DNA of 64,000 nucleotides from an uncultured Mucispirillum sp. (lineage in GTDB: Bacteria > Chrysiogenota > Deferribacteres > Deferribacterales > Mucispirillaceae). The stretch is from positions 62,001 to 126,000 of the forward strand of contig CALUZC010000002.1 in the NCBI GenBank assembly GCA_944325215.1, in the 5' to 3' direction. Below the pieces are notes generated by a model. It was not told the origin of the DNA and made no database searches. It saw nothing but the letters and a program-made list of their open reading frames with translations. Below are positions 1 through 64,000 of this stretch, piece by piece (the stretch's first letter is position 1; each line of letters opens with the position of its first letter). Position numbers and translations under genes: made by a program.

Positions 1-766
1 CTTTTTTAGCAGTAAAAAGTAATGCATATTCTTCACCTGATGAGAGTATATAGTCAAGTGAATTAACATTATATTCTTTTAAATAATCTACTGGCAGTTT
101 ATTATATTCAATAACTGCTTTTTTATGAGAACTTTCTGCAATATTATATAAATCAGTAGAAAGCCCGTCACTTATATCAGTAGCTGAAGTAATAAAGTCT
201 AATGATGATAAAAAGCTGCCTAGTTTGTCTTCTGCACAAACTTTATAATGTTCATATTTATTAATATTATGATTTTTTATATCTAACTCTTTTTCTAGTG
301 ATATTTTGCATTTTCCCACAGGGCGTGATAAAAAGATTATATCATTTTCACAGGCACCACTTCGCATTAAAATATTTTTACCTTTGCTGCCAACTACTGT
401 TAACGATAAAAAAAGACCACTTTTTGATGAAGTAGTATCACCACCTGCAAGAGTAACATTATATTTTTCACACTCTTTTTTCACTAGTGGTATAATTATT
501 TCTAAAATTTCTTTATGTTCTGCTGCAATGCCTAGAAATACATATTTAGATGTGCCACCCATAGAAGCAATATCGCTTATATTTGCAGTAAAAAGCTTAT
601 GGATTACATGTTCTAGTGGAGTTGTTTTTAAAAAGTGGACATTTTCCACTAAAATATCTTTTGAAATTAATATATTATCATTGATTAATGCTGCATCATC
701 GCCTATAAGGTTTTCTGCATTATTAAAAGTATCACCAAGTTTTTTTATAAATTCAAACTCTTTCAT
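1..766 (-). CDS. thiL: Thiamine-monophosphate kinase ThiL (C-terminus cut by window edge)
   Basis: ThiL phosphorylates thiamine monophosphate to thiamine pyrophosphate, the last step of cofactor synthesis, in the cytoplasm. Reading the minus strand from the ATG at 766 gives about 255 residues of a family usually 300-330 long; the rest lies beyond base 1. Visible family motifs are GDDAAL near residue 23, an ISDIASMGG segment near 64, GGDTT near 108, ATDISDGLSTDL near 205 and SGEEYALLF close to the edge, which corresponds to the usual GDDYELLF. The start overlaps the end of thiE by 14 bases, so the two are translated as a unit. The C-terminal region cannot be judged. Confidence 0.9.
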   Translation of the reverse strand, partial: MKEFEFIKKLGDTFNNAENLIGDDAALINDNILISKDILVENVHFLKTTPLEHVIHKLFTANISDIASMGGTSKYVFLGIAAEHKEILEIIIPLVKKECEKYNVTLAGGDTTSSKSGLFLSLTVVGSKGKNILMRSGACENDIIFLSRPVGKCKISLEKELDIKNHNINKYEHYKVCAEDKLGSFLSSLDFITSATDISDGLSTDLYNIAESSHKKAVIEYNKLPVDYLKEYNVNSLDYILSSGEEYALLFTAKK

Positions 767-1379
767 TAATTATATCCATAAGTTTTACTGCATCTTCATA
801 TGGTTTTTCTGATGCACATAAATATGAAGAAACTGCTAAGCCTGATACATTTGATAAAAGCACATCTTTTGCATTTTCACTATTAATGCCACCTATGGCA
901 ACAGCAGGTATATTTAAAGCTTTATTTAATTTATATATTCCTTTTGAACCTAAAATCTGCCTTATATCTTTTTTAGTAGAAGTATTTGTATAAGGACCAA
1001 TGCCAGCATAATCTGCATATTGGTTTGCAATGTTAACATCATCTAAATTATTACAGGAATAGCCTATTATTAAATTTGGATAATTTTCTTTTATTTCTTT
1101 AATATTACCATCATTAATACCTAAATGAAGACCATCAGCATGAGATTTAACTGCAAGCTCAACACTATCATTTATAATAAATAATGCATTATAATCATAA
1201 GTTAATAAACGGATAATTTGTGCGATTTTTAGTTTTTCTTCAAAAGAACTATTTTTATCACGAAGCTGGATAGTAGATACACCTGCTTTTAAAACTTCCT
1301 TTAAAAATTCATCTAAAGGAAGTTTTAACATACTTGTTTCAAGCACAATATATAATTTTAATTTAGAAGCTAAATCCAT
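753..1379 (-). CDS. thiE: Thiamine-phosphate synthase ThiE
   Basis: ThiE joins the hydroxymethylpyrimidine pyrophosphate and thiazole phosphate halves to make thiamine monophosphate, the substrate of ThiL encoded next. The 208-residue length is normal for a TIM-barrel ThiE. Motifs in order are QLRDK (38-42), IIND (68-71), DGLHLG (82-87) for pyrophosphate and magnesium, IGYS (105-108), GIGP (126-129), VAIGGI (160-165) and AVSS (182-185). Its ATG overlaps the upstream carboxypeptidase stop by one base (TAATG), so it belongs to the same transcript. ThiE followed by ThiL with no other thi genes suggests that hydroxymethylpyrimidine and thiazole come from genes elsewhere or from salvage. Confidence 0.95.
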   Translation of the reverse strand: MDLASKLKLYIVLETSMLKLPLDEFLKEVLKAGVSTIQLRDKNSSFEEKLKIAQIIRLLTYDYNALFIINDSVELAVKSHADGLHLGINDGNIKEIKENYPNLIIGYSCNNLDDVNIANQYADYAGIGPYTNTSTKKDIRQILGSKGIYKLNKALNIPAVAIGGINSENAKDVLLSNVSGLAVSSYLCASEKPYEDAVKLMDIINERV

Positions 1380-2935
1380 TACTCCAGCTCTACATATATT
1401 TTTGCTAAATCTTTCTTTTTACTGCTGTCAACTGCCACAACAGGATATAATTTGCCATCTTTTCTAACAGAATATTTTTTCAGCATATTTTTAGGTGGAA
1501 ATATTATTTCATAGCCTCTGTCATCTCCATCGTTTGATTTTAAATCATCAGGAAACCAGCCTTTAAAGTTAATAGCTATATTGTAATCCTTTACCTGTGC
1601 ACTAAAAAGTTTTACAAATACTACTTTTGAACCGTTATTTATTTTTATCTTATCACCATGTTTAATATATTCATCTTTACCGTTTATAAGCAGATGAAAA
1701 TATTTTTCTCCTGGCTCTATTTTTGTAAGCTGTTCTTCTTTTTTAGTAATATTATCTATTTTTTGTGGCTCTACTTTTACTTCTATTTTTTCTGCCACTT
1801 CTTTTTTCTCTGCTGTTTTTTCCTGTTTTACTTCTTTTGCTTCAACAGCTTTGATTTTCACTTCACCCATTACAATATTATCTTTTCTAAAAATAATTTT
1901 GTTATTACTAGTAACTTCATAATCTTTATCTATATCATTTAGGTTGCCAAAGTCTATAATATCACATGTTAAGCCACGTTTATGGTTGGCAAATATTTCT
2001 GTTACTTTAATAGTTGAGCCTTTTTCAACAGCTATTTCTTTACCATCGCGAATAAATTTTTCGCTATCCCCTACTTTTATAACAGCCCCTATAAATTCAG
2101 GCTCATATGTATGAGTATTAGGATATTCTATTTCAATACCTAAATTTTTCATAAATTCATTAATAACATAGTTATGGTATAGCACGTTTTTATCAAGCTT
2201 CATATTTTTAGAGCCTTCTATACCAAAAGCAGGTATACATAAATCAGCAACAGCATACCATGTGGCAGATTTTCTCATACCTTTAAATCGTGTTGTGCTT
2301 TTACTTGTTTCTGTATTAAAATAATGTTTTTTAGGATCATCATCTGGAATTTTCGCATTAGCAGCATCCATTGCTTTTCTTGCCATCTCCCCAAGTTTTA
2401 AAACTTTACCGTCTTTACATGTAAATTCTTCTTCATCTACAATAACAGAATAACCAAACCTGTCAGGGCTTTTATGCCAGCTAATATGCTCTGGGTAATG
2501 ATAACCCCAGCCATCATGAAGGTTTAAAAACATGTCAGACTGCTGCATATATTCTTTTATTTTATTAACAATATCACCCTGCCAGTCATTAGGTGCCTGC
2601 TCAAAAAGCCTGTTCATATCTACGCCTTTTACTTCCCTGTTAAAAAGCATAATAGAGTAAAAATTTGTTCGTGGTATAACTATTAAATTACCTTTTTCAA
2701 GCTTTATATCAGCATAAGAATCAGCAGATAAAAAACCACCTGGCTCGTCCCCTTGTATACCACCAATAATCAACATAGTAGGTCCGTCCTGCCTGCCATA
2801 TATTTTATAAACTTCAAGCTCGTGGTTTGTGCCTTTAAAAAATACTTCTCTTTCTGTAGAAGGTCTTTTGGCTGCATATGTGTAATCAATAAATGATGAT
2901 AATAATATTATTACTAAAAATGCTAATACTCTCAA
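1379..2935 (-). CDS. Csd4/Pgp1-like M14-family peptidoglycan carboxypeptidase
   Basis: Predicted periplasmic zinc carboxypeptidase that trims peptidoglycan tripeptides to dipeptides. With residues counted from the upstream ATG at 2947, a hydrophobic signal (5-25) precedes an M14 fold. The zinc site reads GGIQGDE, giving Gln65 and Glu68, then His144 in LHDGWG. Gln in place of the first His is the unusual ligand known from Helicobacter Csd4. NR (112-113) fits substrate binding, and Glu244 in GIEGS is a likely general base. A charged, repetitive linker (about 365-410) leads to an extra C-terminal domain. I prefer the TTG at 2935: it has GGAG six bases upstream, overlaps the preceding stop as TTGA and starts exactly at the signal peptide, whereas the ATG at 2947 has no ribosome site. 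It is paired with a Csd6-like gene. Confidence 0.8.
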   Translation of the reverse strand: MRVLAFLVIILLSSFIDYTYAAKRPSTEREVFFKGTNHELEVYKIYGRQDGPTMLIIGGIQGDEPGGFLSADSYADIKLEKGNLIVIPRTNFYSIMLFNREVKGVDMNRLFEQAPNDWQGDIVNKIKEYMQQSDMFLNLHDGWGYHYPEHISWHKSPDRFGYSVIVDEEEFTCKDGKVLKLGEMARKAMDAANAKIPDDDPKKHYFNTETSKSTTRFKGMRKSATWYAVADLCIPAFGIEGSKNMKLDKNVLYHNYVINEFMKNLGIEIEYPNTHTYEPEFIGAVIKVGDSEKFIRDGKEIAVEKGSTIKVTEIFANHKRGLTCDIIDFGNLNDIDKDYEVTSNNKIIFRKDNIVMGEVKIKAVEAKEVKQEKTAEKKEVAEKIEVKVEPQKIDNITKKEEQLTKIEPGEKYFHLLINGKDEYIKHGDKIKINNGSKVVFVKLFSAQVKDYNIAINFKGWFPDDLKSNDGDDRGYEIIFPPKNMLKKYSVRKDGKLYPVVAVDSSKKKDLAKIYVELE

Positions 2936-4290
2936 ATCCCTCTCCATGTTTCAGACTTTATTTTAAAAAATGACGGGCAGCCTGAAAGTCTTAATGTTTT
3001 TATACCCTTATCCTTTACCTGCCCTGATGCATATTCCTGTGTAAACTCAACAGTATATATTCCTTTAGAATAATACCATTTAATATTTGAAATATTTAAA
3101 CTCACAGGATTTTTCTTAGAAAATATCGCTGTCTTTTTATCTTTCCACCTTTGGTAATTATCTTTACCTGCTCTAAAAGATAAATCGTAATATGACATAT
3201 ATTTATTAATATCTTGAGCTTTCCATGAAGAAGCCCAGTTATTAACAAATGATTTTATTTCACCATCTAAAAATGGAGCAGATGATACAGATTTTGAACG
3301 CACTTCTTCGCTTATTAATTTTAATTTACCATTTTCATCAATAAAATAATATTTTTTATTAGTAAATGTAGTTAAATTTGGAGCACAGTAAAACTGCTCA
3401 GTATCCACTACTGCATATTTTTCATCTTTAATAAAATATTTAGTATTCATATTTCTAATATCTTTTTGCGGGTAGATATCCATTAAAGATGTTTTTGTCC
3501 CAGTATATGCACCTTTAGTTGTTCCACCAAAAGTTTTAAAATTTGTATGGACTGCATCTCTAAATGCCTGCTTATTATTTTTTTCCCAAGCATTAATAAA
3601 ATCATTAAAGGATTTTTCCACCTTGCCTTTTACACTGTTATAATTATATTCATCTGTATACATTAACTTTTCAGCTATAATTGTAGGTGTCGTTACTTTA
3701 ATATTTTTAAAAAGTGTATTAAAATGAGTGTTATTCATAGCTACACAGCCTTGAGTATAAGTTTTATCTAAATTTGGTTTAACACCATGCAGCCATATAC
3801 CACCACCAGTTTTTCGCTCAATTCTATCTACAATATTTGGATAATTTAATGGAAAGGAGCCTGCCCCATAAATTAATGCATATTCTCCGTATCTTTTAAC
3901 AAGCTCATCACCTGATGAGTATGATAAAACGTAATATACACCTTCTGGAGTTTTTTCATCACCCCTTTTTATTTTATTGCCGTCTACCCTGCCTGTAAGA
4001 ATAGGAAATTCTTCAATAACTTCCATATCATTTCCCTTTAAGCGGGCAATATACAATCTTTTTAATGATTTATCCACAAGCACAACATTAGTTTCTTCTG
4101 CACCATTACCAGATAAATTAGCAATAGTGTTTTTCCCAAGCCTGCTTTTAGCCTCTGGTGCCTGCTTTGCAATTAATGCCTTAGATATATCTTCTGTTTC
4201 TACCTTCGCATCATCTGGCACTTGCTCATAACCGTAACTTATTGTGCTTGTAAATAATATAAAACACAGTACAGTTGTAAATATCCTCAT
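2932..4290 (-). CDS. Csd6/Pgp2-like L,D-carboxypeptidase (YkuD fold with NTF2-like domains)
   Basis: Predicted periplasmic enzyme that trims peptidoglycan tetrapeptides to tripeptides, supplying the substrate of the Csd4-like neighbour. The start at 4290 is chosen over the longer frame (4317) because GGTGA lies just upstream and the signal peptide then begins at residue 1. Domains: signal peptide (1-20), YkuD catalytic domain (about 65-205) with the LHG His168 and the QGC Cys182, then two weakly similar NTF2-like segments (about 225-320 and 340-440). A YkuD domain followed by NTF2-like sequence is the hallmark of Helicobacter Csd6 and Campylobacter Pgp2. The usual Ser before GC is Gln here. 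It begins four bases from the methyltransferase stop. Confidence 0.82.
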   Translation of the reverse strand: MRIFTTVLCFILFTSTISYGYEQVPDDAKVETEDISKALIAKQAPEAKSRLGKNTIANLSGNGAEETNVVLVDKSLKRLYIARLKGNDMEVIEEFPILTGRVDGNKIKRGDEKTPEGVYYVLSYSSGDELVKRYGEYALIYGAGSFPLNYPNIVDRIERKTGGGIWLHGVKPNLDKTYTQGCVAMNNTHFNTLFKNIKVTTPTIIAEKLMYTDEYNYNSVKGKVEKSFNDFINAWEKNNKQAFRDAVHTNFKTFGGTTKGAYTGTKTSLMDIYPQKDIRNMNTKYFIKDEKYAVVDTEQFYCAPNLTTFTNKKYYFIDENGKLKLISEEVRSKSVSSAPFLDGEIKSFVNNWASSWKAQDINKYMSYYDLSFRAGKDNYQRWKDKKTAIFSKKNPVSLNISNIKWYYSKGIYTVEFTQEYASGQVKDKGIKTLRLSGCPSFFKIKSETWRGI

Positions 4291-4294
4291 ATTT

Positions 4295-5653
4295 TCACCA
4301 CTCAATATTTTTCCCATATAGAAAGTATCTATCTAGCTTATTTTTTATTGTGTTGCCTATTTTTTTACCATAACCTACTGGAATACTATTATAATATAAA
4401 AGTTCGTTATTATAATTATCATTGCAGCATATGTCAAACCCTTTCATATAATTTATGCTAAATTCTTCAGAAATATTATATTTTAAACTATCTTCCACAT
4501 AACTTCCCAGTTCCCACACACTTTGACATGTTGGCTCATATGTTTTACCAGTATCCTTATATAAATTTAACCCACGCCTTTTAAAGCGTATGTTTTTAAA
4601 TATTTCTGGTGCTGTTTCTATATAACCTTTTCTATCTACTTCCTTTATGCCTATATGGTCATGACTGTATTCTGGAAAATATTTTTTAAAAAATTCATCT
4701 TCTTTTTTACTTAATTTTGTATGTATAAAATTATATGAAACTAAATCACCTTTTTTAGCAATAGCTGCAGCAAAAAAGCCGTCAATATTATCTTTATCTG
4801 GCATAATGCGTGCAACATTTTCATCTATATTATCTATTCCTAAAAGCCCTTTGCCATACTCTTTACCACATGGTAAAAGATAGGCATCAGAAAATTCATC
4901 AAGAAGTTTTTTTACAACCATCTCATTTTCTTCTAAACTTAAGGTGCATGTAGAATAAACTAGCACACCGCCTGGTTTTAAACATGAAAAGGCTGATTTT
5001 ATTAATTGAAACTGAAGTTCTGCCATACGAAAAACAAGTTCTTTGCTCCACTGCGCCTGCACTGTTTTATTACGGAAAATTTTATTTTCATTGGAACATG
5101 GTGCATCAAGCAAAATTCCATCAAAAGAATTTTCAAAATATTTTGGCAAAAGCCTGCCATCAAGGGATACTGTTTTTACATTGTATGCCCCATATTTTTC
5201 CAAATTAAAATGAAGTGATTTTAATCTACTTGATGATATTTCATTGGCAACTATCACGCCTTTTCTATTTGTCATATCAGAAATGGCACAAGTTTTACCA
5301 CCAGGGGCAGATGATACATCAAGAATAACAGGGTTTTCATTCATAAAAGACATTAATATTTTAGCAGGTGCTAAAGATGAAGGGTTCATAATATATGCTC
5401 CACCTGTTTGAAAAGTAATACTTTCTAATATGCTTTCAGGGTTTTCTACCACCTTATACATATTATCATAATTTGCAACACTTTCAAGGCTGCATATATC
5501 ATTAAGTTCTTGAATGTAATCAATATTTCTGCATTTGCTTATTCGTATATGGCGAGCTTTAGGACAGCTTAGCCCGTATTCAAACTCATCATACTTATCT
5601 TTTAAAAGTGGTTTATATTCTTTTCTAAAAAGTTCCAGCCAGTTATTTTCCAT
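4295..5653 (-). CDS. RsmF/NSUN-type RNA (cytosine-5) methyltransferase
   Basis: SAM-dependent RNA m5C methyltransferase of the RsmB/RsmF/Nop2 group, most likely acting on 16S rRNA. Motifs: SSAPGGKT (114-121) binds SAM, LDAPCS carries Cys186, and YSTCT carries the catalytic Cys236; both family cysteines are present. The C-terminal 120 residues look like the PUA-like tail of RsmF (GLNLYKD, then a GYGKK segment near the end). The start at 5653 is preferred over 5665 because GGTG sits six bases upstream of it and nothing recognisable precedes the longer start. The exact rRNA position cannot be told from sequence alone; RsmF (C1407) is the nearest model. Confidence 0.85.
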   Translation of the reverse strand: MENNWLELFRKEYKPLLKDKYDEFEYGLSCPKARHIRISKCRNIDYIQELNDICSLESVANYDNMYKVVENPESILESITFQTGGAYIMNPSSLAPAKILMSFMNENPVILDVSSAPGGKTCAISDMTNRKGVIVANEISSSRLKSLHFNLEKYGAYNVKTVSLDGRLLPKYFENSFDGILLDAPCSNENKIFRNKTVQAQWSKELVFRMAELQFQLIKSAFSCLKPGGVLVYSTCTLSLEENEMVVKKLLDEFSDAYLLPCGKEYGKGLLGIDNIDENVARIMPDKDNIDGFFAAAIAKKGDLVSYNFIHTKLSKKEDEFFKKYFPEYSHDHIGIKEVDRKGYIETAPEIFKNIRFKRRGLNLYKDTGKTYEPTCQSVWELGSYVEDSLKYNISEEFSINYMKGFDICCNDNYNNELLYYNSIPVGYGKKIGNTIKNKLDRYFLYGKNIEW

Positions 5654-5709
5654 AGCATACACCATATTAAATTAATAAAATTTATGCAAGGAAAAAAGTA
5701 AGTAGAAGC

Positions 5710-6900
5710 CTAATATATATAATTATTTATTAATTCTTTTATATTTAGATAGTGTTCCACTATTTTTACATTATCTATATCACTTCTATCTACATGTATT
5801 CTTGAACTATATTTATCAGAAGTTGGTAATATCAATCCATTAATGATTTTATAATTTTTGTATTTTGACAATAAATTATAGTGATACACCATTTGTTTAT
5901 AATTTAGATTATCAATTTTATCATAATATTTTGAATCAAATAAGTATATTTCCTTAGCTATACTATCTATTTTTATATGGTCATACCTAATTTTAAATTT
6001 TCTAGTATTATTTTGTGCTATTGTATGTTTGCTTTCAATATCATCACTATCTGTATCATAAATACCATCAGCACCTATTTTTTTACTTATAATCATTTTA
6101 TCATTAATAATATTAATATTATTATTATTTAAAAAAGACATTACTATTTTTTCCCAATAAAGCTCAAAAGTTGTAGTAACAAATCTAAAAATACCCAAAT
6201 TAGATGATTTCCACTCAAAATATTGAATTAAATTATTAATTAAATTTTTTTCGATATCTTTAAAATAATTATTTCTAATCTTTTTTAGTTCATTAATAAT
6301 CATTTCAAATGAAATATTGAGTAAATGATTATATTTATTTTTATATCTATAAATTTCTTCAATAAAAGTTGAATATTGAACTGCATCATATAACACTAAA
6401 TCCATGCAATAACTTATAAAAACATCTACATTTTCTGACGATTTTACAATAAACGGATAAAAAATTATTCCATTCGTTTGCAATATCTTTAATGAAGCAT
6501 TTATTGTTTTATACCAGTCAATATTCCCAATAAAATCTTTATTATATTTAATTTCTTTTTGTTTATATAATCCATACTTTTTAAAGTAACTTAATATATA
6601 GTAATATGCACGGATAGGAAAATTATTATAATCATATTGATTTACACCAATATTATTAAGCTTTTCTTTACTAAATAAATGCAATATTTTTTTGATTAAT
6701 TCTATTTTTTCATTTTCTGTCTCATTATTTAAATAGCATTTTTTAGGAAACGACATTAGTATATCATTACGCTTTATAATAATCCCAACAAAATTTATTG
6801 TCTTTCTATTTGGATAATAATTACATAAATCATAGATATTCCATTTATCTATAAAATCATTAGTAATGTTTTCTCCATCATTAATAATATTAATTTTCAT
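5710..6900 (-). CDS. McrC/LlaJI-R2-like restriction nuclease subunit
   Basis: Likely DNA-cleaving subunit of a McrBC/LlaJI-type restriction enzyme, working with the McrB-like NTPase encoded just upstream. Counting from the ATG at 6900 (396 residues), the C-terminal third holds a PD-(D/E)xK nuclease core: Asp307 in RYDHIK, then the DSK triad at Asp322-Ser-Lys324 in LFDSKYYD, with helix acids near 246-250. This matches the D...DxK pattern established for E. coli McrC. The N-terminal two thirds are McrC-like but strongly diverged. The ATG at 6900 has GTGAG five bases upstream and overlaps the McrB stop by 11 bases; a GTG at 6909 is an alternative. The gene is extremely rich in Asn, Ile and Lys. 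Confidence 0.8.
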   Translation of the reverse strand: MKINIINDGENITNDFIDKWNIYDLCNYYPNRKTINFVGIIIKRNDILMSFPKKCYLNNETENEKIELIKKILHLFSKEKLNNIGVNQYDYNNFPIRAYYYILSYFKKYGLYKQKEIKYNKDFIGNIDWYKTINASLKILQTNGIIFYPFIVKSSENVDVFISYCMDLVLYDAVQYSTFIEEIYRYKNKYNHLLNISFEMIINELKKIRNNYFKDIEKNLINNLIQYFEWKSSNLGIFRFVTTTFELYWEKIVMSFLNNNNINIINDKMIISKKIGADGIYDTDSDDIESKHTIAQNNTRKFKIRYDHIKIDSIAKEIYLFDSKYYDKIDNLNYKQMVYHYNLLSKYKNYKIINGLILPTSDKYSSRIHVDRSDIDNVKIVEHYLNIKELINNYIY

Positions 6901-8032
6901 TAAGCTCACTATTCTCTATAACAAAAGATTTATAGTGTTCTAGGAATTCATCACTAAAAATATTTTTCTTTAATTCAAATTCTTTATACAATGCAGAAAA
7001 CGATCTAATCGATGACTTGAAAATTGAATTTTTACTGTGTATTACGCTATTTTGTATATCTTCCCATAAGTAATGTAGTAACTTATTTTTGATTAAATCT
7101 ATATTATTTTTTTCATCACTTCCAAATTTAATAAAAAATTGACCTATTTGCTTATCTTCATTAAGATTTAGTGTAGTCGTTATAAATAAATTTAAAGCCA
7201 TGTATAGTGTACACCATTCAAATGAATTGTTATCTAGTTTAAATTCAAATGAATTTAAACTCTTATTGTTACTGTCCTTAATAGGTTCAACTGGTACATA
7301 TTCAAATTCAAATCTTCTTTTAAATGCAGTATCTATAACATTAACATTCTGATCATTTGTATTAACAGTCCCAATTATACTTAAATTAGATGGTAAAAAT
7401 AATTTATTTATTGTTTTAGATAATTCATTAGATAAATAAGTCGCAAGTAACTCATTATCTATTGCATATTCGCTATATCCATTATCTTTTCTATCTAATA
7501 GTTGGAATATATCTCCAAAAATTGCAGCAACATTACCTCTAGACATTTCCTCTATTACTAAAAAAATATGCTCATTTGGTTTTGCCAATGCTTTCAGTAA
7601 TGCTAAAGTGAAAACGCCTGGTTTGAAATCATAAATAATATTTCCATCTTTCATGATAGGCATTATGCTACCAATAAAATTGTAATATGAATAATCTGGA
7701 TAAATGGTAACCCTAAATATATTTTCATGATTATTTCCATCATATTCTGGATATGTTTCTTTAATAAATTGTGTTACTTTAAAACTCTTTCCTGTTCCTG
7801 GAGCACCGAAATAAACTATATTTCTACCAACAATATTACTGATAAGATCATAGACAATATTTTCTGACTCATTCTCATAATCATTATTTTTTTGTTTTAT
7901 TATAAAACTTTCTTCTTTTAACAGAATATTTGGTAATGTTCCCATTCGAATCAGATTTATTAACTCATCATTAGTTAATTTCGTTTCACCAATTATATAT
8001 TGTTTTGTAGAATCATTATATTTTATTTGCAT
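6890..8032 (-). CDS. McrB/LlaJI-R1-like AAA+ NTPase restriction subunit
   Basis: Motor NTPase that would translocate DNA and activate the McrC-like nuclease. The AAA+ signatures are all present: Walker A GAPGTGKS (76-83), the Walker B-like IEEMSRGN (160-167), the NTND motif (224-227) that replaces the NTAD of McrB, and the KRRF arginine segment (238-241) after DTAF. McrB is a GTPase; whether this one prefers GTP cannot be read directly. The N-terminal 70 residues contain no methylcytosine-binding domain that I recognise, consistent with a LlaJI-like enzyme whose site specificity lies elsewhere. AGGA precedes the ATG by about eight bases. The LAGLIDADG-like gene ends one base upstream. Confidence 0.85.
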   Translation of the reverse strand: MQIKYNDSTKQYIIGETKLTNDELINLIRMGTLPNILLKEESFIIKQKNNDYENESENIVYDLISNIVGRNIVYFGAPGTGKSFKVTQFIKETYPEYDGNNHENIFRVTIYPDYSYYNFIGSIMPIMKDGNIIYDFKPGVFTLALLKALAKPNEHIFLVIEEMSRGNVAAIFGDIFQLLDRKDNGYSEYAIDNELLATYLSNELSKTINKLFLPSNLSIIGTVNTNDQNVNVIDTAFKRRFEFEYVPVEPIKDSNNKSLNSFEFKLDNNSFEWCTLYMALNLFITTTLNLNEDKQIGQFFIKFGSDEKNNIDLIKNKLLHYLWEDIQNSVIHSKNSIFKSSIRSFSALYKEFELKKNIFSDEFLEHYKSFVIENSELNEN

Positions 8033-8033
8033 C

Positions 8034-8666
8034 TTATGAGTCCTTTAATTTAATATTATTTTTTATAATATTTTTTCTACATTCTGAAAATAAACCGATT
8101 TCATCTAAAAATTTATTTACACATTTTTTCATTACTCTGATTTGATCATTTTTTTTAGCATCCTTTCCCCTATTATTAATATTAAGTTCTATTCCTAATG
8201 AAGATGATATTTTATCAATAATATTTTGTTTATGTTTATCGCTATCAATATCTAGTGAAATGTAATGAGCAGATGTATCCCATGATCCACGACCATCAAA
8301 ACATCCTCTAATAAACATTTTTCTTATTTTAGCATTAGCTTCTAAAATTTGCTCAACTGTTTTTTTTAAAATATTTCTGTATGGTTTATTCATTTCTATC
8401 ATTATAGAAAAACCCTTTTTGGGAACTTTAATTATACTGTTATCAAGCATTAGCATATTTTCTGTCAAATGTGATTTTTTTAAAAAACTTTGGACAGCAT
8501 TTATATGAGCCACTAACTCTTCACCAGAGATTTTATTATGATTACATGAACCAAGTATGTATTTATTACCATCATACTCTATCTCTTTATATAGTGGGTA
8601 ACATAATCCTAAAACATATGCAAGTTGTTCATCCATTTCACATAATTCTATATCATCTATTGTCAT
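8034..8666 (-). CDS. Degenerate LAGLIDADG-type protein inside a restriction-modification operon
   Basis: Small protein (210 residues from the ATG at 8666) with two sequences resembling LAGLIDADG helices. The first, QLAYVLGLCYP, is near residue 15-25 and the second, MFIRGCFDGRGSWD, near 117-130; the second is followed by a YISLDI strand typical of the fold. The position that is a catalytic Asp in active homing endonucleases appears to be Leu in the first motif and Arg in the second. It may therefore recognise DNA without cutting it, or control the system. The start at 8666 is chosen because GGAG lies nine bases upstream; this leaves a 14-base overlap with the methyltransferase gene. Function in the operon is unknown; the fold call rests on motif reading alone. 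Confidence 0.6.
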   Translation of the reverse strand: MTIDDIELCEMDEQLAYVLGLCYPLYKEIEYDGNKYILGSCNHNKISGEELVAHINAVQSFLKKSHLTENMLMLDNSIIKVPKKGFSIMIEMNKPYRNILKKTVEQILEANAKIRKMFIRGCFDGRGSWDTSAHYISLDIDSDKHKQNIIDKISSSLGIELNINNRGKDAKKNDQIRVMKKCVNKFLDEIGLFSECRKNIIKNNIKLKDS

Positions 8667-9402
8667 AATCATATGCTCCAAGTATATTTGGTATATCATA
8701 ATTAATTAATCTATTATAAGCTATATCAAAATATTTCTCATCCTTTTCTATACCTATAAATTTCCTATTCAAGGTTAGTGCTGCATCACCTGTACTCCCA
8801 CTGCCCATGAAAGGATCTAATATTATTTGATTTTCATCTGTATGAATTGAAATTAACTTTTTCATTAAATTTAAACTTTTTTGAGTCGGATGACCTAGCT
8901 TCTCTTTACCACTTACAAGTGGAGTCTCAAATTTTGAACGTAGATAAGAAACACCATATGGTTTATTAAAAACCCATTTTGCATTTTTTTTAACTGCCCA
9001 AATAGCAAACTCCATATCTTGGACATATCTTCTATTTATATTTCTAGGCATTGGATTAGTTTTTTGCCATACAATTATATCTTTTACTTCCATATTTACT
9101 CCATCCATCTCAAGAATATCTACAATATAACTAATAAATCTATATGAACAAAAAATAATCATAGAACCATTCTTACTTAATATTTTACTGTATTGTGGTA
9201 TCCATTGAAAAAGATCAAATGTGCCATTATCCCACAAACCAAAATCAATTCCATATCTAGGTTTATTCATTGTATGAAAATTATTTTTTTTTGAAATATT
9301 ATATGGTGGGTCAGTAATAATATGATCAACTTTTACACCATTATTTATAAAATCAAATATTTTATCATAAGCATCTGCATTATAAAGAGTTATACTATCC
9401 AT
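8653..9402 (-). CDS. Beta-class DNA amino-methyltransferase (N6-adenine or N4-cytosine)
   Basis: Modification enzyme of the restriction island. The catalytic motif IV, DPPY (31-34), comes first and the SAM-binding motif I, DPFMGSGST (196-204), comes last, with HPTQKS (171-176) just before it; this order defines the beta class. The region between (about 40-165) should hold the target recognition domain. DPPY is more typical of adenine-N6 enzymes than SPPY, so m6A is the likelier product. At 249 residues it is a compact, complete enzyme. It overlaps the cytosine methyltransferase gene by eight bases. Two different methyltransferases in one system usually mean an asymmetric recognition site with each strand modified differently. 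Confidence 0.88.
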   Translation of the reverse strand: MDSITLYNADAYDKIFDFINNGVKVDHIITDPPYNISKKNNFHTMNKPRYGIDFGLWDNGTFDLFQWIPQYSKILSKNGSMIIFCSYRFISYIVDILEMDGVNMEVKDIIVWQKTNPMPRNINRRYVQDMEFAIWAVKKNAKWVFNKPYGVSYLRSKFETPLVSGKEKLGHPTQKSLNLMKKLISIHTDENQIILDPFMGSGSTGDAALTLNRKFIGIEKDEKYFDIAYNRLINYDIPNILGAYDYDNR

Positions 9403-10480
9403 TATTAATCTCCTTCCTTATATATTCAGCAATTGCTTTTGCTAATAATGGTGGAACAGCATTTCCAATTTGCTTACATATAGATGTTTTATTACCATAA
9501 AATATAAAATTATCAGGAAAACTTTGTAATCTAGCTGCTTCGCGAGGGGTAATTGATCTATTAAGAAATGGATGTATATTCCTACCATTTGACGGTGTAT
9601 CAAATCGTGTATCTATTGTAGGGCTAGGTTTGTCCCACATTAGACGAGACCATGTTGTACTAAACTGTTGTCTACCGTGTAACTCTTTAGGTAATGAGCT
9701 CTTATCCCCTTCTGGTGGAATCATATTCATTTTTTCTATAGCAAATTTAGAATGATTTGTTGCTCTATGATTATATAAATTACTAGAATGAGTTCGCATT
9801 AACCTTTGATAATCACTTGATGTATCAGTTAAATATGTCATAACTTCCGCACCCTCGCCAGAATTTAAGTATGATAAATCAAAAATAGCATCTCTTACTG
9901 TAACAAAAGTATTTAAATCTTTAGAAATGTTATTAATTTTAAGCGACAAATCACCTTTTATACCTATGATTATTGCCCTTTCTCTATTTTGTGGAACTCC
10001 AAAATTTACTGAATTTAATATGCCATATGTAACATTATATCCCAATGATACAAAATTCTCATAAATCTGTTTTATAAAAAAACCATTAGATGAAGAAATC
10101 ATATTTTTTACATTTTCAATTACAAATATCTTTGGCTGAACTGTTTTAACTATTGCCATATATTCTAAAAACAAATAATTTCGTTTATCATGCATACCCA
10201 AATTTTTGCCTTTTAGACTAAAACCTTGACATGGTGGACCACCTATTATCATATTAACATTTTTGTTAATTGCCTCTTGAATTATTAACTTTTTTGTATC
10301 ATAATCAGATATATTACCACAAATACACTTAGTCTTTTTAAAATTATTTTGAAATGTATTAATAGCACTTCTATCAAAATCCACAGCTAATACCGTTGAA
10401 AAACCATCAACCATATCAAATCCTAAGGAAAAACCACCAGCACCACTAAATAAATCTAATATTCTAAACTTATTACTCAA
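9395..10480 (-). CDS. DNA (cytosine-5)-methyltransferase
   Basis: C5-cytosine methyltransferase with the standard motif order: LDLFSGAGGF (8-17) binds SAM, GGPPCQGFS (80-88) carries the catalytic Cys84, ENV (122-124), QNRERA (164-169), a recognition segment around 240-300, and the C-terminal QIGNAVPP motif. All catalytic residues are intact. At 361 residues it is typical. The start is TTG at 10480 with GAGG eight bases upstream. It is the first gene of the five-gene restriction island and is preceded by a promoter-like sequence. It protects host DNA from the McrBC-like nuclease encoded downstream. Target sequence unknown. Confidence 0.92.
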   Translation of the reverse strand: MSNKFRILDLFSGAGGFSLGFDMVDGFSTVLAVDFDRSAINTFQNNFKKTKCICGNISDYDTKKLIIQEAINKNVNMIIGGPPCQGFSLKGKNLGMHDKRNYLFLEYMAIVKTVQPKIFVIENVKNMISSSNGFFIKQIYENFVSLGYNVTYGILNSVNFGVPQNRERAIIIGIKGDLSLKINNISKDLNTFVTVRDAIFDLSYLNSGEGAEVMTYLTDTSSDYQRLMRTHSSNLYNHRATNHSKFAIEKMNMIPPEGDKSSLPKELHGRQQFSTTWSRLMWDKPSPTIDTRFDTPSNGRNIHPFLNRSITPREAARLQSFPDNFIFYGNKTSICKQIGNAVPPLLAKAIAEYIRKEINNG

Positions 10481-10508
10481 TTTATTTGCCTCTTTTATGT
10501 ATATACAA

Positions 10509-10536
10509 ATTATATCAAAACTTTCTTTTTTGCAAT
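10509..10536 (-). promoter_or_regulatory. Candidate promoter of the restriction-modification operon
   Basis: On the minus strand ATTGCA at 10536-10531 and a perfect TATAAT at 10514-10509 are 16 bases apart, ending 28 bases upstream of the methyltransferase TTG start. It faces away from the dprA promoter on the other strand. No operator or control-protein box was evident. Confidence 0.5.
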
Positions 10537-10583
10537 ATTATTTTAAAACATATATTATTGTATTCAAATACCTTCAATTTTAT

Positions 10584-10611
10584 TTGACATTTTATAATCT
10601 TTTATTATATT
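10584..10611 (+). promoter_or_regulatory. Candidate promoter of dprA-topA-trmFO-xerC
   Basis: A perfect TTGACA (10584-10589) is followed after 16 bases by TATATT (10606-10611). It lies about 30 bases before the proposed dprA start and its Shine-Dalgarno sequence. No other promoter is needed for the downstream genes, which are closely packed. Confidence 0.5.
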
Positions 10612-10642
10612 CTTTTTTTAATACATTATAGGGGAGCTTACT

Positions 10643-11737
10643 ATTAATACGATATATGAATATTTAGCTTTAAAACACATTAAAGGTTTAAGTGATGTGG
10701 TAATACAGGCTATTATGGATAAACGTGGCACTATTTCTGGTATATTTAATGAAAGGGCTGATTTTTTCTATGGCTTAAATATCCAAAGTAATATTGCTGA
10801 AAGGATATATAATAAAGCCTTTAATGAGCAGGCAGTAGAAAGTATTATTTCTCGCACTGAAAAAGAAAATATAGAAATTATCACATTAGAAGATGAAAGA
10901 TATCCAGCACTTTTAAAAGAAATATATGCGCCCCCTGCTTTGCTTTTTGTAAAAGGCAATGTGGAATGCTTAAATAATGTATCAGTTGGTATAGTAGGTT
11001 CTAGAAACTGTTCATCTCAAGCAGAAAAATTTACATATAAACTATCAAAAGAATTAGCAGAAGTGGGTATTACCATTGTAAGTGGTTTTGCCTACGGTAT
11101 AGATATAGCTTCTCATCTTGGAGCAATTGAAAAAGGTGCTACAGCCTGCGTACTTGGCAGTGGTCTTTTTCAGATATATCCCCAAAATCATATAAAATAT
11201 GTAGATAAGATAATTAATATGGGTGGCTGTTTAATAAGTGAATTTATGCCAGATGAAAAGCCACTGCCTAATAATTTTCCTAGAAGAAATAGGATAATAT
11301 CTGGTCTTTCAAAAGTAATAGCAGTTATTGAAGCAAGTAAACGAAGTGGCTCGCTTATTACATGCCGTTTTGCTCTAGAACAAAATAGAGAGATTTTTGC
11401 AGTGCCTGCATTTCCTGCTGGGAAAAACAGTGCCACAAACTCACTTTTAAGAGATGGTGCAAAATTTTTAGAAACATCTCTTGACATAATAAGCGAATTA
11501 CAATATGACTTAAAAATTGAGCTTAATGAAGATGAAAATAATAATGATAGTATTATTATTGAAGATAAACAGTGTAAAGAAATATATGACATATTAAATA
11601 TTGAGCCATTATCCCTTAATGGAATATGTATGAAACTAAATATTGATGTAGTTACTGCAATGAGTTCTTTAGCATCTTTAGAGTTAGATGGAATAATAGA
11701 AAAATCTGTTGATGATAAGTATGTAATAATAAAATAA
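10643..11737 (+). CDS. dprA: DNA-processing protein DprA, probable ATT start
   Basis: DprA binds incoming single-stranded DNA in the cytoplasm and loads RecA during natural transformation. The Rossmann core shows GIVGSRNCS, SGFAYGIDIASH, a LGSGL segment, FPRRNRIISGLS and SGSLITC; a winged-helix-like tail follows. The first canonical start is GTG at 10697, but it has no ribosome site and removes part of the N-terminal helical domain: the frame upstream encodes YEYLALKHIKGLSD, which matches the conserved DprA N-terminus. The only good Shine-Dalgarno, GGGGAG (10631-10636), sits six bases before ATT at 10643. The frame has no ATG, GTG or TTG between the stop at 10619 and 10697. I therefore propose ATT initiation, giving 364 residues. 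Confidence 0.9.
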   Translation: MNTIYEYLALKHIKGLSDVVIQAIMDKRGTISGIFNERADFFYGLNIQSNIAERIYNKAFNEQAVESIISRTEKENIEIITLEDERYPALLKEIYAPPALLFVKGNVECLNNVSVGIVGSRNCSSQAEKFTYKLSKELAEVGITIVSGFAYGIDIASHLGAIEKGATACVLGSGLFQIYPQNHIKYVDKIINMGGCLISEFMPDEKPLPNNFPRRNRIISGLSKVIAVIEASKRSGSLITCRFALEQNREIFAVPAFPAGKNSATNSLLRDGAKFLETSLDIISELQYDLKIELNEDENNNDSIIIEDKQCKEIYDILNIEPLSLNGICMKLNIDVVTAMSSLASLELDGIIEKSVDDKYVIIK

Positions 11738-11755
11738 TTTATAGATGGTAGTCAT

Positions 11756-14095
11756 ATGAATTTGGTAATTGTGGAATCGCCTGCTAAGGCAAAAACTATT
11801 GAAAAGTATCTTGGTTCAGATTACAAAGTAATAGCCAGTGTTGGCCATATTATTGACCTGCCACCTAATGAATTAGGTGTAGATGTTGATAATAACTTTG
11901 AACCTAAATACATTGTTATAGAGGGAAAAGAAAAAGTTATTTCTTCCCTTAAAAGTAATGCTAAAAAAGCAGATGCTGTATACCTTGCCCCTGACCCTGA
12001 TAGAGAGGGGGAAGCTATTGCATGGCATATTGCAAGCCAAATAGATAAAAATAAACCTGTAAAACGTGTGCTTTTTAATGAGATTACTAAAAAAGGTATA
12101 TTAGACGGTATTAATAACCCAGGTGATATTAATATAAATAGAGTAAATGCTCAACAGTCAAGAAGGATACTAGATAGGCTTGTTGGCTATCTTGTAAGCC
12201 CGCTTTTATGGAAACCATTAAGGTATGGTTTATCTGCCGGGCGTGTGCAGTCTGTTGCACTAAGGTTAATATGTGAACGAGAAGAAGAAATTGAAAAATT
12301 TGTCCCTGTGGAGTCTTGGAGCATTAATGCAGACTTTTTAATACAAGGGGATAAAAAGGAAGAAAAAGGCACATTAAAAGCTAAGCTTGATAAAATAAGC
12401 GGCAAAAAAGCAGAGATTAAAACAGAAGCTGAAGCAAATAAAATATTAGAAAGTATGCCGAAAGATTTTAAAGTAAGCGATGTGGAAGAAAAGGCAGTAA
12501 AACAGTCCCCTGCTGAGCCTTTTATTACTTCACGTATGCAGCAGGAAGCTATTAGAAAGCTTGGCTTTACTTCTAAAAAAACAATGTCTGTTGCCCAAAG
12601 CCTTTATGAAGGTGTGGAGCTTGCTGAAGGCCCTGTTGGGTTAATTACATATATGAGAACAGACTCTACAAGAATAAGCCCTGAAGCAGTTGATGAGGCT
12701 AAAAACTATATTACTAAAACTTTTGGAGAAGAATATACTTCTAAAAATAAGAAAGTAAGCAAAAAAAATAATAATGTGCAGGACGCTCACGAGGCTATAC
12801 GCCCTACTTCTGTATTAAGGACACCTGAATCTATAAAAAAATATTTATCTGCTGATCAGTATAAGCTTTATAAACTTATATGGGAGCGATTTGTATCAAG
12901 CCAAATGAGTGAGGCAATATACAACCAAACTGTTGTGCGTCTTACAGGTGATAAATATGAATTTAAAGCAACTGCCAGAGTGCTTGCTTTTGCTGGCTTT
13001 ACAAAACTTTACCTTGAAAGTAAAGAAGAAGATGTAAAAAATGATGAAGATGATGAAACTACAATCTCTTTCAAAATTGCAAAAGAAACACCAGCTTTAA
13101 GAGATAAAACAGAAAAGAAACAGCATTTTACCCAAAGCCCACCAAGATATACGGAAGCAACTTTAGTAAAAACACTAGAACAGCAGGGAATAGGCAGACC
13201 TTCCACATACGCTGCTATTATCTCTACAATTGTAGATAGAAAATATACAGAATTAATAGAAAAGAAATTTCACCCAACTGAGCTTGGAAGGATAGTAAAT
13301 AAAATATTAATAGAAAATTTCCCAAAAATATTTGAAGTGAAATTTACTGCTAATATGGAAAAAGAGTTAGACCAAATAGAAGACGGCAGCCAAAACTGGC
13401 ATAATGTTTTATCATCATTTTATAAAAGTTTTGATAAAGAGTTAAAGTCAGCAACTGACGGCAAAATATCTGCCAATTTAGAAACCAATAAAAAATGCCC
13501 AATATGTAACAGTGATTTAGTTATAAAAATGGGTAAAAACGGTGCTTTTGTTGCCTGCACTAAATATCCAGAGTGTAAGTTTACTTCCAACTTTAAAAGA
13601 AATGAAAAAGGGGAAATAGAATTAGTAGAAGATAAGCAGTTTGAAGGCTCTGGGTTAATATGTGAAAAATGCGGGGCAGAACTGGTTTATAAAAAAACCA
13701 GGTTTGGTGAAGTAATCGCATGCCCTAATTATCCAGAATGTAAAAATATTAAAAACTTTTTAAGGTATCCTGATGGTTCTGTAAAAATATTAGAACAGGG
13801 TGAAAAACTTGATGTAAAATGCCCAGAATGTTCTAAAGATATGGTTTTAAAATCTGGTAAGAATGGTATATTTGCAGCCTGCTCTGGATATCCTGAATGT
13901 AAATTTACTGCTAATATTGAAATGAAAGAAGATGGCAAAATAGGTATAAAGGCAGCACCAAGTAACGAAAGTAATGAAGTTTGTGAAAAATGTGGGAAGC
14001 CTATGGTTATAAAAAGAGGCTTTAGGGGAGCATTTTTAGCATGTTCTGGTTACCCTGACTGCAAAAATACAAAACCTTTAAAGAAGAAAGATTAG
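11756..14095 (+). CDS. topA: DNA topoisomerase I
   Basis: Type IA topoisomerase that relaxes negative supercoils by passing strands through a tyrosine-linked nick. The Toprim domain begins at residue 1 (VIVESPAKAKTI) and holds DPDREGEA (80-87). The active-site Tyr299 lies in ITYMRTDST. From about residue 580 four C4 zinc ribbons follow one another (CPIC, CEKC, CPEC and CEKC at their starts), a generous set for a 779-residue protein. The ATG lies 18 bases after dprA, and trmFO begins nine bases downstream, so the three genes form one transcript. Confidence 0.97.
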   Translation: MNLVIVESPAKAKTIEKYLGSDYKVIASVGHIIDLPPNELGVDVDNNFEPKYIVIEGKEKVISSLKSNAKKADAVYLAPDPDREGEAIAWHIASQIDKNKPVKRVLFNEITKKGILDGINNPGDININRVNAQQSRRILDRLVGYLVSPLLWKPLRYGLSAGRVQSVALRLICEREEEIEKFVPVESWSINADFLIQGDKKEEKGTLKAKLDKISGKKAEIKTEAEANKILESMPKDFKVSDVEEKAVKQSPAEPFITSRMQQEAIRKLGFTSKKTMSVAQSLYEGVELAEGPVGLITYMRTDSTRISPEAVDEAKNYITKTFGEEYTSKNKKVSKKNNNVQDAHEAIRPTSVLRTPESIKKYLSADQYKLYKLIWERFVSSQMSEAIYNQTVVRLTGDKYEFKATARVLAFAGFTKLYLESKEEDVKNDEDDETTISFKIAKETPALRDKTEKKQHFTQSPPRYTEATLVKTLEQQGIGRPSTYAAIISTIVDRKYTELIEKKFHPTELGRIVNKILIENFPKIFEVKFTANMEKELDQIEDGSQNWHNVLSSFYKSFDKELKSATDGKISANLETNKKCPICNSDLVIKMGKNGAFVACTKYPECKFTSNFKRNEKGEIELVEDKQFEGSGLICEKCGAELVYKKTRFGEVIACPNYPECKNIKNFLRYPDGSVKILEQGEKLDVKCPECSKDMVLKSGKNGIFAACSGYPECKFTANIEMKEDGKIGIKAAPSNESNEVCEKCGKPMVIKRGFRGAFLACSGYPDCKNTKPLKKKD

Positions 14096-14104
14096 GGTAA
14101 GTTT

Positions 14105-15439
14105 GTGGCAGAATATGATGTTATAATTGCAGGGGCTGGCTTGGCAGGCAGTGAAGCAGCTTATCAGCTTGCAAGTCATGGTTATAAAGTTAAGCTAATA
14201 GAAATGAGACCTGATAAAACTACTCCAGCACACGAAAGTGATAAGTTTGGAGAGCTTGTTTGTTCCAATAGTTTAAAGTCTATTGATAGCACAACTTCCA
14301 GTGGGCTTTTAAAAAAAGAACTTTCCTTATATGGCTCATTTTTAATTGATACTGCTTATAAATGCAGTGTGCCTGCAGGTAATGCGTTAGCAGTTGATAG
14401 GATATCTTTTTCCAATATAATAACCGATACTTTAAAAAACCATAAAAATATAGATGTGGAATGCTTAGAATTAAAAGAAATGCCACTTGATACTGATACT
14501 CCCTTTTTAATAGCAACAGGTCCTTTAACAAGTGATGATTTAGCTTCAGATATTAAAGAAAAACTAGGGGGAGCATTATATTTTGCTGATGCCATAAGCC
14601 CTATAATAGATGCAGAAAGTATTGATATGGATAAGGGCTATTTTTTAGGCAGATATAATAAAGGCGGCGATGATTATTTTAATATCCCTTTAACAGAAGA
14701 AGAATATAATACTTTTTATGATGATATAATGAATGCACCAAAAACAGCATTTCATGATTTTGAAGATATTGCATATTTTGAAGGGTGTATGCCTATAGAA
14801 GTAATGGCAGAGCGTGGAAGAAATACTCTAGCTTTTGGACCTATGAAACCTGTTGGTTTAATTGACCCAAAAACAAATAAAACTCCATATGCTGTAATAC
14901 AGCTACGAAAAGAAAATAAAGATGCTACAGCATTTAATATTGTGGGCTTCCAAACTAAAATGACAATAGGAGCACAAAAAGAAGTATTTAGAAAAATACC
15001 TGCTTTAAGGACGGCAGAATTTTTACGCTTTGGCTCAGTTCATAGAAATACATATATTGTAGGTCCAAAACATCTTACAAGGTATTTTAATTTTAAAAGT
15101 AATAAGAACTTATTTATTGCAGGTCAAATTACAGGGCTTGAAGGGTATGTGGAATCTATTGCAGGTGGCTTAATTGCTGCACTGCAAATATCAAGATTAA
15201 TTGAAAATAAACCCTTTTATGAACTTCCTAAAAATACAGCTTTAGGCTGCCTTTCTGATTATATTTCAGGAATTTCAGAATTTTCTAATGGTAAAAAATA
15301 CAGCCCATCAAATTTTCATTTGGGTATGCTTGCCCCACTTGAAAAAAAGATAAAAGATAAAAAACTTAAAAAACAAATGCAGGTAGATATTGCATATAAT
15401 ATGGCAAAAGATTTTTATGAAGGGCATGTATGGAAATAG
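14105..15439 (+). CDS. trmFO: Folate-dependent tRNA (uracil-5)-methyltransferase TrmFO
   Basis: TrmFO makes the m5U54 of the tRNA T-loop using methylenetetrahydrofolate and FAD. The N-terminal dinucleotide fold reads VIIAGAGLAGSEAA (5-18), followed by IEMRP and the CSNSLKS segment that carries a conserved cysteine. ITGLEGYVESIAGG near 340-355 is the C-terminal FAD signature. Length, 444 residues, is standard. The start is GTG, nine bases past topA, and the 3' end overlaps xerC by ten bases. The topA-trmFO-xerC order is common in other bacterial phyla as well. Confidence 0.95.
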   Translation: MAEYDVIIAGAGLAGSEAAYQLASHGYKVKLIEMRPDKTTPAHESDKFGELVCSNSLKSIDSTTSSGLLKKELSLYGSFLIDTAYKCSVPAGNALAVDRISFSNIITDTLKNHKNIDVECLELKEMPLDTDTPFLIATGPLTSDDLASDIKEKLGGALYFADAISPIIDAESIDMDKGYFLGRYNKGGDDYFNIPLTEEEYNTFYDDIMNAPKTAFHDFEDIAYFEGCMPIEVMAERGRNTLAFGPMKPVGLIDPKTNKTPYAVIQLRKENKDATAFNIVGFQTKMTIGAQKEVFRKIPALRTAEFLRFGSVHRNTYIVGPKHLTRYFNFKSNKNLFIAGQITGLEGYVESIAGGLIAALQISRLIENKPFYELPKNTALGCLSDYISGISEFSNGKKYSPSNFHLGMLAPLEKKIKDKKLKKQMQVDIAYNMAKDFYEGHVWK

Positions 15440-16344
15440 ATAATGCAGTAGAAGAATTTATTAATTTTATAAGGGTAGAAAGGCAGTATAGCACACAAAC
15501 TATTACAGCTTATGCAAAAGATTTAAGCGAACTTGCTATTTATATTGATAATCAAAAACTGGAAAATAATATAAAAGCAGTAGATTTCTATGTGCTGCGT
15601 GGTTTTATTACTACTTTATATGATAAAGAACTTTCCAAATCCAGCATTGAAAGGAAAATATCTACTTTAAAATCATTTTTCAAGTTTCTATACAGGCGTG
15701 GTATAATTGAAGATAACCCTGCTAGAATGTTAAAATTTCCTAAAAAAGAAAAATATCTGCCAAATGTATTTAATGTAGATGATATTTTTACACTTTTAGA
15801 CCTGCCAGATAAATCTACCCCTATGGGTATGCGGGACGCTTTAATATTGGAGCTATTATACGGCACTGGTGTTCGTGTATCTGAACTTGTGGGGCTTGAT
15901 AGAAGCATGGTAGATTTACAGGGCATGAGAATATTAGTGCTTGGTAAAGGTAAAAAAGAACGTATTGTGCCACTTGCCCCTGAAATAGTATCATTAATTA
16001 AAGATTATTATAAGGTAATGTATGATATAGTAAGTGAAGGTAGAATGGTGGAAAGCGATGCTTTAATAATAAACAGGCTTGGCAGCCGTATGACAGACAG
16101 GACTATTCGCCGAGTAGTAGAAGCATACCTTAAAAAAGCAGGGCTTCCCCTTGATTATTCACCCCACTCTTTTAGGCATACATTTGCCACCCATTTATTA
16201 GAAGGTGGAGCAGACCTTCGCTCTATACAGGAGCTTTTAGGCCATGAATCCCTTGCTACAACTCAAAAATATACCCATTCTGATTTAGCCTCACTTTTAA
16301 AAGTTTATGATGATACTCACCCTATGGCTAAAAAAAATAAATAA
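15430..16344 (+). CDS. xerC: Tyrosine recombinase XerC/XerD
   Basis: Site-specific recombinase that resolves chromosome dimers at dif. The N-terminal SAM-like domain (1-105) is followed by the catalytic domain with Arg149 (GTGVRVSEL), Lys175 (GKGKKER), His246 and Arg249 (HSFRHTF), His272 (LLGHES) and the nucleophile Tyr281 (QKYTH). All six catalytic residues are present. The 304-residue length is normal. XerC is preferred over XerD because of its place after topA and trmFO, but the two are hard to separate by sequence. There is no sign of phage or integron neighbours that would suggest an integrase. Confidence 0.9.
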   Translation: MEIDNAVEEFINFIRVERQYSTQTITAYAKDLSELAIYIDNQKLENNIKAVDFYVLRGFITTLYDKELSKSSIERKISTLKSFFKFLYRRGIIEDNPARMLKFPKKEKYLPNVFNVDDIFTLLDLPDKSTPMGMRDALILELLYGTGVRVSELVGLDRSMVDLQGMRILVLGKGKKERIVPLAPEIVSLIKDYYKVMYDIVSEGRMVESDALIINRLGSRMTDRTIRRVVEAYLKKAGLPLDYSPHSFRHTFATHLLEGGADLRSIQELLGHESLATTQKYTHSDLASLLKVYDDTHPMAKKNK

Positions 16345-16376
16345 AACAATAAAATTTCTCTTTTTTAAAAAAACAC

Positions 16377-16405
16377 TTGATATTCCCCCCCCCCTGTGAT
16401 ATAAT
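16377..16405 (+). promoter_or_regulatory. Promoter with a C10 tract in its spacer (probable phase-variable promoter)
   Basis: TTGATA (16377-16382) and a perfect TATAAT (16400-16405) are exactly 17 bases apart, the optimal spacing. Ten of those 17 bases (16385-16394) are consecutive C, a striking run in a genome this poor in GC. Gain or loss of one or two C by slippage would move the -35 and -10 apart or together and change transcription of the lipoprotein gene that starts at 16500. Confidence 0.85.
16385..16394. repeat. Homopolymeric C10 tract
   Basis: Ten consecutive C on the plus strand, located inside the promoter spacer. I noticed no other C or G run this long in the window. Such runs are mutable by slipped-strand mispairing. 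Confidence 0.95.
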
Positions 16406-16499
16406 GAAAAAGCATTTTAAATGGTGAAAAAAAATTAAATAAGTTTTTTAACTAGTATGCCATCTTTTGTCATGCCATTATAAAAAAAGGAGATATTTT

Positions 16500-17189
16500 A
16501 TGAATAAATCTTTAATATCAATCTTGTTAGTAGTATTTCTTGCAGTAATTTCAGGCTGTGCTGATACTGGCTCAGGCGGTGGAACTAGCTCAGGTGGTGG
16601 AACTAGCTCAGGTGGTGGAACTAGCTCAGGCGGTGGAACTAGCTCAGGTGTAGATGAAACAATTATTGAACTTACTAAAAGTAGTGATGAATATATGGAA
16701 CGCACTGAGCCTAAAGCTGTAACAATCACTAACCCTAGAAAAGATAAAGGGGAATACTATCCTATTTTAATAAGCACAGCTATGGGCTTAAATGGAGAAG
16801 TTGATTTATCTTATTTTGACTTTGGTATTGTTAAAGGTATTGCATATGAAACATTTTTCGGAAGCAGTAGTTCAAACAGCAATCTTGTTCTCAATGAAGC
16901 AGGAAGAGATATGTATGATTTAAATGGTGAAACAGCTTTAAAGGAAAATGGAAAAGGCACATATTATGTTTGGATTACTAGTGGGAATAGTATACCTAGC
17001 GAAGGAAAACTTGTAATTGCTTTTTTAACTAAAGAAGAAGCTAATAAATATATACCAAATAATGATAATATTGTTCTTTCGCCTGATGGTGAGACTATGA
17101 CATATAACCCAAAATTTCTTGATAATACAATAGTAGATGAATTAAATAAACTTGGTGCATTAAGACAGTATACATTTACTGTAAAATAA
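16500..17189 (+). CDS. Phase-variable repeat-containing lipoprotein of unknown function
   Basis: Predicted lipoprotein of 229 residues. AAGGAG lies seven bases before the ATG at 16500, which is preferred to a longer frame at 16467. The N-terminus is Lys followed by a hydrophobic stretch ending in VISGC, so lipidation is expected at Cys20. Then come four copies of GGGTSS-type sequence (about 24-50), a flexible spacer encoded by 18-bp DNA repeats. The remaining 180 residues are acidic and soluble with no motif I recognise. It has its own C-tract promoter and its own terminator, so it is a single-gene unit. On/off expression and a variable-length stalk suggest a surface antigen or host-contact protein; that is inference. 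Confidence 0.85.
   Translation: MNKSLISILLVVFLAVISGCADTGSGGGTSSGGGTSSGGGTSSGGGTSSGVDETIIELTKSSDEYMERTEPKAVTITNPRKDKGEYYPILISTAMGLNGEVDLSYFDFGIVKGIAYETFFGSSSSNSNLVLNEAGRDMYDLNGETALKENGKGTYYVWITSGNSIPSEGKLVIAFLTKEEANKYIPNNDNIVLSPDGETMTYNPKFLDNTIVDELNKLGALRQYTFTVK
16571..16650 (+). repeat. 18-bp tandem repeat, about 4.4 copies, within the lipoprotein gene
   Basis: Units begin at 16571, 16589, 16607 and 16625, with a partial unit to 16650; they differ only in a C/T at the seventh base. Each unit encodes six residues of a Gly-Thr-Ser stalk. The period is a multiple of three, so copy-number change alters protein length and not frame. Confidence 0.95.
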
Positions 17190-17211
17190 GTATTAATAAA
17201 TTTTATATCAC

Positions 17212-17239
17212 AGCCCACAATTATTTTGTGGGCTTTTTT
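17212..17239 (+). terminator. Rho-independent terminator of the lipoprotein gene
   Basis: A 9-bp perfect stem (17212-17220 with 17226-17234) around a 5-base loop is followed by a run of six T, 22 bases after the stop codon. Confidence 0.9.
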
Positions 17240-17434
17240 GCTTTATATTTTTACCATGTTATATATTATTAAATATTTCATCATATTACAAATATTTATC
17301 TATTATTAAATTATTCTGCAAATTATACATATATATAAATTATATCTAAAAAAAATTTTTATGATTAAATTACTTATATATCAATAAGTTATATTATTTA
17401 TAAAAAATTTTTTATATTTTTTTAAAATTTCTTG

Positions 17435-17463
17435 TTGACATTTATTATCAATAGTGATATTAA
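17435..17463 (+). promoter_or_regulatory. Promoter in front of a non-coding RNA candidate
   Basis: TTGACA (17435-17440) and TATTAA (17458-17463) are 17 bases apart. No open reading frame follows; instead a structured segment and a terminator do. Confidence 0.6.
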
Positions 17464-17469
17464 TAATCA

Positions 17470-17657
17470 TCGGCAAGAAAAAGCAAATTTTACTTGGCGA
17501 AATAAAATAAGGACAAGGAGTTTTTTAGCTATAGTTTTAGCAACCGAAGCTTATCGTTGATAAGCATTATCAAGATAGTAAGATTTCCCGTTCTTACAAT
17601 CCTCCCATATTTTTTGCACAATTAAAACAGTAGGATGGCACAACCTACTGTTTTTTT
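17470..17657 (+). ncRNA. Structured small RNA candidate, about 190 nt, unknown family
   Basis: The segment runs from just after a good promoter to a strong intrinsic terminator and has no credible reading frame. Visible hairpins are GCTTATC-GTT-GATAAGC near 17548, a GTAAGA/TCTTAC stem near 17578-17597, a 5' CGGCAAG/CTTGGCG stem with one mismatch, and the terminal AACAGTAGG/CCTACTGTT stem (17626-17634 with 17644-17652) followed by seven T. I compared it by eye with tmRNA, SRP RNA, RNase P and the c-di-GMP riboswitch signatures and saw none. A 6S-type RNA is possible from the length but the rod structure is not obvious. A long leader of a downstream gene is unlikely because a terminator closes it. 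Confidence 0.6.
17626..17657 (+). terminator. Rho-independent terminator of the small RNA candidate
   Basis: Nine-base-pair stem (17626-17634 with 17644-17652), 9-base loop and a T run overlapping its end. Confidence 0.85.
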
Positions 17658-17684
17658 ATTTATAATGTATGTAAATAAAAATGC

Positions 17685-17765
17685 TAGATACTTTCCATTA
17701 AAGCTTGGTATAACATATTATAAACTTATCTAAATTATTTATTGTTTTTTTACTGTATCATTATA
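17685..17765. repeat. 81-bp direct repeat, copy 1
   Basis: Matches 18184-18264 over 81 bases with about five differences; the inner 50 bases are almost perfect. The pair flanks the long imperfect palindrome. The 3' end of each copy contains a promoter-like TTGTTT with a TATA-rich hexamer 16 bases later. Confidence 0.85.
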
Positions 17766-17868
17766 AAGTATAGAAAATATTATTAATTATAAATGTTTTT
17801 AAAAAAGTTTTTATTATTCTTTAATAGTGAAATATTTATAGTATTGTATTCATTATTAATTAACCACT

Positions 17869-18040
17869 GTTATATTATCGCTAAACTACTCAATTTCAAT
17901 GCAGTGGTTTCTACGAAATGGTTATGGAATTTATGTTTGAGTATTACTAACGGTTATTGTTAGGAATACGAGTTCAAATTTCATATGAAGTAGAAAACAC
18001 GAAATGATTTGAAATTATGTAGTGCAGGCGGTAATATAAC
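17869..18040. repeat. 172-bp imperfect palindrome
   Basis: The ends pair over 13 bases (17869-17881 with 18028-18040, one G-T pair). Inward, ACTAC/GTAGT, AATTTCAA/TTGAAATT, an 11-base GTGGTTTCTAC/GTAGAAAACAC pairing with one mismatch, and GTATTACTAAC/GTTAGGAATAC close on a small apical loop. Almost the whole length can fold on itself. It contains no reading frame. It could be a miniature inverted-repeat element, a structured RNA, or a protein-binding cruciform; no target-site duplication was evident beside it. Confidence 0.75.
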
Positions 18041-18183
18041 AATGCCAATATATATGAGATGTGCGGCGTGATGATATGGACATAAAAAAATATAATAGAA
18101 AGATATTAGTAGTAATAAGTTCAATAATTTATATCTTTTATATGTATTATCTTTATTTATTGCAAATATTAATTATAAATTTT

Positions 18184-18264
18184 TAGATGCTTTCCTTAAA
18201 AACTTGGTATAGCATATTATAAACTTATCTAAATTATTTATTGTTTTTTTACTGTATCATTATA
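18184..18264. repeat. 81-bp direct repeat, copy 2
   Basis: Second copy of the repeat at 17685-17765. It ends 117 bases before the M24-like gene and may supply its promoter, since TTGTTT and TATAGT are spaced 16 bases apart at its 3' edge. Confidence 0.85.
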
Positions 18265-18381
18265 TAGTTCTATAAATTATCAGATACACACATACCTATA
18301 AATTATTTTATATTTATTTTTCTTAATTTATAATATATGATGGTTTTATTATATTTTAGTATTATATGATGAGGCGTCCTT

Positions 18382-19584
18382 ATGTATGCATTAGTTCCCG
18401 GTGCTGAGCTTATGAACAGGCTTAAAAAATTTACTACTTTTATGGATATGGCAGATGATACCTGGCGTTATATTTTTATATTTAACCCACTTAATGCATA
18501 CTATTTTACAGGCACTATGCAGGAAGGTGTGTTATTTATACAGCGTGGGGAAGAACCTATTTATTTTGTAAAACGAAGTGTCAGCCGTGCAGAACGTGAG
18601 ATTAGATACTGTAAAGTTATGCCTTATAAAACATATGATGATATAAAGAATTATCTAACTCTTAATACTTTCTTTCCTGCTTTTATTGATAAAGGCTTTA
18701 TAACTATTGAAATGCTTGAAAAATTTAACTCATGTTTTGAGTTTGGAAAAATCTATTCATGTGATAAAGCTTTAAGAATGTGTAGAAGTGTAAAAAGTAA
18801 ATACGAACTTGATATTTTAAAAGCAGCAGGTGAAATTCATGAAGATATTATGGTAAATATTGTGCCAGAAATATTATCTGAAGATATATCAGAACATGAA
18901 GCAGCTATGCTTATTTATAATGAATTTATAAAAAAAGACCACCAGGCTATTGTTAGAAATGAAAGGCAGGGTGCAGAACAGCATACTATAAATGTAAGTT
19001 TTGGAGAAAGTTCATTAAAAAATTATAGATATGACAGCCCAGTTGGCATAACAGGTATGTATGTAACTTCCCCATTTTTAGGTAATAAAAATATAACATT
19101 AAAACAAAATGATTTAGTTACTATTTCTTCTACCTTTGGAATAAACGGCTATAACTCTGTTTCTACACACTGCTATGCTTTTAACAGCCTTATAGACTAC
19201 CTTCGCAGGCAGCAGGACCATTTAGTAAATCTTAAAAACCTTACCATAGAAATGATGAAGCCTGGTGTTAAACCAAGCGAAATATATACTTTTGTTATGG
19301 ATAATATCCACCCAGAGATACAAGGGACATTTATGGGTATTGGGGAAGAAGTTATAGAACATATTGGAAGAGGAGTTGGGCTTACTATTGATGAATACCC
19401 CATAATTTCTAAAAATAATAATAATCCACTGGTAGAAAATATGGTTGTATCATTAAGCTTTTTTGCATGCCTTGAAGGTTATGGCACTACAGGTATGCAG
19501 CACAGCTATATTGTTACTCCAAATGGTGGCATATCCATAAACGGTAGTGCTGATGAAATAGTGGTTGCAGGGAAATATTTATAA
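18382..19584 (+). CDS. M24 (aminopeptidase P/creatinase) fold protein lacking metal ligands
   Basis: Two-domain protein of the Xaa-Pro peptidase family: a creatinase-like N-domain (about 10-130) and a pita-bread C-domain (about 140-400). Every residue that should hold the two metals looks replaced. The DxG Asp is Ser249, the second Asp in GYxSD is Val260, the GHGIG His is Arg330, and the two Glu positions align with Ser359 and about Gln373. The HE His is Asp337. It is therefore probably not a peptidase; a binding or scaffolding role is possible. GAGG lies seven bases before the ATG. It converges on the ferredoxin-like gene with one base between stops and no terminator in between. Confidence 0.75.
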   Translation: MYALVPGAELMNRLKKFTTFMDMADDTWRYIFIFNPLNAYYFTGTMQEGVLFIQRGEEPIYFVKRSVSRAEREIRYCKVMPYKTYDDIKNYLTLNTFFPAFIDKGFITIEMLEKFNSCFEFGKIYSCDKALRMCRSVKSKYELDILKAAGEIHEDIMVNIVPEILSEDISEHEAAMLIYNEFIKKDHQAIVRNERQGAEQHTINVSFGESSLKNYRYDSPVGITGMYVTSPFLGNKNITLKQNDLVTISSTFGINGYNSVSTHCYAFNSLIDYLRRQQDHLVNLKNLTIEMMKPGVKPSEIYTFVMDNIHPEIQGTFMGIGEEVIEHIGRGVGLTIDEYPIISKNNNNPLVENMVVSLSFFACLEGYGTTGMQHSYIVTPNGGISINGSADEIVVAGKYL

Positions 19585-19585
19585 A

Positions 19586-20704
19586 CTATTCATGAAATAC
19601 TTTCATATCTGCAATAGTAATTCTTGATTTATCCCTTGAAGCAATTATATTATCTTTAAAGAATGTTCTTAATGGCAGGCTTTCTTTATAGTGCAGCTTA
19701 AAGTGGTAGCATGATTTTTCACACATTCCACATGATATACATTTTGACGGGTTAAAAGTTATCTCTGTTCTATCTTCATTTATAGCAAGGGCTCCAGTAT
19801 TGCAAAACCTGGCACACATTCCACAATATACACAGCTTTCGTCTATTTCAATATTATTAAACAGCATACCTGTTTCTACTTCTTCTTTCATAATATTGCC
19901 TAAAGACATAATGCATTCTAAAAACTGCTTTCTTCTTGCTGTTTCTTCATGAGTAAAATCTATCTGTGTTCTAGGCTCCAATGTTTCCACAGTAACCATA
20001 TCTGCACTTTTTAAAAGGCTTTCCCTTAAAGTGTCTTTGAAAAATGAAAACATACCACGCCTGTTTACTGTTGGGTTTGGTTTTTCTTCCTCTATTATTT
20101 CATACACTTCATGCTGTATTGGAAATATAAGGCGAACACTGTCAGATTCAAATATAATTTCCATATCTTTTAAATCTGAAAAAATAGTGCTTAGTAACTG
20201 TAAATGCTTTATTTCCTGCTCTAATACTTTACTGCCATGTTTTGACTGGCATTCACTGCATATTCCATACTTAATAGTCATTTTAGAAGCACCACGTAGA
20301 TACAGCACTAATATATCAACCACATTAAATATACCAGCACATTCAACAACTGCCACATTCCTATTATATACATGGTTTTCACTACAGGATATAACTAATT
20401 CACCTTTTGGGCTAATATGTGATGTAAGCTTATCTATAAACTTACTATAACCACCATGACGCAGTTTATAAACTTGGCTGTGGCACTGGCTTACACACAT
20501 ACCACAGCCTGTACATTTATCCCACTCTACTGTAATAGTTTCACCAGGACCACCAACATGAATTGCCTGAACAGGACATAAAGTATAACAAATAGTGCAT
20601 GGTGCACTTTTATGCTTAATTTTAGAGCAGTATTTTGGGGCAACAGATATAGAACGAGATACCCCCTCAAATACCATATTTGCTATTTCCATTTTATTTA
20701 TCAT
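19586..20704 (-). CDS. Ferredoxin-like protein with four 4Fe-4S motifs
   Basis: Cytoplasmic electron-transfer protein of 372 residues. Cluster motifs lie at Cys26/36/39/43, Cys64/67/70/74, Cys291/294/297/301 and Cys322/325/328/332. Four further cysteines in the middle domain (107, 122, 149, 152, in ISCSEN, VECAGI and GICSEC) could bind another cofactor. The middle part is reminiscent of hydrogenase or heterodisulfide-reductase delta subunits, but I cannot assign it. It is last in an operon behind a radical SAM protein (eight bases apart) and a histidine kinase, which suggests it feeds electrons to the radical SAM enzyme or reports redox state. Confidence 0.75.
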   Translation of the reverse strand: MINKMEIANMVFEGVSRSISVAPKYCSKIKHKSAPCTICYTLCPVQAIHVGGPGETITVEWDKCTGCGMCVSQCHSQVYKLRHGGYSKFIDKLTSHISPKGELVISCSENHVYNRNVAVVECAGIFNVVDILVLYLRGASKMTIKYGICSECQSKHGSKVLEQEIKHLQLLSTIFSDLKDMEIIFESDSVRLIFPIQHEVYEIIEEEKPNPTVNRRGMFSFFKDTLRESLLKSADMVTVETLEPRTQIDFTHEETARRKQFLECIMSLGNIMKEEVETGMLFNNIEIDESCVYCGMCARFCNTGALAINEDRTEITFNPSKCISCGMCEKSCYHFKLHYKESLPLRTFFKDNIIASRDKSRITIADMKVFHE

Positions 20705-20712
20705 ATTACACC

Positions 20713-22038
20713 TTATATCTCTGCTAAATTAAATGATGAAGGCTCAATTTTATCTATTTGGTATTCCCTCATCACCTTCTGACCTAAAGTTTTATCATAA
20801 TCTACTGCTAAATATGAAAGCCCCAGCTCCATATTATAATCTTTTAAAAGGTAAACATACTCTGGACTAAATTCTATAATAGATGCATTATTATATAATA
20901 TATAATCTATACCGTTACTATCTAGTATATTTTTTATAATATCTACATCTTGATTATACCCTTTTGCTACTTTAATAAAAAAATCACTTTTTGATAAATA
21001 TTCCACACTGCTTTTGCCTGCATTACAATTTGCATGATATACTTGCGCAGTAAGTTTATTTTCTAAACTACAGTAATGCAAGCCCATTTTCATATTTTTT
21101 TCAACTGCATAAAGCATTACTTCAATACATTCTACGCTGCTGCCTGCAACAGGAACACCACCTGCATAAGTATAAGGATAAAGCACACTATATGGGTGGT
21201 TTTTTACTTCAAAGCCTTTTTTAAAATATTCATCACTATGAACAAAGGGATATAAAAATTCTAATATATTTATACTGTAAATTCCTATATTATCAAGAAC
21301 TTCCATTAATGACTTCATTTCATTAACCATACCTTTTGGAAAAGGCATTTCAACCATTGTGCGTTTTATATATTTTTTTGCTGTTTTTAAGTTTTCTATT
21401 ATATTATCTGATACTTTACCATTACTATCAGGTTTTAAACCAAAGCGTATTTCATCAAGCCCAACTTTTTGGAGATTTTGCATAATTTCTTCTGTAACTA
21501 AATCACCATTTGTATAAATTCGTGTCTGGATACTTTCATCTGCTTTTTTTACTTCACTAATAAATTCTGCACATTTTTCAGCATATAAAAGTGGCTCGCC
21601 ACCTGTAATAGCAACAGATTTCATTTTTTTATACTGTTTTAAATGGTTTTTAAATTCAGATAAAATGTCATATACTTTATGGATACCTTCTGCATAATCA
21701 TCTTGGTTTTTATTTGTGCAAAAAAAACAGTCCCTGTTGCATTTTAAAGTGATTATATATGTGGCAGAACCATAGCCTGTGTGGCAGTCAATACATGATG
21801 GAGAAATGCTGTTATAATATATGCTTTTACCATTATGGCATATATGAGCCCCTTTCTCTTTTAGTTTATTAATTAATATATTTTCCTGCTCACTATATTC
21901 CTGCTCTGAAATTTTTATGCCTTTTGATTTTATAAAATTTTTAAAGTTTTCATACTGGGTAACATAAGGTGCTGCATCTTTTTTCAAACCTTCGTTTTTA
22001 AGGCTTTCTATATTTTCTTTTGTTATTTTAAATATCAC
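20713..22038 (-). CDS. Radical SAM protein of unknown substrate
   Basis: The SAM-cleaving 4Fe-4S motif is CNRDCFFC (Cys100, 104, 107), followed by ITGGEP (about 144-149), the SAM-binding glycine motif. An additional Cys pair upstream, SCIDCHTG (Cys82, Cys85), is placed as in several radical SAM families that bind a second metal. The C-terminal 200 residues have a partial barrel and a tail with two further Cys (CSLENK and HANCNAG). Length is 441 residues. It follows the kinase gene with no gap (22038/22039) and precedes the four-cluster ferredoxin-like gene. The product is unknown; nothing nearby looks like a precursor peptide. Confidence 0.8.
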   Translation of the reverse strand: MIFKITKENIESLKNEGLKKDAAPYVTQYENFKNFIKSKGIKISEQEYSEQENILINKLKEKGAHICHNGKSIYYNSISPSCIDCHTGYGSATYIITLKCNRDCFFCTNKNQDDYAEGIHKVYDILSEFKNHLKQYKKMKSVAITGGEPLLYAEKCAEFISEVKKADESIQTRIYTNGDLVTEEIMQNLQKVGLDEIRFGLKPDSNGKVSDNIIENLKTAKKYIKRTMVEMPFPKGMVNEMKSLMEVLDNIGIYSINILEFLYPFVHSDEYFKKGFEVKNHPYSVLYPYTYAGGVPVAGSSVECIEVMLYAVEKNMKMGLHYCSLENKLTAQVYHANCNAGKSSVEYLSKSDFFIKVAKGYNQDVDIIKNILDSNGIDYILYNNASIIEFSPEYVYLLKDYNMELGLSYLAVDYDKTLGQKVMREYQIDKIEPSSFNLAEI

Positions 22039-23502
22039 TTACTCATTCTCCACAGGTAAAGTAATAGTAAATACTGCACCATTTTTACTATTATACACTG
22101 TTAAATCACCGTTGTGATTATTTAAAATTTTCCTGCATATAGGAAGCCCAAGACCTGTTCCAGAACTTGATGTTGTAAAAAACGGCTTAAATAAATTAGG
22201 CATTACTTCTAAAGGAATACCCGGTCCTGTATCTGAAATCATAATACTTGTTTTATCATCTTTTAATTCATATTCAATGGATACTGTGCCATCATGCTCC
22301 ATAGCATTCATAGCATTGGCTATTAAGTTTACTACTACCTGTTTTATTTGGTCTTTATCTGCATATATATAATCATCTTTACCGATTTTAATATCCAGAT
22401 TAAAATTATTTTCCACCATTCTAGTTTCAAATAACAGTGTTATATCATCAAATAATTCTGTTAAATTAATTTTTTCCTTATGTGGTGGTCGTTTTCTAGA
22501 AAATGATAAAATATCTTCTGTTAAATGCTCTAACCTAATAGATTCTGTAGCAATAATACCTGCCATACGCTTTAAATCATCATTTGTTACAGCTTTCATA
22601 AGCCTTTTTGCAAAACCACCAATGGAAATAAGTGGGTTTTTAACTTCATGAGCAATAGTTGCCACATAGTTGCCAAGTGTTACAAGGCTTTGTTTGCTGC
22701 GCATTTCTGCTTCTATCTCTTTATAAAAGGCAGTAGTGTATTCATATTTTTGGTTGGATATAACAGCCATCATCATAGTATTTAAAAGACGTGCTGTAGA
22801 ACGGGTTGTAAAAGTGTGTGTAATAGTATACTTTTCTTTAGAATAAGTAATCAATACACCATAAAGCTTATTACCTGTAACCATAGGCACAATAATAAGG
22901 GAGTTTTCAAGTTTTATTTTATCAATAGAGTAAAATATTTTATCTTCAAGCTCTAAATGGTTATCATAATTATTATCAGCTGCATGGTACTCTAAAAGTT
23001 TTGTACATAATTCTTTTGAAATAGGTACTCTTTTATTTCTAAACTCTTCAACCTGCTTTTCTGTATATGCTGGAATACTTGTAAGATATATACCTCGCAG
23101 TTCCATTAGTTTTTCATTAAAAAACATAACAGCTGCTTTATCAAATAGATTAGAATAAACTAATGCATTTGTTGCAACACGCACCATTTCATCTAATGTT
23201 GCCCTGCCTGCAAAAATATCAGGACTTTTTGAAACATTTTCTGCTATTTCCCAAGTGGCCCTGTTTTCCACATATACATCTATTAAGTCAGTCATAAGGC
23301 TTATAGCATCATCATTTAATGGTGCATATGCTGAATAGGTAATGAGCATTCTAATATTATTAAGAGTAATTTCTGTGCTAAATTCATCACAATAATCAAT
23401 TGGTGCATCAGCATAAGCTGTGCGTTCTCCCATACTGTTATAAACAACAATCTTTGTTATTCTGCAATCACATCTACGGTTAATAATCTCAATTAATTTC
23501 AT
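22039..23502 (-). CDS. Soluble sensor histidine kinase
   Basis: Cytoplasmic kinase without membrane segments. The N-terminal 255 residues include a GAF-like sensor region, then a HisKA domain with phospho-acceptor His285 in IAHEVKNP, and a catalytic domain with a DTGPGIP box, the FKPFFTT segment and GTGLGLPI near the C-terminus. The N-terminus holds a CDC pair (11-13) that might sense metal or redox. No response regulator is encoded beside it. Its downstream partners are a radical SAM protein and a multi-cluster ferredoxin-like protein, and glyS ends 24 bases upstream. Confidence 0.85.
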   Translation of the reverse strand: MKLIEIINRRCDCRITKIVVYNSMGERTAYADAPIDYCDEFSTEITLNNIRMLITYSAYAPLNDDAISLMTDLIDVYVENRATWEIAENVSKSPDIFAGRATLDEMVRVATNALVYSNLFDKAAVMFFNEKLMELRGIYLTSIPAYTEKQVEEFRNKRVPISKELCTKLLEYHAADNNYDNHLELEDKIFYSIDKIKLENSLIIVPMVTGNKLYGVLITYSKEKYTITHTFTTRSTARLLNTMMMAVISNQKYEYTTAFYKEIEAEMRSKQSLVTLGNYVATIAHEVKNPLISIGGFAKRLMKAVTNDDLKRMAGIIATESIRLEHLTEDILSFSRKRPPHKEKINLTELFDDITLLFETRMVENNFNLDIKIGKDDYIYADKDQIKQVVVNLIANAMNAMEHDGTVSIEYELKDDKTSIMISDTGPGIPLEVMPNLFKPFFTTSSSGTGLGLPICRKILNNHNGDLTVYNSKNGAVFTITLPVENE

Positions 23503-23526
23503 AATGCACCTTGATATTTGGTGATA

Positions 23527-25596
23527 TTATTTGGAAGCTATTGCACCTAAATCACCTATTATAAGGAAAACTTTACGTAAGCTTGCTATTAATCCAAGCC
23601 TGTTTTCTCTCACTTTTATATCTTCTGCCATAACCATAACTTTCTCAAAAAAAGCATCAACTGCTGGAGCAAATTTCATAAGCTCATCTAAAACAGCATA
23701 GTTTTTTTCTTCATCAAGTAAAGCCTGCATTTGCTGCTGCCTGATTAATGCACCTAATGCTCTTTCTTCATCACATTCTAAAAGCTCATCTGAAAAATAT
23801 TCATTATTAAAATCGTTTTTCTTTAAAATATTGTTTATTCTTTTATAGCTTGCAGCAATAATTTGAAATTCATTTGTATTTCTAGCATTTGTTAAAACTT
23901 TTGCTAAATTAAAGATTTTAATCATATCACTTGATTTGCTGCATACTGCATCAAAAACATCAGCTGCTACAATTTCTTTTGATACAAGCATTTGTTTATA
24001 CCTTTGGTTTATAAATGAAAGCACATCATTTAAAACTTCATCTTTATTAAAAGACAATCTAGATGATAATTTATTCAACGATATTTCTATTAATTTTGTT
24101 AATTCTATTCTATAGCCTGCATCTTCTATAATAGATAAAAGCCCTATGGCACTTCTTCTTAAGCCATATGGGTCTAAATTACCTGTTGGTTTCATTCCTG
24201 CAGCAAATACGCCTGTTATAGTATCTATTTTATCAGCAATAGAAGTAAGCCTTCCTTCATCAGTTTCTGGTAATTTATCACCTGCAAATTTAGGAAGATA
24301 ATGTTCCATTATACCTTGTGCTACATCATCATTAAGCCCTTCATTTTTAGCATAATAGTAACCCATTACACCCTGCAGCTCTGGGAACTCATATACCATT
24401 TCACTTAAAAGGTCTGCTTTACATAAATAAGCTGTCTGCTCTACATTTTCTTTTTTATCAGGGCATAAAATATCTGCTAAATATAGTGCTATCTCTCTAA
24501 AACGCTCCATTTTTTCATAGCTTGTGCCAAGTTTTTCTTGGTAAACCACTTTTTTTAATGCTTCAGTTCTTTCTGATAATGGCACTTTTTTATCGTTATT
24601 AAAGAAAAATAAACCATCATTTAGCCTTGCACGTAAAACTCGTTCATAACCCTGCCTAATAACACTATCACCATTAGGTGATTTAATATTAGCAATACCA
24701 ATAAATTTATTTATAAGCTTACCAGATGAATTTCTTACAGGAAAATATTTTTGATGCACTTTCATAGAAGTAATAAGCACTTCTTCTGGCAGCTGTAAAA
24801 ATGATTCTTCAAAACTGCCAAGTATTGCATATGGGTATTCCACTAAATCTGATACAATATTTAATAAGTCATCATCAATATCAACAGCTATATTTTCCCT
24901 GCTTTCTATATCTTTAATTTGTGCTTTAATAATATCACGTCTTTCAGAAGGACTTACAAATACATATGCTTTGCTTAATTTTTCTTTATATTCTGACACA
25001 TTTGCAACTTCTATTTTATCAGGATTTAAAAACCTATGACCGTAAGTAATATTAGATGCTTTAATACCGTCTGTTTTAAAAGGCAATTCTTTTTCATCAA
25101 AAACAGATAAAAACCAGTGGATAGGGCGAACAAACCTAAAATCATTATCTCCCCATTTCATACTTTTTGGAAAAGGTATGCTCATAATAACTTCTGGTGC
25201 AGTTTTGCTAATTAATTCTGCAGTAGACTGCCCACCTGTTTTTTTCTCACCTTGAAGATAATCACCTTTTTGAGTAGTTACTTTTTTTAGTGTTGCTTCA
25301 TCTATCCCTTTTGATACTGCAAACTTTTTAGCAGCTTCTGATAACGAGCCATCTTCATTAAATGCAATAGCAGCAGGCGGCCCCATTATTATTTCCGTTT
25401 TATCAGCTTGGTATAATTCAAGCCCATCAATATTTACAAAAAGCCTGCGTGGTGTTCCACCAGTTTCAATAGATGAAAATGGCAGGTTTAAAGCAGATAA
25501 CCTTTTTGTCCACTCATCAAGTAAAAATTTAGTAGATGATGGTATAAATGCTGCTGGTATTTCTTCACAGCCTATTTCTAATAAATATGATGGCAT
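23527..25596 (-). CDS. glyS: Glycyl-tRNA synthetase beta subunit
   Basis: Beta subunit of the alpha2beta2 bacterial glycyl-tRNA synthetase; it binds tRNA and assists the catalytic alpha subunit. The sequence starts LLEIGCEEIPAAF, the family N-terminal signature, and contains the HRFLNP and DKIDTITGVFAAG segments. The 689-residue length is typical. GAGG lies six bases before the ATG. The alpha-subunit gene glyQ, normally next to it, is absent from this window: upstream lies a DUF4143 ATPase. It leads an operon with a histidine kinase. Confidence 0.97.
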   Translation of the reverse strand: MPSYLLEIGCEEIPAAFIPSSTKFLLDEWTKRLSALNLPFSSIETGGTPRRLFVNIDGLELYQADKTEIIMGPPAAIAFNEDGSLSEAAKKFAVSKGIDEATLKKVTTQKGDYLQGEKKTGGQSTAELISKTAPEVIMSIPFPKSMKWGDNDFRFVRPIHWFLSVFDEKELPFKTDGIKASNITYGHRFLNPDKIEVANVSEYKEKLSKAYVFVSPSERRDIIKAQIKDIESRENIAVDIDDDLLNIVSDLVEYPYAILGSFEESFLQLPEEVLITSMKVHQKYFPVRNSSGKLINKFIGIANIKSPNGDSVIRQGYERVLRARLNDGLFFFNNDKKVPLSERTEALKKVVYQEKLGTSYEKMERFREIALYLADILCPDKKENVEQTAYLCKADLLSEMVYEFPELQGVMGYYYAKNEGLNDDVAQGIMEHYLPKFAGDKLPETDEGRLTSIADKIDTITGVFAAGMKPTGNLDPYGLRRSAIGLLSIIEDAGYRIELTKLIEISLNKLSSRLSFNKDEVLNDVLSFINQRYKQMLVSKEIVAADVFDAVCSKSSDMIKIFNLAKVLTNARNTNEFQIIAASYKRINNILKKNDFNNEYFSDELLECDEERALGALIRQQQMQALLDEEKNYAVLDELMKFAPAVDAFFEKVMVMAEDIKVRENRLGLIASLRKVFLIIGDLGAIASK

Positions 25597-25815
25597 ATAT
25601 ATTCCTCGTTTTACAAATTCATAAATTATATTAAATTATTATTATATATTTATATATTCTCGTAAGTTTTTTTTCAAGTAATTTTAATTAAGTTTATAAA
25701 TTTTATACTAAATAAACTAAAATTATTTATTTTAATAAATAATTTTAGAAGATAAAAAATAGAAATGTAAAATAAGGCTTATTACATTAGCAGTATATAA
25801 AATACTAATTATGCT

Positions 25816-27021
25816 TTACCCATTATCTTTTATAAGCCAGTCTATTAGGTTTATATGTTTTATACCATCAATATTAGAATTCACACCCACTTTATCTAGG
25901 CTAATAATATATTTTGAGTAATTATCATTAATCATTTTTAATGATTTTACTTCCCTTTTTAATACTTCTTCATTTAATAGTGATAAACATACTTGATAAT
26001 ATTCTATTTCGCCATTTTTTATTGCAACAAAATCTATTTCTGCATTAGTAAAATAGCCTATATAAACATTGTAATTTCTACGCATTAACTCTAAATATAC
26101 AATATTTTCGATAATATGCCCTAAATCTGAATAATTCCTGCCTAATTTTATACGCCTTATGCCTATATCTACTACATAATATTTTTCTAAAGAAGATAAA
26201 ATATTTTTCCCTTTAATATCATAACGTTCAACTTTATAAAAAAGCATACTCTCTATTAAAACTTCAATATACTTTGAAACTGTTTTATTATCTATTTTAT
26301 AGCCATCAGATGAGAGTTTATTGGCTATATTATTGATGGATAATATACTTCCAATACTATCAAACATAAATTTCACAATTCTATGAAGTAATGAAATATC
26401 TAATTTTTTTATTCTTAAAGAAATATCTTTTATAATAATAGAATTATATATATCTTCAAGGTATTTATTAAGCATATTTTCTTCCTTGAAATTAATACTA
26501 AATGGATATGATGATGAACTGATATATTTATTAAATAAATCTTCATAATCATTATTTGCATCTTTATAATAAGAAACATATTCTTTAAAGGATAATGGAA
26601 ACATTTTTATTTCAATATATCTGCCACTTAGTAATGTGGACAGTTCGCTGGATAACATATAAGTATTAGAGCCTGTTATATATATATCACAGTTGCCTTT
26701 AACCAATAAACTATCAACTGTTTTTTCATACTTTTCTACATTTTGAATTTCATCAAGAAAGATATAATATTTTTTACTATCTATTATACGCTTATTAAGA
26801 TAATTATATAATGTTTTGTAATCAGTATATTCTTCATATTCCAAATCTTCAAAATTTATAAATATTATATGGTCATCATCTATATCATTACTTTTGAGAT
26901 ATTCTATATATTGCAAAAATAATGTTGATTTACCACACCGTCTTACCCCGCAAATCACTTTGATTAATGGCATATCCTTAAATTTATTTAAATAATTAAT
27001 ATAATCACTTCGTGCAATCAT
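25816..27021 (-). CDS. AAA-type ATPase with DUF4143 C-terminal domain
   Basis: Member of a very common family of ATP-binding proteins, often found as lone accessory genes. Walker A is GVRRCGKST (25-33) and Walker B is FLDEIQ (88-93). The C-terminal domain has the AEIDFV...YQV arrangement reminiscent of a restriction-endonuclease-like fold. The cellular role is not established for the family. It is a single gene with non-coding DNA on both sides and shares its upstream region, with two palindromes, with the divergent efp gene. Its composition is strongly AT-biased like the restriction island, consistent with acquisition. Confidence 0.82.
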   Translation of the reverse strand: MIARSDYINYLNKFKDMPLIKVICGVRRCGKSTLFLQYIEYLKSNDIDDDHIIFINFEDLEYEEYTDYKTLYNYLNKRIIDSKKYYIFLDEIQNVEKYEKTVDSLLVKGNCDIYITGSNTYMLSSELSTLLSGRYIEIKMFPLSFKEYVSYYKDANNDYEDLFNKYISSSSYPFSINFKEENMLNKYLEDIYNSIIIKDISLRIKKLDISLLHRIVKFMFDSIGSILSINNIANKLSSDGYKIDNKTVSKYIEVLIESMLFYKVERYDIKGKNILSSLEKYYVVDIGIRRIKLGRNYSDLGHIIENIVYLELMRRNYNVYIGYFTNAEIDFVAIKNGEIEYYQVCLSLLNEEVLKREVKSLKMINDNYSKYIISLDKVGVNSNIDGIKHINLIDWLIKDNG

Positions 27022-27075
27022 AATTTATACCCCATTATATTTACATTATATTACACTTAATTCTTTTTCAAGTAA

Positions 27076-27097
27076 TTTTTGGAAATTTTTCCAAAAA
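27076..27097. promoter_or_regulatory. Palindrome 1 between the ATPase gene and efp
   Basis: Perfect inverted repeat, arms TTTTTGGAAA and TTTCCAAAAA separated by two bases. With its twin at 27115-27136 it looks like a tandem operator. Confidence 0.6.
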
Positions 27098-27114
27098 CTT
27101 TTTATTTTTTTATT

Positions 27115-27136
27115 TTTTTGGAATTTTTTCCAAAAA
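27115..27136. promoter_or_regulatory. Palindrome 2 between the ATPase gene and efp
   Basis: Perfect 9-bp arms TTTTTGGAA and TTCCAAAAA separated by four bases; near-copy of palindrome 1, with centres 39 bases apart. No GC-rich stem plus T run that would make it a convincing terminator. Confidence 0.6.
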
Positions 27137-27157
27137 TTTATTAAATTACCCTTTTAC

Positions 27158-27186
27158 TTGCTTTTTTATAAATTATGTGCTATATT
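27158..27186 (+). promoter_or_regulatory. Candidate efp promoter
   Basis: TTGCTT (27158-27163) and TATATT (27181-27186) with 17 bases between them, 31 bases upstream of the efp ATG. Confidence 0.45.
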
Positions 27187-27217
27187 CTTAAAAAATTTTT
27201 AGAAAAACGAGGAAAAT

Positions 27218-27790
27218 ATGCCAATTACTCCAAACCAATTTAAAAGAGGCTCTAAAATAGAAGTAGATGGTGAGCCATACGCTGTTGTAGAATGGCAGCA
27301 TATTAAATGCGGCAGGGGTGGAGCCACAGTTCGCACTAAAATTAAAAACTTAATATCAGGCAGAGTGCTTGAAAGAACTTATGATTCTGGTGAAAAATTA
27401 AAAGAGCCTGATTTTGAAGAAAAGAAAATGCAATATTTATACCATGATGGAACAGAATATATTTTTATGGACCAGGAAAGTTATGAACAGGTTCATTTAG
27501 ATGATGACTGTGTAGGTGATTCATACTTATTTATGCCTGAATCTTTAGATGTGGCAGTGCAGTTTTTTAATGGTAAACCAATAGGTGTTACACTTCCTAA
27601 CTTTGTTGAATTAGAAGTTACTGAATGTGAGCCAGGCGTTAAAGGTGATACTGTTACAGGTGGTTCTAAAGGTGCAACAGTTATAACTGGTGGAAAAGTG
27701 CAGGTGCCTTTATTTATTAATGAAGGTGATGTGTTAAAAATTGATACAAGAGACGCAAGCTATATAGAACGCGTTAGCTCTAAAAAATAA
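27218..27790 (+). CDS. efp: Elongation factor P
   Basis: EF-P enters the ribosomal E site and rescues stalls at consecutive prolines. The three-domain, 190-residue protein is complete. The loop that reaches the peptidyl-transferase centre reads KCGRGGA, so the tip residue is Arg33 where most bacterial EF-P have Lys. An arginine tip is found in Thermus EF-P (unmodified) and in the EarP-type, rhamnosylated family; no earP or epmA-like gene is nearby. GAGG lies seven bases before the ATG. The gene stands alone between a palindrome-containing upstream region and a bidirectional terminator. Confidence 0.96.
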   Translation: MPITPNQFKRGSKIEVDGEPYAVVEWQHIKCGRGGATVRTKIKNLISGRVLERTYDSGEKLKEPDFEEKKMQYLYHDGTEYIFMDQESYEQVHLDDDCVGDSYLFMPESLDVAVQFFNGKPIGVTLPNFVELEVTECEPGVKGDTVTGGSKGATVITGGKVQVPLFINEGDVLKIDTRDASYIERVSSKK

Positions 27791-27815
27791 ATTTTAATGC
27801 TTAATCAATAAGTCT

Positions 27816-27847
27816 AGCCCTTATATTTTTTATATAAGGGCTTTTTT
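27816..27847. terminator. Bidirectional terminator between efp and pstS
   Basis: An 11-bp stem (AGCCCTTATAT with ATATAAGGGCT, ending 27842) around a short T loop, followed by T on the plus strand and preceded by A-rich sequence serving the convergent pstS. Confidence 0.85.
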
Positions 27848-27866
27848 ATTCTGCTTATATTCTTTT

Positions 27867-28853
27867 TTATTTTACTTTTGCAAGTATTTCATCTTTTAAG
27901 TTTTTAGAAAGTGGCACATACTTTAACTGCTGTGCTGCCATATCACCTTTTTCAAAGCCATATTTAAAAAATTCCATTACTTTTTTATTTATCTCTGCCT
28001 TGTCCTTTCTTAGTAATATAAATGAAGCAGCTGCTATTGGCCATGCTGAAGCATCGCTGCTGTTTGTTAAAGATATGGCATATGATGGATTTTTATGCCA
28101 GTCTGCTGTTTCTACTGCTTTTGTAAAAGTATTAATATTTGCTTCTACTATTTTTCCTGCTTTATTTATTAAGTTTGTATAATCTAACTTTAACTGTTCT
28201 GCATAGGTATATTCAGTATATCCTATGGAGTTTTTAGTTTTTTTCACCATGTTTGATACGCCGTCATTACCTTTTGCACCAATACCTGTTTTCCAGTTAA
28301 TAGATTTACTGCTTCCTAATTCTTTTGCCCACTCAAGTGATGTTTCTGATAAATATTTTGTAAATACTGCTGTAGTTCCAGAGCTATCCGACCTGCGTAT
28401 AACTGTTATTTTAGTGTTAGGAAGTTTTAAATTCGGGTTTAATTTTACAATTGAAGCATCATTCCACATGGTAATTTTACCCATAAAAATATCTGCTGCA
28501 GTTTTACCATCAAGGACTATTTTTTTATTTTTTAAACCGTCCACATTTACAATAATCACTATACCACCAGTAATAGCAGGAAATTGTATAAGGTTTGATT
28601 TATCAAGCTCACTTTGTGGAAGTGGATCATCACTGGCACCAAAATCTACAGTTCCTGCAATAATCTGCTTAATGCCACCACCTGAGCCGATAGACTGGTA
28701 ATTTACATTTATACCTGTTTCATTTTTATACATATATGCCCAGCTAGAATAAACAGGATAAGGAAAAGAAGCACCTGCACCATTTAATAAACTTTGTGCA
28801 TTTACATAACCTGCACTGCATACAAAAAATATTGCAATTAAGATTTTTTTCAT
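27867..28853 (-). CDS. pstS: Periplasmic phosphate-binding protein PstS
   Basis: Captures phosphate in the periplasm for the PstCAB transporter. The signal peptide (1-19, ending NAQ) is followed by LLNGAGASFPYPVY, the PstS N-terminal signature, then SIGSGGGI, FGASDDPL and RSDSSGTT, all phosphate-contacting loops. Length is 328 residues. AAGGAG precedes the ATG. It is transcribed from its own promoter region behind phoR, where two TTTTACA repeats 11 bases apart lie just after the phoR stop, so PhoB control is likely. It ends at a shared terminator with efp. Confidence 0.96.
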   Translation of the reverse strand: MKKILIAIFFVCSAGYVNAQSLLNGAGASFPYPVYSSWAYMYKNETGINVNYQSIGSGGGIKQIIAGTVDFGASDDPLPQSELDKSNLIQFPAITGGIVIIVNVDGLKNKKIVLDGKTAADIFMGKITMWNDASIVKLNPNLKLPNTKITVIRRSDSSGTTAVFTKYLSETSLEWAKELGSSKSINWKTGIGAKGNDGVSNMVKKTKNSIGYTEYTYAEQLKLDYTNLINKAGKIVEANINTFTKAVETADWHKNPSYAISLTNSSDASAWPIAAASFILLRKDKAEINKKVMEFFKYGFEKGDMAAQQLKYVPLSKNLKDEILAKVK

Positions 28854-28926
28854 ATATTTCTCCTTATAAATTAGGTTTATATACCTTATTAAGTTAAGAA
28901 ATATATACCATTTACCCTTTTTACTT

Positions 28927-28956
28927 AGTAAAAATAAATGTAAAAGAATTGTAAAA
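28927..28956 (-). promoter_or_regulatory. Pho-box-like repeats upstream of pstS
   Basis: On the minus strand TTTTACA occurs at 28956-28950 and 28945-28939, exactly 11 bases apart, with a weaker TTTTACT one turn further. The same arrangement lies upstream of pstC. PhoB dimers bind 11-bp direct repeats, so this is a good candidate PhoB site. Confidence 0.7.
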
Positions 28957-28957
28957 C

Positions 28958-30631
28958 TTATGATTTTTCATAAAGCACTACTTTAAACGTGTTGCCATTA
29001 TATGCATTTGTATAAACAGATGCTTTTCCACCATATAAAAGTGAAATATGTTTTACAATAGATAACCCAAGTCCAAAGCCTGAATTATTACGTGATTTAG
29101 ATACGGTATAAAATCTTTCAAATATCCTTTTACGTTCTCTTTCTAAAATTACAGGCCCTTCATCAGATACTTCTATAACTAGTGCATTATTTTCATCATA
29201 TATCTTTACATAAATTTTTTCGCCTGTGGAATATTTAGTGGCATTATTTATAAGATTTGTTAGTATCATCTCCACATGAAGATTATCAATATTATACTCT
29301 TTTTTTACCATATTATTATAAATTATCTTCTTGATGTTATCTTTTACCATTATATTTGATAATATATTTTCAATATTAGTAGTTTCTTCAATATTAAGCC
29401 CAGTATTTTCTATTTTATAAAGTTCTAATGTTTGGTTTATTATATTATTAAGCCTTTTAGAGCCTGTATGGATTTTATTTAAAAATTTATCTGCAAACTC
29501 TTTTTCCATATCCTTATCATGAAGCAGTGTTTCTGATGCTGCCATAATAATTGCAACAGGTGTTTTCATTTCATGGGCTATGTTTGCTGTTAATTCTGCT
29601 TTAAAATCATCATAATCTGCTTGATTTGTAATATCTCGAAAAACTGCCAGATTATATTCTTCCATTTCTTTAATATAAACTTCATAAACATGGTCTTTAT
29701 ATATATGCTTTAATATGCCTTTTTTCTCAAAAATATCACAAAAAAATACTGCACTTTCATAATCTTCATTATCTACTAAAGGGTTTATACCCTCTTTTAG
29801 TGTTCCAAAAAATTGATACGCTTGAGTGTTTGCCTTTAATACTTTATTATCCCTGCTAAATAAAATAACTGCTTCATCAATATAGTTTATAATATTTGAT
29901 AATATACTCCGTTCTGTATTTAATGCCTGTTTTTCATGTAATAAAAGCATGTTAATATTATATATTAGTGATGCAGCCTCATTCATAACTTTATCAGATA
30001 TTTTAGGCATAATAAAATCACTTTTATTTTCGCTAATTGCTTTAGCTACTTTTGAAAGCTCTAGTGCAGGTATAGTAAGTTTGAAAGCAAGATATATGGA
30101 CATTACAGCAGAAAGCAGTGCATATATTATAAAAAATAATATAATATCTGATTTTAATTTGCTGTATAAGTTATGAAAAATAACACCATCTGAAACTATT
30201 CTTAAAACATATTTGTTACTATACATTGCTGCATAATATATAGAATATCTGCCTGTTGTAGCACTTTTTCTAATATCATAATACTCACTACCTAAAAGTG
30301 CGTTCTGAACTTCAACCCGTGATAAATGGTTTTCTAAAGATAATGTGTCCTTTTCATTAACTGATGAATCAAGTATTACATTACCTTGCTTATCTATTAA
30401 AGTAATACGAATATCACTTTTATTATCAATAGCTTTTAATACTGATGATACTTGATTTTGATTTTCTAGATTATAATTAGATACTAAAAGCCAGTAAGTT
30501 TTTAATATTTCCTTATAGCTTTTTTCTGCATTATTTACTGCCTTTTCATGGCTGAAAGCAGTATAAATAGTAAAAACCAGCAAAAAAGGTATAAATATTT
30601 GAACAAATAACTTGAGAAAATATTTAATCAT
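28958..30631 (-). CDS. phoR: Phosphate regulon sensor kinase PhoR
   Basis: Inner-membrane histidine kinase that controls PhoB according to phosphate supply. There are two membrane segments (about 8-26 and 163-183) around a periplasmic loop, then a HAMP-like linker, a PAS-like domain (about 240-335), HisKA with His353 in IAHEMKTP, and a catalytic domain with DEGP and GFGLGLSI motifs. Unlike E. coli PhoR it has a substantial periplasmic domain, as in Gram-positive PhoR. The start overlaps phoB by four bases. Placement beside phoU and pst genes makes the assignment firm. Confidence 0.92.
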   Translation of the reverse strand: MIKYFLKLFVQIFIPFLLVFTIYTAFSHEKAVNNAEKSYKEILKTYWLLVSNYNLENQNQVSSVLKAIDNKSDIRITLIDKQGNVILDSSVNEKDTLSLENHLSRVEVQNALLGSEYYDIRKSATTGRYSIYYAAMYSNKYVLRIVSDGVIFHNLYSKLKSDIILFFIIYALLSAVMSIYLAFKLTIPALELSKVAKAISENKSDFIMPKISDKVMNEAASLIYNINMLLLHEKQALNTERSILSNIINYIDEAVILFSRDNKVLKANTQAYQFFGTLKEGINPLVDNEDYESAVFFCDIFEKKGILKHIYKDHVYEVYIKEMEEYNLAVFRDITNQADYDDFKAELTANIAHEMKTPVAIIMAASETLLHDKDMEKEFADKFLNKIHTGSKRLNNIINQTLELYKIENTGLNIEETTNIENILSNIMVKDNIKKIIYNNMVKKEYNIDNLHVEMILTNLINNATKYSTGEKIYVKIYDENNALVIEVSDEGPVILERERKRIFERFYTVSKSRNNSGFGLGLSIVKHISLLYGGKASVYTNAYNGNTFKVVLYEKS

Positions 30632-31305
30632 TTTAATCCATAGCCTGTTTTAGAAACTGATATTATAACATCACCATATGATAAAAGCTTTTTTCTTAAT
30701 GATGCTATATGGGCATCTACTGTTCTAGTATACGACTGACTGTCGTATCCCCATATGGAATTAAGCAGTCTGTCACGGGAAAAAATAGTATCTGGGTTTG
30801 ATAAAAATAGTCGTAAAAGCTCATATTCCTTATGTGTAAGTTTTATTTCTCTACCGTCTACATATACCTTATGGTTAGCATCATCAAGTTTAATTCCCTG
30901 ATACTCTAATATGTTTGCTGCCCTGCCAGTCCACGATGCACCACGTCGCAGGATAGTATTGATTTTTGCAAGCAGCATTTCCATGCTAAATGGTTTAGGA
31001 AGATAATCATCAGCTCCCGTATTAAGCCCTGATATAATGTCCTGCTCATGTGTCTTTGCAGAAATAATAATTACAGGAATATTGCTGTATTCATCATTAC
31101 TTCTAATAATTTTCAAAAACTCCATACCCTTAAGACCAGGCAGCATTAAATCAAGTAAAATAATATCACATGCAACTTCACCAAGAATAATAAGCCCTTC
31201 ATTTGCATTTACTGCATGGTGTGTCTTATAACCTGCTTTTTGTAAATTATATGTTATAAGCTCTGCAATATCTGTATCATCTTCAATTATTAGAATATTT
31301 CTCAT
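30628..31305 (-). CDS. phoB: Phosphate regulon response regulator PhoB
   Basis: OmpR-type regulator. The receiver domain has acidic pair EDD (8-10), phospho-acceptor Asp52 in LLDLMLPG and Lys in LPKPF near 103. The C-terminal winged helix (about 130-225) ends in RTVDAHIASLRKK. Its start lies inside the end of phoU (23-base overlap), so translation is coupled. Predicted targets in the window are the 11-bp repeats before pstC and pstS. Confidence 0.95.
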   Translation of the reverse strand: MRNILIIEDDTDIAELITYNLQKAGYKTHHAVNANEGLIILGEVACDIILLDLMLPGLKGMEFLKIIRSNDEYSNIPVIIISAKTHEQDIISGLNTGADDYLPKPFSMEMLLAKINTILRRGASWTGRAANILEYQGIKLDDANHKVYVDGREIKLTHKEYELLRLFLSNPDTIFSRDRLLNSIWGYDSQSYTRTVDAHIASLRKKLLSYGDVIISVSKTGYGLK

Positions 31306-31975
31306 CTATATTTTCCCTGCTTTTATATATACCTGTTACTGTATAATAAACGGCTTCAGAAATATTTGATGCGTGGTCTGCCATACGCTCTAATCGTCTT
31401 GCAATATTTATTAAATTAATACCTGATTTTAAATAAGATACATTGTTTTCAACACTGTTGTTACTAATCATAAACTGTAATATATCTTTTACTGCTGCAC
31501 TTTTTAAAGCATCTATTTTATCATCATTATTAATAATTTCTTCTGCCTTTTCTTTATCAAGATTATAAAACGCAACGCAGGATTTTACAACAGTATCTTT
31601 TACATTTTCAAAAAGTTCTATCAAACTTTTTCTTTCAAATACATTTGGTGTATTTTGCAGTTTTATTATCTGCTTGCTTATTTTTTTACAATGGTCGCCT
31701 ATTCTTTCAAAATCTGAAGCTGTTTTTATGGTGGAAATAAGATACCGCATATCACTTCCTCTAGGCCAGTATAATGCAATAATTTTACCACAAAGTTCAT
31801 CACTTTTTATGCTGTAATCATCAAGTTCTTTATCACGTTCTCGCACGTATTGGGCTTTTCCAATATCTTTATTAATAAAAGCTTGAAAACTTATTTCTGC
31901 CATTTCCTGTGTTATGCTGCATACATAAGCTGTTATAGATTTTAACTCTTTAAATTCTGCGCTGTTTAAATACAT
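31283..31975 (-). CDS. phoU: Phosphate signalling protein PhoU
   Basis: All-helical protein that links the Pst transporter to PhoR and keeps the regulon off when phosphate is plentiful. Two PhoU repeats are visible, each with an ERIGDHCKKI or LERMADHAS-type metal-binding helix (about 92-101 and 194-203). Length, 230 residues, is normal. It lies 13 bases behind pstB in the same operon and overlaps phoB. Confidence 0.95.
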   Translation of the reverse strand: MYLNSAEFKELKSITAYVCSITQEMAEISFQAFINKDIGKAQYVRERDKELDDYSIKSDELCGKIIALYWPRGSDMRYLISTIKTASDFERIGDHCKKISKQIIKLQNTPNVFERKSLIELFENVKDTVVKSCVAFYNLDKEKAEEIINNDDKIDALKSAAVKDILQFMISNNSVENNVSYLKSGINLINIARRLERMADHASNISEAVYYTVTGIYKSRENIDEKYSNN

Positions 31976-31988
31976 TTCCTGCTCCTTA

Positions 31989-32759
31989 CTAACCGAATTT
32001 TCCAGTAATATATTCTTCTGTCATCTGCTTTTTGGGGTATGTAAACATAATATCTGTTGCATCTTCTTCCACTAATTCACCCATATACATAAAAGCAGTT
32101 CTGTCAGATATCCTTGCTGCCTGCTGCATATTATGTGTTACAATAAGCATAGTTATACTTCCCCTTAACTCCTGCATTAATTCTTCGATTTTCTTTGTAG
32201 ATATAGGATCTAATGCACTTGTAGGCTCATCAAAAAGTACTACATCAGGCTCAGGTGCTAAAGTTCTTGCAAGGCAGAGCCTTTGCTGCTGCCCGCCAGA
32301 AAGCCCCATAGCAGATGATGAAAGCCTGTCTGCAACTTCGTTCCAAAGGGCAGATTTTTTTAAAACATGCTCTACCCTGTTATGTAGCTCTGTTTTATTT
32401 TTTATACCTTTTAGCCTTAATCCGTAAGCTACATTATCAAAAATACTCATAGGAAATGGTGTTGGTTTTTGGAAAACCATGCCTATATCCGTTCTTAATT
32501 TTGTAATATCTATATTTTTATCAAGTATATTTTGGTTTTTAAAAATTATTTCACCTGTATATCTATTACCCTTGTATAAATCATGCATTCTATTAAAACA
32601 CCGTAAAAGTGTAGTTTTGCCACAGCCTGATGGACCTATTAATGATGTTATTTTATTTTTCTCTACATTTAATGTTACATTTTTCAAAGCTTCTTTTTCT
32701 CCGTAAAAAAATGACATATCTTTTACTTCTATTTCTTTTTCAACTATATTTTCACTCAT
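31989..32759 (-). CDS. pstB: Phosphate transporter ATP-binding protein PstB
   Basis: ATPase of the high-affinity phosphate importer. Walker A is GPSGCGKTT (37-45), the signature is LSGGQQQR (about 149-156), Walker B is [12 protein letters not shown] (about 171-182) and the switch His is in VTHNM. The 256-residue length is standard. It follows pstA by one base and precedes phoU by 13. Confidence 0.97.
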
Positions 32760-32760
32760 T

Positions 32761-33603
32761 TTAATAACTCCTTTTTTTCATTATTTGTTTTAATATTATA
32801 TTGGTGATTAAAATAAATACCGTTATTACAAGAGCAGCAGCCCATGCAAGTGATATCCAGTTTTCAAAAGCAGAACTTGCATATGTGAAAATTGATACTG
32901 TAAGAGATGCTACCGGCTCATTCATATTAAATGACAGTGTGTTATTACTAAAAGATGTAAATAATAATGGCGCAGTTTCGCCTGCTATTCTTGCAACAGC
33001 TAAAGATACACCAGTAAATATACCAGTTAATGCACTTTTTATGACTATATCTTTTATTACTTTATACATTGGTGTTCCTAAAGCTAAAGCTGCCTCTCGC
33101 AACTGCCATGGAATAAGTTTTAAAGATTCTTCTGTTGTTCTCATAACAATAGGTATTAATATGACAGCCAAAGCAGCAGCACCTGCCCAGCCGTTAAAAT
33201 GACCTAAAGGACGCACAAGTATAGAATATATAAATGTTCCTATTATAATTGTAGGTATGCTTATACTTACATCTGCTAAACTGCTTAAAAACCTGCCTGT
33301 TTTAGTGTTGTGGGCATATTCTGATAAATATATGCCACCTAATATACCTATAGGTATCCCTATTAATGAAGCAATTACAGTTATTAAAAGCTGGCCTATA
33401 AATGCATGACGAAGCCCACCTGATGCCTGCAAAAATGCAGGTGCTTCATCTTTTATAAATAAGTTAAGGTTTAATCCATCTAACCCAGACATAATAACTT
33501 TATACAGTATGGCAAAAAGCAGGACTACACCAATTAATGCAGCTAATGTAGAAAGAAAAAGCATTATATAACCTTTAATTTTTCTAATCAATCTTAAATC
33601 CAT
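32761..33603 (-). CDS. pstA: Phosphate transporter permease PstA
   Basis: Inner-membrane permease with six predicted helices and the EAALALG coupling loop (about 170-176 of the 280-residue protein). The start at 33603 is chosen over the longer frame at 33639 because AAGGAG lies eight bases upstream of it, and because it then begins two bases beyond the pstC stop instead of inside that gene. Confidence 0.95.
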
Positions 33604-33604
33604 A

Positions 33605-34507
33605 CTATCTGCTCCTTGCAACATAGAGTTTTGCTGCAATAAGTGTTAAAAAATTTAAAACAAAAAGCAGTAGTGCCATATAATAAAGTGAAGAAAGCTG
33701 CATACTGCCTGCCTCGTTAAATTCATTAACTAATACACTTGTGACTGTAATATACGAATCAAATATGGAAGTAAGTGGCAGGTTCATATTGCCTATAATA
33801 TAGGCTATTGCCATAGTTTCCCCTAAAGCTCTACCTAAAGCTATAATAATACCACCCCATATGGCAGTTTTTGAATAAGGAAGTGATACATCTCTTATGG
33901 CTTCCCATTTTTCTGTTCCTAAACCATAACATGATTCTTTTAATTCCTTTGGCACGCGCATTAATGCTTCCCTTGTAATACTTGCAATAAAAGGAACTAT
34001 CATAATACTTAACACTATACCAGAAGTTAAAAGCCCTATACCACCAGCATAATTTATTTGAAAAAATGAGCCTATAACAGGCAGCTCTGCTAAAGTAGAT
34101 GATGCCCACTTCTGTAAAGTGTTTTCAATAAATGGGGCAAAAATAAAAAGCCCCCACATGCCATATATTATACTTGGAATTGCTGCCAGCAGTTCAATTG
34201 ATGTGCTTATAAAACCTTTTAAAAATTTAGGGCAAATTTCTACAATAAATACTGCCATACCCACTCCCATAGGAGCAGCAATAATTATCGCTATAACAGC
34301 AGTTAAAATAGAACCAAGTAATGCTCTACCTGCACCAAAGATTTCTTCACCATAATCCCATGATGTTGAAAAAACAAAATCAAAAAATCCAAACTTTACA
34401 ATTGCATCTTTTGACTGAAATAAAAGACTTATAATAATACCTGCTATTATAACAAGCACAAAAAAAGCAGATATTATGGCAGAATATTTTAAAATATTTT
34501 CTTTCAT
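33605..34507 (-). CDS. pstC: Phosphate transporter permease PstC
   Basis: Partner permease of PstA, 300 residues, six predicted helices. The first periplasmic loop contains FDFVFSTSWDYGEE and the cytoplasmic coupling loop reads CYGLGTEKWEAI. It is the first gene of the pst-pho operon. A tandem TTTTACA site lies 65-82 bases upstream of its ATG, and the terminator of the preceding gene ends just before that site, so the operon has an independent promoter. Confidence 0.95.
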   Translation of the reverse strand: MKENILKYSAIISAFFVLVIIAGIIISLLFQSKDAIVKFGFFDFVFSTSWDYGEEIFGAGRALLGSILTAVIAIIIAAPMGVGMAVFIVEICPKFLKGFISTSIELLAAIPSIIYGMWGLFIFAPFIENTLQKWASSTLAELPVIGSFFQINYAGGIGLLTSGIVLSIMIVPFIASITREALMRVPKELKESCYGLGTEKWEAIRDVSLPYSKTAIWGGIIIALGRALGETMAIAYIIGNMNLPLTSIFDSYITVTSVLVNEFNEAGSMQLSSLYYMALLLFVLNFLTLIAAKLYVARSR

Positions 34508-34571
34508 ATACTACCTTTCCAGTTTTGATGTGATAATATATGATATTATTTTAAAAATAAGTTTATAATTT

Positions 34572-34589
34572 TGTAAAATAAATGTAAAA
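34572..34589 (-). promoter_or_regulatory. Pho-box-like repeats upstream of pstC
   Basis: On the minus strand TTTTACA lies at 34589-34583 and again at 34578-34572, 11 bases apart, the same heptamer and spacing as upstream of pstS. Confidence 0.7.
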
Positions 34590-34615
34590 AACCCCTTAAA
34601 TATTAATTTAAGGGG
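34586..34615 (-). terminator. Rho-independent terminator of the PEBP-family gene
   Basis: Nine-base-pair stem (34592-34600 with 34607-34615) followed on the minus strand by six T. It also borders the pstC Pho box. Confidence 0.85.
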
Positions 34616-34640
34616 CCTTAAGGTATGAGAAATCAAATAT

Positions 34641-35234
34641 CTATTTTTTCAATTGATATTTGAACTTTAATGTGTATTCGTCTAAAATATGGCCTTCCAT
34701 TTGTTTAAACATTTCATTCATTAAAAAACCGTTTTTAAGATTTAATGTTTTATCAAGAGCGTAAACATGCATTTCATATGTATGCACTTTACCATCATAA
34801 GGGGCAGGCCCACCATAACAGCTAACTTCTTTAGCATCTCTTGAACCACCAAGGCTGCTCCACCAGCTGTTTATTCCCTGCACAAAGTTTGGTTTATTTT
34901 TACTGGCATTTTCTGCAACTTTTGTAGTAGTAATATTTGCTGCCACCCAGTGAACCCACGAAAAACCTTTACTAACTGGAAAAGCATCTTTATCTTCTAA
35001 AAATACAGCGTAAGATTTTGTGCCTTTTGGTGCATTTTTGATTTCAAATGGAAAAGATGTAACAGGCATTCCTTTTGTGTCTAACTGAGTTTTATCGTTA
35101 TAGCCATATTTATCAGATAAGAAACCTTTAGAATTTATAGCCGTACTTGTAACAACCATACCTGCATTGGCATAAGTTGTTACAGAAAATAATATTGCAA
35201 CAATAGCTGCAAATAAAAAGGTCAATTTTTTCAT
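34641..35234 (-). CDS. Secreted YbhB/YbcL-family (PEBP) protein
   Basis: Phosphatidylethanolamine-binding-protein fold of 197 residues with a signal peptide (1-23, ending ANA), so periplasmic. Family segments visible are TKSYAVFLEDKDA, WVHWVAANI and a GPAPYDGKVHTYEMHVYALD stretch with the ligand-pocket GPxP/H pattern. The family's biochemical role in bacteria is unclear. It lies 86 bases behind an HxlR regulator gene and may be its target. It ends in a strong terminator. Confidence 0.88.
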   Translation of the reverse strand: MKKLTFLFAAIVAILFSVTTYANAGMVVTSTAINSKGFLSDKYGYNDKTQLDTKGMPVTSFPFEIKNAPKGTKSYAVFLEDKDAFPVSKGFSWVHWVAANITTTKVAENASKNKPNFVQGINSWWSSLGGSRDAKEVSCYGGPAPYDGKVHTYEMHVYALDKTLNLKNGFLMNEMFKQMEGHILDEYTLKFKYQLKK

Positions 35235-35320
35235 ATTTTTATTCCTCCGTATAATATATTTTACTTATACAGAGAAAAAATATGTTTGTCCATTACCCAC
35301 TTTTTTGTGTGTATAATATT

Positions 35321-35704
35321 TTATTTTTCTATTTGGTAATCTTCTGTAATAATACCTTTATCAATAAGTACACATTTCTTACCATGCTCTATCATATATT
35401 CTATGCCTATTTTTTGCATAACTTCTAATGCCTGTAAAAGCCTTCTGCCATGGTTTTCTGTTAAAAAATACTCTACTTTTAAAGGATAGCCGTCATACGT
35501 TTTTTTATCTACAAACCCAAATTCCTGCAATTCTTTTAACTGCTCTAAAAGCATCTTTTGATTTATGCCGTCAATTTCTTTTTCCAATGCAGCTAAAGAA
35601 TAACTACCTTTTCTTAAAAGCCATATAATAATAGGTTTCCATTTACCTTTTATCATATCCTGCACCAATTCCAATGGGCAGGTAAATTCTTCTCTTATTT
35701 TCAT
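35321..35704 (-). CDS. HxlR-family transcriptional regulator
   Basis: Winged-helix DNA-binding protein of 127 residues. The HxlR signature is clear: CPLELVQDMIKGKWKPIII (9-27) with the conserved cysteine at residue 9, then LEKEIDGINQKMLLEQLKEL and a YFLTENHGR wing. HxlR proteins often sense reactive electrophiles or oxidants through this Cys. It follows the Hpt gene by ten bases, so it is probably co-transcribed with the hybrid kinase and could be a two-component-linked or merely a co-expressed regulator. Confidence 0.9.
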   Translation of the reverse strand: MKIREEFTCPLELVQDMIKGKWKPIIIWLLRKGSYSLAALEKEIDGINQKMLLEQLKELQEFGFVDKKTYDGYPLKVEYFLTENHGRRLLQALEVMQKIGIEYMIEHGKKCVLIDKGIITEDYQIEK

Positions 35705-35714
35705 ACAACTACTT

Positions 35715-36047
35715 CTAAGCTATTTTTTTATATTCTTCTGAACCTGCATTAAAGACTGTTTGAAGCTCATCATAAAGTTTGCTATATTTTTCTGTTTCCA
35801 TATTAGCTGCTGCCTTACCTAAAGTAGCTGCTGCCTGCCTGATTTCTTCAAGACGAAGCCTGTATGCTGCTCCATATATATTATGACTGTGGTGAACTAC
35901 TGCCTGACTGTCACCATTTTGGATACATATATCAATTCTTTCCAAATCTTTTGAACAAATTTTAAAAAAATCACCAACAAAACTTTTTAAAAGTTCTGTA
36001 TCATTAATACCTGTTGCTGAAGAAAGTTCTTCCATATCTACTATCAT
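35715..36047 (-). CDS. Histidine phosphotransfer (Hpt) domain protein
   Basis: Free-standing phosphotransfer module of 110 residues, a four-helix bundle. The phospho-acceptor is His55 in SHNIYGAA, which matches the HxxKG pattern with Tyr in place of Lys. It lies 14 bases behind the hybrid kinase gene and presumably takes the phosphate from its receiver domain. The final response regulator of the relay is not encoded here. Confidence 0.88.
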   Translation of the reverse strand: MIVDMEELSSATGINDTELLKSFVGDFFKICSKDLERIDICIQNGDSQAVVHHSHNIYGAAYRLRLEEIRQAAATLGKAAANMETEKYSKLYDELQTVFNAGSEEYKKIA

Positions 36048-36061
36048 TGAATGCCTCCATC

Positions 36062-39000
36062 TTACAGACTTTTTGCACCAAACTCCAGTAAAATATTTTT
36101 AAGTTTATCAAAATTAATTGGCTTTGCTACATAATCATTCATGCCATTTTTAATAAACTTATCTACATCTTCCTTTATAACATTAGCTGTTAAGGCAATA
36201 ATAGGTATATTTATACCCATCTCCCTAATCTTTAAAGTTGCAGTAACCCCGTCCATAACAGGCATATTAATATCCATGAAAATAATATTAAAATTACTGC
36301 TGTCTTTTATAATATTTACAGCTTCCTGTCCGTTTGATGCAACAGTTACATTAAAGCCTGCTTTTTCTAAAAAGATAACCAGCAGTTTTTGGTTTACCGG
36401 ATTATCTTCTACCGCTAAGACATGACCATTTAATGCCACTTTACTATCTTTATCGGATAATGTGCCTTCAACTTTAGTTTCATTACCATTTATTTCTGTA
36501 AACATATTTTTAAAACGTGATAATGTTACTGGTTTTAATACTACACATTTTAAATCTTTTTCTTTATCTGCCAATATCTTATATTTACTATGCACCACTG
36601 CTGAATATATGATTTTATCCTTATAAGGCATAGTTTTAAATATTTTAAAAAAAGTATCAATATCCCTTTTTGCATCAATTAAAACTGCATATGTATCCTC
36701 TGTTATTACTGATACATCACCTTCTGCATTTATTACTTCCATATTATATGCTTTTAAATATTTACTTATAACCTGACCACATACACTGTCTGTATTAAAA
36801 ACTATTATCTTCTTATTTTTGTCTACCATAATATCATTAATATGGTTAGCTTTATCTATAATTTTAAAAGATATTTCAAATGTAAATGTTGAGCCTTTAT
36901 TTTCTTCTGTAACAATCTCAAGGGAAGAATTCATCATTTCAAGTATACTTCTTGTAATAGAAAGCCCAAGTCCTGTTCCACCAAATCTTCTTGTAATAGA
37001 TGTATCACCTTGAGCAAAAGGTGAAAATATTTTCTGTTTTGTTTGCTCACTTATTCCTATACCAGTGTCTGTTACAGAAAACTGGATACGCACAAAATTG
37101 TTTTCAATATATACTAATGATATATTAATAAATATTCTGCCTTCATCAGCAGTAAATTTGACAGCATTTGATAAAAGATTTGCTAATATCTGGCGGACTT
37201 TAACTGAATCACCTTGAATTACTTTTGGTATATAAGGGTCTGTAAATACTGCTAAATCAATATTTTTTTCATCTACCCGTGCCATATACATATCTATTAC
37301 AGACTCAACAGTATCTACAAGATTGAAAGATGCCTTTTCTAAATCCATTTTGCCGCTTTCTATTTTAGAAAAATCTAATATATCATTAATAATACCTAAA
37401 AGGCTTTGAGAACTTGATGATATTATTTTAAAATATTCTTTTGCAGTATCGTCCATCTGGCAGTCTTTTAAAAGTTCTAAAAATCCTAATATGCCATTAA
37501 TAGGTGTTCTTATTTCATGGCTCATATTAGCTAAAAACATACTTTTTGCCTTACTTGCATACTCTGCCTCTGCTTTTGCAATATCACGTGCCTGAACCAT
37601 TTCCTGCAACTGTTTTACCATTGCTCTTTCTTTTTCATTGGCTTCTAAAAGCGTTTTTTGTGATTCTACCTTATCATAAATATTTCTGTGCTCACACACT
37701 ACAAGACGAACTTCGCCATGTTTATCTAATATAGGAAAAAAACTTATTAATTCATAAATATTATTCTTTTCATCTATAACTTCATATGATACTTTTATTT
37801 TTTCTTTAAATACTTTTTGGACAAGGCAGTCACTACATGTTTTTATACACCTGCCCATATGATGCTTGTAACAATTTGCAGTCCTGTCAAATGGGTCTGC
37901 TGCATGGCTTAAGTTAGAATATTCCAAAGTAAAATCTTTTTTATAAACAAGCAGTATATTACCTGTGGCATTAATATAATCTGTTAGTATTGTAATAAAT
38001 TCTTCTGATTTATCCTCTGCAGCCTTTAATTCATCTATAGCTGTATATTCTGGTGTTAAATCACTCATAACACAAAGCAGATTTTTTATTTTACCACTAT
38101 TATCTGCAATAGCTGTACTTGATACTGATAAAACAGCCTTTTTGCTGTGTTTTGTTTTAAATTCATATATTCCATTATATATGGTTTCATTTTTATTTAT
38201 ATTAAATGAATTTATAAATTTATTTGGTTCGCTGCATTTAGCCGCAAAATGAGATAAGGATTCTCCAATATACTCATCAATATGACCACCCATTAAATCT
38301 AAAAATTTAATATTTACGTTAGTAATAATCATTTTTTCATTGAATTCTATTATTTGGGAAGAATTATCAACAGCTCTTTTATAGCCTTCAAGCATATTAT
38401 TTAATTGAAGCATGGATTTTCTATTACGTTCTAACATTATAACAATAAAAGCAAAAAGCCATAAAGTTATAGATATTAAAAGCCAAATAAAAAATGCAAT
38501 ATTTTTTATCTGATATAAATATTCATTTGGCATAAGCTCTGTAATATAGCCAAGTTCATTATTACTTATATCATAAATTGGTATAAATACACCCCAGTAT
38601 CTTTTATTCTCCAAATAAACATCTTTAATAAAATATTTACCTTGATTATTTGTATTAGCTACAAAATCAATATTATTTATAATAGTTTTTAAGATTATTT
38701 CTGGAATATAGTAATTAGCACCTGTTATAACTTTATACTTATTTATATCCTGCCCTTCAAGCACCCCTTTATCACTAATTGCTAAATATGAATGTTTAAT
38801 AGCAAAAAGATAAAGCCCTGAATACAGCCTTTCCATATGGTTTACAAAAGAATCTGCAGACATTCCAAACTCAATATATCCATATATCTCATTATTCTTT
38901 TGTAATTTATATGGAATAAGAACTGCAATATCTTTTGAATCTATGGTAAAAAGCCTGCTGTCTTGTGTTGGGTGAATTATATGAAAACTACTGTTGATTG

Positions 39001-39394
39001 ATGATGGATCCAGCTCACCGTTTAAATATCTGCCAATTAATATGCCATTTTTATCATATATTCTTATTAGGTTAATAGTGCCGGGTATGAAATTAACATA
39101 CATATCAAGAAAATCATGATGCAGCGAGCGTATTGCTTCCTGCCTTTTTTCACCGTCAAGGCTGTTTACTTTTTCCATATCATTAATTATCGACTGGTTA
39201 TTATATATTATTTGAAATTTTGATAAAGCATCATTTACAACACTATTATAGATAATCTCTTTTTGGGAAGATATAGTGCTTATTTTAGCATAAACTTCAG
39301 TATCTATTCTTCCACTTAAATCACGTAGAATAGATACTGATACTAATGCTTCTAATACAATAAGAACTACAACTAATACTTTTACATTATTCAT
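36062..39394 (-). CDS. Hybrid sensor histidine kinase with Cys-rich PAS and two receiver domains
   Basis: Membrane kinase of 1110 residues. Order: membrane segment (4-22), periplasmic Cache-like sensor (about 30-295), membrane segment (298-320), a PAS domain (about 335-450), a second PAS (about 465-575) with a cysteine-histidine cluster [16 protein letters not shown] (508-523), HisKA with His626, catalytic domain (about 725-845) with DTGIGIS and GTGLGLS, a degenerate receiver-like domain (about 861-965) and a true receiver with Asp1041. The Cys cluster could bind a metal or FeS centre. It heads an operon with an Hpt protein and an HxlR regulator, giving a His-Asp-His relay. Confidence 0.88.
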
Positions 39395-39463
39395 ATTTAC
39401 CTGATAATTTTAATAAACATATAATATATAATAAGAAATAATATGTAAATATTTTTTTAAAGC

Positions 39464-40645
39464 TTACTTGCTGATATTTTCTGAAGGCATTATAATGGCT
39501 ATCATACCCTTAAATACCCATGGAAAAATTACAGCAGAAATCATAGAAGCTAGTAAAACAGCAGATGTTTCCATTTTATTTATTAAGCCCATATCGTAAC
39601 AAATCCTTGAAACTGCCACAAGCATAGTAAGTGGAAAAGAAAGACCTATTGTTACAAGCATAAGCTTTGGTTTTTGAATTGAAGAAAAAAGTAAAAGGAT
39701 TGTTCCTGCCACCTTTGTAATAAATAAAGATGCTATAATAATACTAGCTAAAAAAATAACATCTTTTTGCACAAAATCATTAAATGTTACACGCATTCCA
39801 ACAGAAATAAAAAATATAGGTATAAAAAAACCATATCCTATACCACCTAATTTATCAAGCACACCATCTCTGCCTGCAAAAACAAGGGCAAACATTAAGC
39901 CGCCAACGAAAGCTCCCACTACAAACTCAATTTCAAATATGGCAGCAAATGCTACAAAGGCAAAAAGAATTACAAAATTTGCACGCATACCTGTTTCTGT
40001 TGGATTACCTACTTCTAAAAATATTGACTGCAAATCTGGACGCCACCAAAGCATGACTTTTAAAACTTTCATTATAAAATATATTACAAGAAAAAATACT
40101 GCAATGTATAATATCTGCCTTGCACTGTTTAATGTAATGCCGTATTTTGATATAATGGTTAATACTGTAAGTCCTGCTAATGTTAATATTTCACCAATCA
40201 TAGTAATAATTAAAAGCTTCTGCCCAAAATCTGTTTTTAATAGACCTGTATCCTTTAATACAGGGAATAAAAGCCCTATACCTGATGTAAAGAAAATAAT
40301 AGCAAATGCCCAGGCAAGTTCCAATTTAAATGAAAGATACCATGCCGCTGCAGCAACAGGAATAAATGTTAATAGATATAACCATAATTCATTTTTTGGT
40401 AAAGCCTTAAACCTTTCAAAATCTATTTCAAGACCAGCAAGATACATTAATATTAAAAACCCAAGAGTTGAAAAATATTCTACCATAACAAGCTGACTTT
40501 CACCATATGGAATAAGGGAAGCTATAACAATACCATATATTATTTCCCCTACAGCAGCTGGCAGCATAAGCCTTTTACTTAAAAAAGGCATAAAAAATGC
40601 ACCTAGTGCCATAAGAAATAGAAATAAAGCTTCCTGCTCACTCAT
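39464..40645 (-). CDS. CPA2-family cation/proton antiporter membrane subunit
   Basis: Kef-type monovalent cation-proton antiporter with about twelve membrane helices, 393 residues. It ends after the membrane domain, lacking the usual attached RCK domain, which is encoded by the gene just upstream. The start at 40645 is chosen over 40657 because GAGG lies six bases before it. It overlaps the upstream RCK-Usp gene by eight bases, so the two subunits are translationally coupled. The ion (Na+ or K+) cannot be decided from sequence. Confidence 0.85.
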   Translation of the reverse strand: MSEQEALFLFLMALGAFFMPFLSKRLMLPAAVGEIIYGIVIASLIPYGESQLVMVEYFSTLGFLILMYLAGLEIDFERFKALPKNELWLYLLTFIPVAAAAWYLSFKLELAWAFAIIFFTSGIGLLFPVLKDTGLLKTDFGQKLLIITMIGEILTLAGLTVLTIISKYGITLNSARQILYIAVFFLVIYFIMKVLKVMLWWRPDLQSIFLEVGNPTETGMRANFVILFAFVAFAAIFEIEFVVGAFVGGLMFALVFAGRDGVLDKLGGIGYGFFIPIFFISVGMRVTFNDFVQKDVIFLASIIIASLFITKVAGTILLLFSSIQKPKLMLVTIGLSFPLTMLVAVSRICYDMGLINKMETSAVLLASMISAVIFPWVFKGMIAIIMPSENISK

Positions 40646-42053
40646 TGATATCCTCATCAGGTAAAACTAATACACTATTATTTGTTCTAGCTGCTATTAA
40701 AAAAGAAGTATGAGGATTTAAAAATGAAATTCTATCTTTAGAGTTTGCAGCAAGTATTAATAAACTGTTTGGGCTGTCATCTACCTCTGATAAAATTTTA
40801 TGGACTGGATTACCCTCTAATACAACCAGTGGAATTTTAGTTCGTGTTAAATTTTCATAATCTCTAACATATTTTTTTCTATTTTCAAGTTCTAAGCTGT
40901 CTTTTTGTGTTTTTAATGCACCGGGTGGAATAACATATATACATTTACAACCTAGACCAAAATGGGCAGCTATCTCTGCACCTGTTTCAATAAGCCTTTC
41001 TGGTATATGACCATTTAATGATACTACTACCTCATTATAAGGGGCCTGCCCTCTGCTTATTAAAAATGGGTGACGTGTTTTTTTAAAATAATATTTAAGC
41101 CTGCCATTAAAAAGACCAAAACCTGCACTGCCAGATATGGCTAAAGTTCCTACATCATGCAGATATGCAGCACTTCTAAAATTTTGCAGCGTGCCACCAA
41201 ATTCACACCCAACACCTTCAAAATACCTAACGTCTTCTTTATTATTTATTTTCTTACGTTCTGTATCATACCATAAATATTTTTTTGCTCTTGTATTTAT
41301 AAAAAAATAGTTTATGTCCATAGCATCTTTTTCTACCATGTTGTTGGCAATAACAGCCATAGTCTGTCCATACTGTAATGGAAACTCAGGTTTACCTATC
41401 ATTAATATATTTACAATATTTTCTACAACTTTAGGCTCGCCCACAAGCACAACCCTATCACCTATTTGCATTTTAAAATCACCATCTGGAACCATAAATA
41501 CACCATTTCTATATACGGCTGCTACCTTCCATCTGCTTGGTGCTAAAAAACGCATTTTCCTATCTACTATATGAGAACGCCTGCGAATTATAACTTCTAC
41601 AATCTCACCATTACCAAGCCCAATATTATTAGGACGTGCATAATTTTTTTGTATAATATTTAAAACTGATTCTGAAGCTATTAAAATAGGATTGATTATT
41701 TTTACATCATACTGTTCTAATTCTTCCCGCCTGTCATTTTTATAAAGCATTAAAATAATTGGTATCTGTAAGTTATATACATTTCTTGCTATTCTACATA
41801 TCTCAAGAACAACATCATAATCCTGCAGTGATGAAACAATATGTGATATATCTTCAAAATTTATCTTTTTCCATGTAACAATGCTGGAGGCTTCCCCTTC
41901 TATACCCTCGACATTATTGTATTCCTGTACAACACGCTCTACAAGGCCACTATCGATATCTACAACAACACATGGGCGTTCTTCTGCCACCATTTTTAAA
42001 AGCCTGCGTTGAAAAAATCCAAGACCAAAAAGTAAAACTTTCTTTGTAGACAC
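40638..42053 (-). CDS. RCK (TrkA) - universal-stress-like regulatory protein
   Basis: Cytoplasmic regulator of the coupled antiporter. Residues 1-130 form a Rossmann RCK-N domain (LFGLGFFQRR, then VVDID), about 145-220 an RCK-C/TrkA-C domain (ending QIGDRVVLVGEP), and the last 130 resemble a UspA fold with the PNSLLILAANSKDR strand and loop. The region between carries GSAGFG. Fusion of RCK with a stress-protein-like nucleotide-binding domain would let it read both NAD(H) or ions and ATP or AMP. No promoter motif was identified. Confidence 0.78.
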   Translation of the reverse strand: MSTKKVLLFGLGFFQRRLLKMVAEERPCVVVDIDSGLVERVVQEYNNVEGIEGEASSIVTWKKINFEDISHIVSSLQDYDVVLEICRIARNVYNLQIPIILMLYKNDRREELEQYDVKIINPILIASESVLNIIQKNYARPNNIGLGNGEIVEVIIRRRSHIVDRKMRFLAPSRWKVAAVYRNGVFMVPDGDFKMQIGDRVVLVGEPKVVENIVNILMIGKPEFPLQYGQTMAVIANNMVEKDAMDINYFFINTRAKKYLWYDTERKKINNKEDVRYFEGVGCEFGGTLQNFRSAAYLHDVGTLAISGSAGFGLFNGRLKYYFKKTRHPFLISRGQAPYNEVVVSLNGHIPERLIETGAEIAAHFGLGCKCIYVIPPGALKTQKDSLELENRKKYVRDYENLTRTKIPLVVLEGNPVHKILSEVDDSPNSLLILAANSKDRISFLNPHTSFLIAARTNNSVLVLPDEDINE

Positions 42054-42473
42054 TTATATGCTCCATTTTTAAACTTGCTTCATATTCTAATATGAATATA
42101 TCTATATGTCAATATTACTATTTATTTACTATTTATAGACATATGTTAAGTATTTATAATCATTTTCTATTTTTTATTATTTTTTTAAAAAAATAATAAT
42201 ATTTTTTCTTTTTTTTCATACTTTTCTTATATGAATTTATTTTATTTGAATTTACCTTAAAATATGTTTTTTAGCCATATTTATTACTTACTTTTTATGA
42301 TATTTTTCATTTAATTTTATTTTTTTATATTTTTCCTATTTTTTATATTTTTTATTATTTTTTAATTGTGTATATATTATGTAATTTTTTATGTTTTCTA
42401 TTCATTTTTTTATTCAATTATGTTTCATAAATGCTACTTTGTTTTTATTTTTTCTCTTTTTTTGGGGGTTTTT
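42054..42473. other. T-rich intergenic region before a chemoreceptor gene
   Basis: 420 bases, dominated by T on the plus strand, between divergent genes. An open frame runs through its 3' end from 42366 but is hydrophobic low-complexity sequence and is not used as a start. I see no hairpin, repeat or clear promoter. Confidence 0.6.
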
Positions 42474-44468
42474 ATGTCTATTGGAAAAAAAATTAATATT
42501 TTTATACTTTCCATTGCTTTTTTATGTATTATAAGTAATATATATGCAGTATATTCGAGTTTTTCAGCCAGTGGTTCTGCTGAAGCTTTAGATGCTGAAT
42601 ATATTACTGCTAATACTCTTCTTTCAGATATGAATGTAAGTGTAAGCGCTATTAAAAGTGAGTTTCTAAATTTTGTTACTCATAAAACTAATGAAAGTTT
42701 TGAAAGACTTAAAACTACACTTGCTACTGATTCTATCACTATTTATACTGATTTTATAACGACTCATCAAAAAGATTTAAAACCACTTATTGATGTCTAT
42801 ACAAAATCTCAAGAATCATACAAATCCTATTATCAAGATGCATCTAGTGCCAGCGAAATATTTCTTGGTTTTGTTGATAATGGTAATGACTTTCTTAAAA
42901 TATTAGAAACTAGTAGGAAAACTGTTGATCAAGTTCATAACACAGCTAACCGTAATGCAAATTTCTTTTTAGAACAAGAAATGGATACAAGGCTTTTTTA
43001 TGCAGACTTTCTTAACAGGCTTTCTCGTATGAAAGAGTTTATTAAGACTATTCAAATTTATGCAAATGAAATTTTATCAGGAACATCTACAAATGGACAG
43101 CTATTTAACTTAATTTCTGATAACCTAACCCAGTTAAAAAAAGAAGCAGAATATATCCAGCGTGCATCACGTGTTGAATCTAATAAGAAATTAATGGGTG
43201 AAATACTTGGCTATATTACTCAAATGCAGAAAATTGCAACGGAAGCAGGTCCTGTTTTCCAAACATATGTTAACCATTACACAAATATGGATAATTCAAA
43301 CCAGATTATTATTAATGATATTGTAACTATGACTGCATTGCTAAGTGAAATTATGCGTAGTGAAACAAAAAAAACTATTATAGAACAAAATGCTGCCTTT
43401 ATTATTTCTATTGTATTTGTGATTTTATCTTTTACTTTTGCTATTATCAATATACTTATTCTGAATAAAAGTGTTGTAATCCCTATAAAAACTACTACAA
43501 AAATCATTAGCAGCTTAACACATGGCGATGGTGATTTAACTAAAAGGCTTAATATTAAATCACATGATGAATTAGGGGAATTAGCAGGCTATATAAATAC
43601 TTTTATATCTAATGTTCAAGATATTATTAGGGAAGTAAAAGAATCTACTGATGAAGTTGCAAGTGGAGCTGATCAATTATCAGCTACAATGGAGCAGTTA
43701 TCTACTACATTTGCTTCTCAGGCAAGGCAGCTTTCTGATATGGCTATTAGTATGGATACTATTAAGCAAATATCTCAAGATACTTCTACTTCTTTGAATA
43801 ATAATATGAATATTTTAGAATCAACAGCTATAAAAACACAACAAGGTGCAGAAGCGTTAAATGGTGTTCAAAATAATATGATTAATATTAAAGATGAAAC
43901 AGTATCATTAGCTGATGCTATTGACAGGCTTGCAACAAGCTCATCTCAAATTGGTGAAATATTAAGCGTTATTAATGATATTGCAAACCAAACTAACCTG
44001 CTTGCATTAAATGCAGCTATTGAAGCAGCTCGTGCTGGGGAAGCAGGACGTGGCTTTGCTGTTGTTGCAGATGAGGTTAGAAAACTTGCTGAAAGAACTC
44101 AACATGCTACAAGTGAAATAGAAAATATTATTAATACTCTGCAAAAAGAAACTGAATCAGTATCTTATGAAATGCAGCGTTCTGTTGACAGTGTTCAGCT
44201 TGGTGTTGATAACATAGGCGAAACTAATAGTGGCTTCGTTTCAGTTGTTGATGGTATTCAAGAGCTTAATAGAGATATGCATAATGTTGCAGTTCAAGTT
44301 TCTAACCAGTATGATACTATAGTAAGCACAAACGATAATACTCAAACTATTGTTGCTGGTGTTGAAGAAAGTTCATCGGCAGTTAGTGAAATTGCAAACA
44401 CAGTTGAACATTTACAATCTAGAGCAATCCAACTAAAAGATACAATAAATAGATTTAAAATAGATTAA
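42474..44468 (+). CDS. Methyl-accepting chemotaxis protein
   Basis: Membrane chemoreceptor of 664 residues. A membrane segment (about 7-28) precedes a helical periplasmic sensor (about 30-300), a second membrane segment near 310-335, a HAMP domain, and the signalling domain. The hairpin tip reads [20 protein letters not shown], followed by [14 protein letters not shown]. The start at 42474 is preferred over a frame beginning at 42366: a run of five G lies five bases before it, and the upstream residues are T-run artefacts. It is a single gene ended by a strong terminator. Ligand unknown. Confidence 0.93.
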
Positions 44469-44477
44469 TTTTCTTTC

Positions 44478-44507
44478 ACCCCACATTTAGTATGTGGGGT
44501 TTCTTTT
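44478..44507 (+). terminator. Rho-independent terminator of the chemoreceptor gene
   Basis: Nine-base-pair GC-rich stem (44478-44486 with 44492-44500) followed by a T-rich tail, nine bases after the stop. Confidence 0.9.
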
Positions 44508-44628
44508 TCCTTTTTTAGTTTTCCTTAAATTTAGTTTCATTTAAATTATGTAGTTTTTGTTTTCATATTTTATTTTAGTATTGACTATTATTATATTTAA
44601 CAATATTATTTCTTATATAGGAGGACAT

Positions 44629-45192
44629 ATGAAACATATTAAATTTATTTCAGTATTAGCACTTGTTTGTGCTCTTTCTTTTATTTCTTTTTCAGTAAAT
44701 GCTCAAAGTCTTTACGATCCTAGAAAAGAAAAGAATAAAATTATTGTTAAAATGGAACTTTTAGACAAAAAGAAAAACACATATATTGGTGATATTGTAG
44801 TTACAGAATCACCTTATGGGTTAGTTTTTACTCCATTTTTAAAGGGTAAAATTAGCGAAGGTTTACACGGTTTTCATATACATGTAAACCCAGACTGTGG
44901 CCCTGATGAAAAAGGTGTTTTAGGTATGAAAGCTGGTGGCCACTGGGACCCTGCAAAAACTGGTAAACACTCTTTCCCATGGGATAATAAAGGTCATAAA
45001 GGTGATTTACCTGCACTTTATGTATCATCTAAAGGTGATACTCCAAATCCTGTTCTTGCACCAAAACTTAAAAAATTAAGTGAAATAAAAAACAGGTCTT
45101 TAATGGTTCATATTGGTGGGGATAACCACCATGACCACCCTGCTGCTTTAGGTGGCGGCGGAGCAAGAGTAGCTTGCGGCGTTATTAAATAA
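44629..45192 (+). CDS. sodC: Periplasmic Cu/Zn superoxide dismutase
   Basis: SodC removes superoxide in the periplasm, a useful trait for an organism facing host oxidative bursts. The signal peptide (1-24, ending VNA) is followed by metal-binding histidines in [17 protein letters not shown] (zinc loop) and [13 protein letters not shown], and the protein ends in ARVACGVI, with the disulfide cysteines in place. The start at 44629 is chosen over 44557 because AGGAGG lies just upstream and the signal peptide then begins at residue 1. It is a monocistronic gene with its own terminator. Confidence 0.95.
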
Positions 45193-45204
45193 TTTATCAT
45201 AACT

Positions 45205-45231
45205 GGGGCAGTTACTCTGCCCCATCTTTTT
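45205..45231 (+). terminator. Rho-independent terminator of sodC
   Basis: Stem GGGGCAG/CTGCCCC (45205-45211 with 45217-45223), 5-base loop, then a T-rich tail. Confidence 0.9.
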
Positions 45232-45328
45232 ATTTCATTACATTTTATATATTTTCTTAAAAATTTACTTGACTATTTTATAAAAAAAAGGCAAAAGAGT
45301 AATTTACTATTAACTTATTTGAGGGCTT

Positions 45329-47185
45329 ATGAAAAATTTATCTACTAATGAGGCTTTAAGAAATATTGCAATTATTGCCCATGTTGACCATGGTAAAACT
45401 ACACTTGTTGATGCTATGTTTAAGCAAAGTGGTGTATATAGAGAAAACCAAGTGGCAGAAGAAAGAGCAATGGATAGTATGGATATTGAAAGAGAACGTG
45501 GTATTACTATTACTGCAAAAAACTGCTCTGTTAACTGGCATGGAACTAAAATTAATATTTTAGATACTCCAGGACACGCTGATTTTGGTGGTGAGGTTGA
45601 ACGTGCTTTATCTATGGTAGATGGTGCTATTTTACTTGTTGATGCTTCAGAAGGTCCACTGCCACAAACTCGTTTTGTTCTAAAAAAAGCTTTAGAAAAA
45701 GGCTTAAGAGTTATTGTTTGTATAAATAAAATAGATAGAAAAGATGCCCGCCCTCACGAAGTTATTGATGAAGTATTAGATTTATTTATAGATTTAGATG
45801 CCACAGAAGATCAGCTTGATTTCCCTATACTTTATGCTGTTGGAAGGGACGGTATCGCCTCTCTTACATTAGAAGAAAAAGGTAAAGATTTAAAACCACT
45901 TTTTGATATGATTTTAAAAGAAATCCCAGCCCCAACTTACGATGAAAATTCTTCATTTAAAATGCTTGTTTCAGATTTGGGCTATTCTGATTATCTTGGC
46001 AGGCTGGCTATTGGTAAAATTAGAAGTAATATTACAAAAATCAATGAAGGGCTTATTTATTTTAATGAATTAGGTGAAACAAAACCTGCTAAAGTTTCAA
46101 AAATACAGTCATATTCTGGTATGGAGTTAGTAGATAACCCTAATCCACAACCGGGAGATATTTTAGTTGTTGCTGGTATGCCCGAAGTAACTATTGGTGA
46201 TACAATATGTGCAAAAGATAATACAGAGCCACTTCCTAGAATTTCAGTTGATGAACCTACTGTTGCTATGAGATTTACTATTAATAAATCACCTTTGGCT
46301 GGTAAAGAAGGTAAAATCGTTCAAGCTGCTAAAATTAAAGAAAGGCTTGCAAAAGAAGTTTTAAGAAATGTGTCTATTAAAGTTGAAGATGCTGAAGAAA
46401 AAGACAGCTTTATTGTTAAAGGCAGGGGAGAATTACAGCTTGCTATTTTAATTGAAGAAATGCGAAGAGAAGGTTTTGAATTAAATGTTGGCAGACCTCA
46501 GGTTATTTTTAAGAAAAAAGATGGTGTTCGCTATGAACCTATTGAAAATGTTTATATAGACTGTGAAGAACAATTCTTAGGTGTTATTACAGAAAAATTA
46601 TCTATTAGAAAAGGTAGAATGACAAACCTTGTAAATAAAGGAACAGGCAGATGCCGTGCTGAATTTTCTGTTCCTTCTCGTGGTTTAATTGGTTATAGAG
46701 ATGATTTTTTAACAGATACAAAAGGAACTGGTATTATGAATACTCTTTTTGCAGGCTATGAAGAATACAGGGGAGAATTTCCTGTTCGTCATACTGGCTC
46801 TTTAGTATCAGATAGAGCTGGTGTTGCTGTTGGCTATGGTTTATTTCATTTAGAACCACGTGGTCAGCTTTTTGTAGTGCCGGGTGATCCCGTTTATGAA
46901 GGTATGGTTATTGGGGAATATAATAAGGATAACGATTTAAATGTAAACCCATGTAAAGAGAAAAAACTTACAAATATGAGAGCTTCAGGTAAAGATGATG
47001 CATTAACTTTACGCCCTATTCTTCCTATGACATTAGAAAAAGCAATTCATTTTATTACAGATGATGAAATGGTGGAAGTAACACCGCAATCTATACGTAT
47101 AAGAAAAACTATTCTTTCTGCTCAAGAAAGGCATACTTTAAGAGGTAAAATGCTTCAAGGTATGGAAGAAGAATTTAACGGATAA
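45329..47185 (+). CDS. typA: Ribosome-binding GTPase TypA/BipA
   Basis: Translational GTPase that assists 50S assembly and stress adaptation. G1 is AHVDHGKTT (18-26), G2 includes RERGITI, G3 is DTPGHADF, G4 is NKID. The C-terminal domain contains the SRGLIGYR motif typical of TypA and ends near TLRGKMLQGMEEEF. At 618 residues it is complete. GAGG lies before the ATG. It is monocistronic with a terminator downstream. Confidence 0.96.
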   Translation: MKNLSTNEALRNIAIIAHVDHGKTTLVDAMFKQSGVYRENQVAEERAMDSMDIERERGITITAKNCSVNWHGTKINILDTPGHADFGGEVERALSMVDGAILLVDASEGPLPQTRFVLKKALEKGLRVIVCINKIDRKDARPHEVIDEVLDLFIDLDATEDQLDFPILYAVGRDGIASLTLEEKGKDLKPLFDMILKEIPAPTYDENSSFKMLVSDLGYSDYLGRLAIGKIRSNITKINEGLIYFNELGETKPAKVSKIQSYSGMELVDNPNPQPGDILVVAGMPEVTIGDTICAKDNTEPLPRISVDEPTVAMRFTINKSPLAGKEGKIVQAAKIKERLAKEVLRNVSIKVEDAEEKDSFIVKGRGELQLAILIEEMRREGFELNVGRPQVIFKKKDGVRYEPIENVYIDCEEQFLGVITEKLSIRKGRMTNLVNKGTGRCRAEFSVPSRGLIGYRDDFLTDTKGTGIMNTLFAGYEEYRGEFPVRHTGSLVSDRAGVAVGYGLFHLEPRGQLFVVPGDPVYEGMVIGEYNKDNDLNVNPCKEKKLTNMRASGKDDALTLRPILPMTLEKAIHFITDDEMVEVTPQSIRIRKTILSAQERHTLRGKMLQGMEEEFNG

Positions 47186-47216
47186 AATAAATTATTATAT
47201 ATAGTTATTTATATAG

Positions 47217-47255
47217 ATGCTTTAATTTACTTTTGTAGATTAAAGCATTTTTTTT
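47217..47255 (+). terminator. Rho-independent terminator of typA
   Basis: Ten-base-pair stem ATGCTTTAAT/ATTAAAGCAT (47217-47226 with 47239-47248), followed by eight T. Confidence 0.85.
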
Positions 47256-47270
47256 ATATTTCTTATTTTA

Positions 47271-47385
47271 TTTATTAATATAATTGCTTTTATTCTTGTT
47301 GTATACTCTTTTAGTTTCTATTATTCATTTACTTTATTTATATTTCTATGTATTTATTTTTACATAATTTACATTTTATTAATTC
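47271..47385. repeat. Diverged direct repeat, copy 1
   Basis: Shares TTTATTAATATAATTGCTT, ACTTTATTTATATTTCTA and ATTTATTTTTACATAATTTA in order with 47557-47667. Low complexity limits confidence, but the order and spacing of shared blocks argue for a true duplication. Confidence 0.55.
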
Positions 47386-47556
47386 ATTATTATATAACTA
47401 TTTATTACTTAACTACTTTTTTGATTTTTTATAATTTTTTACTTTTATTACTTAAATAATAAATAGTTTATAGTATAATTATATTATTTATTACAAATAT
47501 GCATTAGTTTACCTGCAAACTAAAGTATATTTACTTTTTCTTTATTCTTTTTGTTC

Positions 47557-47667
47557 TTTATTAATATAATTGCTTGTTTATACTCCTTAGTTTTTCATTA
47601 TTCAATTACTTTATTTATATTTCTATACATTTATTTTTACATAATTTACAATATGTTAATGCATTGT
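47557..47667. repeat. Diverged direct repeat, copy 2
   Basis: Second copy of the segment at 47271-47385, 286 bases away. Confidence 0.55.
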
Positions 47668-47878
47668 TTTATTATTTATATTTTTTTATATGTTATAATT
47701 TTTTACTTGATTATTTTATTATTTTATTATTTTAAACTTTATTATATTTTCTTATGAGTTTATTAATTTATTCAATTATTATTTTTATATTATTTTTCAT
47801 CACTAATATAGTGAATTATCTTTAATTATCTTAATAAATAATTTATTTAATGCATTAATTTATATATAATATTATTTA

Positions 47879-48382
47879 TTATATACATTTACCTGTTGTA
47901 ATATCACTTAATGCTTTTAATTTTCTATTTTCTATTATAAATTTTTGTTCATAACATGTTTCATCAGCTGAATCTGCTGGTATATATTTCATTATAATAC
48001 CCCTACTTTCTTTTTTGCTTAAAGGAATAGATATATACCTTTCACCATTTATTTCCATTGCTGTTATTTCATTTATATTGTAATCTGCAAATATATTCTC
48101 ATCTACCTTACCATTTGATACATCAACTAATGTAAGATACATACAGCCTGTTCCACAGCTATTCCTAACTATTGCATATTTTCCATTATAATTTATTGTT
48201 AATTCTACTGCTTTATTTATATCGTTAAATATTAATCCTTCTTCTTTTCTATAACCTTCTGGCAGCACTATTTTTCCATTATATTTATTTTCTGCAGGAT
48301 AATTTTTAAAAAATGCATCTTCTTGACCATAACATATTGATATACTTATTAATAAAAACATTGTAACAAATATTTTTTTCAT
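47879..48382 (-). CDS. Small secreted protein of unknown function
   Basis: 167 residues with a clean signal peptide (about 1-19, ending CYGQ), so periplasmic or outer-membrane associated. The mature part has four Cys: CGTGC in the middle (two close together), one near the C-terminus in DETCYEQ and one in the last residues (GKCI). That spacing would allow two disulfides. I do not recognise a family. It lies behind the hydrogenase operon but is separated from it by a terminator, so it is probably independent. Confidence 0.75.
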   Translation of the reverse strand: MKKIFVTMFLLISISICYGQEDAFFKNYPAENKYNGKIVLPEGYRKEEGLIFNDINKAVELTINYNGKYAIVRNSCGTGCMYLTLVDVSNGKVDENIFADYNINEITAMEINGERYISIPLSKKESRGIIMKYIPADSADETCYEQKFIIENRKLKALSDITTGKCI

Positions 48383-48411
48383 ATTTCACTCCATTTTGTA
48401 ATATATTTTTG

Positions 48412-48446
48412 TAAAAAATAAAGGGAAAATTTTACTTTCCCCTTTA
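48412..48446 (-). terminator. Rho-independent terminator of the hydrogenase operon
   Basis: On the minus strand an AAAGGGGAAA stem pairs with TTTCCCTTT (one bulge) and is followed by a T run; it lies 25-55 bases after the hybC stop. Confidence 0.75.
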
Positions 48447-48469
48447 CATAATCTATCAGTTTTTCATTA

Positions 48470-50176
48470 CTATCTGATACGAACGTTAATGCCCTCTTTA
48501 CCTTCTGGGTCAACAGTGTGAACGGCACAAGCAATACATGGGTCAAAAGAGTGGATAGAACGAATAATTTCAAGTGGTTCTTCCATTCTTGCCACAGGAA
48601 GATTCATTAATGATTCTTCGTAAGGTCCTTGTCTGCCTTGGTCATCTCTTGGACCTGCTGTCCAAGTTGATGGAACTACTGCACTATAGTTTTCTATTAC
48701 ACCATTTTTAATTTTTACCCAGTGAGAAAGCATACCACGTGGAGCTTCGTTAAAACCTGCACCTTGGAATTCACCTTGTGGAACTTCTTTTAAATAGTTT
48801 ACATATTTTTGGTCTGTTTTGCAGTTATCAAGTAATGTTTCAAGACATATTTCTGCATGATCAACCATTAATAATGCTCTTATTGCTCTTGCAGCATTTC
48901 TACCCATAATTGAGTTTAATTGACTTAATTGGATACCTGCTTTAGCTGCTACAAAATCCACATATTTTTTTACAACAGGGTCGCCACCATAGTAACCAGC
49001 TAATACTTGTGCTATAGGACCAGTTTGTGTAACCTGGTTTTCAAACCTTGGTGATTTTGCCCAAGAGTATTTACCGTTTTCGTCCCAGTCTGTGTATGAT
49101 GGAACTTGGTCACCATCATATGGGTGAAGTGTATCTTTAGAGTTTTTATACCAAGAGTGTGTAGTATTTTCTGTAATACCATCTCTTAAAAATGCATCTT
49201 TCCATGTTTTTATTTCTCTAAATTGAGTTCCGTTAATAACACCACCTTTTAAACCAAATTTTGTTAATTCAGAATTCATTGGAACTTCTGGAACTGCAAT
49301 GTAGTTTTCAGAACATTTACCTAAATTAAAATATTCTTTATACGCACTACCTATTGCAATAACATCAGGAATATATGCACCCCTTACAAATGCTGCAACT
49401 TCACCAAGAAGTTTTTTAATCCATTGAATTCTTTCCATATTAAGTGCTGCCATACTGTCAAAGTTAATTGCAGTAGATACACCACCAACTGTTAAGTTTT
49501 GGATATGTGGGTTTTTACTACCAATAATAGCAACTGCTTCAGCAATTTTTCTTTGGTATTCTAATGCTTCTAAATAGTGAGCAAAGCCTAATAAGTTTAT
49601 TTCTGGAGTTAATCTCATTGCTGGGTGACCCCAGTAACCTGTTCCATAAATACCTAAACTTTTAGTAGTTTTAAAAGATACTAATCTTTCTTTAGCATTT
49701 TTTAATGCATTAAAAGAGTTTGTTGCCCATGCTTGACCAACTGGTGAATAATCAGCAAGTGATTCTGCTATTTTTGCAGCTGCCTGAGGGTCTGCTTCTG
49801 TTGCACTAATAATATCAACCCAGTCTAATGCTGTTAAATGATAGAAATGCACTATATAGTCTTGTAAACACTGCATTGTGCTAACTAAGTTTCTTAATAA
49901 GTGTGCATTTAATGGAACTTCCACACCTAATGCATCTTCTACTGTTCTAATAGAACATAATGCGTGAGTAGTAGTACAAACACCACAAAAACGTTGTGTC
50001 ATAGCCCATGCACTACGTGGGTCTTTACCTCTCATTATTGTTTCAATTCCTCTAAATGCTTGAGCTGATGACCAAGAGTTTGATACTTTACCACCTGCTA
50101 CTTCAACATCTATACGGAGGTGTCCTTCTATCCTTGTAATAGGGTCAACTGTAATTCTATTTCCATTAACTGGCAT
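48470..50176 (-). CDS. hybC: [NiFe] hydrogenase large subunit (HybC type)
   Basis: Catalytic subunit of a periplasmic H2-oxidising hydrogenase. The nickel is held by Cys64 and Cys67 in RFCGVCTTTH and by Cys547 and Cys550 in DPCIACAVH. A 15-residue tail follows His553; in this family it is cut off by a HybD-type protease after metal insertion, so maturation enzymes must be encoded elsewhere. The 568-residue length matches E. coli HybC. It is last in the hybO-hybA-hybB-hybC order. Its partner's Tat signal would carry it across the membrane. Confidence 0.96.
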   Translation of the reverse strand: MPVNGNRITVDPITRIEGHLRIDVEVAGGKVSNSWSSAQAFRGIETIMRGKDPRSAWAMTQRFCGVCTTTHALCSIRTVEDALGVEVPLNAHLLRNLVSTMQCLQDYIVHFYHLTALDWVDIISATEADPQAAAKIAESLADYSPVGQAWATNSFNALKNAKERLVSFKTTKSLGIYGTGYWGHPAMRLTPEINLLGFAHYLEALEYQRKIAEAVAIIGSKNPHIQNLTVGGVSTAINFDSMAALNMERIQWIKKLLGEVAAFVRGAYIPDVIAIGSAYKEYFNLGKCSENYIAVPEVPMNSELTKFGLKGGVINGTQFREIKTWKDAFLRDGITENTTHSWYKNSKDTLHPYDGDQVPSYTDWDENGKYSWAKSPRFENQVTQTGPIAQVLAGYYGGDPVVKKYVDFVAAKAGIQLSQLNSIMGRNAARAIRALLMVDHAEICLETLLDNCKTDQKYVNYLKEVPQGEFQGAGFNEAPRGMLSHWVKIKNGVIENYSAVVPSTWTAGPRDDQGRQGPYEESLMNLPVARMEEPLEIIRSIHSFDPCIACAVHTVDPEGKEGINVRIR

Positions 50177-50252
50177 ATAATTTCTCCTTTTTCAATTTTT
50201 TGGGTTATTACCCATTTAGCATTTTTTGTATGCTTTTATCTACATAAGTAGA

Positions 50253-51449
50253 TTAATGTTTGTGCCCATGTTTTTCTAAATTAGGTAAAACTGGAGTTAA
50301 TTTCACAAGCACCATATAACCTAATATTTCAATTGCAACAAATCCAACAGTTATTAAAAATTCTAATAAACTTGGGAAATATGCATGGTATTCAGGACCA
50401 GGGCTAAAACCAACGTTGTAAACACCTATCCTATACATACCACCACCGATTAATAAAAGCATACCTATTAAAAAGATACCACTTTCACTTTTTGCATATC
50501 TGCAGGCAAGAACCATTAATGCTGGAACAATAACTAATATTAATTCAAGCCAGAACCAAATTGCTCTACCAGAAAATGCAAATGCATTTGACCAGCCACC
50601 ATTTAATGTTACAGAAATTACCCTTACGATTAACCAGAAGAACACGATATATGGTATTACTTTTGCTAAATCAACTATCTCTTTTTCAAATGGTCGTTTT
50701 AAAAGCCTAGTAGAAAGCACTGTTTCAAAAGCTGTAATTGCAAAACCCATTAAAATTGCATTACTTAAGAATAATAATGGTAAGAATCCTGTCTGCCACA
50801 TAGGGTCTAATTTATACCCCATAAGAACATAAAGTGTTCCAAGTGAAGACTGGTGCATTGTAGGAAGTGTTGCACCAATTGCTACAATTACAAATAATGC
50901 TTTAGAGAAACGTTTTTCCCATGTTTTACCAAATTGCACTAATTTTGGTGATTTTTTTTCATCTTCATCTGCAAATCTTTCAAATACAGCTGGAAGATAT
51001 TCAAGTATAAGCACTACGCAGTATGCCATAATACAAAGGGCAACTTCAAAAAGTGCTGAATTAGGGTTCATTCTGCTAGGAACAAAAAAGCTGTATGAGT
51101 TCCAATATCTACCAATATCCACCATAACGGATAAACCTGCTAAGCTGTATCCAAACATACTTGCAAGCACTGCAGAGCGAACCATAGCATGATATTTAAA
51201 ATTGTTCATTACATATACTGTTAAAGCTAATACATAGCCACCGCAGGCAATGGCAGAACCTGTTGCCACATCATAAGAAAGCCATATACCCCAAGGATAA
51301 CCATTGGAAAGGTTTGAAACAGCTCCTATACCTGCAACGTATCTATATGCTACAATAGCCATACCAAGAAGCACTACTGCCAAAACTCCATAAAAAGCAG
51401 GAGTTAATATAGGCGCTCTATGAACTGCATATTCTCTTTGACTGCTCAT
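50253..51449 (-). CDS. hybB: Hydrogenase integral membrane subunit HybB (NrfD family)
   Basis: Membrane protein of 398 residues with about ten predicted helices, the quinone-interacting subunit that takes electrons from HybA. The NGYPWGIWLSYDVATG segment near residue 50 is characteristic of HybB/NrfD proteins. It binds no heme in the family. It follows hybA by three bases and is followed by hybC after 76 bases. Confidence 0.93.
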   Translation of the reverse strand: MSSQREYAVHRAPILTPAFYGVLAVVLLGMAIVAYRYVAGIGAVSNLSNGYPWGIWLSYDVATGSAIACGGYVLALTVYVMNNFKYHAMVRSAVLASMFGYSLAGLSVMVDIGRYWNSYSFFVPSRMNPNSALFEVALCIMAYCVVLILEYLPAVFERFADEDEKKSPKLVQFGKTWEKRFSKALFVIVAIGATLPTMHQSSLGTLYVLMGYKLDPMWQTGFLPLLFLSNAILMGFAITAFETVLSTRLLKRPFEKEIVDLAKVIPYIVFFWLIVRVISVTLNGGWSNAFAFSGRAIWFWLELILVIVPALMVLACRYAKSESGIFLIGMLLLIGGGMYRIGVYNVGFSPGPEYHAYFPSLLEFLITVGFVAIEILGYMVLVKLTPVLPNLEKHGHKH

Positions 51450-51452
51450 ATT

Positions 51453-52538
51453 CTATCCCTCCTTATTATTATGGTGTTCTTCTTGTTCATGGTGTTTTTT
51501 ATTGTTGCGGTTTACAACAAATGCTAACAATGCAAAAAGGCTGATAGGTGCTATACCATATTTATAGATAGTATGCTGAATACCTTCAGATTTATATGCA
51601 GTAGCTCTATCACCTATTTTATCAACAGGAAAATCAAGTTTTCTAAAGTCAACAGCAGAGATTATAAGCTCACCTGTTCCACCATAGATTTTTTCACCAA
51701 GAACAGATTCACCACGTGCTGTATCTTCATAATATTTATTTTCGCCTTTTTCTTTTGACTGAGCTATACGGCTTTTAGCAAGCTCTAATAAATCCTGCCT
51801 TCTGCCATATAAAACTGCACCTGTTGGGCACACTTTTGTGCAGGCAGTGCCTTTATTAGGGTTATCTTTATATGTGGCGTTACCGTTTGCATCAATATCA
51901 AAATCATTTGTTTTTGGATTGATAGTAGAACGGCACATATCACATTTAGTGATTTTTGCATTAGCCCTGTGCCAATCAAAAGCTGGTATATTAAATGGAC
52001 AAGCCATTTGACAATAACGGCAGCCAATACACCTGTTAGGGTCATAAGTAACAACACCATCATCTTTATCTTTTTGTAATGCACTTACAGGACAAGCTGA
52101 TACACAGCCCGGTTTTTTACAGTGCATACAGTTTTGTTTGATAAAGTGTGCTTTACCTTCTTCATCAACATGTTTTTTGATGATTGTTCTCATTCTGTAA
52201 TCAAGCCCGTTAACAACTATCCATGGTTTATCTGGACTGAACTGGTCTTCCTTAGCAATAACAGGAATAATATCATTTCTTTCAATGAAATTAAGTTCTT
52301 CTAACGGCTTGTCTAAATTATCTTTTCTATGTAAAAAGTTTGTTTCATAGCAAGCTACAACGCAAGTTTGGCAACCAATACATACAGTAGAATCATAAAA
52401 TTTTACCATTGTATTTTCAGCAAAAGGTGCATTTTCGTCCTCTGAAGCTATTGTATAAGACGGAGTTAATGTGATTGCACCTGCTGCTGCCACTGTTCCT
52501 GCAGCCGCTTTTAAAAAATCGCGTCTATTTGTTTTCAT
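51453..52538 (-). CDS. hybA: Hydrogenase ferredoxin-like subunit HybA
   Basis: Periplasmic FeS protein linking the HybOC core to HybB. A Tat signal (NRRDFLKAAAG, from residue 4) is followed by four 4Fe-4S motifs: CIGCQTCVVAC, CMHCKKPGCVSAC, CIGCRYCQMAC and a split CDMC...CTKVC. A C-terminal membrane anchor (about 325-345) precedes a His-rich tail. The start at 52538 is preferred over 52568 because AGGAG lies seven bases upstream and the Tat motif is then correctly placed. It overlaps hybO by 14 bases. Confidence 0.95.
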   Translation of the reverse strand: MKTNRRDFLKAAAGTVAAAGAITLTPSYTIASEDENAPFAENTMVKFYDSTVCIGCQTCVVACYETNFLHRKDNLDKPLEELNFIERNDIIPVIAKEDQFSPDKPWIVVNGLDYRMRTIIKKHVDEEGKAHFIKQNCMHCKKPGCVSACPVSALQKDKDDGVVTYDPNRCIGCRYCQMACPFNIPAFDWHRANAKITKCDMCRSTINPKTNDFDIDANGNATYKDNPNKGTACTKVCPTGAVLYGRRQDLLELAKSRIAQSKEKGENKYYEDTARGESVLGEKIYGGTGELIISAVDFRKLDFPVDKIGDRATAYKSEGIQHTIYKYGIAPISLFALLAFVVNRNNKKHHEQEEHHNNKEG

Positions 52539-53691
52539 CCTCTGGCTCCTTAGGAAGTTTTCCTGCATACATTACACCTGCACCAATTGCAGCGCCTACA
52601 AGTCCACCAACAACTGCAGCTTGAGCTGCTGATGATTCTTTACCTTTACCTAATGTTTCAGGTGCACTTGCATATGGTCTTGGTTGAGCCACTTTTGCTA
52701 ATGAGAATAAACTATCTTTGAATAATACATTTCCTTCTGTACAACCTATACATGGGCAGCCATTACCAATAGGCCACGCAGCTCCATCATTAAAGTGAAT
52801 GATTGAGCAGTTTGCATATGTTTCAGGACCTTTACAACCCATGTGATATAAACACCAGCCATTTCTGTGGCCTTCATCACCAAACTCTCTTACAAACCTG
52901 CCTGCATCAAAATGAGGCCTACGTTCGCAATGTTCGTGGATTAATCTGCCGTATGCAAATGTTGGACGGTGAGCAAGCTCATCTTTTATATCAAAATTTT
53001 CTTTTGGTGGTATTTTTGGTCCTTTTTCTGGAAGTTTACCAAATGTAGCAAAGTATAATATTACACTTAAAATATTATATGGGTTAGGTGGACAGCCAGG
53101 GATAGAGATATATTTTGCTTGTAATGCTTCTTCATTCCAGTTCATATCATCAACTAATATATCTATCACACCTTTTGCTTTTGTAGGGTTTGGTTCAATA
53201 GCAACAATACCACCACTTGTAGCACAAGCACCAAGTGATACAACTACCATTGCTTTTTCAGCAGCCTCTTTAAAAGACTGTAATGCAGTTTTACCACCAA
53301 TTTGGCAGCAAACAGCCATATCATCAGTAGGAATAGAGCCTTCAATAACTAAAATGTATTTACCAGCATGCTTTTCAATAGCTTCATGAAGTGCTTTCTC
53401 AGCCTGGTCACCTGCACCAGCCATTAATGTTTCTTGATATTCAAGATTAATAATATCAAGCACTACTTCTGCTATGCTTGGGTGGTTAGCTCTTAAAAGA
53501 GCCTCAGAACAACCTGTACACTCTTGATAATGGAGCCAAATAACTGGTGGACGATTATCCTGATTGTCTGCTTGAGCAACAACTTGTTCAGCCATTGCAA
53601 TTGGTAATCCCATGACTGCAGTTGCTGTTGAAACTGTTTTCATGAAATCACGCCTAGTTATCCCTGCGGATAAAAAACTACGTTCGATCAT
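52525..53691 (-). CDS. hybO: [NiFe] hydrogenase small subunit (HybO type)
   Basis: Electron-transferring subunit with three FeS clusters. A Tat signal (ITRRDFMK, residues 9-16) exports the folded HybO-HybC pair. The proximal-cluster motif ECTGCSEA is near residue 58, and further cysteines lie in GCPPNPYN, GCKGPETYANC and CPCIGC. A C-terminal membrane helix (about 355-375) anchors it. The start at 53691 is chosen because a GGGGG run lies five bases upstream; a longer frame from 53736 has no ribosome site. It is first in the operon, with two palindromes upstream. Confidence 0.95.
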   Translation of the reverse strand: MIERSFLSAGITRRDFMKTVSTATAVMGLPIAMAEQVVAQADNQDNRPPVIWLHYQECTGCSEALLRANHPSIAEVVLDIINLEYQETLMAGAGDQAEKALHEAIEKHAGKYILVIEGSIPTDDMAVCCQIGGKTALQSFKEAAEKAMVVVSLGACATSGGIVAIEPNPTKAKGVIDILVDDMNWNEEALQAKYISIPGCPPNPYNILSVILYFATFGKLPEKGPKIPPKENFDIKDELAHRPTFAYGRLIHEHCERRPHFDAGRFVREFGDEGHRNGWCLYHMGCKGPETYANCSIIHFNDGAAWPIGNGCPCIGCTEGNVLFKDSLFSLAKVAQPRPYASAPETLGKGKESSAAQAAVVGGLVGAAIGAGVMYAGKLPKEPEDENK

Positions 53692-53764
53692 ACAAACCCC
53701 CTTGTGCCACACATCGTTAGTGGTGCGTTTGCACATAATTTTTATTTATATTATATATTTATAT

Positions 53765-53778
53765 CATGGCGTACCATG
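53765..53778. promoter_or_regulatory. Palindrome CATGG-N4-CCATG upstream of hybO
   Basis: Perfect 5-bp arms around CGTA, 74-87 bases upstream of the hybO ATG. Possible operator for the hydrogenase operon; the binding protein is unknown. Confidence 0.5.
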
Positions 53779-53829
53779 TAATAATGCAATATAAAACATA
53801 AAACTTTGATACTTTTCTGAAATAATACC

Positions 53830-53859
53830 ATATCAGTATAGGCACATACACACTGATAT
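53830..53859. promoter_or_regulatory. 30-bp inverted repeat upstream of hybO
   Basis: Arms ATATCAGT (53830-53837) and ACTGATAT (53852-53859) are perfect and 14 bases apart. Possible regulator-binding site. Confidence 0.45.
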
Positions 53860-54164
53860 ATTATACTTATACCATACTTTTAAAAATAAAACAATAGATT
53901 TAATTGTTTTGCCTTAAAAAAATTTATTATATTTATTTTTTTTGCTGATTTTGTAACATATTAATAAATAAGAAGTTATTATCATAGTAAATTACTAGAA
54001 ATTATGTTTATGGTTATATTTTTTGAAAAATTTAGAATTTTTATTATATAATTTTTATGTTTTAACTTATAATTGAAATATAAAATTTAATTACTAATCA
54101 TAAAAAGACTATTTTTATCTTTTTAAAAAAATATAATCCTAGTATTTACTAGACAATTCAAGGA

Positions 54165-54207
54165 AATTTAAAAAACAAATTGTGCCTTAAAAAATAAGGC
54201 ACAATTT
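54165..54207 (-). terminator. Rho-independent terminator of pyk
   Basis: A 13-bp perfect stem (54177-54189 with 54195-54207) is followed on the minus strand by a T-rich tail; it lies about 95 bases after the pyk stop. Confidence 0.8.
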
Positions 54208-54300
54208 AAGATGTATTAAAGAAAGTGTAATTATATATGTATATGTGATTATATAAATATAACTATTTATACTAATAATATATTAATATTCCATATATTT

Positions 54301-55719
54301 TTAGATTTGAACTAATCTTAAAAGGCTTGTTGTGCCTGTTTTACCAAAAGGCATACCAGCAGTTACAATTATTGTATCGCCCTGTTCAACAAGTCCTGTT
54401 TCTATGGCTTTAATTTTTGCCGTTTCTACAACAGAATCCATATCTGTCATTACTTCACTATATACAGCTTGTGCTCCCCATATTAAACTCATCATAGAAC
54501 ATACTCTTTCTTCAAAAGTAAGCACAAGCAGTTCACATTCTGGTCTAAAACGTGATATACAGTATGGGGCAAGCCCAGTTGCAGAATAACTTACTATTGC
54601 TTTTGCTCCAACATCTTTTGCAAGCCAGCAGGCAGCTCGCCCTATGGCTAAGGTAAATGAGTGAGTGTTTCTAAAAAAAGAGCTATCAAAATCTGGTGTA
54701 TGTTTATTATGCTGTTCTGCAGCACGGGCAATACGGGCAAGTGTTGCAACTGCCACATCTGGATAATCACCATTTGCTGTTTCATCTGAAAGCATTAATG
54801 CATCTGTGCCATCTATTACTGCATTTGCAACATCAGTAGTTTCACCTCTTGTAGGACGCTGTGCTTTTACCATACTAGCAAGCATTTGAGTAGCAGTTAT
54901 TGTTATTCTTCCTGCTTTTTTTGCCTGAGCAATTATATGTTTTTGAACATGTGGTATTTCTTCTAGTGGCATTTCCACACCTAAATCACCACGAGCCACC
55001 ATTACACCATTTACCACATCTAATATCTCTTCTAAATTTGTAACAGCCTGTGGTTTTTCTATTTTTGCAATAAGCAATGGTTTATGTTCGCTATTATCTA
55101 TTATATTTTTTATTTCTTCTAAATCTTTAGCAGAACGGACAAAAGAAAGAGCAACAAAATCAAGTTTTTCTTCTAAACCCATTTTTAAATCTTCCCTGTC
55201 CTTGTCACTAAACGCTGGCACATGTAAATCAGACTGTGGCATATTAACGCCTTTTTTAGTATATACTACACCTCCAGTAATTACTTCGCATATTACTTTT
55301 ACACCATCAATACCAGTAACACGTAACTCCATCATACCATCTGCTAAAAGTATCCTTTCTCCAACCTGCACTTCATCATGAAGTTTAGGATAATCTACAG
55401 GCAGTGCATTTTCGCATTTCTCATTAGATGAAGCAAGAGCAACATAATCACCAACAATAAGTCTTACACCTTCTTCTGGAAGCTTGCCTAAACGGATTTT
55501 AGGACCGCATAAATCTTGCAAAAATCCTATTTTTACTCCAATCTCTTTAGCAATTTTTCTAACTAATCTAATTGTTTCCCTGTGACTTTCATGGGTTCCA
55601 TGTGAAAAATTCAATCGTGCTACATTCATGCCATTTTCAATCATTTTACGAATTGTACTTTCAGAATTAGAAGCAGGACCAATAGTGCATATTAATTTTG
55701 TTTTTGTAATTGCTTTCAT
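54301..55719 (-). CDS. pyk: Pyruvate kinase
   Basis: Glycolytic enzyme converting phosphoenolpyruvate and ADP to pyruvate and ATP. The sequence begins TKLICTIGPAS, contains ARLNFSHG, the active-site IAKIEKPQAV (catalytic Lys near 218) and VARGDLGVE, then ITATQMLASM. The C-terminal domain is complete at 472 residues. It is a single gene with its own distant terminator. Confidence 0.97.
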   Translation of the reverse strand: MKAITKTKLICTIGPASNSESTIRKMIENGMNVARLNFSHGTHESHRETIRLVRKIAKEIGVKIGFLQDLCGPKIRLGKLPEEGVRLIVGDYVALASSNEKCENALPVDYPKLHDEVQVGERILLADGMMELRVTGIDGVKVICEVITGGVVYTKKGVNMPQSDLHVPAFSDKDREDLKMGLEEKLDFVALSFVRSAKDLEEIKNIIDNSEHKPLLIAKIEKPQAVTNLEEILDVVNGVMVARGDLGVEMPLEEIPHVQKHIIAQAKKAGRITITATQMLASMVKAQRPTRGETTDVANAVIDGTDALMLSDETANGDYPDVAVATLARIARAAEQHNKHTPDFDSSFFRNTHSFTLAIGRAACWLAKDVGAKAIVSYSATGLAPYCISRFRPECELLVLTFEERVCSMMSLIWGAQAVYSEVMTDMDSVVETAKIKAIETGLVEQGDTIIVTAGMPFGKTGTTSLLRLVQI

Positions 55720-55814
55720 TGCAAATATTCTCCATTATTATTTTATAGCAACAAATACTTTATAATATTTATTTTATGCTTATATATCATAAATTTATAA
55801 ATCAGCAAATATAT

Positions 55815-56714
55815 TTAATTACATTTTATTCTATACAGGCTGTAAAAATATGTCTGTAACTCCTCATTTGTCATTACATGACCATTCATACATTTGCCTT
55901 TAATAATATTATCATTTTTAAAGTCTATTGTGGCATATAATGAACCATCTTCATTATACTTGTTTACTTTTCCATGACGCATATCATTTAGATAATCTAC
56001 TGTCATCATCAAATTACCATTTTCATAATATGCTTTCATTGTTCCATTAATAGCACCTTTTTTATATGGTACTAAAAGGTCTACTTTTCCGTTTTTAAAA
56101 TAATCTATTTCATTGCCATCTCTAACACCATTATAGTAATTAGAACGCATAGATACTATTCCGTCATTAAAATATTCTATTACTTTACCATGTTTAAAAT
56201 CATTCTTATAGTTAAATACAGCCTTTAATGAGCCATCAACATAATAATCCTTTCGCACGCCTTCTGCTTTACCATTTTTATATGGTATATAGAAATGAAG
56301 CTGACCCTGTTCATAATATTCCTTTAATAGTCCATCAATTTTATCATTTTTATAAGGTGTTTCTGTTAATATTGCACCACTTGGATAAAATCTTTTTTCT
56401 ATACCATGTTTTTTATTATTTTTATATGGTGTAATAGTTTCGATTACATCTTCATAATAGTATAAATATGCATTACCTTCTATTCTACCATTTTTTATAG
56501 GATAATATATAATTCGCCCATCTATATTTTTATAACATGCTGTTCCATTTGATGTGTTAGATATAAATATTCCACCCCTGCGAACCTTAGTTATATCTGC
56601 CTTTGTGATTTCAAAATTACATTTTCTATTTTGAGAAAAAGAAATATCATATGATGAAAATAAAAAGAAAGTAATCAATACAGGAATATATATATAAAAC
56701 TGCCTATTTATCAT
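55815..56714 (-). CDS. MORN-like (YwqK-family) repeat protein
   Basis: Secreted or membrane-attached protein of 299 residues. A hydrophobic N-terminus (about 8-28) is followed by about eight repeats of roughly 23 residues, each of the form YKNGKxxGxxxxYYxNG. Such repeats are often annotated as a YwqK-family antitoxin, but this one has a signal sequence and no toxin partner, so a structural or membrane-contact role is just as likely. It overlaps flhA by 11 bases and is therefore co-translated with a flagellar export gene. A conserved Cys pair lies near the C-terminus (GKCMNG and IKCN). Confidence 0.8.
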   Translation of the reverse strand: MINRQFYIYIPVLITFFLFSSYDISFSQNRKCNFEITKADITKVRRGGIFISNTSNGTACYKNIDGRIIYYPIKNGRIEGNAYLYYYEDVIETITPYKNNKKHGIEKRFYPSGAILTETPYKNDKIDGLLKEYYEQGQLHFYIPYKNGKAEGVRKDYYVDGSLKAVFNYKNDFKHGKVIEYFNDGIVSMRSNYYNGVRDGNEIDYFKNGKVDLLVPYKKGAINGTMKAYYENGNLMMTVDYLNDMRHGKVNKYNEDGSLYATIDFKNDNIIKGKCMNGHVMTNEELQTYFYSLYRIKCN

Positions 56715-58824
56715 CTTTAATTAAAACTGTTCCTAAAGAATCTATCTGCACGTTATCAGCCACTTCAGTATGTGCTATAATATTTAAACTTGGAGAATAT
56801 TTTTCTACAAAACGCCTCATAGCATATCTTATTGGTTGAGATACAAATAAAACAGGTGGAATACCTTTAGCTGTAACTTCCTCAGTTTTTTCCATTAAGC
56901 CTGTTAATATTTTTCTTGCTGTTGCAGGGTCAATAACTATTTCTTTACCTTCATCAGTCTGGTGCATACTTTTTATAATAAGCTGTTCTGCCTGCTGTGG
57001 TAGTGCAAATACGTAAAGCTTACCATCTTGTGCTAGAAGGCTCTCAGTAATCTGCTTACGGAGTGCAAAGCGAACTTTTTCTGTTAAATACTCTATGTCC
57101 TTATTCATTGTGCCGTAAGTTGCAAGTGATTCTAAAATAGTCTGTAAGTTTCTTATAGATACTCTCTCTTTTAATAAGTTCTGTAAAACTCTGTTTAATG
57201 TAGATAAATCTAATATACCAGGCACTACATCTTCCACAATTTTTGGGTGTTTTTCTTTTAATTTATCAAGTAAATCTTGAGTTTCCTGCCTGCCTAAAAG
57301 TTCATATGAATTTTTCTTAATAACTTCTGTTAAATGAGTCGCAATAATTGTAGCAGGGTCTACAATTGTGTAACCTGAAAGCTCTGCCTTTTCTTTTTCC
57401 ACTTCATCTACCCATTTTGCAGGCAGTCCAAAAGCTGGCTCTTTCGTTGGAATACCTTGAATATCGTCCATAGGGCCTTCAGGGTTCATTACCATATACC
57501 TGTCAGGCATAACAGAACCTTTAGCTGTTCGAACACCACGTAAAAGCACAACGTATTCATCAGCATCTAGCTGCAAATTATCACGTATTCTCACAGGTGG
57601 CACAATAAAACCCATTTCTAAAGCTATTTGACGCCTAATAGATTTGATTCTGTTTAAAAGTGTTCCACCCTTATCTGTATCTACTAATGGAATAATAGCG
57701 TAACCTATTTCTAATTCCATAGTATCCATTTCTAAAAGTTCTTTAACTTCCTCTTCTTCAGGTGCAGGTGGTTTCTCTTCTGCATTTTCTGCATCTTCTT
57801 CATCTTCATCAATACCACCTATTTTTACCTTTTTATGTAACAACACTCCAGTACCTATTAATGATAAACCAACCACAAAAAATGAAAGTTTAGGCATACC
57901 CGGAATTATTGCAAAGAATAATAATATACCACCAGAAATAAACAATATCTTTGGATTAGGGAAAAGCTGTTTTGCAAGCTGTTTGGAGAAAGAGCCGTCA
58001 CTTGCATCATTACCAGCACGAGTAACTATAATACCTGCTGATGTAGATATAATAAGTGCAGGAATTTGACCTACTAAACCATCACCTATTGTTAAAATTG
58101 TATATGTTTTAGCAGCCTCACCAACAGGAAGATTATGCTGCAATATACCTAAAGCAAGCCCGCCTAATATATTTATAGCTGTAATAATAAGCCCTGCAAC
58201 AGCATCACCACGAACAAACTTTGAAGCACCGTCCATACTACCATAGAAATCTGCCTCCCTTCTAACATCATCTCTACGTTTTCTTGCTTCATCTTCATTA
58301 ATAATACCTGCATTTAAGTCTGCATCTATCGCCATTTGTTTACCAGGCATAGCATCTAATGTAAAACGTGCAGCAACTTCTGCTACCCTGCCAGAACCTT
58401 TTGTAATAACCATAAAGTTTATTAATACAAGAATAATAAATACAATAATACCAACTGCATAATTACCACCTACCACAAATTGACCAAATGCACGTATAAT
58501 CTCACCTGCTGCATCTGGGCCTTCATGACCATGCAGTAAAATTGTCCTTGTAGTAGATACGTTTAATGAAAGCCTAAAAAGTGTTGTAAAAAGTAATATA
58601 AATGGAAATGATGAAAAATCCAGTGGTCGTTCAGCAAAAATAGAAACAAGTAATATGATAATACTTAAAGATATACTAATAGCAAGAAAAAAATCCAAAA
58701 CTATAGGAGGCACAGGAACGAATAATACTGCCAATATAAGCATAAAGCTAATAGGCAGCAATATATCTGTCTGTTTTGTTACCTTCCTAAGTATAGTGGA
58801 TAATTTTGTTTTTGCTTCTGCCAT
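56704..58824 (-). CDS. flhA: Flagellar export gate protein FlhA
   Basis: Core of the flagellar type III export gate. About eight membrane helices (residues 15-320), including the FHIPEP-region DAMPGKQMAIDAD (about 159-171), precede the cytoplasmic domain (about 365-706) that receives export substrates. The 706-residue length is normal for FlhA. FlhB and FliR genes follow in the same orientation upstream, separated by a chemoreceptor gene. Confidence 0.96.
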   Translation of the reverse strand: MAEAKTKLSTILRKVTKQTDILLPISFMLILAVLFVPVPPIVLDFFLAISISLSIIILLVSIFAERPLDFSSFPFILLFTTLFRLSLNVSTTRTILLHGHEGPDAAGEIIRAFGQFVVGGNYAVGIIVFIILVLINFMVITKGSGRVAEVAARFTLDAMPGKQMAIDADLNAGIINEDEARKRRDDVRREADFYGSMDGASKFVRGDAVAGLIITAINILGGLALGILQHNLPVGEAAKTYTILTIGDGLVGQIPALIISTSAGIIVTRAGNDASDGSFSKQLAKQLFPNPKILFISGGILLFFAIIPGMPKLSFFVVGLSLIGTGVLLHKKVKIGGIDEDEEDAENAEEKPPAPEEEEVKELLEMDTMELEIGYAIIPLVDTDKGGTLLNRIKSIRRQIALEMGFIVPPVRIRDNLQLDADEYVVLLRGVRTAKGSVMPDRYMVMNPEGPMDDIQGIPTKEPAFGLPAKWVDEVEKEKAELSGYTIVDPATIIATHLTEVIKKNSYELLGRQETQDLLDKLKEKHPKIVEDVVPGILDLSTLNRVLQNLLKERVSIRNLQTILESLATYGTMNKDIEYLTEKVRFALRKQITESLLAQDGKLYVFALPQQAEQLIIKSMHQTDEGKEIVIDPATARKILTGLMEKTEEVTAKGIPPVLFVSQPIRYAMRRFVEKYSPSLNIIAHTEVADNVQIDSLGTVLIKDDK

Positions 58825-58945
58825 ATAATTCCTTAATATATTTATATTATACTGACTTTAATACTATCTTTTTACAACTGCAATATTTAATTATATATAT
58901 TTTATAAAAGCCTGTCAATACTATCAAACATTATACAAAAAATAA

Positions 58946-58970
58946 ACCCCAAACTAATATAATTTGGGGT
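58946..58970 (-). terminator. Rho-independent terminator of the Cache chemoreceptor gene
   Basis: Stem ACCCCAAA/TTTGGGGT (58946-58953 with 58963-58970), followed on the minus strand by a T run. It separates the chemoreceptor from flhA. Confidence 0.85.
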
Positions 58971-58985
58971 TATTTGTATTATAAA

Positions 58986-60911
58986 TTATACTCTAAATTG
59001 CTCAATAAGCCTTTTTAATCTTTCAGTCCTTTGCTGCATATGGCTTACAGTTTCATTTACTTCATTAACAGCAGCATTACTTTCTTCAATACCTGCAGCT
59101 ACAACTTGTGCATTATCTACTACAGTTTGAATTGTTATATACTGGTCTGAAACAGATTTAGATACAGGCTGCATTTCAGTATATAGATTTGTTACACTTT
59201 CAACTGCCTTTTTAATTTCACCTGTAACATCTTGTATGTTTGTTGCACCTTCTTGAACGCTGCCGACAGATTTCTCCATAGCTGTTGCTGCATTTTCAGA
59301 GTCTTTTAATAACTCATTAATAATGCTTTCAACTTCGCCTATGGCATGTTGTGTTCTTTCTGCAAGTTTTCTTACTTCATCTGCAACAACAGCAAATCCA
59401 CGGCCTGCCTCCCCCGCTCTTGCTGCTTCAATAGCTGCATTTAATGCAAGCAGGTTAGTTTGGTTTGCAATATCGTTTATTACATTTAAAATATTACCTA
59501 TCTGCGATGAACTTTCATTTAGATGGTGGATTGTTTCAGCCAGTGATACTGTATCTTTTTCAATATCACCCATATCCTTACTTACTTCATCAAGGTTATT
59601 AGCTTCATGTCTTGTTGTATTAGCAGTATTTTCTAAAAACTCCATATTTGTGTCTAGTGCATCGCTTGTTGATTTAGAAATACTACTTATCTGCCCCATA
59701 CCTTCTACCATCTCAGATACCTGCTGAGCTTGAGAATCAAATGTAGTAGATAATTCTTCCATAGTGGCTGCTAACTGGTTATTGCTTGATGCTACTTCTT
59801 CTATGGAATCTCTTACTTCTTTTATTATATGTTCCATAGATGCAATAAATGAATTTACTGCTGTTGCAATTTTACCTAGCTCATCATCTGTATGAATATT
59901 TACTCTTACTGTCAAGTCATTACTTTCAGATGCTGATGTTATTCGTTTTTGGAAATCAGTTAATGTCCTTAAAGAACGCCTTAATGTAAATTGTATGAAG
60001 AATAGAGATATTACAAGTAAAATTATACCAAACACAATACTTTGTAATGCAACACTGCGTATTTCTTTAACAACTAAATTTTTACTTATAGCATATAATA
60101 TATATAAATCATATCCTGGTATTTTCTGAACAGCACCAAGCCTTTCTGCTCCTGCCCTGCTTATATATGGCACAGTTTGATTAGCATCTACCTTGCCTGC
60201 AATGATATTTTTAATGTGGCCACTTAATTCTTTAGAAAAAATATCTTCAGCAGTTTTTAGTGCTATGTCTGGCTCTAAAGAAGCTATAATTTTTGTATCA
60301 TTTTCCATTAAGTAAAATTTACCACCAACTTTTGCATTACCTATTTCTTCAAAAAGTTTATTGAAATTAAGGTATAAATTAAATGCAACAACACCTTTTA
60401 CTCCATCTTTTGTAGTAACAGGATAACCCATAGTAATACATGGAAAACTTGGATTTATTGTATCCTTATATGCTTTTGATATATAAATACCATTATGATT
60501 AACAGCCTCTTGATACCAGTTTTCATTTTTATGGTTATAGTCTGCACCATATTTTATGTTACTTGAATGGAATATTAACCCATCATCAAATGCAATTGCA
60601 ACGCTAGAGACACCAACAGTATCTTTTATGGCATCAAGAATACCACTAAATCTTGTTTTAATATCTTCAGTAGTATCTCCATTAATAGATTTGGCAAAGA
60701 TAGTTAAATTTGATGTATCTTTATTCAACTCTTTTGAAAGAATTTCACTAATATTTCTTGAAATTCTGTTTTGGAAACCTTTATAAAGTTCCATATAATT
60801 ACTATACATACTAAAATAATTAAAAAGTATTAATACAATAACTGTAATAACTAATACTACGGTAGAGGCTATTAATAATTTAGCCCTAAGTGATAATTTT
60901 GATAAACTCAT
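58986..60911 (-). CDS. Methyl-accepting chemotaxis protein with dCache sensor
   Basis: Chemoreceptor of 641 residues. A membrane segment (about 11-31), a periplasmic double-Cache domain (about 35-280) containing the [10 protein letters not shown] motif, a second membrane segment (about 287-307), HAMP, and the signalling domain with the same [20 protein letters not shown] tip as the receptor at 42474. dCache sensors usually bind amino acids or carboxylates; the ligand is unknown here. It sits inside the flagellar gene cluster between flhB and flhA with its own terminator. Confidence 0.94.
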
Positions 60912-61007
60912 CTTCCTCTTCCTCTATACTTAATTTAATTAAATCTGCTATATAACATATATTATTATTTGTCAATAAGTTAAATAAAAATATTTTAATA
61001 TAAATAA

Positions 61008-62072
61008 TTATCTTCTTCTAAACTTATCTAAAGTCATAAGGATTTGAGCTAGTGCCTTATATAAATTTTCTGGTATTTCTTCATCTACTTCGCAGGAATT
61101 ATAAAGTGTTCTTGCAAGTGGTGGGTCTTCTACTATTTTTACACCACTTTGCTTTGCTATCTCTTTTATTTTTAATGCCATAAGACGCTGCCCCTTGGCA
61201 ACAACTTTTGGTGCTCTATCCACCTCCATATCATACCTTATTGCAACAGCATAATGGGTTGGGTTTGTAATAACCACATCTGATTTAGGAACTTCCTCCA
61301 TCATTCTTTGCCTTGCTGCATCTCTTTGAGCCTGCCTGATACGGTTTTTTACAATAGGATCCCCTTCCATCTGCTTGTATTCTTCTTTCACTTCCTGTTT
61401 AGTCATTTTCAAATCTTCATTATGCTGCCATTTTTGATAAGCATAATCTGCTATACCAATAACTAATACCAGCACTGCAATCTTTATAGATACATCAAAA
61501 ATTAAATGACCTAAATATACCATTTGGTCTCTATAATCTGCATCTGTCATTCTAACTATTGTTTCAAGCTCGCTATGAACAAGATACCAGGCGTAAGCCG
61601 TTAATACAAATATCTTTAATAGTGATTTTATAAGCTCCACCACTTTACGCTTATTAAAAAATGCTTTCATAAAATTTGCAAAGAAATTTAGCTTCTCAAA
61701 CTTTGGTTCTATTGCTTTAGTTGAAATATAAAAACCTACCTGATATGCATTAATGCCTATGGCAAGCACAAAAAGAACTGCAAAAATAGGAAGTGTTACT
61801 TTGGCTAAAAACTGTATCATAAATAAAAATAAGTCAATAGCAGAATCCTGAGTAATAGAAAAATTGTTAAATTTAAAAAATTCTTCTACTAAATCTTCAA
61901 AATTTTCAAGCATATAAGGCACATATACATACATTGCACCCACTGCTGCAACAAGAAGAACACCAGAAGAAAGGTCCATACTTTTAGCAACATTACCTTC
62001 TTTCCGTGCATCATCTTTTTTCTTGGAAGTGGCTTCTTCACTCTTTTCTGCGCCGTCTTGATTTTCTGCCAT
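61008..62072 (-). CDS. flhB: Flagellar export switch protein FlhB
   Basis: Export-apparatus protein that switches substrate class by self-cleavage. Four membrane segments (about 35-205) are followed by a cytoplasmic domain with the autocleavage motif NPTH (270-273), intact. The charged N-terminus and 354-residue length are typical. It lies 20 bases behind fliR in the same direction. Confidence 0.96.
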   Translation of the reverse strand: MAENQDGAEKSEEATSKKKDDARKEGNVAKSMDLSSGVLLVAAVGAMYVYVPYMLENFEDLVEEFFKFNNFSITQDSAIDLFLFMIQFLAKVTLPIFAVLFVLAIGINAYQVGFYISTKAIEPKFEKLNFFANFMKAFFNKRKVVELIKSLLKIFVLTAYAWYLVHSELETIVRMTDADYRDQMVYLGHLIFDVSIKIAVLVLVIGIADYAYQKWQHNEDLKMTKQEVKEEYKQMEGDPIVKNRIRQAQRDAARQRMMEEVPKSDVVITNPTHYAVAIRYDMEVDRAPKVVAKGQRLMALKIKEIAKQSGVKIVEDPPLARTLYNSCEVDEEIPENLYKALAQILMTLDKFRRR

Positions 62073-62092
62073 AGTCTACTCTTTATATATAT

Positions 62093-62884
62093 TTAGCCGC
62101 CTGCTAAACCATTTATTTCAAAAAATTTCTTAATCTGCCTAAAATATTCAAATATAACTTTTTCATAAGCTATGTAAAATAATTGTAATGATGCTATTAA
62201 CATTAAAGCACCTATTGTTATTTTAACAGGAAAACCTATTACCATAATATTCATCTGTGGAACAAGCCTTGCAAGTATACCCATAATAACATTTGTTACC
62301 ATTAATGCAATAAAAACTGGTGCAGTAATCTGTATGGCAATAACAAATATTTTTATAAAAGTTGATATAACATACATCATAGCATCTTTTGTAACATTAA
62401 AATCACCAACAGGCATAAACTCAAATGACTGTGTTACAGCACGCATAAATATATGATGCCCATATATTGCTAAAAATATTAGTGTTCCAAGTAAATTATA
62501 TACCTGCCCAGAATATGATACATTAGAGTTTGTAGTAGGGTCTATTATACTTACCATGCTAAATCCCATTTGATAGTCCACTAAATAACCACCAAGTTGC
62601 AAACCTGAAAAAAGCAGGCTTGTCATACCACCTATACATACACCTATTAATATTTCTTTAGTAACTGAAATTACAAGCCACAAAAGGTTTGGATCTGTTA
62701 TAGTAACTGGAGTAACTACAGGTAAAAGCAGCAGTGATATTACTAAAACTAATATCATACGTACCTGGTTATTAAGTGATGAACTACTAAATACTGGAGC
62801 GGTAAAAAATATACCACCCATACGCATTATTATCAAAAAATAAGTAAGCAAACGTGATGGCTCAAAAAGATTTTCAAACCCCAT
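62093..62884 (-). CDS. fliR: Flagellar export protein FliR
   Basis: Integral membrane component of the export gate, 263 residues with about six predicted helices. It has the FliR pattern of a hydrophobic N-terminus (FEPSRLLTYFLIIMRMGG), a DYQMGFSMVSIIDP segment and a C-terminal region ending in a hydrophilic tail. It sits between the amidase gene (ten bases upstream) and flhB. Confidence 0.94.
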   Translation of the reverse strand: MGFENLFEPSRLLTYFLIIMRMGGIFFTAPVFSSSSLNNQVRMILVLVISLLLLPVVTPVTITDPNLLWLVISVTKEILIGVCIGGMTSLLFSGLQLGGYLVDYQMGFSMVSIIDPTTNSNVSYSGQVYNLLGTLIFLAIYGHHIFMRAVTQSFEFMPVGDFNVTKDAMMYVISTFIKIFVIAIQITAPVFIALMVTNVIMGILARLVPQMNIMVIGFPVKITIGALMLIASLQLFYIAYEKVIFEYFRQIKKFFEINGLAGG

Positions 62885-62894
62885 AGTGCTCTAC

Positions 62895-64000
62895 CTAATA
62901 GTTATTATATTTCGATATATATTCTTTTAAACCTTCATATATACCTTTTGCAACTTTTTTTCTATAAGCTGATGATTTAAGTTTTGCTGCATCTTCAGAA
63001 TTAGAAATAAAACCTGTTTCCACTAATATTGCTGGCATTGTAGCACCAACAAGCACATAAAATGGTGCCTGCTTAACTCCAAGATTTTGTTTTTTAGATG
63101 CATTAACACTCTTTACTAAATTACTTTGCACAGAGCCAGCTAAAGATACAGATTCTTCTAATTTTGAATATTTTAAAATATCTTTTAATATACCCTGTAA
63201 ATCTGAGATAGATTTTGTAGTTGCCTGGTTTTCCAAGGCTGCCACTTCTAAAGCAGCCCTGTCGTTTGTAACATTAAACACAAATGTTTCAAGCCCTGAG
63301 GCAGCCTTATTTTTTGCAGCATTGGCATGTATTGATACAAATATATCTGCCTTTAATTTATTTGCTATAGCTGTCCTTTCTTCTAAAGGTATAAAAATAT
63401 CTCTATCACGTGTTAAATGAATATTTAATTCTGGATCTGCTTTTAAATAATCATATAAATATTTACTGATTTCAAGGACAATATCTTTTTCACGCATACC
63501 GTTATATACTGCACCTGGGTCTTTTCCACCATGTCCTGGGTCAATGACTATGGTTCTAATTTTAAGCCCTAAAGCTGCACCTAGCGTTATATCACTTGGT
63601 AAATCATTAGGACCTTTTACTGTCATGTTACCTTGAGATGATTGTTTTTGACTGCCTTTATTATTTTGAGCAGTAGTAATAGATGGAGTGCGTTTTGCTT
63701 CTTCTTTACGTTCTTTATCAAAAACATCTACAACAATTCTGCTTGGATTACTCATTTGAAATACTGTAAAATCTTTTACGTTTTCAGAATCAAGCACAAC
63801 CCTTGTTCTTTTTTCCTGTGGGTGATAGCCAAGACGAACAGCACTTAAAAGCCCATCTTTTATTGATAAATTTCTTGATACATTATTACCAAGTATAGAA
63901 TTATTAATATCAATAGTTAATCTTGGTGGTTTATGAAGTGCTGCATCTGCTTTTAACCAGTGACTTGAATATTCTGCATTGTTTGATAAGTCTATAACTA
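62895..64000 (-). CDS. N-acetylmuramoyl-L-alanine amidase, AmiC type (N-terminus cut by window edge)
   Basis: Periplasmic zinc amidase that cleaves stem peptides from glycan strands during daughter-cell separation. The frame stays open to base 64000, so the GTG at 63797 is not the true start; upstream codons encode AMIN-domain sequence (LGYHPQEKRTRVVLD). The catalytic Amidase_3 domain (from VIDPGHGGKDPGA) has zinc-binding residues in that motif and a C-terminal VETGFISN with the catalytic Glu. It precedes fliR by ten bases, tying cell-wall remodelling to flagellar genes. Confidence 0.93.
   Translation of the reverse strand, partial: VIDLSNNAEYSSHWLKADAALHKPPRLTIDINNSILGNNVSRNLSIKDGLLSAVRLGYHPQEKRTRVVLDSENVKDFTVFQMSNPSRIVVDVFDKERKEEAKRTPSITTAQNNKGSQKQSSQGNMTVKGPNDLPSDITLGAALGLKIRTIVIDPGHGGKDPGAVYNGMREKDIVLEISKYLYDYLKADPELNIHLTRDRDIFIPLEERTAIANKLKADIFVSIHANAAKNKAASGLETFVFNVTNDRAALEVAALENQATTKSISDLQGILKDILKYSKLEESVSLAGSVQSNLVKSVNASKKQNLGVKQAPFYVLVGATMPAILVETGFISNSEDAAKLKSSAYRKKVAKGIYEGLKEYISKYNNY

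What the first reader, a model, noticed from the sequence alone, without database searches (positions are those of the whole stretch)
16377..17189. Phase-variable promoter: C10 tract between a perfect-spaced -35 and -10 of a lipoprotein gene
TTGATA and TATAAT are exactly 17 bases apart and ten of the intervening bases are C. A C run of this length is very unlikely by chance in this AT-rich DNA. Slippage would change the spacing and switch the gene between strong, weak and off. This promoter-spacer mechanism is established for Neisseria porA and opc and Bordetella fim genes. The target is a lipoprotein with a repetitive stalk, so it fits a surface antigen. The current length is the optimal, high-expression one.
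Basis: partly seen in the sequence, partly recalled or inferred. Interest (0 to 1): 0.9.

Follow-up and report, generated by a model that had tools for sequence, protein, structure and literature searches.

The report
Slippery promoter switches for surface lipoproteins
A run of ten Cs sits inside the promoter of a surface lipoprotein gene in the gut bacterium Mucispirillum, and it is one of dozens of near-identical C-run promoters in this genus, mostly in front of unrelated lipoprotein genes, so it probably belongs to a genome-wide set of random switches for the cell surface.

Summary
In detail: TTGATA-N17-TATAAT at 16377-16405 with C10 at 16385-16394, the only C/G run of 7 or more in 64 kb. 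The host is a Mucispirillum species (Deferribacterota). The locus is one of a family. Its genome has 31 C/G runs of 9 or more (0.3-1.2 expected). I catalogued 75 sites with a C run just after a -35 hexamer in nine Mucispirillum genomes and one sister-genus genome; 40 other Deferribacterota genomes lack the motif. They precede about 25 unrelated gene families, 58% with a lipobox (window background 1 of 50, this gene). The non-C spacer is almost always 6-7 nt, with compensating flanks. Tract length differs in 5 of 16 homologous groups; this locus is C10, C9, C10 in three species. Other G tracts lie inside surface-sugar and DNA-methylase frames; one methylase is G11 and frame-broken here, G9 and open in relatives. 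This supports slippage-driven phase variation. Unproven: within-strain switching, and that 17 bp is the high state (ordinary promoters here peak over 15-17 bp; most C-tract promoters sit at 15; an extended -10 may soften spacing effects). MutS and MutL are present. The mechanism is known; the organism and scale appear undescribed.

The parts
16377..16382 (+). -35 hexamer TTGATA (5 of 6 matches to TTGACA)
16383..16399 (+). 17-bp promoter spacer TT-C10-TGTGA; non-C part 2+5 = 7 nt, against 6 in most relatives
16385..16394 (+). C10 homopolymer, the putative slippage tract; C9 in G003, C10 in G005
16397..16398 (+). TG of an extended -10 (TGn-TATAAT)
16400..16405 (+). -10 hexamer TATAAT (6 of 6)
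16487..16492 (+). ribosome binding site AAGGAG, 7 nt before the ATG
   Evidence: read directly from the sequence
16500..17189 (+). lipoprotein gene, 229 aa, accessory, no Pfam match; homologs in other Mucispirillum also mostly behind C-tract promoters
16500..16559 (+). lipoprotein signal peptide and lipidated Cys20 (lipobox ISGC, by pattern)
16566..16648 (+). 18-bp tandem array, 4.6 copies, encoding the Gly/Ser/Thr linker; linker differs in length between orthologs
17212..17234 (+). terminator-like hairpin after the gene
15430..16344 (+). xerC-like tyrosine recombinase gene, upstream neighbour, used to find the orthologous place in relatives

Best explanation
This is a contingency (phase-variable) promoter. 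The C10 tract is part of the -35/-10 spacer of a sigma-70-type promoter that drives one surface lipoprotein gene. During replication, slipped-strand mispairing adds or removes a C, which moves the two promoter elements relative to each other by one base pair and so changes transcription of the lipoprotein. The locus is one of at least 12 such promoters in this genome and of 75 catalogued in the genus and a sister genus, in front of many unrelated genes, mainly lipoproteins. Independent slippage at each would give a population with many combinations of surface lipoproteins, alongside frame-shifting G tracts in surface-sugar and DNA-methylase genes. Shown from sequence: architecture, recurrence, constrained geometry, gene class, and length differences between species. 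Inferred: that this promoter is used, that slippage happens within a strain, that length changes expression, and which lengths are high or low.
For: Promoter architecture and chance expectation. Genome-wide excess of tracts: 31 runs of 9 or more in G000, 0-4 in the sister genus g2. The promoter family in 9 of 10 Mucispirillum genomes with zero reversed-pattern hits, and in no genome outside Mucispirillum and g3 among 51. Non-C spacer total 6 or 7 in 31 of 32 clusters, prefix and suffix compensating, rho -0.58, p 5e-4. 40 of 69 downstream genes with a lipobox against 1 of 50 window genes, about 25 unrelated families. Length differences with homologous flanks in 5 of 16 groups, including this locus. 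Coding G tracts in classical phase-variable gene classes, with a type III methylase G11/frame broken against G9/frame open in relatives. Precedent for spacer switching: PMC2268961, PMC7864442. Modal length 9 as a slippage equilibrium: PMC8355987.
Against: No within-strain length variation or expression data. 11 of 16 homologous groups show no length difference, nearly all C9. The modal spacer is 15, not 17. The extended -10 may blunt the effect of spacing. MutS1 and MutL are present, which should lower slippage rates. Homopolymer lengths in draft assemblies can be off by one.
Confidence: 0.8

Rival explanations
1. Rheostat rather than switch: slippage occurs, but because the promoter has a TGn extended -10, RNA polymerase tolerates 15-17 bp spacers and the tract only tunes lipoprotein level, with clear loss only at about 14 bp or less or 18 bp or more.
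For: Extended -10 in 49 of 69 C-tract promoters against 3 of 52 ordinary consensus promoters with 15-17 bp spacers. Ordinary promoters about equally common at 15, 16 and 17 bp.
Against: About 20 C-tract promoters, with 3+3 or 4+2 geometry, lack the TG, so it is not a required part. The tight 6-7 nt non-C spacing suggests that spacing matters.
Confidence: 0.3
2. Fixed element: the C tract of about nine is a conserved regulator-binding or structural part of a promoter class, held constant by selection, and does not switch.
For: C9 in 51 of 69 sites and 15-bp spacer in 43 of 69; many orthologs keep C9 between species; bases around the tract are also conserved.
Against: Coding tracts in the same genome have the same modal length of nine, where no promoter geometry can explain it. 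Lengths 7-11 occur among related promoters, and this locus itself varies. Flanking bases vary while the total is kept. C. jejuni tracts also settle at G9-G10 through slippage bias (PMC8355987), and T. pallidum tprL is mostly G9 yet varies 7-11 in vivo (PMC7864442).
Confidence: 0.12
3. Assembly artefact or chance homopolymer without meaning.
For: The genome is a 67-contig draft; exact homopolymer counts in drafts can be off by one.
Against: The tract is found at the orthologous locus in G003 and G005, and the same architecture in nine genomes, one of them a single 2.35-Mb contig.
Confidence: 0.02

Closest known systems
Mycoplasma hyorhinis vlp, M. arthritidis maa2 and M. mycoides vmm lipoprotein promoters (PMC2268961, citing Citti and Wise 1995, Washburn 1998, Persson 2002)
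   Same: Insertions or deletions in the -35/-10 spacer turn surface lipoprotein genes on and off. From my own knowledge, vlp genes also carry repetitive coding regions, as this gene does.
   Different: From my own knowledge, vlp uses a poly-A tract and clustered homologous genes; here a C tract, dispersed loci and about 25 unrelated families.
Neisseria meningitidis porA
   Same: Homopolymer of G/C between -35 and -10; transcription falls when the optimal 17-nt spacing is reduced (PMC7864442).
   Different: One porin gene; here many lipoprotein genes, a modal spacer of 15 and often an extended -10.
Treponema pallidum tp0126 and tpr poly-G promoters (PMC7864442)
   Same: Several dispersed surface-protein genes with promoter poly-G tracts; tp0126 is best at a 17-nt spacing; tprL tracts are mostly G9 but vary 7-11 in vivo.
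   Different: Tract position differs between the tpr genes; no single shared promoter core as here.
Neisseria opc
   Same: A promoter poly-C tract controls transcription of a surface protein.
Campylobacter G/C-tract phasome (PMC8355987)
   Same: Dozens of G/C tracts, mode G9-G10, in surface-sugar and other genes, some intergenic.
   Different: Campylobacter is mostly intragenic and lacks mismatch repair; here a large standardised promoter class, with MutS and MutL present.

Membership tests
Promoter-spacer SSR phase variation (porA/vlp type) | Homopolymer lies between the -35 and -10 of a recognisable promoter of a gene | tested here: met
Promoter-spacer SSR phase variation (porA/vlp type) | Tract is longer than chance and above the length at which slippage is common | tested here: met
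   C. jejuni tracts of G9-G10 slip (PMC8355987)
Promoter-spacer SSR phase variation (porA/vlp type) | Tract length differs between related genomes at conserved flanks | tested here: met
   this locus C10/C9/C10; 5 of 16 groups differ. Between species only.
Promoter-spacer SSR phase variation (porA/vlp type) | Tract length varies reversibly within a strain | not testable with these tools
   no reads or multiple isolates of one species available
Promoter-spacer SSR phase variation (porA/vlp type) | Transcription changes with tract length | not testable with these tools
   needs reporter or RNA data
Promoter-spacer SSR phase variation (porA/vlp type) | Controlled gene encodes a surface-exposed product | tested here: inconclusive
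   lipobox by pattern; surface exposure not tested
vlp system of Mycoplasma | Homologous lipoprotein genes clustered side by side | tested here: not met
   sites are dispersed over many contigs, about 25 unrelated families
SSR phasome of the Campylobacter type | Many G/C tracts in surface-modification genes, with on and off frames among relatives | tested here: met

The most novel reading that the evidence does not exclude
Mucispirillum has a dedicated phase-variable promoter class: one standard module (TTGACA, 2-4 nt, about C9, 2-4 nt, TATAAT, often with extended -10; spacer = tract + 6) that has come to stand in front of about 25 unrelated lipoprotein and secreted-protein families, making a combinatorial surface-coat generator whose common C9/15-bp state is poised at the edge of the promoter's working range.
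Probability: 0.35. Interest if true: 0.78.

Novelty: new member of a known kind. Interest (0 to 1): 0.62.

Why it matters
Mucispirillum is a core mouse gut bacterium associated with inflammation in mouse models (PMC5285517). I found no description of phase variation in it in the held library. If its lipoproteins switch at random by tract length, isolates, mice and experiments differ in surface antigens in a way that ordinary annotation misses, and tract lengths offer a cheap readout of selection in the gut. The set also allows promoter-spacer switching to be compared over dozens of natural promoters in one organism.

Tried and rejected
Spacer optimum from exact-consensus promoters: such matches are no more frequent overall than reversed-pattern controls, so only the 15-17 peak over flanking bins is used; weak evidence. 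IMG/VR search for the core motif: one hit, in unrelated sequence, taken as chance, so no sign that phages spread the module. Structure of the lipoprotein: AlphaFold2 with 9 sequences gave mean pLDDT 61; the best PDB match (N-terminal domain of PorA, 6kjk, E 1.3e-3, TM 0.30) is too weak to use. Pfam: no match for the lipoprotein. Loss of mismatch repair as a cause: rejected, MutS1 and MutL are present. Artefact: rejected by orthologs. Literature on Mucispirillum phase variation: nothing relevant.

Full report
CHECK. TTGATA at 16377-16382 and TATAAT at 16400-16405 are 17 bp apart and the spacer reads TT-C10-TGTGA. It is the only C or G run of seven or more in the window; the Markov expectation for C10 or longer in 64 kb is 0.001-0.005. 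The promoter scan gives 11 of 12 matches, with a TG one base before the -10. The gene (16500-17189) encodes a 229-aa lipoprotein with an 18-bp tandem array after the lipid anchor, followed by a terminator-like hairpin.

ORGANISM. XerC next door is 94% identical to one on a contig titled Mucispirillum schaedleri and 85-86% to other Mucispirillum bins. The window is part of a 2.55-Mb, 67-contig draft, G000.

GENOME-WIDE. Searching its own genome with the region returned other copies of the promoter, not of the gene. G000 has 31 C/G runs of nine or more against 0.3-1.2 expected. In the 222 kb of G000 held (loci chosen for their tracts), runs of six number 3, of seven 0, of eight 2, of nine 22, of ten 6, of eleven 3: a separate population peaking at nine. 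The seven Mucispirillum genomes of at least 90% completeness have 13-43 such runs, sister genus g2 0-4, genus g3 (one genome) 64, most other Deferribacterota 0-8, with a few exceptions.

PROMOTER FAMILY. TTGACATT, then seven or more C, then a -10 occurs in 9 of 10 Mucispirillum genomes with no reversed-pattern hits. The shorter TTGACATY-C8 form is in 10 of 51 phylum genomes, nine of them Mucispirillum and one g3. Allowing other bases between the -35 and the tract adds further promoters, such as TTGACAAAT-C11-GAATATAAT. I catalogued 75 sites, a lower bound because one listing was cut; 69 have a good -10. Bases between the hexamers other than the tract total 6 (50 of 69) or 7 (11 of 69); after collapsing similar promoters to 32 clusters it is 6 or 7 in 31. 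Prefix and suffix compensate (2+4, 3+3, 4+2; rho -0.58, p 5e-4; permutation test of the variance of the sum p 0.02). So total spacing looks constrained and the tract looks like part of the promoter. Spacers are mostly 15, then 16; this window's 17 is unusual.

GENES. Of 69 sites with a downstream gene found, 40 have a strict lipobox and several more a relaxed one; of 50 window genes only this one does. The proteins form about 25 unrelated families by BLAST. Of ten representatives only one has a convincing Pfam match, an RCC1-repeat lipoprotein.

LENGTH DIFFERENCES. In 16 groups with homologous flanks, five differ in tract length: this locus C10/C9/C9/C10 (one member a paralog), C9 against C7, C8 against C9, C10 against C9, and C7/C11/C10. 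The single-contig genome G002 has lengths 7-11 (4 of 10 at nine), while the others are mostly nine (52 of 65; Fisher p 0.014). One reading is that drafts report the commonest length of a mixed population; sequencing method could also matter.

CODING TRACTS. More than a dozen G000 tracts lie in or at the ends of long frames, including EptA-like and other sulfatase-family enzymes, glycosyltransferases, methyltransferases, FdtA, a formyltransferase and a DNA methylase of the N6_N4_Mtase family that I read as type III Mod. The methylase tract is G11 with the frame broken in G000, and G9 with the frame open in G003 and G008, with near-identical flanks. Because coding and promoter tracts share the mode of nine, slippage equilibrium rather than promoter geometry probably sets it, as reported for C. 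jejuni (PMC8355987).

MECHANISM. Slipped-strand mispairing changes the spacer and hence transcription, as for vlp, maa2 and vmm (PMC2268961), porA and tp0126 (PMC7864442). Which length is high is open: ordinary consensus promoters peak evenly over 15-17 bp (17, 19 and 16 collapsed cases), though that set contains many chance matches. The extended -10, present in 49 of 69 C-tract promoters but 3 of 52 ordinary ones, may allow a 15-bp spacer to work. For this locus the simplest prediction is that C8-C10 fall inside the working range and C7 or fewer, or C11-12 and more, outside it; this is inference.

LIMITS. No within-strain data, no expression data, lipobox by pattern only, draft homopolymer counts. 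MutS1 and MutL are present, so rates may be modest. The gene itself is accessory: absent between xerC and the next gene in some relatives (L066, L075), and shortened by an early stop in G003.

VERDICT. Observation confirmed; interpretation largely right but incomplete, and its claim about the current expression state is not established. The mechanism is known; its presence and scale in this phylum appear undescribed in the held library.

Noticed in passing
L061:1964-3846 (G000:C19): A probable type III DNA methylase gene is interrupted at a G11 tract here, while relatives G003 and G008 have G9 and an open frame; a candidate phasevarion.
   Followed up: partly
L041, L045, L055, L056, L057, L064: G/C tracts of 9-11 inside or at the ends of phosphoethanolamine-transferase, glycosyltransferase, formyltransferase, FdtA and methyltransferase frames; probable translational phase variation of surface sugars.
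   Followed up: partly
L178:92-1840 (G005): Two neighbouring lipoprotein genes, each behind a C-tract promoter, share a near-identical body but have different signal peptides, which suggests recombination between paralogs.
   Followed up: no
L053:1708-4200 (G000:C6): Tandem duplication of an approximately 800-bp unit that carries a C9 promoter and a lipoprotein gene.
   Followed up: no
L049:919-2643: An RCC1-repeat lipoprotein (Pfam PF00415, E 8e-98), a eukaryote-like beta-propeller, sits behind a C9 promoter and is conserved in six Mucispirillum genomes.
   Followed up: no
G048, G039, G042, G013, G014: A few other Deferribacterota genomes also have many C/G runs of nine or more (12-65), perhaps independent gains of G/C-tract phase variation.
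   Followed up: no
L074, after position 6900: In this Mucispirillum bin the stretch after xerC breaks off inside the promoter upstream region and continues as unrelated sequence flanked by a short inverted CTGCTTCACCCCCAT repeat, possibly a mobile element.
   Followed up: no
G002: The single-contig genome shows a wider spread of promoter tract lengths (7-11) than the other genomes (mostly 9).
   Followed up: partly
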